Assembly: GCA_003152075.1 (NCBI GenBank)
Contig: PLZG01000086.1
Location: 601-64,600, forward strand
DNA length: 64,000 nucleotides
From: a candidate division FCPU426 bacterium
GTDB taxonomy: Bacteria > Oederibacteriota > Muellerivitia > Muellerivitales > Muellerivitaceae
Direction: 5' to 3'
Of this stretch, positions 1-64,000 are shown one piece after another. The position numbers were made by a program, and so were the translations under genes. Under the pieces are notes generated by a model. It saw nothing but the letters and a program-made list of their open reading frames with translations. It was not told where the DNA came from and ran no database searches. The stretch's first letter is position 1, and the number at the start of each line of letters is the position of its first letter.

Positions 1-2214
1 CGTACCTTAGGTAATTCAGTTATCAACCTTCAAGTCGAAGAAAACGTTTCTAAGGCTCTTCATGAATTGGGCCTGACCTTGGAAGAGCTTCGGGAAGTTG
101 AGATTGACGCGGGTTTAGGCAATGGGGGATTGGGCCGACTCGCCGCCTGTTTCATGGATTCCCTGGCGACCCTTCAAATCCCGGCCTACGGTTATGGCAT
201 CCGGTACGATTATGGTATTTTTCGCCAAAAAATCGTCCGAGGTTACCAAGTGGAGGAGCCGGACGAGTGGTTGAGCCATGAAAATGCCTGGGAAGTGGCC
301 CGGCATGAATACACCTACCGAATCCGTTTCGGGGGAAAGGTGGCCCAGCGTACCAACCGAAACGGAAAACAAGTTTTTGAGTGGGTCGAGACGGAAGACG
401 TTTTGGCCATGGCTTATGACACTCCGATTCCGGGTTATGGGAACAAGACCGTCAATAATTTACGGCTGTGGTCGGCGAAGGCTACCGAGGAATTTGACCT
501 GGATTTCTTCAACAAGGGAAATTATTTCGCCGCTACTTCCAAGAAAACCGAATCCGAATCCATTTCGAAAGTCCTCTATCCCAACGACAACAGTCCCGAG
601 GGCCGGGAACTGCGTTTAAAACAACAGTACTTTTTTGTGTCGGCTTCCATTCAAGACATCTTGAGGCGTTTCCGCCGGGAACACATGGATTTAAGGGAAT
701 TACCCGATGTCGCTGCTATCCAGCTGAATGACACCCATCCCACGATCGCGATCCCTGAGTTCATGCGATTGATGCTTGATGTAGAGGGGATTGAATGGGA
801 ATCGGCCTGGGAAATGACAAAAGCCCTTTTTGCCTATACCAACCATACCCTTCTTCCTGAGGCCCTGGAAAAGTGGCCTCTTACTCTTTTTGGACGCTTA
901 TTCCCCCGCCATCTTCAGATCATCCAGGAAATCAACGCCAGGTTTTTAAAAGAAGTAGCCGAACGTTACCCGGGCGACAGTGACCGTCTCCGGCGCATGT
1001 CGGTTTTCGAAGAAGGGGATTCCCATATTCGGATGGCACATTTAGCCATTGTGGGAAGCCATTCGATCAACGGCGTTTCCGCCTTGCACACCGAGCTTTT
1101 GAAATCGAACGTGGTAAAAGATTTTTATGACCTTTATCCCACCCGGTTTAACAACAAAACCAACGGGATCACCCAGCGCCGGTGGCTGAAGAAATGCAAC
1201 CCCGGCCTCGCCCAATTAATCACGTCTCGTATTGGGGACAAATGGATCACCGACCTATCTCAGTTGAAAAAGCTGGAGAAATTCGCTGACGACAAGAAGT
1301 TCCAAGAGGAGTGGCGGGATGTTAAGGAGTTTAACAAGGAAAAATTGGTTGGTTTAATCGCCGCCGAACAGCGCCTAGCGGTTAACACTGATTCCATTTT
1401 CGATGTCCAAGTGAAGCGAATTCACGAATACAAACGCCAGCTGTTGAACGCCCTTCATGCCATTGCCCTTTACCGGCGCATTAAAGCCGATCCCAAAGGT
1501 AATTTCGTTCCCCGTACCATCCTTTTTGGAGGAAAAGCGGCGCCGGGTTATTACCAGGCCAAGTTGATCATCAAGTTCATCAATTCCATTGCTGAAGTGG
1601 TTAATCAGGACCCCCAAATCAAGGGGAAACTCATGGTGGTGTTCCTTCCTAATTACCGGGTATCACTCGCGGAGAAAATCATCCCGGCAACCGATCTTTC
1701 GGAACAAATCTCCACAGCGGGAAAAGAAGCCTCCGGAACAGGGAACATGAAATTCGCCCTGAATGGTGCCCTGACGATCGGGACCCTGGACGGCGCCAAT
1801 ATCGAGATAAAGGAAGAGGTTGGTGACGAGAACATATTCATTTTTGGGTTAAAAGCCGACGAGGTTACCAAGGTTAGGAACGCCGGATACAACCCCCGCG
1901 AATTTTATGAAAAGTCGTCCGAACTGAAGGGCGTCATGGATTTAATCGCTAGTGGCTTTTTCTCGCCGGAGAATCCAGGGCTTTTCCAACCAATTTATGA
2001 CACGCTCATGAACCATGACGAATACATGTTGATGGCTGATTTCGACGCTTATTTAGAATGTCAGGAAAAGGTGTCGGAACTTTACCGGGATCAGACTAAA
2101 TGGACCCGTATGGCCATCTTGAATGTGGCTCGGATGGGAAAATTCTCCAGCGACCGATCCATCCAGGAATATTGCGACGATATTTGGCAGGTGAAGCCTG
2201 TTAAGATTGAGTAG
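1..2214 (+). CDS. glgP: Glycogen/starch/alpha-glucan phosphorylase, 5' truncated by window edge
   Basis: Frame is open from base 1 (RTLGNSVINLQVEENV...), with DAGLGNGGLGRLAACFMDS and the C-terminal EASGTGNMKFALNGALTIGTLDGANIEI cofactor-site motif. Confidence 0.97.
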   Translation, partial: RTLGNSVINLQVEENVSKALHELGLTLEELREVEIDAGLGNGGLGRLAACFMDSLATLQIPAYGYGIRYDYGIFRQKIVRGYQVEEPDEWLSHENAWEVARHEYTYRIRFGGKVAQRTNRNGKQVFEWVETEDVLAMAYDTPIPGYGNKTVNNLRLWSAKATEEFDLDFFNKGNYFAATSKKTESESISKVLYPNDNSPEGRELRLKQQYFFVSASIQDILRRFRREHMDLRELPDVAAIQLNDTHPTIAIPEFMRLMLDVEGIEWESAWEMTKALFAYTNHTLLPEALEKWPLTLFGRLFPRHLQIIQEINARFLKEVAERYPGDSDRLRRMSVFEEGDSHIRMAHLAIVGSHSINGVSALHTELLKSNVVKDFYDLYPTRFNNKTNGITQRRWLKKCNPGLAQLITSRIGDKWITDLSQLKKLEKFADDKKFQEEWRDVKEFNKEKLVGLIAAEQRLAVNTDSIFDVQVKRIHEYKRQLLNALHAIALYRRIKADPKGNFVPRTILFGGKAAPGYYQAKLIIKFINSIAEVVNQDPQIKGKLMVVFLPNYRVSLAEKIIPATDLSEQISTAGKEASGTGNMKFALNGALTIGTLDGANIEIKEEVGDENIFIFGLKADEVTKVRNAGYNPREFYEKSSELKGVMDLIASGFFSPENPGLFQPIYDTLMNHDEYMLMADFDAYLECQEKVSELYRDQTKWTRMAILNVARMGKFSSDRSIQEYCDDIWQVKPVKIE

Positions 2215-3015
2215 TTATTCCAGGATCGCGTCGATCTTTTTAAAAAGGGCGTGAAGTTTTTCCTCGGTCGGAAGGAAGTTTTCCACGGTAGGCGGAGGAG
2301 GGGTTTTGGGGGCCGGTGGGGGAGTCTGTTTAGCTTTCTCCAGTGCTTCCCGGACCTGCTTGAATTCCGAGTTCATTTTGTCGCCCTTTGCCCTTAAGTC
2401 CTGAATCTCACCCTGGGCTTCCTCGTTTAAGCCCTGTGCCTCGGCGAAATCCTGTTTAAGCTCCTCGAGTTGGGACTGGGTCTGAATAAGATCGGTTTTT
2501 AACCTTTCCGTTTCCTTGTTCAAGTCCGCTATCTTCCGTTTCGCGACATCCAATTCTTCCCTGGCTTTATCCACCTCGGGTTTAAGCTCGCTAGATTTCT
2601 TGGCGGAATCCTCAAATTCTTTTTTTAGTTTAGCGGACTCGGCGGCGGACTCTTCGGCCCTTTTCTTGTTTTCGACAGCCTCGGCCTTGTATTGGTCCAA
2701 ATGTTCTTTCAGCTCCATGGTGTGCTTCAAGGAACCATCCGAGGACTTTTTCATCTCCAATAGGCTTTTTTCCAATGTCTCAATGAGCCTGATGTTCTCC
2801 GCCTTGCTTTTCTCGAGGCGGTGTAACTCATCGGCGATGTTCATGGAGGCGAGGATGGCAACCTTGGCCGCAGGGGCGGAGGATTTCTTTCCTATTTCAT
2901 TCATTTTCAAATCCACGTATTTTGCCAAGTCGGAAATGTACTGGGGATCGGCCTCGCCCTTCATCGTATATTCATTTCCATATATGTTGACCGTAACCGA
3001 CTTTTTCTCGCCCAT
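2215..3015 (-). CDS. zapA: ZapA-family cell division protein with long C-terminal coiled coil
   Basis: N-terminal VTVNIYGNEYTMKGEADPQYISDLAKYVDLKMNEI...VAILASMNIADELHRLE is ZapA-like; followed by ~140 aa coiled coil and Pro-rich linker. Downstream of pheT, a common zapA context. Confidence 0.75.
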   Translation of the reverse strand: MGEKKSVTVNIYGNEYTMKGEADPQYISDLAKYVDLKMNEIGKKSSAPAAKVAILASMNIADELHRLEKSKAENIRLIETLEKSLLEMKKSSDGSLKHTMELKEHLDQYKAEAVENKKRAEESAAESAKLKKEFEDSAKKSSELKPEVDKAREELDVAKRKIADLNKETERLKTDLIQTQSQLEELKQDFAEAQGLNEEAQGEIQDLRAKGDKMNSEFKQVREALEKAKQTPPPAPKTPPPPTVENFLPTEEKLHALFKKIDAILE

Positions 3016-3019
3016 GTGA

Positions 3020-3337
3020 TTAGCCTTCCAGTTTTAATTCTTTGGAGAGGGACTCGATTCGAACTAAGTTGATTTTTACTTGCCTCAGGTCTTGTATGGC
3101 CTCATCGTACTGCTTTCGAAGTTTTTGGAGCTCCTCGGAAGAATCCGTTGAGCCTTCTTTGGCGTTTTCGTTAGTGTCTTTCAGCTGATTTTTAAGCTGG
3201 ATGTTTTCCTTCATGAGTTGGCCGTTGGCGTTGCGAAGCTTGACAATAGCCTCAAGCAAGCCATTGATACGTTTTTCCAGGCCTTCCCATTGGATTTTGG
3301 GGTCTTTGGTGGTCGAGAAAAGTTCATCGGAGGACAA
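3020..3337 (-). CDS. Small coiled-coil protein (ZapB-like) between pheT and zapA
   Basis: 105 aa, heptad-rich (LEKRINGLLEAIVKLRNANGQLMKENIQLKNQLKD); overlaps end of pheT. Confidence 0.6.
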   Translation of the reverse strand: MSSDELFSTTKDPKIQWEGLEKRINGLLEAIVKLRNANGQLMKENIQLKNQLKDTNENAKEGSTDSSEELQKLRKQYDEAIQDLRQVKINLVRIESLSKELKLEG

Positions 3338-5732
3338 TGGTGTACCTCGTTTTCAAGTGATCGACAATTTTGGAAACCCGATCGGTAACTTCCTGGTCGG
3401 TCAAGGTGCGGTTCTCGTCCAGAAAATGCAACCGATAGGCCAGGCTTCTGGTGCCGGTCGTAAGATTTGTTCCTCGGTAAAGGTCAAACAAATGGATATT
3501 CACTAACTCAGGCCCGCCAATTTCCTGTATCGCCCCTGCCACCTGTAGAGATGTTACACCATCGGGAACCACCAGGGCAATGTCCCTCCAAGCGGATGGA
3601 AATTTTGGGAGAGGGCGATAACTTTTTGCTCCTCGCGCGGTTTGAATAAGGGCCTCCATTTCCAACTCCAGCCCAAAACAAGGAACGGAAATGTCATATT
3701 CCTTCAATGCTTTTGGATTTATCGCACCGCCCCAAAGCAAGAGTTTGCCGGATCCATTCCTGACTTGGAAACTTTGAATTTGCTGGTAGGGGGCGGGGCA
3801 TTGTCCAAATTTCCATTGAAGGCCAAGGAGACGAAGATGGCCGACTAGGGTTTCGACCAAACCCTTGATGTCGTAAAAATCCGATTTGCGCTCCTGGTCA
3901 TGCCATTCACCGGGTAATTTCCCGGCGAACAGGGCCGCCAATTGTGTTTTTTCGGAAGGCGTTCCTCCGGTGACGGGGCTGAAAACTTTGTTTAACTCAT
4001 AAAGGGCCACGCTTTCCTGTTGGTGGGCTAGGTTCAATTGAACATTCGCCAGTAGAGATGGAAGCAGAGTCGGCCGCAAAACCCTTTGGTCATCAGCGAT
4101 GGGATTCGCGACTTCTTGGAAATGTTGTAGTGGATGGTCCGGGGCGAGTTTAAGCTTTTGCGGGTAAGTAGAGGGCAAAAAGCTGGAGTTGACGGCCTCA
4201 TAAAAACCGGCTTGGTGAAGAATGAAACGGATTTCCTTTTCAAAAGGTATGTTGGATTCAATCGGGGTGAGGTCGGAAGGGATATGGGGCGCAACCACGG
4301 GTATATGTTCATATCCGCTTAAACGGGCTATCTCCTCAATTAGGTCGATTTCGCGAGTCAAATCGAGTCGGTAGCTAGGACCCTCTATAGTTAATGTTTT
4401 CGACGAGGGTGTGCCTTTGATTTTACAGCCTAAGCCTTTCAATATTTGAATTTGAGCTTTAGGGGCTATTTGGGTTCCCAATAAGGCATTGGCCCGGGAA
4501 GGGCGGAAGCTGATTTTGAGTGGCTTTAAGTTTTGGGTCGAAACTACTCCAACACCCTTGGCCAGCTGTCCCCCCGCAACTTCAAGAATTAAGGCGGTGG
4601 CACGGTCTAAGGCTTTTAAAACCCCGGTTGGATCCACGCCCCGCTCAAACCGGTAGGAAGAATCGGTTGAGATTCCCAATTGACGGGCGGTTTTTCGGAC
4701 ACTCCCAGGAAGAAACAAAGCGGATTCGAGAAGGATGCTTTGGGTTTGGTCCGTTACTTGGGAATTACTTCCGCCCATGATTCCGGCCAAGGCAACGGGC
4801 CGGCCGGCATCGGCGATAACCAACATTTCTTCTTTCAACTCCCGTTCCGTATTGTCCAATAGGGGGATCTTTTCGCCAGGCTTAGTCTTGCGAACAATGA
4901 TTTGTGAACCGTGGATTTGTTTCAGGTCAAAAGCGTGTAGGGGTTGTCCTGTTTCGAGCAGTACGTAGTTGGTTATGTCCACGATGTTGTTGATGGACCG
5001 TTGTCCCAACTTTTCCAGGGTTTGTGACAACCACTTTGGGGAGGGACCTACCTTGACCCCTTCGATGACACGGCAGGTATAGAGATGACAGAGGTCCTTG
5101 GCGTCGATAGTGACCTTGGCTAATTTAGAAATAGCCCGGGAGCTTTCTTTAAGTTTTTTGACCGATGGGGAAGTAACCGGTTTTTGAAATATCGCGCCAA
5201 TTTCACGGGCCACCCCCAGATGGCTCAAAAGGTCAGCGCGGTTAGGAGTGATTTCCAATTCAAAGAGGGCGTCGGGCAGGCCCAGAGCTTCTAGGATGTT
5301 GCCACCGATGGGGGTGTCGGGGGGGAGGATGAGGATGCCCTCGGCGTCTTCGGCCAGACCCAGTTCTTTAGCCGAACAAAGCATTCCAAAGGACTCGACG
5401 CCACGAATTTTAGCTTCTTTTATTTCAAAGTTACCCGGCAGAATTGCCCCCACTTTAGCGAGAGGAACCTTTTGTCCAGGGGCGATGTTCTTGGCCCCGC
5501 AAACTACTTGAAGGGTTTCCTTCCCAGTGTTGACTTTGGTGATGGAGAGTCGGTCCGCTTGGGGATGTTTTTCGACGGATAAAAGCTCGGCCACAATCAC
5601 GCCATTGATGTCCTTGCCCAAGTGTTTGACGTTCGCCACTTCCACTCCGGCGTGGATAAGCCTCTCCACGACTTTTTCGAAAGGTTCTTTGATAGGGACG
5701 TATTTTTTGAGCCAGTTGTAAGAAATGAGCAT
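3324..5732 (-). CDS. pheT: Phenylalanine--tRNA ligase beta subunit
   Basis: MLISYNWLKKYVPI start, tRNA-binding domain, B3/B4, B5 and FDX-ACB C-terminus. Start set at internal ATG (5732) because the longer ORF runs into the promoter. Confidence 0.96.
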   Translation of the reverse strand: MLISYNWLKKYVPIKEPFEKVVERLIHAGVEVANVKHLGKDINGVIVAELLSVEKHPQADRLSITKVNTGKETLQVVCGAKNIAPGQKVPLAKVGAILPGNFEIKEAKIRGVESFGMLCSAKELGLAEDAEGILILPPDTPIGGNILEALGLPDALFELEITPNRADLLSHLGVAREIGAIFQKPVTSPSVKKLKESSRAISKLAKVTIDAKDLCHLYTCRVIEGVKVGPSPKWLSQTLEKLGQRSINNIVDITNYVLLETGQPLHAFDLKQIHGSQIIVRKTKPGEKIPLLDNTERELKEEMLVIADAGRPVALAGIMGGSNSQVTDQTQSILLESALFLPGSVRKTARQLGISTDSSYRFERGVDPTGVLKALDRATALILEVAGGQLAKGVGVVSTQNLKPLKISFRPSRANALLGTQIAPKAQIQILKGLGCKIKGTPSSKTLTIEGPSYRLDLTREIDLIEEIARLSGYEHIPVVAPHIPSDLTPIESNIPFEKEIRFILHQAGFYEAVNSSFLPSTYPQKLKLAPDHPLQHFQEVANPIADDQRVLRPTLLPSLLANVQLNLAHQQESVALYELNKVFSPVTGGTPSEKTQLAALFAGKLPGEWHDQERKSDFYDIKGLVETLVGHLRLLGLQWKFGQCPAPYQQIQSFQVRNGSGKLLLWGGAINPKALKEYDISVPCFGLELEMEALIQTARGAKSYRPLPKFPSAWRDIALVVPDGVTSLQVAGAIQEIGGPELVNIHLFDLYRGTNLTTGTRSLAYRLHFLDENRTLTDQEVTDRVSKIVDHLKTRYTIVLR

Positions 5733-5784
5733 AGGGTTCCGGGTTCGGGGGATAAAAAGGCGAAAATCCGTTTGAATTTCAAGA

Positions 5785-5813
5785 AGTTTAGAGTAGACCC
5801 TAGAACGTGTCAA
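5785..5813 (-). promoter_or_regulatory. Sigma70-type promoter for pheT
   Basis: Minus strand TTGACA (5813-5808), 17 bp spacer, TAAACT (5790-5785), ~50 nt before the pheT ATG. Confidence 0.65.
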
Positions 5814-5905
5814 CAACAGCTAACGGTTGTTTTTTGATGATTTTGAGGTGTTGAATCCCTTAAGCTGTCGGCTATCAGTGGTTAATAAATTCACGAAAGG
5901 TGGTG

Positions 5906-7007
5906 ATGAGATTGGCGTTATTTGATTTGGACGTCAAGTCTCTGGAGAGAAAGTTTACCGAAGTGAGGGATCATCTTTGACCCCGCTCAAACCAAGCGGG
6001 AAATAGAGAGGCTCGAGGCGCAGACAACCCAGCCCGAATTTTGGAATAACCCCAAAGAGGCCCAACAAGTCACCGGCCAGTTGGCCCGGTTGAAAGATAC
6101 CATGGCCTTGGTGCAGGATTTTGAGAAGCAATACCACGACCTGCTCGCCTGCAATGAACTTCTGAAAGAACAGCACGATCCCAGTTTGATCGCCGAGATG
6201 GAACAAACCTTCAATAAGTTCGAGACCGATTACCGAAAATTCGAGTTGAAGCGTAATTTCACAGGCAAGTACGATTTCAACAACGCTTACGTTTCCATTC
6301 ATCCTGGCGCCGGGGGAACCGAAAGTCAGGATTGGGCCTCCATGCTCCTACGCATGTACCTGCGGTGGATGGAGTCCAAGGGTTATGAAGTTGATACCAT
6401 GGACTACCAGGTTGCCGATGAGGCGGGCATCAAATCCGTTTCCCTTTTTGTGAAGGGCCCTTGGGCCTATGGCTTTCTAAAGGTTGAAAAAGGTGTTCAC
6501 CGGCTCGTCCGTATTTCCCCCTTTGACGCCAACAAACGACGGCACACTTCTTTTTCTTCCGTGGATGTCATGCCTGAAGTCGATGACGTTGAGTTTGAGA
6601 TGCGTTGGGATGACATTAAGCTTGATACTTTCCGGTCCGGTGGCAAGGGCGGACAGAACGTCAACAAGGTCGAAACCGCCGTTCGCTTGACACACATTCC
6701 CACGGGGTTGATTGTGGCTTGCCAAACCCAACGTTCCCAATTGCAGAACAAAGAGCAAGCTTTGAAGATGTTGAAGGCCAAATTGTTCCAGTATTATCAG
6801 GACATCCACGACGAGGAAATGGCCAAGGTGGCTGGGGCCAAGAAAAAGATTGAGTGGGGAAGTCAGATCAGGTCCTACGTTTTCCAGCCCTATCAAATGG
6901 TCAAGGATCACCGCACGAATGCCGAAACCGCTCAGATTAGCGCCGTAATGGATGGTGACCTAGATATGTTCATTGAGGCGGGGTTGAAGGCCAAGTTAAT
7001 TGACTAG
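5906..7007 (+). CDS. prfB: Peptide chain release factor 2, programmed +1 frameshift; join(5906..5977,5979..7007)
   Basis: Zero-frame ATG 5906 gives [24 protein letters not shown] then in-frame TGA at 5978-5980; +1 frame continues [22 protein letters not shown]... with [20 protein letters not shown]. Confidence 0.95.
5966..5981 (+). promoter_or_regulatory. RF2 recoding site (AGG GAT CAT CTT TGA C)
   Basis: SD-like AGG at the canonical distance from CTT TGA C slippery/stop codons. Confidence 0.92.
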
Positions 7008-7051
7008 ATTAAAGATGTTATACTGAGCGACCTTTTGGGAGAAATGAACAA

Positions 7052-8560
7052 ATGTCTGAATTAAACGAATTCATCAAGGTTCGGCTGGATAAGCTCAAAG
7101 CCATGAAAGAAAAGGGAATCAATCCCTACCCTTCGGCAGCTTTTGACGTTACCCACCATTCGGCTGAACTCTTGGAAAAATACAAGGATCTTCAACCTGG
7201 GGAGCACAAAGAAGAGGTAAAAGTTTCTATCGCGGGACGGCTCATGACAATCCGAGACATGGGTAAGAGCTCTTTCGCTCATGTAATGGACGGGCAGGGA
7301 AAAATCCAGATCTACGTCAAAAAGGATGGGGTTGGGGAAAAATCCTACGAAATCTTCAAACTGTTGGACTTGGGTGACATCATTGGGGTCAAGGGATTCC
7401 CTTTTAAGACCAAAACAGGTGAAGCTTCTATTCACGTGGAGTCATTTCAAGTGCTCAGCAAGTCCTTGCATCCTTTGCCCGAGAAGTGGCATGGTCTGAC
7501 CGACGTTGAGGCCCGGTACCGCCATCGTTACGTTGATTTGATCGTCAATGATGATGTGCGTAAAACCTTCGAGACCCGTTCCAAAGTAATTTCCGCTATT
7601 CGAAAACATTTAGACGGCAACGGTTTTCTTGAGGTGGAAACCCCCATGATGCATCCCATCCCCGGCGGCGCGGTCGCCCGGCCCTTCGTGACCCACCACA
7701 ACACTTTGGATATGGATTTATACCTTCGGGTGGCCCCGGAACTTTATCTCAAGCGCCTATTGGTCGGCGGTTTTGAGCGGGTCTATGAGATCAACCGCAA
7801 TTTCCGCAATGAAGGCATCAGCATCAAGCACAACCCGGAATTTACGATGCTGGAGGCCTATCAAGCCTATGGAAACAATGAAACGGTCATGACCTTAACT
7901 GAAAATCTCTTATCCGAGGCAGCCAAGGCCGCTGGGCAGGGCGTAAAAATCATGAGCGGTGAGACAGAACTGAATTTCACCCCTCCTTTCAAACGATTGC
8001 CATTGCTACATGCCTTGGAAGAAATTGGGGGGATTGAATACGAAGAGGTCACGGTTGAGGATTTGAAAAAACGGTTAAAAACGACCGCCGCCGAGATCAA
8101 GCATATCGATTCTCTTTCCAAGGCTGAATTGGCCTACCTTCTTTTTGGGGAATTGGTTGAGCCTCATTTGATCCAACCCACCTTTATCACTGATTTTCCA
8201 GTTGAAGTTTCCCCTCTCTCGAAAGCAAAGGAAGACAATCTTGCTTTGACGGAGCGTTTCGAGCTTTTTGTTCTTGGCCGTGAAATCGCCAATGGTTTCT
8301 CCGAATTAAACGACCCCGTTGACCAACGGAGGCGATTTGAGAAGCAAGTGGAACTCCGTAAAGCCGGGGATGAAGAGGGGATGTTTTTGGACGAGGATTA
8401 CATTCTGGCTCTTTCTTACGGGATGCCCCCGGCGGGTGGGGTGGGAATTGGCATCGACCGTCTACTGATGCTTTTAACCAATAGTCCTTCCATACGTGAC
8501 GTCATTCTTTTCCCTCTTCTTCGTCAAAGAGACAACGAAGAAAAAATGATTTTTGAATAA
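7052..8560 (+). CDS. lysS: Lysine--tRNA ligase (class II)
   Basis: FLEVETPMMHPIPGGAVARPFVTHHN, FRNEGISIKHNPEFTMLEAYQAY, GVGIGIDRLLMLLTNSPSIRDVILFP. Confidence 0.98.
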   Translation: MSELNEFIKVRLDKLKAMKEKGINPYPSAAFDVTHHSAELLEKYKDLQPGEHKEEVKVSIAGRLMTIRDMGKSSFAHVMDGQGKIQIYVKKDGVGEKSYEIFKLLDLGDIIGVKGFPFKTKTGEASIHVESFQVLSKSLHPLPEKWHGLTDVEARYRHRYVDLIVNDDVRKTFETRSKVISAIRKHLDGNGFLEVETPMMHPIPGGAVARPFVTHHNTLDMDLYLRVAPELYLKRLLVGGFERVYEINRNFRNEGISIKHNPEFTMLEAYQAYGNNETVMTLTENLLSEAAKAAGQGVKIMSGETELNFTPPFKRLPLLHALEEIGGIEYEEVTVEDLKKRLKTTAAEIKHIDSLSKAELAYLLFGELVEPHLIQPTFITDFPVEVSPLSKAKEDNLALTERFELFVLGREIANGFSELNDPVDQRRRFEKQVELRKAGDEEGMFLDEDYILALSYGMPPAGGVGIGIDRLLMLLTNSPSIRDVILFPLLRQRDNEEKMIFE

Positions 8561-8593
8561 CAGTCCCGCCTTTTGGAGTGAAATTCATTGAAA

Positions 8594-9841
8594 ATGCCAT
8601 TTGAAATTTTCTTAGGGCTTCGCTACTTGCGCTCGAAACGAAAGCGATCCGCGATTTCCGTCCTGACCTGGTTGTCCGTAGGTGGGGTGGCCATTGGTGT
8701 GATGGCCCTGAACGTTGTCCTTTCGGTTATGAATGGTTTTGACGAGGACTTGAAGTCCAAAATTGTAGGGCTGAATGCCCACATCATTATCTCAGGTTAT
8801 CAAAATAGGCCCCTATCCAATTACGACATGATTACGCAAACGGTACGGGGAATTAAGCACGTCAAGGATGTGGGGCCCTATGTGGAAGGTCAGGCATTGG
8901 CCCGGTCGCGGGAAAGGTCCCTTGGAGTTATGGTCTGGGGCGTCAATCCCTATCGGCCCCAAGCGATCACGGATTTGGACAAATATTTATGGGAGGTTAA
9001 AGCCACGGCCTTGAACCCTCCACCGGATGCTGGAACGGGACGCCCTGAGAGGATTTTCATCGGTTCTGAGCTCGCTAGGCGTTTGCAGGTGACCGTGGGT
9101 GATGATCTTGTAATGTTTCTTCCCGTTTTACAGCAAACTCCCATGGGAATGATGCCCCAAAGCGTTAAATTTCAAGTCGTTGGGCTCTTTTCAACGGGAA
9201 TGTACGACTACGATTCGGCCTACTCCTATGTTGCTTTGCCCATAGCGCAAAAGATGTACAAACTGACTGAAAACGTGACCGGAGTGGCGGTGAAGGTGGA
9301 CGATGTGGACTTGGCCCCGGCCATTGCCAAGGAAATCCGTGAGAAGTTCAATGGCGAATATTTCGTGCAGGACTGGCTTCAAATGAACCACAATCTTTTC
9401 GTGGCCCTTCAAACGGAAAAATGGGTCATGGGGATTATTCTTTCGCTCATTGTGCTGGTAGCCGCCCTCAACATTGTGAATCCCCTCACCATGATGGTCA
9501 TCGAGAAAACCAAAGAGATTGGAATTCTCAAGGCGATGGGGGGGACCGATCGAAGCGTTACCCTCATTTTTATTTTCGAGGGAATGATCATAGGAATTAT
9601 TGGAATTCTTATTGGGCTTGCGGGCGGTTATGTGCTTTGTGAGATTATCGCGAGGGTACCCATCCCCATGCCGGGCGGGGGAATGGTTTATTACATCGAC
9701 CGCTTGCCAGTCAAAGTTGACCCGAAAACCTGTTACCTGATTATTCCGGTTATGTCCGTTATCCTTTGTTTCTTAGCCACCCTTTACCCTGCTCGTCAGG
9801 CTGCCAAGCTTGAGCCTGTCGACGCCATCCGGTTCGGTTGA
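8594..9841 (+). CDS. Lipoprotein-releasing ABC transporter permease (LolC/LolE family)
   Basis: FEIFLGLRYLRSKRKRSAISVLTWLSVGGVAIGVMALNVVLSVMNGF and C-terminal FtsX-like domain; followed by LolD. Confidence 0.93.
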   Translation: MPFEIFLGLRYLRSKRKRSAISVLTWLSVGGVAIGVMALNVVLSVMNGFDEDLKSKIVGLNAHIIISGYQNRPLSNYDMITQTVRGIKHVKDVGPYVEGQALARSRERSLGVMVWGVNPYRPQAITDLDKYLWEVKATALNPPPDAGTGRPERIFIGSELARRLQVTVGDDLVMFLPVLQQTPMGMMPQSVKFQVVGLFSTGMYDYDSAYSYVALPIAQKMYKLTENVTGVAVKVDDVDLAPAIAKEIREKFNGEYFVQDWLQMNHNLFVALQTEKWVMGIILSLIVLVAALNIVNPLTMMVIEKTKEIGILKAMGGTDRSVTLIFIFEGMIIGIIGILIGLAGGYVLCEIIARVPIPMPGGGMVYYIDRLPVKVDPKTCYLIIPVMSVILCFLATLYPARQAAKLEPVDAIRFG

Positions 9842-9850
9842 GAGGAAATC

Positions 9851-10531
9851 GTGGAAATACTTCGGGTTGAAAACGCGACCAAGATCTACTCCCTGGAAGG
9901 GGATGAGGTTAAGGCCCTCCAAGACGTCAGCTTCCACTTGGATGCCGGCGATATCACCGTCATCTTGGGCCCGTCGGGGTCGGGAAAAAGTACACTGTTA
10001 ACCCTTTTAGGTGGTTTGAGCCGGCCCTCCGAAGGACGGGTTTTTTATAAAGACAAGTCTTTGTATGACTTGCCGGGGCGTGAGTTGTCGGATTTGCGGA
10101 ACAAGTCATTCGGTTTTGTTTTTCAGTTTCACTATTTGATGCCCGAATTGACAGCATTGGAAAATGTCATTCTCCCTGGCCAAATCGCCCGCCGGGAATT
10201 TGAGGAGTGCCAGGCCAGGGCGGTCAAATTGCTGGCCCATGTGGGTTTGGAGGAACGTCTAAACCACAAACCTGGTGAGCTATCGGGCGGGGAACAGCAA
10301 AGGGTGGCACTTTGCCGGGCATTGATGAATGAGCCTGAAATCATCCTGGCCGACGAGCCAACGGGGAATCTGGATTCCAAAACCGCTGAGGGTATTCATG
10401 ATGTCCTCTGGGATTTATGTCAAAAAGAAGGACGGACTCTAATTGTGGTGACCCACTATGAACCCTTGGCCAAACGGGCGGACCATATTTTGACCTTGAA
10501 CGCTGGGCAAGTAGTTAAGAAAAGGAGCTGA
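9851..10531 (+). CDS. lolD: Lipoprotein-releasing ABC transporter ATP-binding protein
   Basis: GPSGSGKSTLLTLLGGLSRPSEG, LSGGEQQRVALCRALMNEPEIILADEPTGNLD. Confidence 0.93.
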   Translation: MEILRVENATKIYSLEGDEVKALQDVSFHLDAGDITVILGPSGSGKSTLLTLLGGLSRPSEGRVFYKDKSLYDLPGRELSDLRNKSFGFVFQFHYLMPELTALENVILPGQIARREFEECQARAVKLLAHVGLEERLNHKPGELSGGEQQRVALCRALMNEPEIILADEPTGNLDSKTAEGIHDVLWDLCQKEGRTLIVVTHYEPLAKRADHILTLNAGQVVKKRS

Positions 10532-10533
10532 AG

Positions 10534-11127
10534 ATGCTTTGCCAAAAATGCCATCAGCGTCAGGCCACGGTTTTTTTCTCCCAAACGGTGGGAAATCAGA
10601 CCACCCAATCACATTTGTGCGAAGTCTGCGCGAGGGAGGAAACTAAGGCTTATGGCGGGATGAATCCCTTTAACTTCAATCCCTTCGCTGCCTTTTCTGA
10701 TTTCTTGAATAATTTCATGGCTTGGGATGATGGCGCTATTGCCGAGGTCAATTCGGGCCGCACGAAGCCGACGTCCGTAGACTCCCAATTGCAATGCCCC
10801 CATTGTGGTTACCAGTTGTCCTTCTTTCGTCAAAATGGACGGCTGGGCTGTACCAAATGCTATGAATCTTTCAAGACTGTTTTGGACCCCCTGGTTTCCA
10901 GTATTCATGGAAATGTTCGGCATATCGAGGAAGGTGAGAAAGTGGGAAAGTTTGAAAGTGTAGTCCCGACTCCGGGCGTCGATTCCGGGAACTCGGCGGA
11001 AGAAAGACGGTCGCAGAAGCCTGAAATCAAAGCCCTCCGGGAGAAAATCACCCAAGCCATTCAAAACGAGCAATACGAAGAAGCCGCCAGATTGCGGGAC
11101 GAAATCAAAAAACTGGGGAATTCCTGA
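10534..11127 (+). CDS. mcsA: McsA-like zinc-finger/UVR protein
   Basis: MLCQKCHQRQA...LCEVCARE, CPHCGYQLSFFRQNGRLGCTKCYESF, C-terminal UVR motif; directly before mcsB. Confidence 0.9.
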   Translation: MLCQKCHQRQATVFFSQTVGNQTTQSHLCEVCAREETKAYGGMNPFNFNPFAAFSDFLNNFMAWDDGAIAEVNSGRTKPTSVDSQLQCPHCGYQLSFFRQNGRLGCTKCYESFKTVLDPLVSSIHGNVRHIEEGEKVGKFESVVPTPGVDSGNSAEERRSQKPEIKALREKITQAIQNEQYEEAARLRDEIKKLGNS

Positions 11128-11129
11128 AC

Positions 11130-12191
11130 ATGGCTTTTGAGGACTTGTTAACCTCGAACGGGGACTGGTTTTTGAAACCGGGGCCATCCTGTGAAGTCGT
11201 GATATCAAGCCGGGTGCGGTTCGCGAGAAATCTTGAAGGAAATAAATTTCCACACCATTCAAACGCCATGGAACAGCGCCAAATCGTTGACGAAGTCCAA
11301 AAAGCCGTTTTGACCCTACCTCAAGCCATGAATTTAAAGTTTATTCGATTGAATGAAATATCATCCCTGGACAGGCAATTCTTGACGGAACATCAACTTA
11401 TTTCAGCCGAGCACGCCGCAAGCTTGGGCGAGCGGGCGGTGGCGTTTGATGAGAAGGATGGCTTGAGTTTCCTGGTGAACGAGGAAGATCATCTTCGCCT
11501 TCAAGTGTTCCGAGCTGGGTTGAACTTGAAAGAAGCTTTCCAGTATTTGAACCAGATCGACCAAGCGTTGAGTGCGCAACTCCACTATGCCAAAGACCCC
11601 CAATTGGGATACTTGACTGCCTGCCCAACTAACTTGGGGAATGCCATGCGGGCCAGCGTGATGCTTCACCTTCCCGCCTTGGTTTATTCCAACCGGGCCG
11701 CGCAGGTTCTCCAGGGTGTTACCCAAGTGGGATTAACCGTTCGTGGACTTCAAGGCGAGACAACCCAAATCTCCAGCGCGTTTTTTCAAATCTCAAACCA
11801 ATCGTCCCTTGGCAAAAAGGGGGCTGAGATCGTGGAACATGTGGACCGAGTGGCGCGTCAAATTATCGAGGTGGAGCTGCAAACCCAAAAAGCCGTCTTT
11901 CAGCAAGAAGGGTTGAAGCTTCAAGACCGTATCTGCCGGGCCCTGGGAACCCTCAAAAACGCCCGGATTATTTCCCTTCAGGAGGCACTGGACGGTCTTT
12001 CGGCCCTGAGGGTTGGAGTGGAGCAAAAAATACTGAAGGGTATCGACTTGCCAAACCTAAACCATCTTCTCATCTTGATAAAACCGGCCCATCTGGTGAA
12101 AATCGCCGCCCGGGAATTGAATCCTGAGCAGGATGCCATGGAAAGGGCCAGGATTTTAGGGATGTATCTCAAGAACGCCGAAGCAGCTTGA
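11130..12191 (+). CDS. mcsB: Protein arginine kinase (ATP:guanido phosphotransferase)
   Basis: VVISSRVRFARNLEGNKFP, YLTACPTNLGNAMRASVMLHLPAL, GLTVRGLQGE...FQISNQSSLGK. Confidence 0.94.
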   Translation: MAFEDLLTSNGDWFLKPGPSCEVVISSRVRFARNLEGNKFPHHSNAMEQRQIVDEVQKAVLTLPQAMNLKFIRLNEISSLDRQFLTEHQLISAEHAASLGERAVAFDEKDGLSFLVNEEDHLRLQVFRAGLNLKEAFQYLNQIDQALSAQLHYAKDPQLGYLTACPTNLGNAMRASVMLHLPALVYSNRAAQVLQGVTQVGLTVRGLQGETTQISSAFFQISNQSSLGKKGAEIVEHVDRVARQIIEVELQTQKAVFQQEGLKLQDRICRALGTLKNARIISLQEALDGLSALRVGVEQKILKGIDLPNLNHLLILIKPAHLVKIAARELNPEQDAMERARILGMYLKNAEAA

Positions 12192-12278
12192 AGGCCTAAA
12201 TGTGACCGTGATCATTGATTTATAGTGCTGATTCAGTTGAAATAGGCCCGGTAGAGGCCATCCCACAAGGAGAACGCC

Positions 12279-14729
12279 ATGTTTGAACGCTTTACGGAAA
12301 GAGCCAAAAAAGTCATTAATCCGCTGGCCAAGGAAGAGGCCCGCCGGTTGAATCATAACTTCATTGGAACCGAACATCTTCTCCTGGGTCTAATAAGGGA
12401 AGGCGGCGGAGTAGCCGTCGCCGTATTGGAATCCCTGGGGGTCGACTTGGAAAGCGTTCGTATTGAAGTTGAAAACCTAACTACCCCATCTTCCGATACC
12501 TTGACCATTGGGGATCCCCAATTCACCCCTTCTGCCAAGAAAGTCCTGGAATTGGCGGCTGAAGAATCCCAAAAGCTTGGACATAATTACATCGGTACCG
12601 AGCACCTTCTTTTAGGACTTATTCAAGAAGGGGAGGGCGTGGCCGCCCGTGCCCTTGAAAATCTTGGTGTTTCCTATGAGAAGTCCCGTGATATGGTCAT
12701 CAATCTTTTAGGTGGAACATTTCCCAAGTTTTCCAAGCAAGTCAAGAAATCCAAAACTCCGGCCCTGGACACCTTTGGCAGGGATTTAACCCAAATGGCT
12801 AAGGATGGAAAGCTAGACCCGGTGATTGGACGTGAGGATGAAATCGAGCGAGTGATCCAAATCCTTTCCCGTCGCACCAAGAATAACCCAGTGCTGATTG
12901 GGGAACCTGGTGTCGGAAAAACCGCAATTGCTGAAGGTCTTGCCCAGCGAATAAAAGAAGGAAATATTCCTGAATTGTTGTTGGATAAACGTATTGTGAC
13001 CTTGGATTTGGCCGCCTTGGTGGCTGGAACCAAATACCGTGGCGAATTTGAGGAGCGGTTGAAAGCCGTGATTAACGAAATCCGCCAATCAGGTAAGGTT
13101 GTTCTTTTCGTAGATGAACTTCACACGCTGGTTGGCGCTGGTGCCGCCGAAGGTGCCATTGATGCCTCTAATATGCTCAAGCCCGCTTTGGCACGTGGGG
13201 AACTGCAGTGCATTGGCGCCACGACCCTGAATGAATACCGCAAATACATCGAGAAGGACGGCGCGTTGGAACGCCGCTTCCAAATGATCATGGTGGACGA
13301 GCCCTCCGTGGATGAAACCATTCAAATCATCAAGGGCCTAAGAGACCGCTATGAGGCCCATCACAGGGTCCGCATCACCGACGACGCTATTGACGCTGCC
13401 GCCCAACTCTCTCACCGCTATATTTCGGGCCGTTTCCTGCCTGACAAGGCCATTGATCTAATTGACGAGGCTGGAAGCCGTACCCGCCTTCGGATTACCA
13501 CCATGCCACCCGAGATCAGGACTTTAGAAAAGGAAGTCGAAAAGATAAAGCAAGAGAAGGAAGAAGCCATTAAAACCCAGGAGTTTGAGAGGGCCGCCGA
13601 CTTGCGGGATAAGATGAAAAAGATGAGGATGAAGCTACAGGAAGAAAAGGACAAGTGGGAAACCATGAAGTCCAAGGAAGAAGCGGTCGTGACCTGGGAG
13701 GATATCGCTTACGTCGCCTCCAAGTGGACCGGCATTCCAATGATCAAACTTGGCGAGAAGGAAAGCGAGAAGCTCTTGCGCATGGAAGAAGAGCTGCACA
13801 AGAGGGTCGTGGGACAGGACGAAGCCATTGTGTCCATTTCCAAGGCCATCCGTCGCAGCCGAGCTGGAATCGGCAATCCAAAGAAACCCATCGGAAGTTT
13901 CATGTTCATGGGGCCCACGGGCGTTGGGAAAACCGAATTGGCCCGCGCCTTGTCCCAGTTTCTTTTTGATGACGAGGATGCCCTGATCCGTTTCGACATG
14001 AGTGAGTACATGGAAAAATTCAACGTTTCGCGCCTGGCCGGAGCCCCCCCGGGCTATGTGGGCCACGACGAAGGCGGCCAATTGACCGAGAAGGTGCGCC
14101 GTAAGCCCTATAGCGTGGTTCTCTTTGACGAAATCGAGAAGGCGCACCCTGAAATCTTTAATGTGATGCTCCAGATCCTCGAAGATGGCCGCCTGACCGA
14201 CAGCTTAGGCCGGGTCGTGGATTTCCGGAATACGGTAGTCATCATGACCAGCAACCTGGGCGCCCGGGAAATTGGCTTGGAAAAAAATCTTGGATTTCAT
14301 CCCGATTCCTCGGATATCCCCTTTGAGAGCATGAAGACCAAGATTCAAGGGGAATTGAAGAAAATGTTCAATCCCGAATTCCTGAACCGCGTTGACGATA
14401 TTATTGTTTTCCATCCGCTGGACAGGAGTCATATCGAGAAGATCGTCGAAATCCAGCTGGCGGACGTTCAAAAACGCCTGAAGGAAAAGAACATTACCTT
14501 GACCTTGGATCAATCGGCGAGAGATTTCCTGATTGAAAAAGGCTATGACAAAACCTATGGGGCCCGCCAAATGAAACGCACTATCCAAAAATACGTGGAA
14601 GACGCATTGGCGGAGGAGTTGCTCCGTGGAAACGTGAAGGACGGGCAAAATGTAGAGCTGAAATCGGCCGGGGATAAACTGGTCTTTGCTACCGGCGTGG
14701 CCCAGTCCGCGTCTCCCACCGCTGTTTGA
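12279..14729 (+). CDS. clpC: ATP-dependent Clp protease ATP-binding subunit ClpC
   Basis: Two Clp_N repeats ([22 protein letters not shown]), two AAA modules ([29 protein letters not shown]), UVR motif, C-terminal D2-small domain. Confidence 0.97.
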
Positions 14730-14743
14730 ACCGTAGGTTTTCC

Positions 14744-17700
14744 ATGAGCCCCAAGGCCAACCCTATTTCCCAGGGCGGCCTTTCGGGCGGGAAGAAATGG
14801 TCAAAAAAACGCAAATGGTTTTTCGGGTCGGTCCTGGTCCTGGGGCTTCTCGTTGGGGCTTATTTTCTATTCCAAAATAAAATTGTCGACACTCAGCTTC
14901 GCCCCGTCATTGAGCGGGAGCTAACCAAGGCAGTGAACTCGCCCGTTTCCATAGGTTCCGTTCGCGCCGGGCTAACCGGCGACGTCAACCTTGACCTGGT
15001 AGTTCTCACCATACCGGGATATCCCTGGGAAACCCGGTTGGAGGTAGAACGGGTTTCGGTGAATGTTGAGTTGTTCAATCTCCTCTTTCACCGCAAGCCT
15101 TTGGAAAATTGTTTAGTTAGCCTTTCCTTTATTCGTCCAAAAATTTTTCTTGTTCGTAATGAAAAGGCAATAGCCGCCGCAGCCACGGTCGTCGGTCCGC
15201 CCGGGCCTGTTCCTGAAAACAAAGTTCCCATCCCCCTGTTTGCTGTCCCTAAAATCATCATTCAAGACGGTTTGTTTTCCGTCCAGGCGGAAAAAACCCC
15301 GCGTGAAATGTTGAGGGGCCTCAATTTTGAGGCTCAAAGCCAAAATGGTGCCACTTGGGGCCTTGTGTTTCAGGCCCAAGCCCCCGACCTTCAAAGTCAT
15401 GGGGCCCTTCGTTTTAACGGAAGCCTTAAATTGGATGAGCTCAAAGTATCAGGGAAGCTTCTTTTGGAAAAATGGCCCCTTGTTTCGGTTCATTCAGTTT
15501 TAAAAGAGCTGGCGGGTTGGGAACTTTTATCTGGAACCATTGACGCGGAAAGCCCGGTTGCGTTTGATCCCGCCCATGGGCTTTGGTTTGACGCCAAAAC
15601 CACCGTATCCCAGGCGTCGGTGAAGTCTCCCGCTCCCACGGCTATCACCCTTTCTCAAATTACCGGCCGGGCGGATATCCGCCCAAACGAAATTAACGTG
15701 CCCGGCGAGATCTTGTTTTCCCTGGGAGATACCGTTTGGAAAGCTTCAGGTATCATCCCTTTCGACAGCCGTCCCCTGGCCGTTCGAACCAAGACTGACC
15801 AACTATTTCTCTCGAGTGTCTTCACGGAAATATTGAAATTGAAAGATCTTAAAGTGGATGGTACAGGGACCGCGACCTTGGCGGTGTCCGGACCAATGTC
15901 AAATCCGGTTATTCAGGGAGTCGCGAATTTGGGGCCTTCCCATGTTGGGAAAGGGAGTTTGGATTCACTCACCGTAAACGCTGGTTATGAAAAAGGAAAT
16001 GTTAGACTTTATAAAGCCGTGGGGAAACTTTATGACGGAGACTTCGAGGCAAATGGATTTATCCCCCTTACCGGGGAAAAGAACGCCCCCGTTTCCCTGA
16101 GGGCCATTTTGAAAAACATCGAAGCGCAGAAACTGGCGGCTGATTTTGGAATCGATGGAATGGAGGGCAGGGGTGACGTGGAGGCCCATTACAGCGGAAC
16201 CCGGGAAACGCCCATTCTTTCGTTGACCAGTCAAATGACCTTGACCAGGACACTTCGGAATACACTTTTTAATTACTCTGTCCATACGAATTTACAGCTA
16301 ACCGAGCAAAAGCTTACCCTTTCAACGGTCATTGGGGATAAGGCGCGTTTGGAAGCGGAGCTCTCGGCCCAGCCGGACGCCTGGGAAGTAAAGAAGTTCA
16401 CTTTTTCAACGGGTAAAAAATCGGGAAAGTTGACAGGTGGGGGAAAGTTTCCGAAAAATGATGAGGGGCCAATCGACATTCAAATCCATGGAAGCGATAT
16501 TGCACTTCAGGATTTGCCGTTCTTTAATGACCAGTTTCCCGATATCCTGGGAAAAGTCAAAACAGATACCCAGATAAGTGGGACTCGAAAAGAGCCAAGG
16601 GCAAAAATTCTTTTTTCGTCACCTGAAGTGAAAATACGGGATTTGCCACCACAGCCATTAGACGGTGATTTGTCCTGGAAACCGGACGAATGGATTTTTG
16701 ACAAGTTAACTTATGGGGAAATCTTTTCAGTTCAGGGGAATTTGGGTCGAAATCCCGATTCGCCGATCGATTTAAAAATAAACGCTAAAGAAGCTCCGTT
16801 AAGGATTATTTCAGAAATTGGAGTCTGGAAAAATCCACCTCAGCCATTTGAAGGTTTATTGACTGGTCGTTTACACATCTTGGGCGTTAAAAAAAATCCT
16901 ATCATCGAGGGGAACGATGGAATCAAGGTAACTTCCCTGCAATTGGGGGAAGAGTGGGCTGATAAAGTGGAAGCTCTGTCGAAATTTGAGGATGGAAAGC
17001 TTCTGATTAAAAAATTTAAAGTTACACAGGGTGACCACTTCTTGAGCGCTGTCGGTACTTGGGACACCCGCAGTAAACCAGGGATTATGAACCTCCACCT
17101 TTCTGCCCACGAATTTCAATTGGGCAAGGGGCCATTCCTCTCTGGCGACTTCCTTTGGGAAGCCAAGACGGGTGATCCGTGGTGGAAAAATTGGGACGGA
17201 ACTTTTTCCAGCGCGGCCATTACCATTCAGGATTTAAAGAAAAACACGAAACACTTCAATGACTTTTCAATGGTGGCGACTAGCGAAGACTTTGTTATTA
17301 AAGGAAAGGTTAAGATCGGAAACAGCATTGCTGGCACCGCGATACTAAATCTAGCCTCGTCCCCGGTGGAAATACAGGCGCTTTTAAAAATTCCACTCGT
17401 TTCATTGGCACAAGCTCCTGAGTTAGTCCAGTTTCTTCCAGAATCATTCAAGACAACGGGTGAAATTTCCGGGCAAATCCAATTGAAAAACGGGACTTTC
17501 GCTGAACTCCCAATGGTCGGGGCCTTTACTATTAAGAATGGGACAATTCCTGGATACGATTTTGATCGGATGGAATTAACGTTAACAGGGAATAAACAAA
17601 AAATCGCCCTTAACTTTACACTGGCCCGGGATCAAGCAAAATACTCGCTCGCGGGAACTTTGGAATCCTCGGGAGCCTTTTGGGATTCACAAAGTAAGAT

Positions 17701-20614
17701 CAATTTGAATGGACCCTTCCAAGGTGAAAAACTCGTCAATCTCCTGGCCCTTTCAGGATTGAGTGTCGAAAAGCACAAAATTATGGGTGGGGTTGATGGA
17801 AATTTAACTGCAACTGGCGTTTTGTGGAATCCCACCGTGGGTTTTTCCATGAAGGGGGAAAACTTGCGGTTTGACAGCTATGTAGCGCCTTCGGCGGAAT
17901 TGAACCTTTCCTATTTTGAGAGGAAGATCACGCTTCAAAAAAACAAAGTTTCGTTGGCTAAAGGCGAAATCAATATTGAAAAAGGAAACTTTTATTTTGA
18001 TCCCCAGGATCCGGCAGTAGTTATTCTTGATCTATCCGGCTCAACCCAAAATGTACCGGTCGCTTCCGTTTTTGATCTGACAAGTCAAATCCACCTTACG
18101 GGAAGATTCGCCTTGGAAGAAAAGGATGGCCGACCCACTTTTGACGGAATACTTTCTTATTTGGATGCAAGGCCAGGAATGAAAAACCCGACTCCTTTTG
18201 ACCTGGCAATTCAAGTCCATAAAAAAACGGTCGAGTTTAAACCGTTGGACACTGAAAAAGCTCAAATAGTCGGTCGCTTGGATTGGTCTCAAGACCGGAA
18301 GATTATCTTTCAAAATATCCATTTGGAGCATTCACCGGGTTTGTTTTCGGTCGATGGAACCTTTGATTTGGACGGAAACAGTCATTTTGTTTCCGACGCT
18401 AAAAACATACCTATTGAGCAGGTTGGAAAGTGGATTTTGCCCAAATTCCCTTTAAGCGGCACGGGAAATTATCATTTGATTTTTGATGGCACTCTAGACA
18501 GCCCTGTTTTTACTAGTTCTTTCTCTGTTGCCAATGGAAAAATTGGAGACCTTCAATTCGACCTGTTGGATGGAGAATTAAAATCCAAGGAAAGCACGCT
18601 TTTTCTGGGGAGCAAGGAAAGTCCTATAACTCTCAGCCGTAAGGGGTTTTTCAGCTTCAATGTTTGGGGAAAGTCACCTATGGCGTTCACAAAAACCGGG
18701 ATGTTGAAAGTGAAAGACCGGGAAATGGACATTACCGCAGAAATGGATAAGGGTGATTTTAGTTTGATTCTTTTGGCGGGGTTGGCGAAAAAGGCCTCCG
18801 GTGAAATGGATTTTTCGGCTCATGTTGGTGGAACCTTAGACAATCCGGTTTTGACAATGGATTTAGATTTGAATCACTGCCAAATGGTTCCTGAAATAGT
18901 TGCCCAGTCGATCGAGGATATCAGCGGACGGATTAAAGTTCGAAATAACCGTCTCGCGGTGGAGGACTTGAACGGGAGGATTGGGCAGGGAAGGGTTTTC
19001 ATATCCTCGCCGCCCATCGAGGAAAGCAAGATGGTTTTGGAAAATTTCATCCCGAATTACCTGGATTTCAGGGTCCAGACGGTTGGGGACCATGGCCTCT
19101 GGTTGAGTATTCCCACGATCATGCGCAAAGGGGAATGGGGAGAAATTTATTTCCAAGGCACCACGCCTAAGGAACCGATGCTGATTCGCGGGCCATTAAG
19201 TGAACCGCATGTCATTGGGACTGGTTTATTGGAAAGTGGTCATTATACTTTTCCACCCGTCGAGGCGACGGATGACCACGGCGCAAAAATTGAGTATCGG
19301 GAACTTGCCGGGGTCTTTTTTGATTTGAAGTTGAAGTCGGGGAAAAATACCTGGTATTCAAACGACTTCAATGGAAACTATATTGAGTTAAAAGTGAATC
19401 CGGGTGATGAAATTAAGCTTGAGGGTAAAGACGCAGATCGAACTCCGGAAGAGGCTGGCATTAAATGTTATGGAAGCGCAGGATCAAGAGCCGGATGGTT
19501 GAGATATTTTGGCCATGAGTTCAAGCTGGCGGAAGCTTCCCTTTTCATGTCGAAGGGAAAACCGCCGACCATGCAAGGGCACGCAACCGACCGTTTTCTT
19601 AATGCGGATGTAATTTCAGCAGGGGGGTCTCGGAAGGCGGATGTCGATGTCTGGGTGGATTTTAAAGGGACCTTTGGTGACATCAACTTCACTTTTGATT
19701 CGAGCCCCCGCTTTAGTACTGACCCTGAATTAGCTCAAAAGATACTTTTGTCTAATATAGTTTTTGGTCGTGATATGACAGGACTAAGCCGGGAAGACTT
19801 GAGGAAAGCCTACGATCAAAACGCATTTCAGGGGGTTTCAAATGCTGGTTTTGAAGCCGTAGAAAATTATGCCAATGCTAAAATGACGGAAGCCATTCGA
19901 CCACTCACCAACCATTTAGGAATAGGTGAAGTTGATATTAAACAACACGTATCATCTAATTTATTATTTAACTCAAACAGCAATCCCTCTACTGCCTCGG
20001 GGATTCCGCAGACTGTAATGGATGCTAATGGAAATACACTTTCCGGAGGATCTGTTCCTATCGCCCAGGTTATTGTTCGCAAACCCATCGGTGGAAAATT
20101 ATCGATTGTAAACACAGTAGGGCTTATGCGAGACCTTGTAACTGATAAAGCAGGAGTCCAAGAACAATTTGGACTTTCCTATGAATTAAATAATAATTTA
20201 CAGCTCAATGCGACGACAGGGCAAAGGGATGATGGGATAATTGATACGAAGGCGACGCTTGATGCCCACTTTATATTGCCGGATATTATGAGACGCAAAA
20301 AAGTGGACAAGGAAAAACCGCGTTTTGAACGGTTTGACGTTTATCCAAGTGGTCCTGGAAAATTTCAATTGATTTGGGTGACAGACAAAGTTACGAAAAG
20401 CGAAGTGAAAGTCATCGATCCGGATAATCAAATGGTCCAAGACATTTTGGAAAAAAAGCAGCACGATTACCGGCATGATATGGTCATTGAAAACCTAAAT
20501 TCGGACGTGGAGTATAAAATCCAAATATTCGTCAAAGACTTGAATGATAACGAGACCATGAAAGAACAAAAAGTTGAACCAATTTCAGGCTCGGCTGATT
20601 CTTCCAGCGAGTAG
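14744..20614 (+). CDS. TamB/DUF490-type translocation and assembly protein with Fn3-like C-terminal extension
   Basis: N-terminal TM helix, AsmA/TamB-like beta-repeat body, C-terminal DUF490-like region (LAQKILLSNIVFGRDMTGLSREDL), followed by bamA. Confidence 0.85.
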   Translation: MSPKANPISQGGLSGGKKWSKKRKWFFGSVLVLGLLVGAYFLFQNKIVDTQLRPVIERELTKAVNSPVSIGSVRAGLTGDVNLDLVVLTIPGYPWETRLEVERVSVNVELFNLLFHRKPLENCLVSLSFIRPKIFLVRNEKAIAAAATVVGPPGPVPENKVPIPLFAVPKIIIQDGLFSVQAEKTPREMLRGLNFEAQSQNGATWGLVFQAQAPDLQSHGALRFNGSLKLDELKVSGKLLLEKWPLVSVHSVLKELAGWELLSGTIDAESPVAFDPAHGLWFDAKTTVSQASVKSPAPTAITLSQITGRADIRPNEINVPGEILFSLGDTVWKASGIIPFDSRPLAVRTKTDQLFLSSVFTEILKLKDLKVDGTGTATLAVSGPMSNPVIQGVANLGPSHVGKGSLDSLTVNAGYEKGNVRLYKAVGKLYDGDFEANGFIPLTGEKNAPVSLRAILKNIEAQKLAADFGIDGMEGRGDVEAHYSGTRETPILSLTSQMTLTRTLRNTLFNYSVHTNLQLTEQKLTLSTVIGDKARLEAELSAQPDAWEVKKFTFSTGKKSGKLTGGGKFPKNDEGPIDIQIHGSDIALQDLPFFNDQFPDILGKVKTDTQISGTRKEPRAKILFSSPEVKIRDLPPQPLDGDLSWKPDEWIFDKLTYGEIFSVQGNLGRNPDSPIDLKINAKEAPLRIISEIGVWKNPPQPFEGLLTGRLHILGVKKNPIIEGNDGIKVTSLQLGEEWADKVEALSKFEDGKLLIKKFKVTQGDHFLSAVGTWDTRSKPGIMNLHLSAHEFQLGKGPFLSGDFLWEAKTGDPWWKNWDGTFSSAAITIQDLKKNTKHFNDFSMVATSEDFVIKGKVKIGNSIAGTAILNLASSPVEIQALLKIPLVSLAQAPELVQFLPESFKTTGEISGQIQLKNGTFAELPMVGAFTIKNGTIPGYDFDRMELTLTGNKQKIALNFTLARDQAKYSLAGTLESSGAFWDSQSKINLNGPFQGEKLVNLLALSGLSVEKHKIMGGVDGNLTATGVLWNPTVGFSMKGENLRFDSYVAPSAELNLSYFERKITLQKNKVSLAKGEINIEKGNFYFDPQDPAVVILDLSGSTQNVPVASVFDLTSQIHLTGRFALEEKDGRPTFDGILSYLDARPGMKNPTPFDLAIQVHKKTVEFKPLDTEKAQIVGRLDWSQDRKIIFQNIHLEHSPGLFSVDGTFDLDGNSHFVSDAKNIPIEQVGKWILPKFPLSGTGNYHLIFDGTLDSPVFTSSFSVANGKIGDLQFDLLDGELKSKESTLFLGSKESPITLSRKGFFSFNVWGKSPMAFTKTGMLKVKDREMDITAEMDKGDFSLILLAGLAKKASGEMDFSAHVGGTLDNPVLTMDLDLNHCQMVPEIVAQSIEDISGRIKVRNNRLAVEDLNGRIGQGRVFISSPPIEESKMVLENFIPNYLDFRVQTVGDHGLWLSIPTIMRKGEWGEIYFQGTTPKEPMLIRGPLSEPHVIGTGLLESGHYTFPPVEATDDHGAKIEYRELAGVFFDLKLKSGKNTWYSNDFNGNYIELKVNPGDEIKLEGKDADRTPEEAGIKCYGSAGSRAGWLRYFGHEFKLAEASLFMSKGKPPTMQGHATDRFLNADVISAGGSRKADVDVWVDFKGTFGDINFTFDSSPRFSTDPELAQKILLSNIVFGRDMTGLSREDLRKAYDQNAFQGVSNAGFEAVENYANAKMTEAIRPLTNHLGIGEVDIKQHVSSNLLFNSNSNPSTASGIPQTVMDANGNTLSGGSVPIAQVIVRKPIGGKLSIVNTVGLMRDLVTDKAGVQEQFGLSYELNNNLQLNATTGQRDDGIIDTKATLDAHFILPDIMRRKKVDKEKPRFERFDVYPSGPGKFQLIWVTDKVTKSEVKVIDPDNQMVQDILEKKQHDYRHDMVIENLNSDVEYKIQIFVKDLNDNETMKEQKVEPISGSADSSSE

Positions 20615-20790
20615 CGGCACTTTCCACCACCTTGGGCGTCTAAAGAACGACAAATAACAAGGATAAGAAATTGCCGTTTTTCGTTTAGCCGTGCTAGAAT
20701 ACGCGCCATTTGCATCTAATCATTTGTTTGTTCGATCAGTTTATCCAGAAAAAATCGGAGTAATTCTTGTTCTTTACGTCTCGTTTAGTC

Positions 20791-23118
20791 ATGACCCTCA
20801 AAAATATGTTTTTCTTTGTCCTCGCCGTCGCCCTGGTTTTGGGGTTGGTAGGGTCCGTTTTTGCGACGGAAAAGGATGATTCCGCGAAAATTACATCGGT
20901 TAAAATCGAGGGTAATAAAGCCATTTCCAACCTTCTTATATACGGCCACCTAATTGAAAAAGAGGGTGACCCCTTTTCACTTCGCAGAGTAAGAATGGAT
21001 ATTCATAACCTTTTCTCGATGGGTGATTTCACGGACGTTAAAGCGGATATTGAGCCCGGGGCCAAAGCGGGCCAGGTCAACCTTACTTTCAAGGTTGTGG
21101 AGCGCCCCGTGATTAACAAGATGATCTTTAAAGGGAACAAAAAGTGGAAGGCGAGTAAGTTCCTGGAAGAGATTAAATTGGCCCCAAAATCCGCGTTTGA
21201 CCAAACCCAATTGAATTCTGATCTTGAAACCATCAAAAAACTTTATTCTGACGAGGGCTATTCCAACGCGGTAATATCCGCCGAAACCAAGGTAAATGCC
21301 GAAAAAAACACAGTTGATGTCATTGTGGAAGTATCCGAGGGCTTTCAAATAAAAATTAGTGATATCACGGTATTGAACGCGCAAGCTTTCAGTGTCAATA
21401 AGATCACCGATCAAATGAAAGAAAACAAGAAAGGCGATAAATACAAGCCTGAATCATTGAAAGATGACCTCAAGAAAATAGAGGACTTCTATCACGATGA
21501 GGGCTACTTGAAGGCTGTTGTTCTCAATCACTCCGAAAAAATAAGTCCTGAGAAAAAGAAAGTTTCTATCGCGATTTCCATTCAAGAGGGGGATCAATAC
21601 AATACTGGGGAAGTGAAATATCACGGTAATGTTTTAATGGATGATGATGAGTTGAATAAAGCGTTGGGCCTTAAGAAGGGTACTCTCCTTCGTAAAAATG
21701 AAATGGATGATGGGACTCGGAAAATGAAAACCCTTTACGCGGATAAGGGTTATATTTATTCCAGCATTAATCCGACAATGCAATATGACGACGAGTTGAA
21801 GAAAGTCGATATTTCTTTTGAGATTTCCGAAGGCCAGGTGGCCTACGTCCAAGACGTTAAAATCGTTGGTAATTATAAGACGCAGGATTATGTCATCCGA
21901 AGGGAACTTGCTATCAGCGCTGGGGATAAATTTGAAGCCTCGAAAATCAGACTATCCGCGCAAAACCTATACAATTTAGGTTTTTTTGACGAAATTAATC
22001 CTGAAGTGGAGCCGGGGGACGCGCCTGGTAAGGAAGTGCTGATTTTCCGGGTAAAGGAGAGACACACAGGTTCCATCAGCGTGGGTGGCGGCTACAGCTC
22101 GGTGGATGGTTTCGTTGGTAATGTTAAATTGGAAGAGGCGAATTTATTCGGCAAAGGCCAACATGCGAACTTGGATGTTCAGTTCGGCGCGTCTACTACT
22201 AGTTTTAATATCGGTTTCAGCGAACCTTGGCTCTTTAACACGAGGACTTCCCTGGGGGTTAATTTATTCGATACCCAGCGTTACTTTTACAGTAATGGCG
22301 TGGTTACGACTACTGACCAAATTTACGAGGAGTCCCAGATTGGAGCATCCATAAGCGTGGGCCGGAGACTCAGCCAATATTGGAGTGTTTTTGGAGCTTA
22401 TTCCCTTCAAGACGTCGTTATCAACAATATTGGACAAGCCTATAGCACTATTGGCACTCCGAATTACATTGCTCCACAAGACGGTTGGACGAGCAGTTTC
22501 ACCCCGCGATTGGTTTATGACAGCCGCGATAAATTTGACTTCCCCACTATGGGTTGGAAACACCAATTGTCCATTGAGTTCGCGGGCGGACCCTTGCAGG
22601 GCAGTAATAATTTCATAAAGTTAATTGAGGACACGAGTCACTTTATTCCCTTGCCTTTGGGTTTTGTTTTTGGCGAACATATACGCCTGGGTGGAGCCCA
22701 AGGTTATTGGTTCAACGGCCACGGCTTTACCGATGTTCCTATTTACGAGAAGTTTTACGCCGGTGGAACGGACACTGTCCGTGGCTATACAGAGAGAAGC
22801 GTAGGCCCCATTACCGGTGGGAACGCGTTATTTGTTTCCAACACCGAATTTCGGCACGATATTATCGGCCCTCTTAGGGCACTGGGTTTCTTCGACATTG
22901 GTGATTCTTGGTCAAATATTTACAGTCTTAATGAATATAATCTTGGTATAAATGAAGCGGGTCCCCAAATGGGAGCGGGTATTGGCGCCCGCCTGACCAT
23001 CCCAGGCACCCTCATCGCCATTCGCCTGGATTATGGCTGGCCGATCAACACGAATTTGTCCACCGCCGCCGCTCCGCGAGGCGGCACTTTACACTTCAAT
23101 CTCGGCGACCTCTTCTAA
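20791..23118 (+). CDS. bamA: Outer membrane protein assembly factor BamA
   Basis: Signal peptide, serial POTRA repeats, Omp85 barrel with FYAGGTDTVRGY and terminal RLDYGWPINT...LHFNLGDLF. Confidence 0.95.
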   Translation: MTLKNMFFFVLAVALVLGLVGSVFATEKDDSAKITSVKIEGNKAISNLLIYGHLIEKEGDPFSLRRVRMDIHNLFSMGDFTDVKADIEPGAKAGQVNLTFKVVERPVINKMIFKGNKKWKASKFLEEIKLAPKSAFDQTQLNSDLETIKKLYSDEGYSNAVISAETKVNAEKNTVDVIVEVSEGFQIKISDITVLNAQAFSVNKITDQMKENKKGDKYKPESLKDDLKKIEDFYHDEGYLKAVVLNHSEKISPEKKKVSIAISIQEGDQYNTGEVKYHGNVLMDDDELNKALGLKKGTLLRKNEMDDGTRKMKTLYADKGYIYSSINPTMQYDDELKKVDISFEISEGQVAYVQDVKIVGNYKTQDYVIRRELAISAGDKFEASKIRLSAQNLYNLGFFDEINPEVEPGDAPGKEVLIFRVKERHTGSISVGGGYSSVDGFVGNVKLEEANLFGKGQHANLDVQFGASTTSFNIGFSEPWLFNTRTSLGVNLFDTQRYFYSNGVVTTTDQIYEESQIGASISVGRRLSQYWSVFGAYSLQDVVINNIGQAYSTIGTPNYIAPQDGWTSSFTPRLVYDSRDKFDFPTMGWKHQLSIEFAGGPLQGSNNFIKLIEDTSHFIPLPLGFVFGEHIRLGGAQGYWFNGHGFTDVPIYEKFYAGGTDTVRGYTERSVGPITGGNALFVSNTEFRHDIIGPLRALGFFDIGDSWSNIYSLNEYNLGINEAGPQMGAGIGARLTIPGTLIAIRLDYGWPINTNLSTAAAPRGGTLHFNLGDLF

Positions 23119-23156
23119 CCGCCATCAGCGGAATTTTAAATTATGAATTGAGGTTC

Positions 23157-23182
23157 TTTTCCATCCTTTTCAGGATGGAAAA
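23157..23182. repeat. 11 bp perfect inverted repeat (TTTTCCATCCT-TTTC-AGGATGGAAAA)
   Basis: Read directly; lies in bamA-surE gap, no T-tract on the plus strand after the stem. Confidence 0.85.
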
Positions 23183-23240
23183 CTACATAAACTACGAACT
23201 TCACACTGCGAACTTCAAACTTTTTGAGTAAAATCCTTTC

Positions 23241-24014
23241 ATGCGTATTTTACTCACTAACGACGACGGTATAGACGCTCCTGGCTTGAGAGCCCTTTTT
23301 GAAGCCGTAAGAGGACTGGGGGAGGTGGCCATCTCCGCTCCCGTGAAACAGGCTAGTGCAACGGGCCATTCTATTTCCTTAAATTCCCCTTTCAAAGTTG
23401 AGCCCGTTCAATGGCCCGGAAGCAGTCATGCTTTCCGGGTGGCAAGCACTCCAGCAGATTGTGTCCGAACCGCCGTGTTGAAACTATTGCCCTGGAAACC
23501 TGATCTCGTCATTTCCGGGATAAACCAAGGTGCCAACTACGGAACCCTGATCCTTTACTCAGGGACGGTTGCAGCCGCGGCCGAGGCGGCTTTGCTGGGA
23601 ATTCCCGCAATGGCCATTTCCCTAACAAGCCACTCGAACAAGGATTTTTCTGCAAGTGCCCAGTTTTCCCGGAAAATGGCGGAATGGATTCACGCAAAAG
23701 GCATGGCTGCCGGGGTTGTTTTAAACGTTAACGTTCCGCCATTGGCTTCCCAAGCCATCAAGGGGGTAGCATTGACCCACCAAGGTCAATTTCGGCATAT
23801 CGAGGATATTGAACCCCATTCCCATTTGGAGGATCATTTCAATTATATTTTAAACAGCCCCAGTGAACCTTTGATGGAGCACCCGGAGTCTGACGTGGCA
23901 AAAGTTAAAGAAGGTTATATTTCGGTTACGCCTTTGCACTTAGATTTGACCGCCCGACATCATTTCGACCATTTCTCGGATTGGTCTTGGGAGGGACCCG
24001 AATGGATGGAATAA
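23241..24014 (+). CDS. surE: 5'/3'-nucleotidase SurE
   Basis: MRILLTNDDGIDAPGLRALFEAV, PADCVRTAVLKLLPWKPDLVISGINQGANYG, YSGTVAAAAEAALLGIPAMAIS. Confidence 0.97.
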   Translation: MRILLTNDDGIDAPGLRALFEAVRGLGEVAISAPVKQASATGHSISLNSPFKVEPVQWPGSSHAFRVASTPADCVRTAVLKLLPWKPDLVISGINQGANYGTLILYSGTVAAAAEAALLGIPAMAISLTSHSNKDFSASAQFSRKMAEWIHAKGMAAGVVLNVNVPPLASQAIKGVALTHQGQFRHIEDIEPHSHLEDHFNYILNSPSEPLMEHPESDVAKVKEGYISVTPLHLDLTARHHFDHFSDWSWEGPEWME

Positions 24015-25060
24015 GGGAAGGTGGAAGGCTGGCGCCCGGATCTTTGCCGCTAAAAGATCCAATTGAGGCCGTGCAAACCCAATTCCGGGCTTTCCCGGAG
24101 ATACCCGCTTGGCCCCAGCTTCCAAAGAAATCCGAAAAAGAACAAATGAACCGGCAGGGTCTCTCCGGATTGCCGGGATTGAGTTGGCCCACAGTTGACC
24201 AGCCCGTTTTCACGCTATCGAGCGCCGATACTGCGGAAGTAGTCGAAACTCTTAAAACCGAAAATCAAGAAAATCGTCTTTCCCGGGCGGCTTTCAAACA
24301 GGAGGAAGCCTCTGGCTTTTTCGCCTTTTTGGATCAGGCTCCTCGTCTCATTTCGGCTGGGGTCTCCGCCGTTAAGGGTCAAATCGCTGGTCCGATTACC
24401 TTAGGATTAACCATCCGGGATGAGGCGGGCAAACCTCTTTTGGCTTCACGGGAATCCATGGGCGTCTTGGTGGAATACCTTGTGATGCATTGCCGGTGGC
24501 AGGCTCAAAAGCTTTCCGCGTTGCGAAAACCGGTTATTTTTTTCCTCGACGAACCCTTTTTGGGCGGCAACTTTCAACCCGACCCCTATGGGCTGGAATG
24601 GAAAGATATCCAAGCGTTGCTGAGGCGAGTCCTGGAATCGCTTCAAGACGAGGGGGTTTTAACCGGAATTCATACCTGTGGTCCCGGCCCTTGGGATTGG
24701 TTTTATGAAACGCCTGCCGAGATTTTTCATTTTGATGCCTTTAAGCACATGGGACATCTTTTGGACCACCCCCAAAAATTCAACGAGTATATTCACAAAG
24801 GGGGAATGGTTGTTTGGGGAATGGTACCCACAGAGGTGTCAAAGGGGGGATTCTCCGATCCTGATGAACTTTTTCACCAATGGGTCGACGATTATGAGGC
24901 TTTGGTTAAGAAGGGCCTGTCCCGGGAGGAATTGATCGGAAGGTCTTTTTTTTCTACTTCCTGCGGATTAGGAAATAGTTCCGCTCGCGTTATGGAGGAA
25001 GGCATCCGTTGCCTGGGAACTTTGGTTTCGCTTTGGCGATCCAATATCAGCCTGAAATAA
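24002..25060 (+). CDS. Core methionine synthase (MetE C-terminal/UROD-fold) family protein
   Basis: Start overlaps surE stop. GIHTCG and STSCGLGNSS match the Zn-ligand His-x-Cys...Cys pattern of MetE catalytic domains; no MetE N-terminal domain. Confidence 0.75.
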   Translation: MDGIREGGRLAPGSLPLKDPIEAVQTQFRAFPEIPAWPQLPKKSEKEQMNRQGLSGLPGLSWPTVDQPVFTLSSADTAEVVETLKTENQENRLSRAAFKQEEASGFFAFLDQAPRLISAGVSAVKGQIAGPITLGLTIRDEAGKPLLASRESMGVLVEYLVMHCRWQAQKLSALRKPVIFFLDEPFLGGNFQPDPYGLEWKDIQALLRRVLESLQDEGVLTGIHTCGPGPWDWFYETPAEIFHFDAFKHMGHLLDHPQKFNEYIHKGGMVVWGMVPTEVSKGGFSDPDELFHQWVDDYEALVKKGLSREELIGRSFFSTSCGLGNSSARVMEEGIRCLGTLVSLWRSNISLK

Positions 25061-25136
25061 CTACCAGTTGGAGCCCAATAGCCATTGAAAATTGTTGGGT
25101 CGGGTATTTCGCATTTGATTATGAACTGAGGTGATC

Positions 25137-25325
25137 ATGAGGGGGAGAATCTCAGCGGTTTTGGATGAATTGCATCCCATGATTCAGGCTGACGGCGGAA
25201 GTATTGAATTGGTTGATGTTTCGTCGGAGGGCGTTGTTCAGATTCGGTTTGTGAATATTTGCGCTGATTGTTCTGATTCAATGATATCCCTACGAGAAGG
25301 GATGGAGCGATTACTGAAGGAGTGA
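25137..25325 (+). CDS. NifU C-terminal-domain-like protein
   Basis: LHPMIQADGGSIELVDVSSEGVVQIRF...CADCSDSMISLREGMERLLKE; CxxC present. Confidence 0.8.
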   Translation: MRGRISAVLDELHPMIQADGGSIELVDVSSEGVVQIRFVNICADCSDSMISLREGMERLLKE

Positions 25326-25388
25326 ATTCCAGGTGTCATTCGTGTTGTCGCCTTGTAGTTTTATTCCAAGGTTGAAAGCTATCCTAGG

Positions 25389-25417
25389 TTGACAGTTTTC
25401 AATGTTTCCTCGATACT
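25389..25417 (+). promoter_or_regulatory. Sigma70-type promoter upstream of purB
   Basis: TTGACA (25389-25394), 17 bp spacer, GATACT (25412-25417). Confidence 0.65.
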
Positions 25418-25423
25418 AGTCCC

Positions 25424-25560
25424 ACTTTTCCCTCGCACCTACTTTACAATTGTCGGGTCTCTTATAAAAAACGCTGTCTGAAAGCGTAGGGATTCCTTTT
25501 TTTATTTTCGGGTTCGGCCCACTAGGGATAGTGGTGGCAGGCGTTAATTGAACCAAGGAG
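25424..25560 (+). promoter_or_regulatory. Candidate structured 5' leader of purB, unclassified
   Basis: CCACTA-GGGA-TAGTGG hairpin (25519-25534) enclosed by GGTTC/GAACC (25511-25515/25550-25554), plus mutually exclusive pairings of AACGCTGTC 25470-25478; ends at AAGGAG SD. Confidence 0.4.
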
Positions 25561-25566
25561 TTGAAT

Positions 25567-26862
25567 TTGATACCGCGCTACACCTTGCCGGAAATGGGTT
25601 TTCTTTGGTCCGAACAGGCCAAGTATGAATCCTGGCTCAAGGTGGAAGTGGCCGCCTGTGAGGCCTGGGCCAAGTTGGGACGCATTCCGAAAAAAGACCT
25701 AGCGGTCATCAAAAAAAAGGCCAAGTTTTCGCTCAAACGTATCGAAGCGATCGAGAAAAAAACTAACCACGACCTTATCGCCTTCACGACATCGGTGGCC
25801 GAGTTTGTGGGCCCCTCGTCCCGATTTATCCATATGGGCCTTACTTCTACGGACGTGGTGGACACGGCCCAAGCCATCCAACTTACCGGTGCCTGCGACA
25901 TCCTCCTCAAACAACTCGAAGCTTTGCGTATAGTTTTAAAGCGCCAAGCGAAGAAGCACCTCTATTCTATGATGATCGGTCGTACTCACGGGGTCCATGC
26001 CGAGCCCATCACCTTCGGGCTGAAAATGGCCCTTTGGTTTTCCGAGGTAGGCCGTCAAATTGAGCGATTGAAACAGGCCCGTGAACATGTGGCGGTTGGG
26101 ATGATCTCAGGGGCGGTGGGGACCTTTGCCAATATCGATCCGCGCGTGGAAGCCTATGTCTGTAAAAGTTTGGGACTGAAGCCGGCGCTTGTTTCTTCCC
26201 AGACTCTCCAAAGGGACCGTCACGCTTATTTCCTTTCCGTGCTTGCGGTTATTGCTTCCTCTCTAGAAAAGTTTGCTACCGAAATACGGAATCTTCAACG
26301 TACCGAAATTCTTGAGACTGAGGAATATTTTGCGGAAGGACAAAAAGGCTCTTCCGCCATGCCGCATAAACGCAATCCCTTGACAGCCGAAAGGGTCGCA
26401 GGATTGGCTCGCGTTATGAGAGGCTACGCTCTGGCGGCTCAGGAAAACGTGGCCTTGTGGCACGAGAGGGACATCACTCATTCCTCCGCTGAGAGGATTA
26501 TTCTTCCTGACGCCACTATCCTTTTGAATTACATGCTGGACAAATTTATCGATGTTATGGACCGGTTAAATATCTATCCGGAACGAATGATGAAAAACAT
26601 TCAATTGACCCGGGGGTTGGTTTCCTCCCAACAGGTTCTTTTAGCCTTGGTGAAAAGGGGCTTGACCCGTGAAAAGGCCTATTCCCTTGTCCAACGAAAC
26701 GCGCTCAACGCCTGGAAAAACGAGGCGAACTTCCGCCAGTTGATTGAGGCCGACTCGGAGGTTACGGGCCTTCTGACTTCCTCTGAAATCGAGGAGTGTT
26801 TTAACCTTTCGTACCACTTGAAAAACGTGGATTACATCTTGAAACGAGCGGGAATTTCTTAA
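25567..26862 (+). CDS. purB: Adenylosuccinate lyase
   Basis: MIPRYTLPEMGFLWSEQAKYESWL, TSTDVVDTAQAIQL, GSSAMPHKRNPLTAER. TTG 25567 preferred: AAGGAG ends 6 nt upstream. Confidence 0.97.
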   Translation: MIPRYTLPEMGFLWSEQAKYESWLKVEVAACEAWAKLGRIPKKDLAVIKKKAKFSLKRIEAIEKKTNHDLIAFTTSVAEFVGPSSRFIHMGLTSTDVVDTAQAIQLTGACDILLKQLEALRIVLKRQAKKHLYSMMIGRTHGVHAEPITFGLKMALWFSEVGRQIERLKQAREHVAVGMISGAVGTFANIDPRVEAYVCKSLGLKPALVSSQTLQRDRHAYFLSVLAVIASSLEKFATEIRNLQRTEILETEEYFAEGQKGSSAMPHKRNPLTAERVAGLARVMRGYALAAQENVALWHERDITHSSAERIILPDATILLNYMLDKFIDVMDRLNIYPERMMKNIQLTRGLVSSQQVLLALVKRGLTREKAYSLVQRNALNAWKNEANFRQLIEADSEVTGLLTSSEIEECFNLSYHLKNVDYILKRAGIS

Positions 26863-26876
26863 GTCAAGGAGTCGTC

Positions 26877-27131
26877 ATGAGTTGGCATGTCAGCGTTTAT
26901 GTCACTTTGAAACCGTCGGTGATGGATCCACAAGGGGCCACGGTGCAGCGGGCTTTGAACCAGATGGGTTATAAGGCTGTGACGGGAGTACGGATGGGCA
27001 AATTCACGGAATTGGAATTCGAAGCAGGCCTTTCCGAAGAGGATGTGAAGAAACAGGGCGATGAAATCTGCGACAAGCTTTTGGCCAACCCTAACATTGA
27101 ATCCTATCGATTCACAGTGGAGAAAAAATGA
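26877..27131 (+). CDS. purS: Phosphoribosylformylglycinamidine synthase subunit PurS
   Basis: 84 aa; [26 protein letters not shown]...[12 protein letters not shown]; between purB and purQ. Confidence 0.95.
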
Positions 27132-27826
27132 AATTTTCGGTCACGGTTTTTCCCGGTTCCAATTGCGATCACGACTGCGAATACGTGGTTCGGAATGTCA
27201 TGGGACAGCCGGTGGAAATGGTCTGGCACAAGGAAACGGATTTAAGGAATCCTGATTGCGTGGTTGTCCCAGGTGGGTTCTCCTATGGGGATTATTTGCG
27301 TACCGGGGCCATCGCGCGCTTTTCCCCCGTGATGAAATCGGTGGCTGATTTCGCCGCCAAAGGCGGCTTGGTTATTGGCATTTGCAATGGATTCCAAATC
27401 CTTTGCGAGGCGGGGCTTCTTCCGGGAGCACTCCTACGCAACAAGGGCCTTCAGTTCATCTGCCAGAATGTCTATATCAAGGTGGAACAAACCGACACGC
27501 CTTACACCAACGCCTGCAAGCCAGGGCAGGTTTTGAAGATACCCATCGCCCATGGGGAAGGGAATTATTTCATTGACCCCGAGGGCCTTAAAAAACTAAA
27601 GGACAACCGACAAATCGTGGTCCGCTATTGCGATATAAAAGGAAATTTGACTCCTGAATCCAATCCCAATGGTTCGTTGGACAATATTGCCGGGATTTGT
27701 AACGAGAAAAGGAATGTATTTGGCCTGATGCCACACCCGGACCGGTCGGCCGAGGATATTCTCGGCAGTCACGACGGCCAATTTATTTGGAACTCCATCC
27801 TGGCGGCCAAGGTGGGCGTGTCATGA
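27128..27826 (+). CDS. purQ: Phosphoribosylformylglycinamidine synthase subunit PurQ
   Basis: [66 protein letters not shown]. Confidence 0.97.
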
Positions 27827-30051
27827 GTCCCACCATGATGGACATTGAAATAACGCCGAAGATTATCGCGGAACATGGTCTCAAGCCGGATGAATACGAC
27901 CGTATTTGCAAAATACTCGGTCGAAAACCGAACATGACCGAATTGGGGCTCTATTCGGTCATGTGGAGCGAACATTGCGGTTACAAGCACTCCCGGGCGC
28001 TATTAAAGACCTTGCCGACCAAGGGGCCGAAGGTCCTCCAGGGACCGGGCGAGAACGCGGGTATCGTGGATATTGGCGAGGGTTGGGCGGTGGCTTTCAA
28101 AGTAGAGTCTCACAATCATCCCTCAGCCATTGAGCCTTACCAGGGCGCGGCCACGGGAGTCGGTGGTATCTTGCGGGATATTTTTACCATGGGTGCCAGG
28201 CCTATCGCTTCCTTAAACTCCCTGCGGTTTGGACCCTTAACCGATCCTAAAGTGAAGCGCCTTTTCGCCGGGGTCGTTCACGGCATCGCCGATTACGGTA
28301 ATTGCATGGGTATCCCGACCGTGGCCGGGGAAGTGGTGTTTGATGAGAATTACAGCGAGAATTGTTTGGTCAATGCCATGTCGGTAGGGCTGGTGCGGCA
28401 TGAGCAAATTATCCGAGGACGCGCGACTGGGGTGGGCAACCCAGTTATTTATATCGGGGCCACGACCGGACGGGATGGAATTCATGGCGCCACTTTCGCC
28501 TCGACGGAGATCACCAATGAATCCACTGAAAAACGAAGCGCCGTCCAAGTGGCCGATCCGTTTATGGAAAAACTCTTGATGGAAGCCACCCTGGAACTTA
28601 TTCATGGTGATCTATTGGTCGGCATACAAGATATGGGCGCGGCGGGATTGACCTGTTCCACCTGTGAAATGGCCAGTCGTGGTGGCGCGGGAATCGAGAT
28701 TGATGTGGCCAAGGTGCCACAAAGGGAAAAGGGCATGACGCCCTATGAAATCCTCCTTTCTGAATCCCAGGAACGCATGCTTTTGGTGGCTAAGCCCGGA
28801 AACGAACAGAAGGTTCATGACATCCTGGCCAAATGGGACTTGCACGCCGCTACCATCGGTATCGTGACAGACACGGGCCGGATGGTGGTGAAAGAAAACG
28901 GAAAGGTTGTGGCTGATGTACCTGCTGATTCTTTGACCGAGGCCCCTATTTATCACCCCGCCAAAAGCGAGCCCGCTATTCTTCAAAAACACCGGGACTT
29001 CGACGAAAAAAGCGTTTTGATTCCAAAAGACCTTCCGGATGTTTTGCTCAAACTTCTTTCGGACCCAACGATTGCCAGCAAACGCTGGGTTTACCGACAA
29101 TATGACCACATGGTGCGATCCAATACCCTTATCCGTCCCGGTTCCGATGCCGCAGTCATAAGAGTAAAAGGGACGAAGTTGGGGTTGGCCATGTGCATTG
29201 ATGGATTGGGTTCTTATTGTTCCCTAGACCCATATGAAGGGGCGAAGATTGTGGTGGCGGAAGCCGCCCGCAATATCGCCTGCTCAGGAGCCGAGCCTAT
29301 CGGTATGACCGATTGCTTGAATTTTGGAAGTCCGGAAAAGCCCGAGGTTTTTTATTATTTCGACCGAGTTGTTTCAGGTTTAGGCGATGCCTCTCGTGCT
29401 TTTGGCATTCCCATCACTGGGGGCAATGTGTCCCTCTATAACGAGAACCCGTCTGGTGCCATTGATCCCACGCCAATTGTGGGAATGATGGGGCTTTTTC
29501 AAAATGTGGATATAGCCGTTACTCAGTGGTTCAAGGATGAGGGGGATCTGGTTTATTTATTGGGGAATATCGGGGATTCCATTGGCGCAAGCCGTTATTT
29601 GCAGATCCAGCATGGAAAAAAGACGGGCCTGTGCCCTAAATTGGACTTGGGTGTGGAACTGGCGCTTCACAAGGCTTTGAGGGAGCTGGCGGAATCGAAA
29701 ATTCTTCAAAGCGCCCACGACTCTTCCGATGGCGGTTTCGCGGTAACTTTAGCTGAGTGTTGCATGACGGGGTTGACCCACGAGGCTCCCATGTTAGGGG
29801 CGAAACTGTCGCTTCCGGGGAGTGGGCGATTGGATGGTCGGCTTTTTGGGGAGGCTCAATCCAGGGCGGTTGTTTCCTGCAACCCTGGGCAAGCGGCCCA
29901 ATTGGAGGCTGTCGCTAAAAAATACGGCGTTCCTATTGAAAAAATAGGCCAGGCGGGAGGCGATTCGCTGGTGATTGGAAGCGAAATTAATCTCCCTGTC
30001 TCGAAATTGGCGGACTTGTTTTTTACGAGTATCGAAAAAATAATGGCGTAA
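27823..30051 (+). CDS. purL: Phosphoribosylformylglycinamidine synthase subunit PurL
   Basis: [67 protein letters not shown]. Confidence 0.97.
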
Positions 30052-30120
30052 TTCGGCTATCTGGATTAGGCGGAGTTGTCGGCTTTTGGTGCGGACGAAA
30101 AAATGACTTAAGGCGGGAAA

Positions 30121-31575
30121 ATGAGCGAGCCCTTGGATCAAAAAGAAGAGCGCATAGAATCTAACGAGTGGCTGACGGATGATAAACCCCACGACCAATG
30201 CGGGGTTTTTGGCATCTACGGCCATCCGGAAGCGGCCAAGATCACTTACTTGGGCCTTCACTCGCTCCAACACCGGGGCCAAGAATCCGCCGGCATCTGC
30301 ACTATGGAGAACGGCCACCTATTCAATTACAAGCGCATGGGACTGGTCGCTGATATTTTTGATGAATCGGCTTTCAAGGAGCTTCCCGGAAAGACCGCCA
30401 TCGGCCACGTTCGTTACTCCACTACCGGTTCCTCTCAATTGCGCAATGCCCAGCCCATCGCTGTGGAGTATGCCCAGGGGAACCTGGCCATCGCCCACAA
30501 TGGCAATCTGGTAAATGCCCGTCGCATCCGTGATGAGTTGGAGGCGCGTGGTTCCATCTTTGTCTCGACGGTTGATTCGGAAGTCATTGTCCATTTGATA
30601 GCCCGCTCCAGCCAAGGCACTCTCGTTGAAGCACTTATTAGTTCACTTCAAAAGGTACGAGGGGCCTATTCGCTTTTGATTCTTTCCGATGACGGTTTGT
30701 TGGGAATGAGGGACCCTTCCGGCTTCCGGCCACTCTGCCTTGGCAAGTTGGATGACGCTTGGGTCTTGGCCAGCGAAACCTGCGCTTTTGACATCATCGA
30801 CGCTAAGTACGTTCGTGATGTTGAACCCGGTGAGATCGTGATGATCAATGAAAACGGGTTGGTTTCCATTAAACCTTTTGAGAAAACTCCTTCCTCCATG
30901 TGTATCTTTGAGTACATTTACTTCGCTCGGCCCGATTCCCGAATCTATAACACCAGCGTGCAAAAGGTTCGTAAACAACTGGGGCGGATATTGGCCCAGG
31001 AAGCGGCTGTTCCGGCGGATGTTGTTGTTCCTGTACCGGATTCTTCCAATATGGCCGCCACCGGTTTCGCCGAGGAATCCAAGATTCCCTACGAAATGGG
31101 GCTTATTCGAAACCACTATATCGGTCGAACCTTCATTGAGCCGGATCAGACGATTCGCGATTTCGGGGCCCGATTAAAATACAACGCTGTCAAGGAATCC
31201 ATGGAAGGCAAGAGGGTGATCCTGATCGACGATTCGATCGTTCGTGGAACCACCATGCGCAAAATCGTCAAGATGCTCCGGAATGTTGGGGCCAAGGAAG
31301 TGCATTTGCGAATCACGTCCCCGCCTATCATCTCACCTTGTTTCTACGGGATGGATTTTCCTAGCCGCAAGGAACTGATTGCCGCTACCCATAGTCTGGA
31401 AGAAATTCAAACCTACCTAAGGGTGGATAGCCTAGTCTATCTTTCGGTGGAAGGCATGATGAAAGCCGTCAAGGGAACGCCCCAAGGGCATTGCACGGCC
31501 TGTTTTACGGCGAAATATCCCGTGGCTTTTGACGAGGAAACCGAGAAGTATAGTTTGGAAGTGAATAAGTGCTGA
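30121..31575 (+). CDS. purF: Amidophosphoribosyltransferase
   Basis: DQCGVFGIYGHPEAAKITYLGLHSLQHRGQESAGI, VILIDDSIVRGTTMRKIVKMLR. Confidence 0.98.
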   Translation: MSEPLDQKEERIESNEWLTDDKPHDQCGVFGIYGHPEAAKITYLGLHSLQHRGQESAGICTMENGHLFNYKRMGLVADIFDESAFKELPGKTAIGHVRYSTTGSSQLRNAQPIAVEYAQGNLAIAHNGNLVNARRIRDELEARGSIFVSTVDSEVIVHLIARSSQGTLVEALISSLQKVRGAYSLLILSDDGLLGMRDPSGFRPLCLGKLDDAWVLASETCAFDIIDAKYVRDVEPGEIVMINENGLVSIKPFEKTPSSMCIFEYIYFARPDSRIYNTSVQKVRKQLGRILAQEAAVPADVVVPVPDSSNMAATGFAEESKIPYEMGLIRNHYIGRTFIEPDQTIRDFGARLKYNAVKESMEGKRVILIDDSIVRGTTMRKIVKMLRNVGAKEVHLRITSPPIISPCFYGMDFPSRKELIAATHSLEEIQTYLRVDSLVYLSVEGMMKAVKGTPQGHCTACFTAKYPVAFDEETEKYSLEVNKC

Positions 31576-31592
31576 TTTCGGAAAACTAAAGC

Positions 31593-32861
31593 TTATTTTT
31601 CTGCCGCGACCCTATTGCGGCCATTGCTTTTCGCCTCATAAAGCCAATGATCCGCCCTTTTGATCACTTCCTCCGGACTCTTATGGGTTTTTCCTGCGGT
31701 CGCCACCCCAACGCTAACGGTGATATTTACTTTTTTTCCCCTGTTCTCGTCCTTTTGAAAGGGAAATTTAAATCCATTTGCCTTCTGCCTCCGGTTGCCC
31801 CTTAAGGCGAACTTCCGCTTTGCCATCGTGGCCCGGGCCTGGTCCATCATTTCCTCAGCCTTGTCTTTTTGCTTGTCATCAAAAACCACGCAAAACTCCT
31901 CACCGCCATAACGGTAAACCCTGTCCCCCAAATACTCTTGTAAATGCTGGGCAACCATCCTCAAGACGTTATCCCCTTCGGCGTGGCCATAAGTGTCGTT
32001 GAATTTCTTGAAATGGTCTATATCCACCATGGCCAGGGCAAAATTACCCGATAGGGTATGGAGTCTTTCATCCATTGCTTGACGGTTGGGGATTCCCGTT
32101 AGAACGTCCAAATAAACCTTTTGCCAGTACATGTGAAGAATGCAATGCAGGAGTATGAGGGTGATTGTGGTGAATGAGATGATGACGTGAAAATTTGATT
32201 GTTTTGGATCGGTCTGTCCCGTGCTTAAAAGGGCGTCTTGAATGGAGTAGAGAAAAGGGATTTGGGTTGTCATTAAAGCCGTGAGGAATGGCCTTATTTT
32301 AAAATCAGGGGAATAAAAAACCACCAACAAAAATAAAGCGTTTGTTATCCAAGCCAGGTGGGGAATCGACCTTCCTTGGGCAATTGTGGGTGGGCCAGGG
32401 GTCCAGAAGTAAAGCTTTTGATAGGTATCGGGCGTCCAGCTATAAAGACAAACAAATAAGGCGAAGGGAACCGCTGCTAGGATAAAGCGGGTGAGGCTTT
32501 GGTCGCTCCAAAGGCGGCTTTCCCGCAAAAGATAGAGGATGGAAAGGGTTAGGGGGAAAGCCACGCTGACCATTTGTAGGGTATGGATCCGTCCCCCCTC
32601 TGAGATAACAAAAAAATTAGGATGAAGCAAATAGAAGTAAAAACCCAGAAGGAGCAGTGTGGACCAGAAAATACGGGTTTGGTTGATCTGCCAGCCCAAA
32701 ATGGCAATCAAGGAAAGCCCGACATAGGGGGCATAAATCAGGAAATCGGTAATGGCTCTTTGGGAAATCAATTCCCTGTCGAGGGGAGGAAGAAAAGCGA
32801 AGAATAGGGGAACGAAACAAACTAAAAGATAAATCGCCAGCCACCTGGCTTTATCAGACAC
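31593..32861 (-). CDS. Membrane-bound GGDEF diguanylate cyclase
   Basis: Multiple N-terminal TM helices; DVLTGIPNRQAMDERL...MVDIDHFKKFNDTYGHAEGDNVLR...RYGGEEFCVVF. Confidence 0.9.
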   Translation of the reverse strand: MSDKARWLAIYLLVCFVPLFFAFLPPLDRELISQRAITDFLIYAPYVGLSLIAILGWQINQTRIFWSTLLLLGFYFYLLHPNFFVISEGGRIHTLQMVSVAFPLTLSILYLLRESRLWSDQSLTRFILAAVPFALFVCLYSWTPDTYQKLYFWTPGPPTIAQGRSIPHLAWITNALFLLVVFYSPDFKIRPFLTALMTTQIPFLYSIQDALLSTGQTDPKQSNFHVIISFTTITLILLHCILHMYWQKVYLDVLTGIPNRQAMDERLHTLSGNFALAMVDIDHFKKFNDTYGHAEGDNVLRMVAQHLQEYLGDRVYRYGGEEFCVVFDDKQKDKAEEMMDQARATMAKRKFALRGNRRQKANGFKFPFQKDENRGKKVNITVSVGVATAGKTHKSPEEVIKRADHWLYEAKSNGRNRVAAEK

Positions 32862-32953
32862 GTGATTTCCTTGAGGTTTAATTGTGGGTTAAAGCAGGGA
32901 TAATTTAGCCAGCTTTTTTGGATTTGTAAACGAGCGTCAAACTGGGTCGATGA

Positions 32954-33388
32954 CTATTGAACGAAAACTTGGCCGGCAAATGGGGGTGGCTGAGGGGCGC
33001 AAGGTGATCCCCCGTTATTAGATTGGAAAGTGTCTTGGAAATCGATCGTGAGGGGAGCGGAATTAAACTGGTAAGTTACGGCTTGCCCGGGGAATAAAAT
33101 TTTTCCACCCCCTGTACAGCCGTTCGCTGGACCGGTCTGGTCCATTAAAATACTGGAAAAACTACTGCCAGAATAGGTCCAAATTACCTCCGAACCCGCA
33201 GAAATGGTAACGGCCAATGGGTTAAAACCAGAGTTTGTTTCGTCAATAGTAACCCTGACAGGGGTTGAGGTTGGAGTGGCTGTTGGCGGTGGCATAGGAG
33301 TAGTCACGGGATGTTTGTCGCATCCGACATAAGACAGAAAGAACGCAAATAGAATTGCGAATGAAAAAATAATCCCAAAACGTTTCAC
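32954..33388 (-). CDS. Cupredoxin-like lipoprotein lacking copper ligands
   Basis: Signal peptide ending in SYVGC, Pro/Thr-rich linker, SGFNPLAVTISAGSEVIWTYSG cupredoxin-like start. Confidence 0.6.
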   Translation of the reverse strand: MKRFGIIFSFAILFAFFLSYVGCDKHPVTTPMPPPTATPTSTPVRVTIDETNSGFNPLAVTISAGSEVIWTYSGSSFSSILMDQTGPANGCTGGGKILFPGQAVTYQFNSAPLTIDFQDTFQSNNGGSPCAPQPPPFAGQVFVQ

Positions 33389-33501
33389 GAGTTTCTCCTT
33401 GACGGATATTTTACCGCAATGGTGCCAATTATTGAAGAAGAAGCGCTCTGACGATGGAAATCAAAGTTGATCGTTGTACCGGACCAATAAATCAATCTGA
33501 G

Positions 33502-33948
33502 TTATTGGACCACAATGGTTCCATACATGGGGTTTGCTGAGCAGGTCGTGGCACAGGATAGGGTTCCACAAGCATTGTGAATAGAGCAATGATAATTGAA
33601 GTTTCCGGCGGTATTAAAGGTCAGGGTTACCGAATTGCCAGGGCCAGGGCTAGCCGTTAAGGGGTTGTTAGCAGCACAAACCCCGGAACCGTTATCGGGT
33701 AGAACTGTATGCGCCCAGGCATCATTATTGATCCAAACCACTGTGCCCCCGTGAAATATGGTCACGGCGGAAGGGCTATAAACGGAACCCGAAATGGTAA
33801 CGGAAGCGGTCAATGGCGCGGGGGTGGGGGTGGAAGTCGGAACCCCGTAGGTGGTGGGGTAGTGGGGCCCGTCATAGGGACAGCCAATCGAGAGCAAGGA
33901 CATCAAACCAAAGCCGACGCAAATGAAAAAGATTCGAAGACGATTCAT
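33502..33948 (-). CDS. Cupredoxin (plastocyanin/azurin-like) lipoprotein
   Basis: LSIGC lipobox, Pro/Thr linker, SVYSPSAVTIFHGGTVVWINNDAWAHTVLPD ... GNFNYHCSIH...NPMYGTIVVQ (His, Cys, His, Met ligands). Confidence 0.85.
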   Translation of the reverse strand: MNRLRIFFICVGFGLMSLLSIGCPYDGPHYPTTYGVPTSTPTPAPLTASVTISGSVYSPSAVTIFHGGTVVWINNDAWAHTVLPDNGSGVCAANNPLTASPGPGNSVTLTFNTAGNFNYHCSIHNACGTLSCATTCSANPMYGTIVVQ

Positions 33949-34152
33949 GATTACCTCATCCAGGTTGATTAAGTGATAGCGCGTATTATACCAGCTTATT
34001 TCCTCGGGTGAATCTTCATGTCCCAAATAAATATCGCAGTAACTTGGGCGTTAAACGATCAAGTAATACCGCTTGTTCTTGATTAAAGTTGCCTTTACGA
34101 TATCCCCGAAATTAATTAGGACGCCTTTTTACGCCGCTTGGGAGGCAATGGA

Positions 34153-35184
34153 TTGAAACAAGTAAGTTATGAGGACGCTGGAGTTAACATTGAAAAGGGA
34201 AACGAGTCCGTCCAGCGCATTAAAAAACTAGTCAAGAAAACTTTCAATTCCGCCGTGTTGTCTGACATTGGCTTGTTTGGCGGTCTTTTCGAGTTCGATA
34301 CCACCAAATACAAAAAACCCGTACTGGTTTCCTCCACCGACGGTGTGGGAACCAAAACCCAAATCGGCGTCGCCATGAAGAAGTACAAGGGTTTGGGGGC
34401 GGACATTGTCGGGCATTCCATCAATGACATCCTGGTGCAGGGAGCCAAGCCGCTTTTTTTCCTGGATTACCTGGCGGCTGGAAAACTGGACGTGGATGTG
34501 GTGGAACAGATCGTCACCGGTATGGCTGACGAGTGCGTTAAAGCGGGGTTGGTCCTCATTGGAGGGGAAACCGCTGAAATGCCTTCGGTTTACCAGGTGG
34601 GAGATTACGATATTGCCGGAACCATTGTGGGAGTCGTGGAGAAAGACAAGGTTATTCGGGGCCAGAATGTAAGACCAGGAGATGTTTGTCTGGGCCTTCC
34701 TTCCGTATCCCTTCATACAAACGGTTATTCCCTCGCACGTAAGCTTGTAACCGAAGTCGCTGGCTTGAAATACACTGATTATTTACCCGAGTTGGGTGGA
34801 AGCATTGGTGACACCCTTTTGGTTCCTCATAAAAGCTACTATCACGAAATTTACCCCATATTGGATCAGGTTGAGGTTAAGGCTATGGCTCACATAACGG
34901 GTGGGGGGTTGATTGACAACCCTCCCCGAGTGCTTCCGGACGGCTGCCGGATCCGTTTTAAAAAAGGTTCATGGAAAGTCTTGCCGATTTTCCAGTGGTT
35001 AGTCAAAACAGGGAACATCGCAGAGTTTGAGGCTTACCGATCGCTTAATATGGGAGTGGGAATGGTAATCATCGTTGGCAAAAGCGAAGTCGATAAGACC
35101 GTAGCCGCGCTGAAAAAGACCGGTGCCGATCCTTCCGTTATCGGCGAGGTCTTTGCCGGTGAAAAAGGTGTTGAATTTGTGTAA
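34153..35184 (+). CDS. purM: Phosphoribosylformylglycinamidine cyclo-ligase
   Basis: VSYEDAGVNIEKGNESVQRIKKLVK, PVLVSSTDGVGTKTQIG, MAHITGGGLIDNPPRVLPDG. TTG 34153 has GGAGG 7 nt upstream. Confidence 0.97.
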   Translation: MKQVSYEDAGVNIEKGNESVQRIKKLVKKTFNSAVLSDIGLFGGLFEFDTTKYKKPVLVSSTDGVGTKTQIGVAMKKYKGLGADIVGHSINDILVQGAKPLFFLDYLAAGKLDVDVVEQIVTGMADECVKAGLVLIGGETAEMPSVYQVGDYDIAGTIVGVVEKDKVIRGQNVRPGDVCLGLPSVSLHTNGYSLARKLVTEVAGLKYTDYLPELGGSIGDTLLVPHKSYYHEIYPILDQVEVKAMAHITGGGLIDNPPRVLPDGCRIRFKKGSWKVLPIFQWLVKTGNIAEFEAYRSLNMGVGMVIIVGKSEVDKTVAALKKTGADPSVIGEVFAGEKGVEFV

Positions 35185-35207
35185 GCCCGTCTGAAGGATA
35201 GCCTCCC

Positions 35208-37283
35208 TTGGAGAACCCCCAAAAGCCTTCGCAGGGGCTGACTCATCCACTCACTGGCTGGCTAATTCCTCCGCTCAACGGTTGGCCCTTGGCCCTCGAC
35301 CGTGCTCCCTTGTTTCTCTCGGTTCTCCTACTTTTCTCTATTCCGTTTATCACCCAAATTGAGGGGGCTGATCCCCTCTATCCCAAATTGGCGCTCACCC
35401 AAATCCTGATTTCGCTCATGCTTTGCGTGTGGGCTTTGAAAATCCTGCTCACGGGACAGCTCATTTGGGTGCAAACAAAAGCCCATTTATTTCTCGGGGC
35501 CTTGATGGGTTGGGTTTTAATTACCATTATTTTTTCACAGTATTCAGGGGTTGGATGGATAGCCCTCAATCATTGGGTTTGTTTTCCGCTTTGGTACCTG
35601 CTTCTAACTTTGACCATAGTTGAAGCGTGGAAAGCGGAAAACATCATCATTGTTTTCCTCCTGGCGGGATTAGGAACCAGCGGTTGGGCCATCCGCCAAG
35701 CCCTCGGCTTGGGCGGCGGGGTCTGGCTTCAAATTGTGAAAAACCAGTTTGGCGGACGGGTAACAGCCGGGATGGGGAACCCTGATTTTTTATCGGGTTA
35801 CCTTCTTTTGGTTTGGCCCCTGGCCTTGGCTTTGTTTGTCCGCTCCCGACATTTGGTAACAAGGGTGTTTTGGTCCGGGGTGATGGTTCTAAGCCTTGCT
35901 TCCATTCTTTGGGCCGGAAGCAAGGCGGGTTGGCTGGGTTTGGTGCTGGGGGCTTTGGTTTTCGCTTTTTGTTATTTTGGCCGTGGCGCGATAGGAAAAT
36001 CCGGTTTAAAAATTTTGGCCATCGCGGTGTTGACCATTTTCATTTCGCTTTTCTTCACGCCTATGTCCAACCGTTTGAAAGGTTTGGCCGATCCCCAAAA
36101 TGAATCGACATGGTTCAGGGCAACCGTATGGAAAGGCGTGGTGGAAATGATAAAGGCCCATCCTTTTACAGGAACAGGGTTCGGGACTTTTGAAACAGCC
36201 TATCCGGCCTACCGGCCCGCCTCGCTCATGATGCGTCAAACCCAAAGAAGCTACGCCGTGGATCACGCCCACAACTGGATTCTCGAATGGACGGCTGAAA
36301 CGGGCTTCTTGGGGTTGGCTCTTTTGCTTGGCTTTTGGTGGTGTGTACTGGCCCAATGGTGGAAACTTTTTTCCGCTAACGCCATTCCCCGGACATTGGG
36401 CGCGGGGGTCTTTGCCGCCTTTGCTGGGGTAGCCATCGACAATCTTTTTGACGTCAATAGTTACTTGCCCAGTACCCTTGTTCCCCTTTTGATGTTGGCG
36501 GCCCTGCCGGTGGCCCTGTCCCAGAGGTTTTATCGGATGCAGGGTTTTCCGATTCAATACAAAGAGTTCGACCTCTCGGCCAAGAGGATTTACCTTTTAC
36601 CCTTGGCCCTTTTGGTCGCGGGGTTGGCCGTCCTTCAAATAAAGGGAGCTTTTCAGGGCCAGTTAGCCGACGTGGAGTTGAAAAAAGCGGCCTCGGCTTC
36701 CCAGTTGGGGAAATGGGACGAGGCCATCGCCTTTTATAACAATACTTTGGGCATGGATCCCCGGAATATCACGGCCAGGTATTTCAGGAGCTCGGTTTTT
36801 TTTGATCGGGGCAAGGAGGGGGATATGGAAAAGGCTCTAGCTGATTTAGAGGCCGTAAGCAAGGTGGCCCCCGATTATGTCCTGCTCCATTTTAAAAAAT
36901 ACGAGGTGTTAAGCCAGTTAAACCGTTTAGAGGAAGCCGAGACCGAGTTGAAGAGGGCCGTGAGCTTGGACCCCATGCTGATTTTTCTGCTGGATGATTT
37001 TAAGAAGGCTCGCGACTTGACCTCGGAGGGTAAATTTTCCATGGCGTTTGTCCTGTATCAAAATTTATATTTGGATTATCCTACCTGCGTTCCAAAGATC
37101 ATCGACTACGCCAACTGTTTTGCGCTCACCCACGAATACGCCTCGGCCATCAATCTTTACCGCCACGCTTTGGAATTAGACCCTGGCAACGTCAAAGCCC
37201 TTTATGATTTGCGAAAGGTTTATGAAGCCCAGAAAAAGGTTGGGGATTCAAAGAGAAATGTGTTTGGACACGAATTGAATTGA
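35208..37283 (+). CDS. O-antigen ligase-like polytopic membrane protein with C-terminal TPR repeats
   Basis: Many TM segments, Wzy_C-like AGSKAGWLGL and DHAHNWILEWTAETGFLGL, then TPR units to the C-terminus. Confidence 0.85.
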   Translation: MENPQKPSQGLTHPLTGWLIPPLNGWPLALDRAPLFLSVLLLFSIPFITQIEGADPLYPKLALTQILISLMLCVWALKILLTGQLIWVQTKAHLFLGALMGWVLITIIFSQYSGVGWIALNHWVCFPLWYLLLTLTIVEAWKAENIIIVFLLAGLGTSGWAIRQALGLGGGVWLQIVKNQFGGRVTAGMGNPDFLSGYLLLVWPLALALFVRSRHLVTRVFWSGVMVLSLASILWAGSKAGWLGLVLGALVFAFCYFGRGAIGKSGLKILAIAVLTIFISLFFTPMSNRLKGLADPQNESTWFRATVWKGVVEMIKAHPFTGTGFGTFETAYPAYRPASLMMRQTQRSYAVDHAHNWILEWTAETGFLGLALLLGFWWCVLAQWWKLFSANAIPRTLGAGVFAAFAGVAIDNLFDVNSYLPSTLVPLLMLAALPVALSQRFYRMQGFPIQYKEFDLSAKRIYLLPLALLVAGLAVLQIKGAFQGQLADVELKKAASASQLGKWDEAIAFYNNTLGMDPRNITARYFRSSVFFDRGKEGDMEKALADLEAVSKVAPDYVLLHFKKYEVLSQLNRLEEAETELKRAVSLDPMLIFLLDDFKKARDLTSEGKFSMAFVLYQNLYLDYPTCVPKIIDYANCFALTHEYASAINLYRHALELDPGNVKALYDLRKVYEAQKKVGDSKRNVFGHELN

Positions 37284-37310
37284 TGGTGGTTTTAAGATTT
37301 TTTTCCCCTC

Positions 37311-37341
37311 GCCCCTTGCGGGAGAGGGTAGGGTGAGGGGT
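37311..37341. repeat. REP-like palindrome CCCCTCGCCCCTTGCGGGAGAGGGTAGGGTGAGGGG
   Basis: CCCTCGCCC/GGGAGAGGG imperfect stem in purM-ligase/purN gap; resembles a dispersed palindrome common in bacterial intergenic DNA. Confidence 0.5.
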
Positions 37342-37382
37342 GGCTTCGCACGCAGTCGTTATCAACGATTAGGGGTATCAAA

Positions 37383-38006
37383 TTGATTAAAATCGCAATT
37401 TTTGCCTCAGGGGGTGGTTCCAACCTCCAAGCCCTGATTGATGCCCAGGATGTGGGCCTGTTTAAGGGCAAAATCGCATTGATTTTCTCCAATGTGCCTG
37501 AATCTGGCGCCATGGAAAAGGGCGAGAATGAGCGCATCGAATCGGTTGCCATCGCTAGCAAAGGATACCCGGGTAGCCGGGAAGAATACGATGCCGAGGT
37601 CTTACGCCTGTGCGAGTCAAAGAAGATTGACCTGGTCTGCTTAGCTGGGTATATGCGTATCCTGACGCCGGTTCTGATAAAGCCATACCTCTATAAGATG
37701 ATGAACATCCACCCAGGTTTGCTCCCCATGTTCGGTGGTGAGGGAATGTATGGCCACCATGTGCATGAGGCCGTAATTACGGCGAAAGAGAATGAATCGG
37801 GCGCCACTGTGCATTTTGTTACTGAAGGTGTTGATGCGGGACCAATTATTCTTCAGGGAAACGTGAAGGTTCAGTCGAATGATACACCCGAAACTCTTGC
37901 TGAGAGGGTTTTGAAAGTGGAGCATCAAATTTATCCCGAGGCAGTAAGGCTGTTTTGTGAGGGGAAGATTAAAGTTGTTGATGGTCGGGTTCGAATTCTA
38001 AATTGA
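37383..38006 (+). CDS. purN: Phosphoribosylglycinamide formyltransferase
   Basis: IAIFASGGGSNLQALIDA, LVCLAGYMRILTPVLI, MMNIHPGLLPMFGGEGMYGHHVHEAV. Confidence 0.97.
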   Translation: MIKIAIFASGGGSNLQALIDAQDVGLFKGKIALIFSNVPESGAMEKGENERIESVAIASKGYPGSREEYDAEVLRLCESKKIDLVCLAGYMRILTPVLIKPYLYKMMNIHPGLLPMFGGEGMYGHHVHEAVITAKENESGATVHFVTEGVDAGPIILQGNVKVQSNDTPETLAERVLKVEHQIYPEAVRLFCEGKIKVVDGRVRILN

Positions 38007-38015
38007 GGAGCGGAC

Positions 38016-39590
38016 ATGGCAGAAGATAAAGTGAAAATCAAACGGGCTTTATTGAGCGTTTCGGACAAAGCGGGACTCATTGAATTTGCGAAGGAACTGG
38101 TTGCCAATGGTGTGGAACTTATTTCCACAGGTGGAACGGCCAAGGCCATCAAGGATGCTGGACTACCCGTCAAGGATATCTCCGAAGTTACAGGATTCCC
38201 CGAAATGTTGGACGGGAGGGTCAAGACTCTGCACCCGGTGGTACATGGGGGCTTGCTATCCCTGCGGGATAATAAAGAACACATGGATACCATTGCCAAG
38301 CACAACATCAAGCCCATCGACCTGGTTTGTGTGAACCTATATCCCTTTGAAGCCACCATTTCCAAACCCAACGTGGAATTGGACCATGCTATCGAAAATA
38401 TTGATATTGGCGGGCCTTCTATGATTCGATCTGCCTCCAAAAATTACCGAAGCGTGACAGTGATTGTGTCGCCTGCACGCTATGCCGACGTTATCAAGGA
38501 AATGAAAGAGAATGACGGCGCGACAACCTTCAAATTACGTCAGGAATTAGCCATTGAGGCCTTTGGAAACACTTCTCGTTATGACGGGATGATTCATGAG
38601 TATCTACACAAGCGGTTATCCGAGAAGAAGTGGCCCGATGTTTTCACTTTGTCGGGAATAAAGCTTCAGGAAATGCGCTATGGAGAGAATCCACACCAGC
38701 CAGCCGCATTCTATAAAGATCGGGCGAATAACATGCCAACTATCGTTAATGGTAAGCAGTTACAGGGCAAAGAGCTTTCGTACAACAACATTATGGACGC
38801 TGATTCGGCCCTGATGATCGTGAAGGAGTTTGATGAGCCTGCAGCCACCATTATTAAGCACACTAACCCCTGTGGAACGGCTATAGGTAAAGATGTTCAA
38901 GACGCCTTCGTTAAAGCCCTTGAAGCCGATCCCTTGTCTGCTTTTGGGGGTATTGTGGCGGTCAATCGCCCGGTTGATGAGAAGACCGCTCAGATTATTT
39001 TAGAAAAGCTCAGTTTCTTTGAAATCATGTTAGCCCCTTCTTTTGACGCGGGTGCGTTGAAAGCGTTCGAAGCCCGTAAAAATCTCCGAGTTATGACTTT
39101 GGAAGGTTTAGGCAAATCAAAAGAAATAGTACCGGGATACCATTTGCGCCGGGTAGAAGGTGGATTCCTAGTGCAGGAATTTGACCAGGCCGTGGAAGAT
39201 AAGGCGCTCTATAAGGTTGTCTCCGAAAAACAACCCGATCCTAAATTGGCCAAGGAAATGGAATTTGGTTGGAAGCTGGTAAAACATGTGAAGTCTAATG
39301 CCATCGTTTTGGTGAAGGATGGAGTTTCAGTTGGGGTAGGCGCCGGTCAAATGAACCGGGTGGGTTCATTGGTCATCGCTATCCAACAGGCGGGGGACAA
39401 AGCCAAGGGAAGTGTGATGGCTTCCGACGCTCTCTTGCCGTTTCGGGATTCGGTAGATGCCTGCGCCAAAGCGGGAATCGTGGCCATCATTCAAACTGGT
39501 GGAAGCGTGCGAGATAAAGAAGTAATCGAAGCCGCTAATCAGCATGGTATTCCGATGATCTTTACTAGCTACAGACACTTTAAACACTAA
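38016..39590 (+). CDS. purH: Bifunctional AICAR transformylase/IMP cyclohydrolase
   Basis: ALLSVSDKAGLIEFAKEL, GRVKTLHPVVHGGLL, IIKHTNPCGTAIG. Confidence 0.97.
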   Translation: MAEDKVKIKRALLSVSDKAGLIEFAKELVANGVELISTGGTAKAIKDAGLPVKDISEVTGFPEMLDGRVKTLHPVVHGGLLSLRDNKEHMDTIAKHNIKPIDLVCVNLYPFEATISKPNVELDHAIENIDIGGPSMIRSASKNYRSVTVIVSPARYADVIKEMKENDGATTFKLRQELAIEAFGNTSRYDGMIHEYLHKRLSEKKWPDVFTLSGIKLQEMRYGENPHQPAAFYKDRANNMPTIVNGKQLQGKELSYNNIMDADSALMIVKEFDEPAATIIKHTNPCGTAIGKDVQDAFVKALEADPLSAFGGIVAVNRPVDEKTAQIILEKLSFFEIMLAPSFDAGALKAFEARKNLRVMTLEGLGKSKEIVPGYHLRRVEGGFLVQEFDQAVEDKALYKVVSEKQPDPKLAKEMEFGWKLVKHVKSNAIVLVKDGVSVGVGAGQMNRVGSLVIAIQQAGDKAKGSVMASDALLPFRDSVDACAKAGIVAIIQTGGSVRDKEVIEAANQHGIPMIFTSYRHFKH

Positions 39591-39604
39591 CCCCGGAGGG
39601 TTTT

Positions 39605-40870
39605 GTGGACATTCTTGTAGTTGGTAGCGGTGGCCGGGAGCACGCTATGTGCTGGGCCCTGTCGAAATCCAAACGCCAACCGAAACTTTTTTGCGCCCCA
39701 GGTAATGCTGGAATTGCTGAATTGGCAGAGTGTGTGGATATCAAGGTTGTGGATATCTCCGGCCTGGTGAATTGGTGCAAAGAACATAAACCCACCCTGA
39801 TTGTGATTGGCCCAGAGATTCCACTGTGTCTGGGTTTAGCCGATGAGTTAATCAAGGAAGGTTTCCAGGTTTTTGGTCCCACAAAGGACGGGGCTCAAAT
39901 GGAAGGTAGTAAGGATTTCACTAAAAAAATCCTGTTGGATAACCATATTCCCACCGCCAAAGCCGCAACCTTTACCGACTACGAGGGTGCCCTTTCCTAC
40001 GTTCGCTCACAAGGCGCTCCGATTGTTATTAAAGCCGATGGATTAGCTGCTGGAAAGGGAGTGACTGTCTGCGAAACCGTTGCCCAAGCCGAGGCGGCTC
40101 TGGAAGAATCAATGAACAAGAAGGTCTTCGGGGCGGCTGGTAATAAGGTAGTCATCGAGGAGTTCCTTGAGGGGGAAGAGGCCTCCATACTGGCCTTTGT
40201 GGACGGTGAAAGCATCATCCCCATGGTGAGCGCTCAAGACCACAAGCGTGTATTTGATGGGGACACGGGTCCCAATACGGGCGGCATGGGTGCCTACTCA
40301 CCGGCTCCGGTCATTACCGAAAAACTAAATGCCGAAATCTTGGAAAAAATCTTAAAACCAACGGTTGCGGCTTTAAAAAAAATGGGGATTACTTACAAAG
40401 GAGTTCTCTACGCGGGCTTGATGATTACCAAAGAAGGTCCTAAGGTGATTGAGTATAACTGCCGCTTTGGGGATCCCGAGACTCAGGTGGTTTTGCCTAG
40501 GTTGAAGACTGATTTTGTGAACATCTGCATGGCAGTGGCACAGGGGAAGCTTTCCCATTTGAAGATCGAATGGGATGAAAGACCCGCCGCCTGCGTAGTA
40601 ATGGCTTCGGAGGGCTATCCGGGGAATTATCCCAAGGGAAAGGTCATTACAGGCTTGGCAGAAGCAAAGAAGAAAAGTAACGTCTCTGTTTTTCACGCAG
40701 GAACGGCCTTAAAAGACGGAAAAGTTGTTACCTCGGGCGGTCGGGTACTTTGTGTAACTGGGGTAGGGAAGAACATTAAAGAAGCCCTTGAAAATGCCTA
40801 TAGTGGAGTAAAAGAGATTCGTTTCGATGGCGCCCATTACCGGAAGGATATCGGTTGGCGAGCGAGATAA
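39605..40870 (+). CDS. purD: Phosphoribosylamine--glycine ligase
   Basis: ILVVGSGGREHAMCWAL, KADGLAAGKGVTVCETV, DHKRVFDGDTGPNTGGMGAYSPAP. Confidence 0.98.
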   Translation: MDILVVGSGGREHAMCWALSKSKRQPKLFCAPGNAGIAELAECVDIKVVDISGLVNWCKEHKPTLIVIGPEIPLCLGLADELIKEGFQVFGPTKDGAQMEGSKDFTKKILLDNHIPTAKAATFTDYEGALSYVRSQGAPIVIKADGLAAGKGVTVCETVAQAEAALEESMNKKVFGAAGNKVVIEEFLEGEEASILAFVDGESIIPMVSAQDHKRVFDGDTGPNTGGMGAYSPAPVITEKLNAEILEKILKPTVAALKKMGITYKGVLYAGLMITKEGPKVIEYNCRFGDPETQVVLPRLKTDFVNICMAVAQGKLSHLKIEWDERPAACVVMASEGYPGNYPKGKVITGLAEAKKKSNVSVFHAGTALKDGKVVTSGGRVLCVTGVGKNIKEALENAYSGVKEIRFDGAHYRKDIGWRAR

Positions 40871-40963
40871 ATCTTAATTTACTACTGAAAATTAAGCGTT
40901 TCTCTGAGAAAATTGACTATGTAACCTGTTAGGTGAACGAAGTGGAAGGGCAACTGAAAGAAA

Positions 40964-41629
40964 ATGGAAAAGAACATGAGTGAAAAAACCAACATAAAAT
41001 CGCTTCCTTATTCCCCCGCTAATCTTCAGCAAGTGGCAAAGATTATCAAAGAGGGCGGAATAGCCATTTTCCCTACGGATACGGTTTATGATATTGGCTG
41101 TTCAGTGAAAAAGCCTGAGGCTTTAAAGAGAGTATTTAAAATCAAGGACAGGCCTTTGAGCCAGTCCCTTTCCATCCTTATTTCACGTCCCGAGGTAGCC
41201 CTGGAAATCGCCGATTTCAAGGACAAGGATCTTGATCTACTTAGGAAAATTTGGCCAGGCCCTTGGACACTCATCACAAAAGCCAAGGTGAACTTAGCCC
41301 AGGGGGGTGTTGGACCCGATGGCTCGGTTGCCCTTCGCTGCCCCGACCATGGCATTGCCTTGGAATTGCTTCGTACCGCTGGGGATACGCTGGCCGTTTC
41401 TAGTGCTAATTTTTCCGGAGGGAAAAGTCCTGTCCGGTTTGATGAAATCGACCCCGAAATCCTGGACCAGGTGGATGCGGCTTTAGACGCGGGTGTTTGT
41501 CCCTTAGGCGGGGAAACTGCCATTGCGCGTATCGAGAAAAAAAGAATTTCGATTGTCCGTACGGGTTGTGTGTCTAAAGACGAAGTAGCGAGAATAGAGA
41601 CTCTTTTATCCCAGTTGATTTCCGACTAA
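40964..41629 (+). CDS. tsaC: L-threonylcarbamoyladenylate synthase (Sua5/YciO/YrdC)
   Basis: GGIAIFPTDTVYDIGCSVKKPEALKRVFKIKDRPLSQSLSILIS; SSANFSGGKSP. Confidence 0.92.
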   Translation: MEKNMSEKTNIKSLPYSPANLQQVAKIIKEGGIAIFPTDTVYDIGCSVKKPEALKRVFKIKDRPLSQSLSILISRPEVALEIADFKDKDLDLLRKIWPGPWTLITKAKVNLAQGGVGPDGSVALRCPDHGIALELLRTAGDTLAVSSANFSGGKSPVRFDEIDPEILDQVDAALDAGVCPLGGETAIARIEKKRISIVRTGCVSKDEVARIETLLSQLISD

Positions 41630-41641
41630 CTTAATCCCTTT

Positions 41642-42109
41642 TTGGGAGCAAAAGAGTTGCCGAAAAAGATCCTCTTTGTCTGTACTGGAAACACCTGCCG
41701 AAGCCCCATGGCTGAAGGATTGCTGAAAAAAATGGCGGCGGATAACCATTGGCCGGTGGAAGTTCAATCGGCTGGTTTGGCGGCTTTTGCGGGTGTTCCC
41801 CCTGCCCCCGAGGCCGTGGAGGCCTGCCAGGAAAAGGGAGTGGACCTCTCGTCTCATCAAACCCAGCCTCTTAGCAAAACATTGGTTATGGATAGCGACC
41901 TCATTTTGACCATGACGGCAAAGCACAAAGAGATGATTCTCAAGAAGATGCCAGCCCTCCAGGAAAAAGTCAGTTTATTTTCAGAGTTTGCGGATGTGGG
42001 AACGGAAGATATTGATGACCCGGTTGGGCAATCGGTCGAAGTGTATCGGAAAGTTCTTGGTCAAATGGAAGGCTACATTCAAAAAGCGGTGGGTAAATTA
42101 AAAGAATAA
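41642..42109 (+). CDS. ywlE: Low-MW phosphatase, predicted protein arginine phosphatase (YwlE-like)
   Basis: P-loop VCTGNTCRSPMAEGLL with Thr at the YwlE specificity position; DDPVGQSVEVYRK; flanked by tsaC and rpiB as in Bacillus. Confidence 0.85.
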   Translation: MGAKELPKKILFVCTGNTCRSPMAEGLLKKMAADNHWPVEVQSAGLAAFAGVPPAPEAVEACQEKGVDLSSHQTQPLSKTLVMDSDLILTMTAKHKEMILKKMPALQEKVSLFSEFADVGTEDIDDPVGQSVEVYRKVLGQMEGYIQKAVGKLKE

Positions 42110-42154
42110 AGTTGCCTTACTCTTGGGTTACTTTGGAACAAAAATGGGGTTAAC

Positions 42155-42607
42155 ATGAAAATAGCGATTGGGACGGACCACGCCGGTTTTGATACCAAAC
42201 AGGCTCTCGTCAAACATTTAAGCGGTGAGGGCTATCAGGTGGAGGATTTGGGTGCCTATAACTCGGAACCAAGTGATTATCCCCTTTTTGCCGAGAAGGT
42301 GGCGAAATCAGTGTCGTCGAAACAAGCCGACCGGGGCATCCTCATTTGCGGAAACGGCATTGGGATGTCAATCGTGGCTAATAAGTTTCCAGGGGTTCGG
42401 GCCGCCCTGGTCTTCACGGAGAAGATGGCAAAAGAAACCCGGGAACACAACGATTCAAACGTCCTTTCATTAGCGGGTCGAGACCTCCCGGTGGAAACCA
42501 ACTTGAAGCTGGCGGATATTTGGTTAAAAACTTCTTTTACCAATGTCGAACGGCACACCCGAAGAGTTGAAGAAATAAAAGACATCGAAAAAGCTGTCTC
42601 GAAATAG
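42155..42607 (+). CDS. rpiB: Ribose-5-phosphate isomerase B
   Basis: MKIAIGTDHAGFDTKQALVKHL, GILICGNGIGMSIVANKFPGVRAAL, REHNDSNVLSLAGR. Confidence 0.96.
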   Translation: MKIAIGTDHAGFDTKQALVKHLSGEGYQVEDLGAYNSEPSDYPLFAEKVAKSVSSKQADRGILICGNGIGMSIVANKFPGVRAALVFTEKMAKETREHNDSNVLSLAGRDLPVETNLKLADIWLKTSFTNVERHTRRVEEIKDIEKAVSK

Positions 42608-42621
42608 TGGGGTTATTTTAA

Positions 42622-43029
42622 ATGAACCGATGGATTCACCGATTTTTTGCCTTGATGGGTATGGTCTTGTTGACCGGCTGTTCCTTATCCCCTGAGGAAA
42701 AAGTAGCTCGGGAACAGTCCTTGAAACAAACCGTGGATTCCTTTTCCGATTCGGTGGTCCAACAGCGCTGGGATGAGGTTTTCAAGCTAACGGATGGAAG
42801 CTTTGAAAACGTGGATAAAATGAAAAACCATCTCGTGAAACCCTGGATCCAGGATTCCACCTTAACCAGCGGCCAAATCGCCTCCATGGCCTGGATTTCC
42901 GATACTATTGCCAAGGTGAAGTTGAATTGGACCTTTCAGACTGGAAGTGTCGAAAGCTTTTCCAGCGAGACTTTCGTTTGGGTTTGGAAGGGGAATAACT
43001 GGAAGTACCGTGGCCGATCGCTCCGTTAG
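42622..43029 (+). CDS. Small lipoprotein of unknown function
   Basis: MNRWIHRFFALMGMVLLTGCS lipobox; soluble domain with WDEVFKLTDGSF. Confidence 0.7.
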   Translation: MNRWIHRFFALMGMVLLTGCSLSPEEKVAREQSLKQTVDSFSDSVVQQRWDEVFKLTDGSFENVDKMKNHLVKPWIQDSTLTSGQIASMAWISDTIAKVKLNWTFQTGSVESFSSETFVWVWKGNNWKYRGRSLR

Positions 43030-43076
43030 TACGGTTAACCTTTTGTTTTGAGTTTTAAGTGTTTAGTTTTAAGATG

Positions 43077-43115
43077 AAAAAAAAGCTACTCGGTTTTTGC
43101 CGAGTAGTTTTTTTT
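43077..43115. terminator. Bidirectional Rho-independent terminator
   Basis: A-tract + CTACTCGG-TTTTTG-CCGAGTAG + T-tract between convergent lipoprotein gene and rpmB. Confidence 0.93.
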
Positions 43116-43161
43116 GTAAACTAAGAACTTCGAACTCAAAACTACCATACTCCCGAAGGGT

Positions 43162-43434
43162 TTAGCTGGCGGTGGCGACGGGGGCGGGGGACGCTTTGCG
43201 GATAGCTTGGCGTTTTTGAACCTTGCCGGAACGAAGGCAACGGGTGCAAACCAGCACGCGCTGGGGACGGCCATTAATGATGGCGCGGATGGATTGCAAA
43301 TTCGCCATTTGACGGCGCAAATGAATGCCGGTGATGTTCAACCCGATTCCACCGGTCTTTTTGGGTTTACCCCGACGGGTGATCTTGCGCGCCTTGATGG
43401 GGCCTTTTGAGCAAATGTCACAAACTTGAGCCAT
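43162..43434 (-). CDS. rpmB: 50S ribosomal protein L28 (Cys-containing)
   Basis: MAQVCDICSKGP...NLQSIRAIINGRPQRVLVCTRCLRSGKVQK. Confidence 0.92.
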   Translation of the reverse strand: MAQVCDICSKGPIKARKITRRGKPKKTGGIGLNITGIHLRRQMANLQSIRAIINGRPQRVLVCTRCLRSGKVQKRQAIRKASPAPVATAS

Positions 43435-43469
43435 GGAAATACTCCTCTTTTCTTGAACAACGAGGGCGC

Positions 43470-43499
43470 ATTATAAGCAAAGGGTTTCAAGATAAACAA
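43470..43499 (-). promoter_or_regulatory. Promoter of rpmB
   Basis: Minus strand TTGTTT (43499-43494), 18 bp spacer, TATAAT (43475-43470). Confidence 0.65.
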
Positions 43500-43589
43500 G
43501 TATTTTTCCCCTAAAACCCCTTAGAATCACCCATAAACCCATTGCAGGGGCGGCCCCGTGAACCGTTCCACTGTTGGCCCGTTTAGGTG

Positions 43590-43615
43590 CCCTGGGTGGG
43601 CCAGGCCCACCCTAC
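43590..43615. repeat. REP-like palindrome GGGTGGGCC-A-GGCCCACCC
   Basis: Perfect 9 bp inverted repeat directly upstream of recG; typical of small dispersed palindromes. Confidence 0.6.
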
Positions 43616-43640
43616 CGCATGGTTTAACCTGAGGTATCGA

Positions 43641-46019
43641 ATGCCTACCATCGCCCAACAATTAGAAAGTTGCCTAAAGCCCCTTCGTTTGGAGATTCGA
43701 AATGGTTGCGGGAATAAATCCGTATCCGGCGGGTTGGATCGGTACATGATGGAAAGGTGTGACGTTCTTTTGGCGGCTATCCCGGGGAATGAGGAAGAAG
43801 AGAAAGCCCTTCGTGTATTTCTTCGAAAACTTCGATCGGATTTTTCCCAGTATATGACGCTGGAGTCCAACGGGAGAAAAGAGTTGGTAACCCGGGCAGG
43901 ACTAGAATTGAGCCGCTGGTCGAAACGTCCAACCCAAAGCCTTTCCAAAGGTAAGCTGAGTTTGTCTGACCCCCTTACAGGATTCATTCCGAAGGATAAG
44001 CGCCGGGCCTTTCATTTGACCTCTTTGAAGACGGTGGATGACCTTCTTCGCTATTCGCCTAAATGGGCCCTTCACCAGTCCCTTTTTACCCCCATAGCCC
44101 AATGCGCCAACCGGGAGGAACCTTATTTCATTAAAGCTCGAATCAATGGCATTTCTCAGATGCGCCGGGGCCATCTTGAAACTATTATGGTGAACTTGGA
44201 AGACGGTACCGGTCATTTGAACTGGATTTGGTTCAACCGGCCTTACCTGAAAAAGGAACTCGAAAATGGCCGCTGGGTGATATTGCATGAGACCCCACAG
44301 GTGTCAAAGTGGGGGAAGCAAATAACGGGTAAGGCCGAAACCTACGAGTTCCTGTCCCCGGAAGAAGAAAAGGAACTTCAAGCCGGTAAGGCAATTGTCT
44401 TTTACCCCTCAACACATACCCTAACCCAGCCCTTTTGGCGACAAATCCTCAACGAGGTTTTAGGTAAGTATCAAAGCCTGCTCCCCCAAGATAAGGACCC
44501 AAAATCTCGTTTTGGGAAGATGGGTCTTGTTGAGGCTCTCTTAGGTATTCACCGGCCGGCCAGCCTGGAAGAGTTTGAGGAGGCCCGTAAAAGGCTGGCT
44601 TATGACGAACTCCTAACCCTTCAAACCTTTTTAATCATGAAGCGCAAGCAAATCGAGAAACGCGAAAAAGGACGCAAGTATAATTTTGAGGGGGAAAGAA
44701 TCCTGAAGTTCAGGAAGAGCATTCCCTATCAGTTAACCCAAGCCCAAAAGAAGGTCGTGAGGGAAATTCGTGAGGATTTGGCCAAGCCTTATCCCATGAA
44801 CCGGCTTCTGCAAGGGGATGTGGGCAGTGGGAAGACTCTGGTGGCGGCCATTTCTTTCCTTTATGCCGCCGATTCTGGGCTCCAAAGCGCCTTTATGGCA
44901 CCTACGGAAATTTTGGCCCATCAGCATTACCGTAATCTTCAAAAACTATTGGAGCCTGTTGGACTAAAAACCCTTTTGCTGACTAGCGACATGAAAACCA
45001 AGGCCAAAAGGGAAGCGTTGGAGCTGATGGCATTAGGCCTGGTAGATGTGGCAATTGGCACCCATGCGGTTTTGGAAGGCGGGGTAAAGTTTAAAAACCT
45101 GGGGTTCCTGGTGATTGATGAGCGACATAAGTTTGGAGTTATGCAAAGGGCGGCGCTAGAAGAAAAAGGGAAATGGCCCGATTGCTTGATGATGACCGCT
45201 ACACCCTTTCCAAGGGCTCTGGTATTGACCGAGTATGGTGATACTGATTTATCCTTACTTGACGAATTTCCCAAGGGACGAAAGGCGATTCAAACCTTTT
45301 GGAAGAGTGACAGTAAAAAAGATGAGGTTTACCAGTTTGCGAAAGAACGTCTGTTAAAGGGCGAGCAGGTCTTTTGGGTGTTCCCGGTGGTGGATGAATC
45401 CAAAAACTTCTTAAAGTCAGCTGTCCAGATGTATCAGCATTTCCAAAAAGAGGTTTTTCATGGGTTTCGAGTGGGTCTTCTTCATGGCAAAATGAAGAAG
45501 GAGGAAAAAGAAGAAGTCATGCGGGCCTTTGCCCAAAAGGAAATTCAACTTTTGGTCGCGACAACCGTGGTGGAAGTTGGAGTCGACATAGCCAACGCTA
45601 CCTTGATGGTGGTGGAACACGCTGAGCGTTTTGGGCTGGCCCAACTACATCAATTGCGGGGACGGGTGGGAAGGGGAGAAAACCAATCCTACTGTTTTCT
45701 TTTAACATCTCCCGTAATGTCGAGTGACGCGGTGGAACGTATGAAAGTAATGGTTTCCACATTGGACGGTTTTAAACTTTCGGAATTTGACTTGAGAATG
45801 AGGGGGCCTGGCGAGATATTCGGAGTGGCCCAATCAGGCCGCCGGGAAGGTGGAATTGTGGATTTGAAACGAGACGTTGATGTAGTGGAAGAGGCCCGTA
45901 AAATGGGCTTGGCCATTTTAGAAAAGGATTCCCGTTTAAAGTTGCCGGAGAATAATCGCCTTCGTGAAAGCCTGCATACGAAATACCATCAATTGTTGGA
46001 CTTGGCTCAGATTTCATAA
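43641..46019 (+). CDS. recG: ATP-dependent DNA helicase RecG
   Basis: Wedge/OB domain, RLLQGDVGSGKTLVAAISFLYA, MAPTEILAHQHY, LMMTATPFPR, QLRGRVGRGENQSYCFLL, DLRMRGPGEIFG. Confidence 0.95.
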   Translation: MPTIAQQLESCLKPLRLEIRNGCGNKSVSGGLDRYMMERCDVLLAAIPGNEEEEKALRVFLRKLRSDFSQYMTLESNGRKELVTRAGLELSRWSKRPTQSLSKGKLSLSDPLTGFIPKDKRRAFHLTSLKTVDDLLRYSPKWALHQSLFTPIAQCANREEPYFIKARINGISQMRRGHLETIMVNLEDGTGHLNWIWFNRPYLKKELENGRWVILHETPQVSKWGKQITGKAETYEFLSPEEEKELQAGKAIVFYPSTHTLTQPFWRQILNEVLGKYQSLLPQDKDPKSRFGKMGLVEALLGIHRPASLEEFEEARKRLAYDELLTLQTFLIMKRKQIEKREKGRKYNFEGERILKFRKSIPYQLTQAQKKVVREIREDLAKPYPMNRLLQGDVGSGKTLVAAISFLYAADSGLQSAFMAPTEILAHQHYRNLQKLLEPVGLKTLLLTSDMKTKAKREALELMALGLVDVAIGTHAVLEGGVKFKNLGFLVIDERHKFGVMQRAALEEKGKWPDCLMMTATPFPRALVLTEYGDTDLSLLDEFPKGRKAIQTFWKSDSKKDEVYQFAKERLLKGEQVFWVFPVVDESKNFLKSAVQMYQHFQKEVFHGFRVGLLHGKMKKEEKEEVMRAFAQKEIQLLVATTVVEVGVDIANATLMVVEHAERFGLAQLHQLRGRVGRGENQSYCFLLTSPVMSSDAVERMKVMVSTLDGFKLSEFDLRMRGPGEIFGVAQSGRREGGIVDLKRDVDVVEEARKMGLAILEKDSRLKLPENNRLRESLHTKYHQLLDLAQIS

Positions 46020-46032
46020 ACTTGGATGAATT

Positions 46033-46611
46033 ATGCGCATCATCGCTGGAAAATTTAAAAGTCGTTCGGTTAAGGCACCCAAGAACATGAAGATCCGCCC
46101 AACCTCGGACAAGGTAAAGGGGGCACTTTTCAACATGTTGGAGCCCCTTGAGGGAAGCAGCGTGGTAGATTTTTACGCCGGCACCGGTAATCTTGGAATA
46201 GAGGCCCTTAGCCGTATGGCGTCCGAAGTGATCTTCGTGGAGAAGGGAATTGAGAGTTTAAAGTTAATTCGTGAAAACCTCGAGGCTTTTGGAATAAATC
46301 CTAAGGCAACAGGGTCGAATGTCCGCATTTTAGCCTCTGAGGTGGCCAGCGCCTTTTATTTGCTTCATCAAGAGGGCAAAAAATTTGATATCCTACTGGC
46401 CGATCCACCATATGAAGCCGGGGTTTTGAAACGCCTTCAAAATCTTTTGGTTCAATATCCGATATTAAAAGAAGATGGCATTTTCGCCATTGAACATGGA
46501 GCAAAGGATACGGATTTAGGAGGAAACTTTCCCTATCCCATGATCAGGCAGAAGAAATACGGGGATACGTTACTAACGCTTTTTAAAAACGAATCCGCTG
46601 CTAGCGGATAA
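46033..46611 (+). CDS. rsmD: 16S rRNA (guanine(966)-N(2))-methyltransferase
   Basis: MRIIAGKFKSRSVKAPKNMKIRPTSDKVKGALFNML, DFYAGTGNLGIEALSR, LLADPPYE. Confidence 0.95.
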   Translation: MRIIAGKFKSRSVKAPKNMKIRPTSDKVKGALFNMLEPLEGSSVVDFYAGTGNLGIEALSRMASEVIFVEKGIESLKLIRENLEAFGINPKATGSNVRILASEVASAFYLLHQEGKKFDILLADPPYEAGVLKRLQNLLVQYPILKEDGIFAIEHGAKDTDLGGNFPYPMIRQKKYGDTLLTLFKNESAASG

Positions 46612-46654
46612 TTAATATCCCCCTTTGTTAAAGTGGGGAGAAAGAAAAGATGAA

Positions 46655-47140
46655 ATGCCAAATAAAAGAATAGTCGGACTTTATCCAGGTTCCTTCGACC
46701 CCGTCACCAACGGACATTTAGACATCGCCCGGCGGGCTCATGACATGTGTGATGAAATGTACGTATCAGTGGTTGCCAACCCGTCCAAAAACGCCATTTT
46801 CTCGGTGGAGGAAAGGGTTGAACTCCTAAAGAAAACCACTAAACACTTGAAGGGGGTCCATATTTCCTCTTTCAACGGTTTGCTGGTGGACTATGCTAAA
46901 CAAATCAAGGCCAATATTATTTTCCGGGGTCTGCGCGCGGTTTCCGACTTCGAATATGAATTCCAGATGGCCCTAATCAATCGAACTCTTCACCCTAAAA
47001 TCGAAGTTGTGTTCCTGGTCCCCAATGAAAAGTTCATCTTCCTCTCTTCCAGCGCCATCAAGGAAGTGGCCAACTTGGGCGGAGACGTCACTCCTTTTGT
47101 TCCAGCGGTGGTCGAAAAGGCCTTGCGCCGGATATATTGA
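46655..47140 (+). CDS. coaD: Phosphopantetheine adenylyltransferase
   Basis: GLYPGSFDPVTNGHLDIARRA, IFRGLRAVSDFEYEFQMALINRTL, SSSAIKEVANLGGDVTPFVP. Confidence 0.97.
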   Translation: MPNKRIVGLYPGSFDPVTNGHLDIARRAHDMCDEMYVSVVANPSKNAIFSVEERVELLKKTTKHLKGVHISSFNGLLVDYAKQIKANIIFRGLRAVSDFEYEFQMALINRTLHPKIEVVFLVPNEKFIFLSSSAIKEVANLGGDVTPFVPAVVEKALRRIY

Positions 47141-47226
47141 TTCTCACTCGTATAACCCTTGCAAAATCGTGAATCGATCAGCCTTGCCAACTCGAGGTAA
47201 AATCCCGATTAATATCTCTGAGCGGG

Positions 47227-47271
47227 ATGAAGAAAAAGTTCTAAAAACGAACTTTTTCCTATCTTCGTCAC
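47227..47271. terminator. Putative hairpin/terminator after coaD
   Basis: AAAAAGTTC-TAAAAAC-GAACTTTTT with outer GATGAAGA/TCTTCGTC arms; AT-rich, weak. Confidence 0.4.
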
Positions 47272-47390
47272 GAATAATCCTTTGAAAACCAAGTGCTTAA
47301 AGCGATTCGTTCCAAGCTCGTGGCCGCTGACAGGGTAAAAGAACAATTTATTTGCACCCTGTGAAAAGCCCTTTAAAAGGGGGTATTTCC

Positions 47391-47420
47391 TTGACACTCA
47401 AAGAGAGCCATTCCTATAAT
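47391..47420 (+). promoter_or_regulatory. Consensus sigma70-type promoter of yceD-rpmF-plsX-fab operon
   Basis: TTGACA (47391-47396), 18 bp, TATAAT (47415-47420). Confidence 0.85.
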
Positions 47421-47482
47421 CCCCCCTGCTGTTTTAAGGCTATTCAACCTTATTTTTGGCTGGGAAGGGAGGAGGCGCAACG

Positions 47483-48004
47483 ATGTTGAAGGTGGAATTG
47501 CGCACTCTGGAGTACGAAGACCTCATTTTAGAGGAAAAGGGCTGGGCAAAAGCCCTTGGAATCGAGTTAGAGCCTCAACTTAACCCTGAGCCGCTTGAGA
47601 TTTATTGTGAACTTTCCAAAAGCGGGGACTTGATCGCGGCCAAGGGCTGGGTCAAGGGCAAGATGCTTCTTTCTTGCGACCGCTGCCTGAAAGAGTTTGA
47701 GAACCCTTACAAGTCTTTTTTCGAGATCCACTACCGATCCCAATGCGTGGAAGAAGAGCAGGAAAAAGACGAGGTTTTTCCCGAGGGGGAATTTGAGATT
47801 GTTTATTTTGAGGGCGATCTCCTGGACGTAGCGGACCAGGTTCGTCAAACGGTCCTTCTTTCCGTTCCCATGAGGGCCTTGTGCAAGGAAGACTGCCGCG
47901 GCCTCTGCGGGGGTTGCGGGTGTGACTTAAACTTGAGCACCTGCGGGTGTTCCGGGCCACCGCCCGATTCGCGGTGGGAGGCTTTGAGAAAATTGAAATT
48001 TTGA
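47483..48004 (+). CDS. yceD: YceD/DUF177 family protein
   Basis: LLSCDRCLKEFENPYKSFFEIHY, LSVPMRALCKEDCRGLCGGCGCDLN; directly upstream of rpmF. Confidence 0.92.
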   Translation: MLKVELRTLEYEDLILEEKGWAKALGIELEPQLNPEPLEIYCELSKSGDLIAAKGWVKGKMLLSCDRCLKEFENPYKSFFEIHYRSQCVEEEQEKDEVFPEGEFEIVYFEGDLLDVADQVRQTVLLSVPMRALCKEDCRGLCGGCGCDLNLSTCGCSGPPPDSRWEALRKLKF

Positions 48005-48022
48005 ATTTATTTGGAGGTAGTC

Positions 48023-48205
48023 ATGGCGAATCCTAAACGGCGGCATTCACGTCAGCGCCGGGATAAGCGTCGCACCAACTGGAAAATCAAGACCAAGTCG
48101 CTCTCGGTTTGCCCCCAGTGCAAAAGCGCTAAAATGCCCCATCGGGTATGTCCCACCTGCGGTTACTACAAAGGCAAAGAAGTCGTTGTTGTTGATATTG
48201 CCTAA
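48023..48205 (+). CDS. rpmF: 50S ribosomal protein L32
   Basis: MANPKRRHSRQRRDKRRTNWKIKTKSLSVCPQCKSAKMPHRVCPTCGYYKGKEV. Confidence 0.97.
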   Translation: MANPKRRHSRQRRDKRRTNWKIKTKSLSVCPQCKSAKMPHRVCPTCGYYKGKEVVVVDIA

Positions 48206-48217
48206 ATCCTTAAAACC

Positions 48218-49282
48218 ATGAAAATTGCTTTGGACGCGATGGGCGGAGACCACGCCCCCCGGGAAACAGTACAGGGGGCTGTTCTAGCTGTCCAAGACGC
48301 GGAAATCCTTGGGATGTCGAACCACGACCTGGAAATGGTTTTGGTCGGCAAAAGAGAGGTTATCGAGAAGGAGCTCGCCAGCGCGGGGAACTATCCTAAA
48401 AAATCCATTTCAATCGTGGACGCCCGTGAAGTAGTTGAAATGAGCGATCACCCGGCTCACGCTTGCAAACAAAAGCGGGATTCTTCGATTGTTCGTTGCG
48501 CGGGATTGGTCAAAACGGGCGAGGTGGCCGCGACCATCTCCGCTGGCAATTCCGGAGCCGCCATGGCGGCAGCCCTCATGATGTGCGGACGCATTGACGG
48601 GGTATTAAGACCCGCAATTGTCACTTTGGTCCCCAGCATCAATGGCTTTTCCGTTTTGGTCGACGCTGGCGCCAACGTGGATTGCAAGGCCAAGCACTTG
48701 CTTCAATTTGCCCTCATGGGGGACGTTCTCGCCCGAGCTGTTTTGAACTTTAAAAGCCCCAGAGTCGGGCTTCTTTCCATCGGTGAAGAAGAAACGAAGG
48801 GCAACGAATTGGTTTTTGAGACCCAGGCGCTTTTGAAGAAAGTCCCCTTAAACTATATTGGAAATACCGAGGGACGCGATATCGTCAACGGCAATTGCGA
48901 CGTGACTGTTTGTGACGGGTTCGTTGGAAATGTGGCACTGAAGTCCATTGAAGGTGTAGGCGAAATGGTCTTTAACGGACTGACAAAGGAAATTAAGTCG
49001 AACCTGATTACGCTGATCGGCGGCTTGATCGCTAGGCCGGCTTTTAAACGTTTTAAGAAACATGTTGATTGGCGTGAGTTTGGCGGGGCCCCCCTATTGG
49101 GGATTGACGGTTTGAATCTGATTTCCCATGGAAAATCCGACGCTTTCGCCATTAAGAATGCCGTGAGGATGGCCGTCCGTTGCGTGAACCACGATATGAA
49201 CGCTGTTTTGAAGAAACAAATTAACGATTACGGCCAAGTGGCCGACAAACCCGAAACAAATAAGTCAGGGGAGTCAAAGTGA
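48218..49282 (+). CDS. plsX: Phosphate acyltransferase PlsX
   Basis: MKIALDAMGGDHAPRETVQGAV, ISAGNSGAAMAAALM, GAPLLGIDGLNLISHG. Confidence 0.97.
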   Translation: MKIALDAMGGDHAPRETVQGAVLAVQDAEILGMSNHDLEMVLVGKREVIEKELASAGNYPKKSISIVDAREVVEMSDHPAHACKQKRDSSIVRCAGLVKTGEVAATISAGNSGAAMAAALMMCGRIDGVLRPAIVTLVPSINGFSVLVDAGANVDCKAKHLLQFALMGDVLARAVLNFKSPRVGLLSIGEEETKGNELVFETQALLKKVPLNYIGNTEGRDIVNGNCDVTVCDGFVGNVALKSIEGVGEMVFNGLTKEIKSNLITLIGGLIARPAFKRFKKHVDWREFGGAPLLGIDGLNLISHGKSDAFAIKNAVRMAVRCVNHDMNAVLKKQINDYGQVADKPETNKSGESK

Positions 49283-50271
49283 GCCAGAAAATTCACGCGG
49301 GGTTTTTAGGGACCGGTTCCTACCTTCCTGAGAAGATACTGACCAACAAGGACATGGAAAAAATCGTCGAAACGACCGATGAGTGGATTGTTACCCGCAC
49401 CGGGATTCGCGAAAGGCACATTGCCGCTGAGAACGAATCCACCTCCGATATGGCCACGGAAGCGGCCAAAAGAGCCCTTCGGAAATCGGGTCTGAAGCCC
49501 ACCGATTTAGACCTCATCATCGTTAGTACCATTACCTCCGATATGCCAACACCCTCGACCGCTTGTTTGGTCCAGGCCAAGCTGGGTGCCCCCCAGGCGG
49601 CCGCATTTGACCTTTCGGCGGCTTGTTCCGGTTTTGTCTATGGCCTGGCGGTTGCCAAATCATTCGTGGAAAGCGGACATTACAAACATATCCTCCTGAT
49701 TGGCGCCGAAAAACTGACGGCCTTCATGGATTGGAAGGACCGCACCACTTGCGTGCTTTTTGGGGACGGAGCGGGAGCCGCCATCATCGGGCCGGTCCCG
49801 GCCGATGGCCACGAAATTATTTCCACCTTCATGGCGGCCAATGGCTGTGAGGCTGACCTACTTAAAATTCCAGGTGGCGGATCAAAAACTCCCACTTCCG
49901 AACAGTCCATTCATGACCGACTCCATTTTCTTAAGATGCAGGGGAAGGAAATATTCAAAATTGGCGTGACAGTCATGGTTGAGGCCGCCAGGAAAGTCGT
50001 TAAGGATGCTGGCCTAACGATAGAACAGGTATCCATGCTGATTCCCCATCAGGCAAATATGCGCATTATTCAAGCTGTCGGAGAGAGGCTGGAAATTCCG
50101 GCTGAAAAGGTTTATGTGACGGTCGATAAAATGGGAAATACATCCGCAGCTTCCATTATTCTCGCCCTCGATGAGGCGATTGACCGAAACAAATTGAAAA
50201 AAGGCGATTACGTGGTAATGGTTGCCGTTGGGGCAGGAACGACTTACGCTTCGGCTTTGGTAAGGTGGTAG
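49279..50271 (+). CDS. fabH: Beta-ketoacyl-ACP synthase III
   Basis: GTGSYLPEKILTNKDMEKIVETTDEWIVTRTGIRERHIA, FDLSAACSGFVYGL, IPHQANMRII. Confidence 0.97.
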   Translation: MSQKIHAGFLGTGSYLPEKILTNKDMEKIVETTDEWIVTRTGIRERHIAAENESTSDMATEAAKRALRKSGLKPTDLDLIIVSTITSDMPTPSTACLVQAKLGAPQAAAFDLSAACSGFVYGLAVAKSFVESGHYKHILLIGAEKLTAFMDWKDRTTCVLFGDGAGAAIIGPVPADGHEIISTFMAANGCEADLLKIPGGGSKTPTSEQSIHDRLHFLKMQGKEIFKIGVTVMVEAARKVVKDAGLTIEQVSMLIPHQANMRIIQAVGERLEIPAEKVYVTVDKMGNTSAASIILALDEAIDRNKLKKGDYVVMVAVGAGTTYASALVRW

Positions 50272-50275
50272 CACC

Positions 50276-51199
50276 GTGAAACGCGCTTTTGTTTTCCCGG
50301 GCCAAGGATCCCAATTCATTGGGATGGGGAAAGACCTTTTCGATACCCACTCCGAAAGCCGTCAAATCTTCGAAAAAGCGGATGCGGTCCTCGGATTTTC
50401 GATTTCCAAGATATGTTTTGAGGGGCCTGAAGAAGAACTGAAAAAGACATCAATCACCCAGCCTGCCTTGCTGACAGCCTCAATGGCGGCTTTTGCCATA
50501 CTTAAGAAAAATAACCTAGCCGTTGAAGGCGTGGCCGGGCACAGCTTGGGAGCTTACACCGCTTTGGCGGCTGCAGAGGTCTTAACCTTTGAGGACGCCG
50601 TCAAGCTGGTGCGGAGACGTGGAGAATTAATGGAAGAGGCCGGTAAGGGGCGTGGCACCATGGCGGTGATTCTGAACCTGGATGAGGACAAAGTCGCTCA
50701 AGCCTGCAAGGAAGCTTCTTCTATGGGAGTGGTTGAACCTGCTAACGTTAACTGCCCGGGACAAATCGTGATTTCAGGTGAAAAGGCGGCCGTGGCCGCC
50801 GCTTGTGAGAAAGCCAAAGCCTTGGGAGCCAAAAGAGCCATGGAATTGCCCGTGAGCGGTCCTTTTCATAGTTCATTGATGAAACAAGCGGCCGATGGAT
50901 TGAAACTATCCTTAGGCAACATAAGGTTTTCCGAACCGAAAAAAACTTATTATTCAGATATTGACGCTACGGTGATGAAGGATGTAAACCAAATCAAGGA
51001 AAGCCTGTTTCGCCAACTCATGGCTCCTGTTCAATGGATTAAGGTTATCGAAAAGATGGGCTCGGATGGGTTTGATCAATTCGTGGAAGTGGGACCCGGC
51101 AAGGTTTTGAACGGACTCATCCGGAAAATCTCAAAAGACGCCCAGATATTTAACGCTGGTGACGAGGCAAACATAAAAATCCTATGCGAGGCGAAATGA
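50276..51199 (+). CDS. fabD: Malonyl-CoA-ACP transacylase
   Basis: FVFPGQGSQFIGMGKDL, VAGHSLGAYTALAAAE, VSGPFHSSLM. Confidence 0.97.
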   Translation: MKRAFVFPGQGSQFIGMGKDLFDTHSESRQIFEKADAVLGFSISKICFEGPEEELKKTSITQPALLTASMAAFAILKKNNLAVEGVAGHSLGAYTALAAAEVLTFEDAVKLVRRRGELMEEAGKGRGTMAVILNLDEDKVAQACKEASSMGVVEPANVNCPGQIVISGEKAAVAAACEKAKALGAKRAMELPVSGPFHSSLMKQAADGLKLSLGNIRFSEPKKTYYSDIDATVMKDVNQIKESLFRQLMAPVQWIKVIEKMGSDGFDQFVEVGPGKVLNGLIRKISKDAQIFNAGDEANIKILCEAK

Positions 51200-51936
51200 A
51201 CTTGAATGGCAAAGTGGCGGTTGTGACGGGAGGGAATCGGGGAATCGGCAAGGATATTTCCCTGACCTTAGCGAAAGCAGGCGCATCGATAGCCCTTTGT
51301 GGCACCAACGAGGCCACTCTTAAAGAAACTTCTGCTGAAATCGAGAAATCAAGTGTGAAAAGTCTTGCTGTCAAGGTGGATGTTTCAAAAGCCCCTGAAG
51401 TCGAAGCCTTCGCCAAGACTGTTTTGGAAACATTTGGAAAAGTGGACATACTGGTTAACAACGCGGGCATCACCAAGGACAATCTTCTGATCCGCATGAG
51501 CGAGCAGGACTGGGATGATGTCCTATCCATCAATTTAAAAAGCACTTTCTTAATGACGAAGGCTTTTGTACGGCACATGATGAAGGCCCGGCAGGGAAGG
51601 ATCATTAATATCACGTCGATTGTCGGGGTGCGGGGAAACGCGGGGCAGGCCAATTATGCCGCCAGCAAAGCGGGAATGATAGGGTTGACCAAAACCACGG
51701 CCAGAGAATTCGCCAGCCGTAACATCACTTGCAACGCTATCGCCCCGGGATTCATACAGACGGACATGACGAAAGCCCTGGGTGACAAAGTGAAAGAGGA
51801 ATTGATCCAACAAATACCCCTGGGTTTCCTTGGCGAAACGTCGGATATCGCCAACGCGGTTTTGTTTTTCGCGTCAGACGATTCGCGATATATAACGGGA
51901 CAAGTTATTTGCGTTGACGGCGGAATGGTGATATAA
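51184..51936 (+). CDS. fabG: 3-oxoacyl-ACP reductase
   Basis: VAVVTGGNRGIGKDI, VNNAGITKDNLLIRM, YAASKAGMIGLTKTTAREFASRNITCNAIAPGFI. Confidence 0.97.
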   Translation: MRGEMNLNGKVAVVTGGNRGIGKDISLTLAKAGASIALCGTNEATLKETSAEIEKSSVKSLAVKVDVSKAPEVEAFAKTVLETFGKVDILVNNAGITKDNLLIRMSEQDWDDVLSINLKSTFLMTKAFVRHMMKARQGRIINITSIVGVRGNAGQANYAASKAGMIGLTKTTAREFASRNITCNAIAPGFIQTDMTKALGDKVKEELIQQIPLGFLGETSDIANAVLFFASDDSRYITGQVICVDGGMVI

Positions 51937-52016
51937 GAGTTTGCTTTTTGTAAGGAAGGTTGAAAAGGGTCATTTTTAGTTTAAGATGATTCACAAATTA
52001 AATGGAGGTTAAGACA

Positions 52017-52253
52017 ATGGCTATCGAAGACAAGGTGAAGGAAATTATCGTCGACCAGCTGGGAGTGGAAGCCGAGCAAGTCAAGCCGGAGGCTTCCTTC
52101 ATTGACGACCTGGGAGCCGATTCTTTGGACACGGTGGAACTGGTCATGGCCTTTGAAGAGGAGTTCGACCTCGAGATTCCCGATGAGGACGCGGAAAAGA
52201 TCAAGAGCGTCGGGGACGCTATTACCTACATTAAATCGAAAGCTTCGGAATAA
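52017..52253 (+). CDS. acpP: Acyl carrier protein
   Basis: [34 protein letters not shown]. Confidence 0.98.
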
Positions 52254-52277
52254 CCCGAGCCCGACCCAGGAGATCCC

Positions 52278-53522
52278 TTGAAACGCGTTGTCGTGACCGG
52301 GCTGGGAGCCATTACTCCCAACGGCAATAATCCAACCGATTTCTTCAAAAACATCTGCGACGGTAAAAGCGGGATTGGAATCATCACCCGCTTTGATCCT
52401 TCACGCCTGCCCAGCAAAATTGGCGGCGAGGTGAAGGATTTTGATCCTGTCAAATTTGGAATCGAGAAGCGCGACATAAAAAAAATGGACTATTTTGTCC
52501 AGTACGCCGTGGCTGCCAGCCTTCAGGCTGCCGCCGACGCGAAACTGGATATGTCCAAAGAGGACAAAACTCGGGTAGGGGTCCTCATCGGTTCGGGTAT
52601 CGGCGGTCTGCCGGTTTTGGTCGAGCAACACGCCCGATTGATCGCGAAGGGCCCGGACAGGGTTTCCCCTTTTTTGATTCCCATGATGATCATCAATATG
52701 GCCTCCGGGATGACCTCCATTTACTTAAAAGCCCAAGGCCCTAATACGGCCACCGTCTCCGCCTGTGCCTCTGGCGCCCACGGTATAGGCGAGGCTATGA
52801 GGTGGATTCAAAAAGGTGAAGCAGATGTCGTGATAGCGGGTGGGACTGAAGCCTGTATCACGGAACTGGGATATGCTGGTTTCTGCAACATGAACGCCCT
52901 CTGTATGGACTTTAACGAAAACCCGACAAAAGGGAGTCGGCCATTTGACAAGAACCGTTGCGGTTTCGTGATGGGTGAAGGGGCAGGAATCGTGGTTTTG
53001 GAGTCATTGGAACATGCTCAAGCCCGAGGAGCCCGGATCTACGCCGAAGCCAGCGGTTACGGTATGACCTCCGACGCTTTCCATATGACCACCCCTGCCG
53101 AGAACGGGGAAGGAGCTGCCCGCTCAATGAATTTAGCCTTGCGGGACGCCAAATTGAAACCGGAAGACGTGGACTACATCAATGCTCATGGAACCTCCAC
53201 CCCTTACAACGATAAATATGAGACTATGGCGATCAAGACCGTATTCCAGGAACAGGCCAAAAAAGTGGCTATCTCCTCGACGAAATCCACAACAGGACAT
53301 CTTTTAGGCGCCGCTGGGGGCATTGAGTTCGTTGCCTGCGTTCTTGCCATTCAAGAGGGAGTCCTTCCCCCCACGATCAACCAGGAGGTTCCCGACCCGG
53401 ATTGCGATTTGGACTATATCCCGAATCAAAAACGTAACGTTCCGGTGAAGGTTTGTCTTTCCAACTCCCTGGGGTTTGGCGGCCATAATGTCTCTCTCAT
53501 TGTTCAAAAATTTAATTCCTAA
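52278..53522 (+). CDS. fabF: Beta-ketoacyl-ACP synthase II
   Basis: [65 protein letters not shown]. Confidence 0.97.
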
Positions 53523-54294
53523 GAAAAAACAGCCAGACTCCAAGACTGAAGCCAGCCTTGAAAAGCCCCGTCTGGACCAGCTAAAAAAATTATCAAAAGC
53601 CCTTCAGATTCCTATGGGTGACGGCCAGCTTTTGAACGAGGCCCTGACCCACAAGTCATTTACCCATGAGCGGAAAATGAACCCCAACTACAACAATGAA
53701 AAGCTGGAATTCCTCGGCGATTCGGTTCTGGGCCTGGTCATTAGCCAACATGTTTTTGAAACATACCCGGAGGTTACGGAAGGAGGACTTTCCAAAGTCA
53801 AAAGTGTCATTGTCAGCGCTCAAATTTTAAGCGAGAAAGCCAAGCTCCTTGGGCTTGGGGAATACTTACAATTGGGCAAGGGAGAAGAAAAATCGGGTGG
53901 GCGTACCAGACCAGCCCTATTAGCCGACGCCATTGAGGCTCTTATTGGGGCTGTTTACCTGGTGGGTGGCCTTCCGGCCGCTAAGAAACTTATATTGGGA
54001 TTTCTTCGGGAGGATGTGGATCATGTTTTTTCCGGACGAATGGAAAAAGACTATAAGACTCTTCTGCAAGAATATTTCCAAAAAACCCAGAAACTCGCTC
54101 CCCGATACGAAATCATCCGGGAATGGGGACCGGATCACAACCGTAATTTCGAGACCTCCTGCCTGGTGAATGGTAAAACCATCGCGACGGGTGTGGGTAA
54201 AAACAAAAAAGAGGCCGAGCAAGTCGCCGCACAGGAAGCTATCCGAAAATTAAAAATTTCAGTGACCACACCTAGCGACCACAAAATCGAATAG
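53488..54294 (+). CDS. rnc: Ribonuclease III
   Basis: [37 protein letters not shown]-terminal dsRBD. Confidence 0.96.
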
Positions 54295-54303
54295 GAATAA
54301 CTT

Positions 54304-54558
54304 ATGGCCAAAACCGCGGGTACAACGCTCTTGATGATAATACTGGGGGGGATTTTGGGCGGTTATCTGGGGGAGTTGATGGGACTTTTGATACCCAACG
54401 GGTTTTTACATGATGTTTTTGTCAAAGGATTCCCTTTGGGATTTGATTCTCCGATAGTTTTAAATCTGAAAGTTATTATATTGACTTTCGGGTTCAAGAT
54501 AATGATTAATCTTTTCGGAATCGTTGGAATGATCGCTGGCCTTTATTATTCCAAATAG
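54304..54558 (+). CDS. Small DUF4321-like membrane protein
   Basis: 84 aa, Gly-rich TM helix, FGFKIMINLFGIVGMIAGLYY C-terminus. Confidence 0.7.
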   Translation: MAKTAGTTLLMIILGGILGGYLGELMGLLIPNGFLHDVFVKGFPLGFDSPIVLNLKVIILTFGFKIMINLFGIVGMIAGLYYSK

Positions 54559-54564
54559 AACCCA

Positions 54565-55131
54565 ATGATATTGTTAGCTTCCCAATCGCCACGGCGTAAA
54601 ACCATTTTAAAATTTATCGGCGTACCTTTCCGGGTTGTAAAAACCAAAAATGTCATCGAAGACCGAAAACCCCATGAGAGACCATCCCAAATGGTTCGAC
54701 GACTGGCTTTTGAAAAGGCTAAGGCCTTTTCGGGGAAGACTTCGGAGGATTGGATTTTAGGGGCAGACACGGTGGTTGTTTGCAGGAAAAAAATATTTGG
54801 TAAGCCTAAAAACAGACGAGAGGCAACCCTAATGCTCTTGGCGCTTCAAGGACGATCCCACGAGGTGTGGACCGGTGTGGCACTATTGAATCCCCATTCC
54901 AAACCCATAATTTACGCTGAAAAGACCAAGGTTACCTTTTATTTGATCGAACCAATGCGAATGAAGTCCTATTTAAAGTCAAAGGAACCCTATGACAAGG
55001 CGGGTGGTTATGATATCCAGGGAAGCGCCCGAAAATGGATAAAAAAATGGAAAGGGGATTATTTCAATATTTTAGGATTGCCGGTGAACTGGCTTATTCC
55101 AGTTCTTAATAAATTGGGAAAAGGAAATTAA
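54565..55131 (+). CDS. maf: Maf-like nucleotide pyrophosphatase
   Basis: MILLASQSPRRKTIL, ILGADTVVVCRKKIFGKP, AGGYDIQGSA. Confidence 0.93.
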   Translation: MILLASQSPRRKTILKFIGVPFRVVKTKNVIEDRKPHERPSQMVRRLAFEKAKAFSGKTSEDWILGADTVVVCRKKIFGKPKNRREATLMLLALQGRSHEVWTGVALLNPHSKPIIYAEKTKVTFYLIEPMRMKSYLKSKEPYDKAGGYDIQGSARKWIKKWKGDYFNILGLPVNWLIPVLNKLGKGN

Positions 55132-56600
55132 CCATTCATCAAAATTTTAACTCTCAATTTTTTTCGCTGGTTTTCAAGGAAATCTTTCAACCAGGCCTGT
55201 TGGCGTTGAGAAATCAGTCTTTGTTTTATCTCGGGTAAGTCCTTTTCAAGTTTTTGTGGATCAACCGAGTTATCTCTTGTCTCTACGATTTGCAGAAAGT
55301 ATTCCTTTTTGTCCGCCTCGAGAGGTCCTTTCCATTCTTTTTTGTGAAGCCCGGCCAATTCATCCGATAGATCTGTTGAGTTTTTGATGCCTGGAATGGC
55401 GCCGTTCCGGTTGAACCATGCGGTCGTGCTCGAGGCAAGACCCAATTCATTGGCGGTTTTTTCGATATCCTCGTTTTGTTTAAGCTTATCAAGTAATTGT
55501 TCGGATAAAGATAGTATTTTCTGGGATGCTTTTTCCTTTTTATATTGGGTTAATACTTTAGATCGGACATCCGTAAAACTACTTTTATATTCTTTCTCAT
55601 AATCCTCTAATTGGACCAGGTGATAACCGTATTTGGTCTTGACGGGTTTTGAAAGTTCACTTTTTTTGAGTTTGAAAACCATATCCTCGAATTCCTTCAG
55701 GTCTTTGCCCATGCTGTTTCTGGTTACCCATCCCAATTCTCCTCCCCGGTCCTTGGAACCTCCATCTTGGGAGTATTTCTTCGCCAATTCCTCGAAGGAG
55801 GCTTTTTTAGAGAGTATTTGTTTGCGATAGTCCTCGAGACTGACCTTTGCTTTTTCTTGATCTTGGATGCTCTCGTTTCCTTGAAGGCCGATCAGGATAT
55901 GACGGACTTTAGCTCTCTCAGGATGATCGTACTGACTTTTATTGGATTGATAATAATCCTTCAAATTCTCCTCGGTCGCTGAAACTTGCTTTTCGTAAGC
56001 CTCCAAGTCCAACGAAACGTAGGCCGCCTTCAAGTCACGGTTTAGGAATTGAGCGTATTCGTTCAAATCATTGTTGTTAAAAAGAACCCCGTCAAACAAT
56101 ATGGATTGTATTTTCTGGGTCAACATTTGATTTCTTTGGGAACTCTCGAATTCCTCGGGCGTTAATTGGTTGGCTTGAAGCATTTGGTAATATTTTGTTT
56201 TACTAAATTTTCCATTTTCGTCCAAAAAATAATTTTGCCTTTGTAACCAGCCAACTAATTCTTCATCGGGGACGGTGATCCCCAGTTTTTGGCCAGTTTG
56301 CTCCAAAATGGCCTCGTCCACCAAGCGTTCCAAAACCTGATCTTTAAGCTTTTTGATTTCAGAAGCGTTTGGGGTGTCTTCTTTAGCGCGATATAATTTG
56401 TCCAAGGCGGGTTGGTAAGTTTTATTGAAATCGCTGTAAGTAATTATTGTTTCCCCGATTCTCGCGACCAGGTTTGGATCGTGATCTTCAAAGCCTTTAG
56501 ATTTCATTCCAAAAACAAAGAATATTCCAACGACAAATACGAAGACGATCATCCAAAGGATGAAATGCATGAATTTTTTATTTCTAAGGTAGTTCATCAT
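55128..56600 (-). CDS. PpiD/SurA-like peptidyl-prolyl cis-trans isomerase, membrane anchored
   Basis: N-terminal TM, SurA_N-like region, PPIC domain RAKVRHILIG...FEELAKKYSQDGGSKDRGGELGWVTR...KTKYGYHLVQLEDYE. Confidence 0.9.
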   Translation of the reverse strand: MMNYLRNKKFMHFILWMIVFVFVVGIFFVFGMKSKGFEDHDPNLVARIGETIITYSDFNKTYQPALDKLYRAKEDTPNASEIKKLKDQVLERLVDEAILEQTGQKLGITVPDEELVGWLQRQNYFLDENGKFSKTKYYQMLQANQLTPEEFESSQRNQMLTQKIQSILFDGVLFNNNDLNEYAQFLNRDLKAAYVSLDLEAYEKQVSATEENLKDYYQSNKSQYDHPERAKVRHILIGLQGNESIQDQEKAKVSLEDYRKQILSKKASFEELAKKYSQDGGSKDRGGELGWVTRNSMGKDLKEFEDMVFKLKKSELSKPVKTKYGYHLVQLEDYEKEYKSSFTDVRSKVLTQYKKEKASQKILSLSEQLLDKLKQNEDIEKTANELGLASSTTAWFNRNGAIPGIKNSTDLSDELAGLHKKEWKGPLEADKKEYFLQIVETRDNSVDPQKLEKDLPEIKQRLISQRQQAWLKDFLENQRKKLRVKILMNG

Positions 56601-56810
56601 TTTCGGAGGCCTCCAAGGGCTGATTAAATCCCATATACGGGAAGGTTTTATGCGGCAAATGGTGATAAAACTTGCGCATTATAGCAATTAAGTTTTGGAT
56701 AACAATCCAATCCGGGTTTTCACTTTAATTTCCCTAAAATTAATGCGTTGATTGAGGGAATTACCCATGCAGTTGTCGCGAGATTCAATCCTGCTGATCA
56801 GCGGACGGCG

Positions 56811-56841
56811 TTGACAGAAAAAGGGTTTATCGTGATATAAT
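56811..56841 (+). promoter_or_regulatory. Extended -10 promoter upstream of PorV-OmpA gene
   Basis: TTGACA (56811-56816), 19 bp, TGATATAAT (TATAAT 56836-56841). Confidence 0.65.
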
Positions 56842-56872
56842 CCGTTAAAACCTTTAACCCAAGTAAAGGCCC

Positions 56873-58627
56873 ATGCTCAAAAAACCGTTCCCTTTAAAGC
56901 TTTTTCCCCATTTTTTTATTTTTATCACCCTTCTTTTAATACAAATTACTGCTTATTCCGATAGTGTCAGCACGACTGGGGTTCAATTTTTAAAAATTCC
57001 CGCCGGAGTCCGGGGAGCCGGAATGGGTGGGATGTTTGCCGCTGTGGCAGATGATGTCAGTACCACCTATTGGAATACCGCTGGTTTGGCCCAAATTGAG
57101 AACATTGAGATCAACCTCTTACACGTTTCTTATTTTGGGGCCACGAACTATGAGTTTGGGGGTTTTGCCCTCCCTCTCCAGCCGGGAAGCACATTGGGAC
57201 TAAGCGGATCCTTTGATTTTATTCCATCCTTCAATTCGACAAATAACCCTTTGGCTCCGCTTGGAAGTGCCAACGACATTGCCATTGCTTTGGGTTACGG
57301 GCAAAAATTTGGGGATAATTTCGCTTTAGGTGTTGGGGGAAAATATATCTCTAGCAATTTGGTTAGCTCCGGGGCTTCTGGCGGGGCAGTTGATGCCGGC
57401 CTTTTACTTTTCACGACTCACAAGGAATTAACGTTGGGCCTATCGGTTCAAAATGTTGGGCAAGTTTCAAATTTTGGCAACTACTCCTCCCAAGAAAAAT
57501 TGCCCTTGGTTTATCGGGGTGGACTTGTTTACCGTTTTGAACCCCAAAAACCAACTCATTTTCTTTTGGGTGTGGATGTTGAAAAACCAATTGACAGCGA
57601 CCTAATCTTTCATACTGGTGGTGAGTTTTGGCTTGGTATCGAAAGCCTTTCCGTTGCTTTTCGGGCGGGATATAGTTTTGACCCCCTGAACCAGGATTTG
57701 GGTGGCACGAGCGGGGCTTCAGTGGGTGCGGGAGTTCGGTTTACTGGGTTCGAGTTAAATTACGCTTTAGTTCCCTTTGGGGTTTTAGGGGATACCCAGC
57801 GATTCTCTATTACCTATCGGTTTGGTACGGAAGGAAATGCTTCCACAGCCCAAAATCAAAAGGAAAAAGTGGTGGCTGTTGATATTAAGCCTCAAATTTC
57901 CGATTACCAAACAGGAACAGTAAAACAAGCCACTTTTGAGTTAAAGCCGCAAGCGCGAACGGATATTAAAAACTGGACCTTGGAAATCACGGGATCCAAA
58001 GGCGAGATTATCCGAACTTATGCCGGTAAAGGTGTCCCGCCCAAGCAAATCGCTTGGGATGGTAAGGACAGCACGGGTAACGTGGTCACGGGCGGTATAT
58101 TCGCCAATTACAATTTCCGGACTGTTGATACTCGTGGGCAACAAGTAGTGGCAACGGATCCCATTTTCAAGGTCGCTCAAGCTAATTCCCGGGAAGCCGC
58201 TATGGTGGCATCAGCCTCAATCTCGCCGATGGAAGCCGCTCCGCCCTCCTTGCCTGAAAATTTCCAACCCCTTGGTATGTCGGGCGTGGTCAAAGTCCCA
58301 AGCATCTCTTTTGGAGAAAAAAGCTCCCGTGTGAATCCCGCCTTCTTGAATTACCTGGATCAAGTTGCCCATCAAATCCGGAAGTATCCTAATTCTCGGG
58401 TGTATATCGAAGGGCACGCTTTTGATGAGGGAACACCACGGGAAGCGGTCAACATTTCCCAAAATCGTTCGGACGCCGTTTTGAGGTATTTGGTGGAAAA
58501 GGGAAAAGTTTCACCGGATAATCTTTATTCACGCGGTCATGGTGATACAGCCCCCTTGGACATGAGCGATACGGAAGAAGCTCGATCGAAGAATCGCCGG
58601 GTTGACATTATTATTTTGACGAAATAA
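56873..58627 (+). CDS. PorV/PorQ (UPF0164)-type barrel fused to FlgD-Ig-like and OmpA-like domains
   Basis: GVQFLKIPAGVRGAGMGGMFAAVADDVSTTYWNTAGLAQ; WTLEITGSKGEIIRTYAGKGVPPKQIAWDGKDSTGNVVTGG; IEGHAFDEGTPREAVNISQNRSDAVLRYLVEKG...RGHGDTAP...KNRRVDIIIL. Confidence 0.88.
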   Translation: MLKKPFPLKLFPHFFIFITLLLIQITAYSDSVSTTGVQFLKIPAGVRGAGMGGMFAAVADDVSTTYWNTAGLAQIENIEINLLHVSYFGATNYEFGGFALPLQPGSTLGLSGSFDFIPSFNSTNNPLAPLGSANDIAIALGYGQKFGDNFALGVGGKYISSNLVSSGASGGAVDAGLLLFTTHKELTLGLSVQNVGQVSNFGNYSSQEKLPLVYRGGLVYRFEPQKPTHFLLGVDVEKPIDSDLIFHTGGEFWLGIESLSVAFRAGYSFDPLNQDLGGTSGASVGAGVRFTGFELNYALVPFGVLGDTQRFSITYRFGTEGNASTAQNQKEKVVAVDIKPQISDYQTGTVKQATFELKPQARTDIKNWTLEITGSKGEIIRTYAGKGVPPKQIAWDGKDSTGNVVTGGIFANYNFRTVDTRGQQVVATDPIFKVAQANSREAAMVASASISPMEAAPPSLPENFQPLGMSGVVKVPSISFGEKSSRVNPAFLNYLDQVAHQIRKYPNSRVYIEGHAFDEGTPREAVNISQNRSDAVLRYLVEKGKVSPDNLYSRGHGDTAPLDMSDTEEARSKNRRVDIIILTK

Positions 58628-58649
58628 CCACCTGAAAGGTTAAGAAGAA

Positions 58650-59882
58650 TTGACAAAAGCAATCAAAATCCCATTTCTTGTATTGTCCTTGCTTTATTTG
58701 GGGATTTTAAGCGGTTGTCAGTATTTCACAGATTCCTATGATGCCGCGGCCACACTCGACCAAAACGGGAAATATGCCCAAGCCGTTGAGGCTTATCTAA
58801 AGTATTTGAAGAGCCATCCGGGTTCTTTGCTTGCGGCTAAAATTTATTACCGCATCGGAAAAAATTATGAATCCCAATCTGATTACAACAATGCTTTGAA
58901 TTGGTATCAAAAAGTCATTAGTGAATTTCCAAAAACCGATGAGGAAATCCATTCACTTTTAGACCTCGCGTCCCTGTATCAAAATAAACTTAAAAATCCT
59001 TCGAAAGCTTTGGATTACAATCAACAAGCTTTCAACCGTTATATGGACAATATTCAAATAAAAAGCGCCATTCAATCACTTATTGACGCCCAATATCAAA
59101 CAGCCAACGCTCAGTTTACGGATAAGAATTACAAAAGTGTGTCGGGGACCATTGATGGTATTTATAAAACTTTTCCGGTTGTTTTTATTTCGCCTGATAC
59201 TCGGGCCAAAATTGATTCATTGGCTGATCGGTCAAGAAGGGCAGACGATATTGCGAAAGCAAGCGTTGATTTAATAGTCCTGAAAAGTGAGTTTTCATTT
59301 AACAAAAGCTTCGAAACCGATTTTCCGGTTGAAGCTGATAGCAGTGATAAAATAATAGCTTCTCCAGATGGCAACTTTCTCGCCTCCAGAAGAAAGGGGC
59401 CCAATGGCGTTTTTTATCTTTACGTGGCAAAGGTTCCGGCGAAAGGGGATCAGGTCATATTCAAATTAGTTAAACAAACCTTTGGGGCGGATAAGCCGAC
59501 CTGGTCTCCGGATGGACAAGAACTGGTCTATTGGCGCACTTTGAGAGGGACTCGAAAGCTGGAAAAAACGAATATTAAAAACATGACCACCCAAACGCTT
59601 TTTTACACGAAGAGCAACAGGCTTGGAGTTCATCCAGCCTACCATCCATCGGGAAACAAGATTGCTTATATTTATGAGGGACGCGTTTGTTTGATTGGTA
59701 CCGGTGAAACCCCTTATAAACAACTGTTGAAAACAAAACAAAAACTTGACTATACTGCCGACTTGGCTTGGTCGATAGATGGAACGATGATTCGATGCCG
59801 CCAGATGGATAAGCACAACAAATCGGTTGATGAATTGTTGGTTCTGGATACATCCGCTTCATTCAGTAACCCTTCGAATTAA
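58650..59882 (+). CDS. TPR plus WD40/TolB-like beta-propeller lipoprotein
   Basis: LGILSGCQYF lipobox; TPR-like repeats; SPDGNFLASRR, KPTWSPDGQELVYWR, HPAYHPSGNKIAYIYEGR propeller blades. Confidence 0.8.
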   Translation: MTKAIKIPFLVLSLLYLGILSGCQYFTDSYDAAATLDQNGKYAQAVEAYLKYLKSHPGSLLAAKIYYRIGKNYESQSDYNNALNWYQKVISEFPKTDEEIHSLLDLASLYQNKLKNPSKALDYNQQAFNRYMDNIQIKSAIQSLIDAQYQTANAQFTDKNYKSVSGTIDGIYKTFPVVFISPDTRAKIDSLADRSRRADDIAKASVDLIVLKSEFSFNKSFETDFPVEADSSDKIIASPDGNFLASRRKGPNGVFYLYVAKVPAKGDQVIFKLVKQTFGADKPTWSPDGQELVYWRTLRGTRKLEKTNIKNMTTQTLFYTKSNRLGVHPAYHPSGNKIAYIYEGRVCLIGTGETPYKQLLKTKQKLDYTADLAWSIDGTMIRCRQMDKHNKSVDELLVLDTSASFSNPSN

Positions 59883-59908
59883 ATTAACCTTGTAGTAAAG
59901 AGGAATAA

Positions 59909-61786
59909 ATGAACCGATTGAAACCGTGGGGAATTTGTCTGTTATTCATTTGGGGTATTTGCGGAGGCGTTTTTGCTCAAGACGCCCGCATGCAAGCATT
60001 AATGGAAGCCATTAAGGCGAATCCGAATGATTCCACGGCACATTTTAATTTAGGCGTCGCCTATTTCAATGAGCAAAAATATGACGGGGCAATACCGGAA
60101 TTTCAAAAATGCCTCCAAATTAATTCGAGTGATAAACAGGCTAAGGAAATGTTGGAAAGCAGTGAGGGTATTTCGGCTTATTATCAAAATAATTACTCCG
60201 CTGCCGCGGATCACTTGAAAAATGTGCTTAAAATCAACCCTCAAAATCCGAATGCCAACCTTTTGTTGGCTGACGCGTACGTCAAACTAAAACAATATCC
60301 CGACGCCGAAGAAGCCTTGAAGAATTATTCTTTGACCTCGCCTCAAGGGAAGGAAAAGGCGAGTGAGGTTTTGTCGAAAATTTACATGAACCAAAAACGA
60401 TACGGTGAGGCCGTTACAGAGTTAAAAAACGTTATAGCCGCCGATCCTAAAAATTTCGCGGCGCTTCATAACCTTGGCGGTTCCTATTATTCAATGAAGA
60501 ATTATAAAGACGCTGCTTATTATTGGGAAAGCGCGGTTAAGATTCAAAAAGACGCTCAAACTTATCAGCTCCTCGGGACTTCTTATTACAATTTGGGAGA
60601 CTCTAAAAACGCTATTGATAATTATAATAAGTCGATTGCGGTTGAGTCCGCCAAAGATCCCAAGGAACAAGATGGCGAGGCGTTGGGAGCAACTTATTAC
60701 AATCTCGCTGTCGCTTACAATGACAGCGGCTCTTACGACCAAGCCGCGGAAGCTTTCGGGCAGGCATTTAAAATCAATCCTAAAGATTCCAACGCGGCCG
60801 TGGGTCGCGCGGGAGCTATCGAGACAGCCACAAGCTCTCACATGGAAAAAGCCAGTAAATATCTATTGGATAGTCGATACAGTGATGTCATTTCGGAATG
60901 CCAGATGGTTTTGAAATACCAGCCCGATAGTAAACAGGCTTTGGACTATATAACCGATGCCAAAAATAAATTGAGTGTTGAAGTGGATAGGCATTATGCC
61001 GCTGGTAAGGCTTTTGCCCAAAAAGGAAAATCCCTTCAAGCTATTGGCGAGTGGAACTTGGCCTTGCAGATGGATCCGAACAACTTAAAAATCCAAAAAG
61101 CGATAAAAAGCGTAAATGTTAGAAGAAATGATCGAGTCAGGGCTTTGATTGCCGAAGGGGACGAGTACTTCAAAGCTAAGGACTATTCGGATGCCTTGAT
61201 GAGTTACTTAAAAGCCAAGGATGTTGACCCCAAAAGTTCAGCTGTAAAGGCATGCTTGAAAAAAATAAATTCGAGACAAAAAGCCGAAATCGACACTGTT
61301 TATGGCAAAGCTCTTAAATTAGGCGCGAATGGAGATTTGAAAGGCGCCCAAAAATATTTGTTAATGGCCAAACAAATTGATCCAAACAACTCAAAAGTTA
61401 CCAGCGCGTTATTTAAGGTTCAGAAGGACATTACGGTTAAAATCAAGGAGTTGGACGCGGACGGGGTCTCTCTATTTGAAGGCGGAAACAAGGACAAGGC
61501 CAAAACTAAATTCGACGTGGTTTTAAAGCTTAAGCCAAACGATGAGACCGCCAATGAGTACGTCCAAAAAATGACGGGGCAACAATCCCATGAAAAAGCC
61601 GATGCCGAACAGGTCAAGACTCTTTATTACGATGGGGTTAACCTTTACATTAACGGAAAAATTTCCGAGGCGATTGAAAAATGGAAAGAGTGCAAGAAAC
61701 TGGACCCAGGTAATATTAATGCGCAGAAAAACATCGATAAAGCGATGGTTAAGCTCGATTCTATTGCGAAGCTCAGCCATAATTAA
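59909..61786 (+). CDS. Exported TPR-repeat protein
   Basis: Signal peptide to GGVFAQ; many TPR units (AHFNLGVAYFNEQKYDGAIPEFQKCLQIN etc.). Confidence 0.88.
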   Translation: MNRLKPWGICLLFIWGICGGVFAQDARMQALMEAIKANPNDSTAHFNLGVAYFNEQKYDGAIPEFQKCLQINSSDKQAKEMLESSEGISAYYQNNYSAAADHLKNVLKINPQNPNANLLLADAYVKLKQYPDAEEALKNYSLTSPQGKEKASEVLSKIYMNQKRYGEAVTELKNVIAADPKNFAALHNLGGSYYSMKNYKDAAYYWESAVKIQKDAQTYQLLGTSYYNLGDSKNAIDNYNKSIAVESAKDPKEQDGEALGATYYNLAVAYNDSGSYDQAAEAFGQAFKINPKDSNAAVGRAGAIETATSSHMEKASKYLLDSRYSDVISECQMVLKYQPDSKQALDYITDAKNKLSVEVDRHYAAGKAFAQKGKSLQAIGEWNLALQMDPNNLKIQKAIKSVNVRRNDRVRALIAEGDEYFKAKDYSDALMSYLKAKDVDPKSSAVKACLKKINSRQKAEIDTVYGKALKLGANGDLKGAQKYLLMAKQIDPNNSKVTSALFKVQKDITVKIKELDADGVSLFEGGNKDKAKTKFDVVLKLKPNDETANEYVQKMTGQQSHEKADAEQVKTLYYDGVNLYINGKISEAIEKWKECKKLDPGNINAQKNIDKAMVKLDSIAKLSHN

Positions 61787-61847
61787 CGTCGTCAATCCTA
61801 CTGTATCGAATTGCCTTTCGATGTTGCCGTCCAGCTGGCCAGAAAAC

Positions 61848-63490
<1,643 letters not shown>

Positions 63491-63542
63491 CTTCGATTGG
63501 GTTTTCTTGACCCTTTGGTGGTTAACGTGTTAGGTTGAACCG

Positions 63543-64000
63543 ATGACAAAACCTTTATTTATTATATTTATCTTACTATTGGCACCTAACTTGGCTTGGT
63601 CATCGGGTCCAGGAACCAGCGGCGCCGATATTTTAAAAGTTCCCATTGGGGTACGTCCTGCGGCCTTGGGTGGAACTTATTCCGCTTTCGGGGATGATGT
63701 TTATGTAATTGGATTCAACCCCGCAGGTCTTGCCAGGATATCAAAATATAGCCTGGGAATAGACCATGTCCAGGGCTTCGCGGATGTTCAGGTTGAGTCT
63801 CTGAGTGTAGCGGTTCCTACCCAGAGTTACGGTAACTTCGGCGGTCAGGTTATTTTTCGGCATTTACCAAATATTCAAAACACTTTGGCTTCGGATCCGC
63901 CCATTACTGCTGATGATTTAGTAATAACCGTGGCGGACGCCCAACAATTCGGTAAGTTTGCAATCGGAGGATCTTTTAAAACCATCATTTCAAATCTGGG
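63543..64000 (+). CDS. Second PorV/PorQ (UPF0164)-family protein, 3' truncated by window end
   Basis: MTKPLFIIFILLLAPNLAWSSGPGTSGADILKVPIGVRPAALGGTYSAFGDDVYVIGFNPAGLARISKYSLGIDHVQGFADVQ; absent from ORF track because no stop within window. Confidence 0.88.
   Translation, partial: MTKPLFIIFILLLAPNLAWSSGPGTSGADILKVPIGVRPAALGGTYSAFGDDVYVIGFNPAGLARISKYSLGIDHVQGFADVQVESLSVAVPTQSYGNFGGQVIFRHLPNIQNTLASDPPITADDLVITVADAQQFGKFAIGGSFKTIISNL

Follow-up and report, generated by a model that had tools for sequence, protein, structure and literature searches.

The fusion gene and its neighbours

The window analysed here is a stretch of 64,000 nucleotides from a bacterium of candidate division FCPU426, which has the rank of phylum in the NCBI taxonomy and was joined to Goldbacteria in a 2019 paper (PMC7031533). 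The part of interest holds a gene encoding a PorV-family barrel, an Ig-like domain and an OmpA_C domain in a single frame, followed closely by two genes on the same strand:

56873..58627, + strand: PorV-Ig-OmpA fusion gene (PVO), 584 aa, ATG start, defined by profile scores, AlphaFold2 and structure matches
56873..56965, + strand: putative signal peptide region, about residues 1-31, proposed from an N-terminus hydrophobic by eye
56972..57823, + strand: PorV-family barrel, residues 34-317 (NF033709, AlphaFold2, best PDB match)
57878..58162, + strand: FlgD-like Ig domain, residues 336-430 (PF13860 in homologues, fold)
58310..58597, + strand: OmpA_C domain, residues 480-575 (PF00691, Foldseek)
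58421..58468, + strand: ligand pocket positions F517, A525 and R532, placed by a motif table and an alignment, with the PorE residues as reference
58650..59882, + strand: partner lipoprotein of the conserved pair, 410 aa, lipobox LSGC, TPRs and a TolB/PD40-like propeller region, 22 nt after the fusion gene
59909..61786, + strand: exported TPR protein, 625 aa, last of the trio, 26 nt downstream of the lipoprotein gene

Domain architecture and fold

Profiles, AlphaFold2 and Foldseek agree that a PorV-type barrel, an Ig domain and an OmpA_C domain stand in this order in one polypeptide, as the first-pass annotation had read it. The NCBIfam PorV/PorQ model NF033709 matches residues 34-317 over its full length (model positions 1-326) with 156.9 bits for a cut-off of 90, and the Pfam PorV and UPF0164 models both score above their cut-offs. 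The equivalog model NF033710, representing the PorV orthologue of type IX secretion systems (T9SS), gave 66.3 bits for the fusion, far under its cut-off of 250. OmpA_C (PF00691) reaches 62 bits for a cut-off of 27.2. The fold of the Ig domain and its relatives (L003, L018 and L021 score above the Pfam cut-off) suggest that it is FlgD-like; the window protein itself has 23 bits with FlgD_ig (PF13860), under the cut-off of 27.

The AlphaFold2 model comprises 14 barrel strands (79-316), a seven-stranded sandwich (336-430) and an OmpA fold (471-583); its mean pLDDT of 76.4 and pTM of 0.50 make the single domain folds usable and their relative placement not. The top PDB match of the model in Foldseek is PorV of Flavobacterium johnsoniae (8gl6_F, E 1.3e-13), 6h3i_F is also matched, and the C-terminus matches the OprF, OmpA and Pal domains. 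Judged from the model, the barrel is a member of the PorV/FadL fold. An unrelated barrel is ruled out by the NF033709 score and by PorV being the best structural match. Six other genomes of the same family encode full-length orthologues with 67-76% identity, so the frame is neither a chance ORF nor the product of a chimeric contig; one further orthologue, in another family, shows 38% identity. The Ig domain was also considered as a sorting signal and rejected: TIGR04183, the T9SS sorting-domain model, has no match at the fusion locus, and the Ig domain precedes the OmpA domain.

Conservation of the gene trio

The PorV-Ig-OmpA gene opens a conserved trio, in which the second gene encodes a lipoprotein that combines TPRs and a TolB-like propeller, and the third a large TPR protein. 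The phylum was sampled with 45 genomes of candidate division FCPU426, G000 designating the host genome of the window. Strong matches to the lipoprotein profile (E<1e-40) come from 22 genomes; in 22/22 the gene lies directly downstream of the best fusion match of the genome; these pairs span eight families of the phylum. The best PDB matches of the lipoprotein model are TolB structures, TolB-Pal complexes among them, for a propeller region that is short and modelled with moderate confidence only. An OmpA domain, a TolB-like propeller and YbgF-like TPRs are also found together in the Pal-TolB-CpoB (Tol-Pal) system, but the domains are distributed differently in the trio, where the curated TolB and YbgF models do not reach their cut-offs.

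In seven genomes (G014, G019, G025, G031, G034, G037 and G041), the trio is located about 10 kb from sprA. After the trio come, in this order, genes for a LacI-type regulator, an O-antigen ligase-like protein and a GT9 glycosyltransferase, before sprA is reached; family assignments were made on G014, and the gene order was read across to the other six. The trio is not adjacent to sprA in the host's own family, in which it is flanked by surA and maf on one side and by an outer-membrane protein gene, a further PorV gene, rplU and obg on the other. In the region 61811-61990 of the window, a tRNA-Gly (ccc) at 61848-61922 overlaps the ORF listed from 61811, and the start of the outer-membrane protein must therefore be further downstream than 61811. 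The second PorV-family gene (63543-64000; 307 aa, barrel only) runs past the end of the window and its place is conserved in the host family. The f9/f3 relatives have no lipoprotein gene at the fusion locus, where the neighbour can be an LVIVD propeller protein. In the f9 genome G026 (C80, L191:11803-13284), such an LVIVD-repeat protein adjoins the fusion, and the large TPR protein has a homologue about 4.5 kb away.

Distribution and origins of the fusion

By our own count from the searches, 27 of the 45 genomes encode barrel and OmpA domain in a single frame. Two overlapping frames take its place in G031 and G037, with an ambiguous base nearby in at least one of these genomes. PorV-OmpA fusions recur in MAGs of WOR-3, Coatesbacteria and Firestonebacteria. 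A unique architecture is thus ruled out by its presence across the phylum and in other groups. The novelty suggested by the first-pass annotation stands as far as description is concerned, our literature searches, which also covered PorV in Elusimicrobia and in candidate divisions, having returned no paper on a PorV-Ig-OmpA protein, but the case is not an isolated one: the architecture is widespread in FCPU426 and undescribed in the literature searched.

The statement that PorV-type proteins normally end after the barrel is often untrue in this phylum. PorV-family matches are present in 45/45 genomes, with 7 to 43 per genome and about 24 genes in the host genome, and the frames span about 300 to 790 aa, with tails that are fn3-like or consist of TPR, Ig or OmpA domains. 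The host genome encodes other mosaics, a PorV-FlgD_ig-OmpA-TPR protein (L003:1405-3669) and a PorV-OmpA protein lacking the Ig domain (L008:1093-2550), as well as a protein of another kind that has FlgD_ig and TPR (L007:838-2280). On a tree built from 120 barrels, the fusions linked to the trio, referred to below as the trio clade, group together (SH-aLRT 94), with four f9/f3 fusions and a single barrel lacking OmpA nested among them. Up to 11 changes of the OmpA label are needed on this tree, although the starred branches force far fewer, so that several origins of the PorV-OmpA fusions are likely.

Type IX secretion components in the host genome

The T9SS is called specific to Bacteroidota in reviews (e.g. 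PMC7463736), and BLAST hints of its presence beyond Bacteroidota have been reported (PMC5837995). The host genome encodes a SprA/Sov homologue of 1988 aa (G000 C39, L147:5310-11273) with 203.3 bits, just above the cut-off of 200; the protein encoded after it, of 1557 aa, has a FlgD_ig-like domain at its end. SprA matches were obtained in 40/45 genomes of the phylum, and in 11/12 of the genomes to which loci of other groups had led, above the cut-off in five of these, including three WOR-3 MAGs. Such matches also occur in WOR-3, Elusimicrobia, Coatesbacteria and Aerophobetes MAGs. The host genome has 54 matches to TIGR04183, the model of C-terminal sorting domains (CTDs), about half of them above the cut-off.

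Of the 24 PorV genes in the host, six begin 150-260 nt downstream of a CTD gene on the same strand (G000 C75, C3, C69, C54, C89 and C111; L180-L184 and L179), where a uniform model taking no account of operons predicts 0.09. Because of this excess, the PorV-family proteins probably serve secretion in the host. The adjacency suggests cargo-shuttle pairs, resembling the substrate-shuttle gene pairs of Type B CTDs (PMC12618676). The fusion gene has no CTD gene as neighbour in the host genome, which rules it out as a cargo-specific shuttle and is as expected if it is a general component. No genome among the 45 scored above the cut-off of the PorE family model NF052230. GldM gave no match either, but this was dropped as evidence since the controls were likewise without match.

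Putative peptidoglycan-binding pocket

PorE holds the stem peptide by the side chains of Asp576, Asn584 and Arg591 (PMC7192894). The window protein has F517, A525 and R532 at these places, the Arg being the only one of the three to be kept. The earlier proposal of a barrel and a cell-wall anchor in one molecule thus stands for the barrel, while the anchor is not secured. Among the 22 OmpA domains of the trio clade, the Asp place is occupied by Ser in 14, Tyr in 3, Phe in 2 and Ala in 1, and by Asp with a one-residue insertion in 2, two rows misplaced in the motif table (L150 and L152) having been read by eye as Ser; the Arg is kept in 22/22. The Asn is replaced in all seven host-family members shown and in L016. 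All three residues are retained in four f9/f3 relatives, in most other PorV-OmpA fusions and in two stand-alone OmpA proteins of the host, and two OprF-like OmpA proteins of the host have Ser in place of Asp. Owing to the loss of Asp in the trio clade, and of Asn also in the host family, canonical peptidoglycan binding by the OmpA domain of the trio clade appears doubtful. The domain may grip the wall in another way or bind the partner propeller.

Proposed role and alternatives

Tentatively, and short of calling it probable, we read the fusion as a housekeeping component, tethered to the envelope, of a type IX-like secretion system in which the parts of PorE would be split over two proteins. 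PorE (PG1058) of Porphyromonas gingivalis, a proposed wall anchor of the T9SS (PMC7192894, PMC5053529), has its TPR, propeller, sandwich, OmpA_C and lipidated part in common with the products of the first two trio genes, but it is one four-domain lipoprotein, whereas the FCPU426 version is distributed over two genes with the OmpA domain on the barrel. In the WOR-3 fusions OmpA is preceded by a CarboxypepD_reg domain, and this tail is matched by the PorE model; PorE itself has a CarboxypepD_reg-type domain in the same place (PMC5053529), which supports the link. The PorV (LptO) of the Bacteroidota T9SS (PDB 6H3I, 8GL6) shares its barrel fold and family with the fusion, and SprA and CTD proteins are encoded in the host genome too. 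It stops after the barrel, however, whereas the fusion continues with the Ig and OmpA domains and differs from PorV in its equivalog score and its gene neighbour.

In the mechanism that we propose, the PorV-type barrel would sit in the outer membrane with its C-terminus towards the periplasm, a topology that we infer from the even number of barrel strands. The Ig domain would act as a spacer and the OmpA domain would extend towards the peptidoglycan. The next gene would supply the TPRs and the TolB-like propeller, on a lipoprotein of the outer membrane, and the third a long TPR protein. Fusion and lipoprotein would together hold the parts of PorE, with the OmpA end borne by a PorV-family barrel, and the trio could hold a barrel that acts as carrier or dock in a fixed place at the wall, close to the SprA translocon. 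A more specific version, in which the PorV-family barrel has taken over PorE's role at the wall and forms a fixed docking carrier near SprA while about twenty other PorV paralogues are cargo-specific shuttles, is unlikely. The wider reading draws on what is observed: the PorV fold and family, the lipoprotein gene next to the fusion in all 22 genomes, the nearness of the trio to sprA in seven, the SprA homologue and CTD genes of the host, and its CTD-PorV gene pairs. Membrane topology, contact with SprA, a part in export and wall binding are predictions. Several points go against a T9SS role: the location of the trio away from sprA in the host family, the lack of PorE matches above the cut-off, the low score with NF033710, the altered pocket and the short, moderately confident propeller region of the lipoprotein.

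To our knowledge, which outer-membrane and periplasmic parts of the T9SS work together is still open in model organisms. A gene fusion of a PorV-family barrel and a PorE-like tail hints directly at which of these parts cooperate. In FCPU426, SprA occurs across a candidate phylum along with numerous PorV genes, CTD proteins and the conserved trio.

Alternatively, the protein could be a general structural tether between outer membrane and wall, an analogue of OprF/OmpA that uses a PorV-type barrel and takes no part in secretion. OprF/OmpA porins follow the same plan of an outer-membrane barrel and a periplasmic OmpA_C domain; their barrel is 8-stranded, whereas the fusion has a 14-stranded PorV-type barrel and an additional Ig spacer. 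Multiple origins of the fusion would fit a generic benefit, and the trio of the host family is located among housekeeping genes. This role is nonetheless somewhat unlikely given the conserved pairing with a TPR/propeller lipoprotein, the linkage to sprA elsewhere, and the loss of the pocket residues in exactly the trio clade; moreover, the host already owns OprF-like and Pal-like OmpA proteins.

The same loss could indicate that the OmpA domain of the trio clade no longer binds peptidoglycan and docks on the TolB-like propeller of the lipoprotein, as Pal does on TolB, in a barrel-lipoprotein complex. The absence of the pocket Asp from 20/22 domains agrees with such docking, as do the intact pockets of the f9/f3 relatives, which have another neighbour, and the resemblance of the lipoprotein model to TolB-Pal complexes. 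We nevertheless regard it as quite unlikely: the invariant Arg and an acidic residue common two positions further on would allow another mode of wall binding, and the Ser of the two OprF-like proteins of the host shows the replacement of Asp outside the trio clade. The altered pocket makes a simple binding result informative in either direction.

A FadL-like uptake porin for hydrophobic compounds, fitted with a wall anchor, is very improbable, as the gene neighbourhood is not metabolic and PorV matches the barrel clearly better by fold and sequence. FadL, named in the first-pass annotation as the barrel that would contradict a PorV-type assignment, is not cleanly separated from it, FadL structures ranking after PorV in Foldseek with weaker scores.
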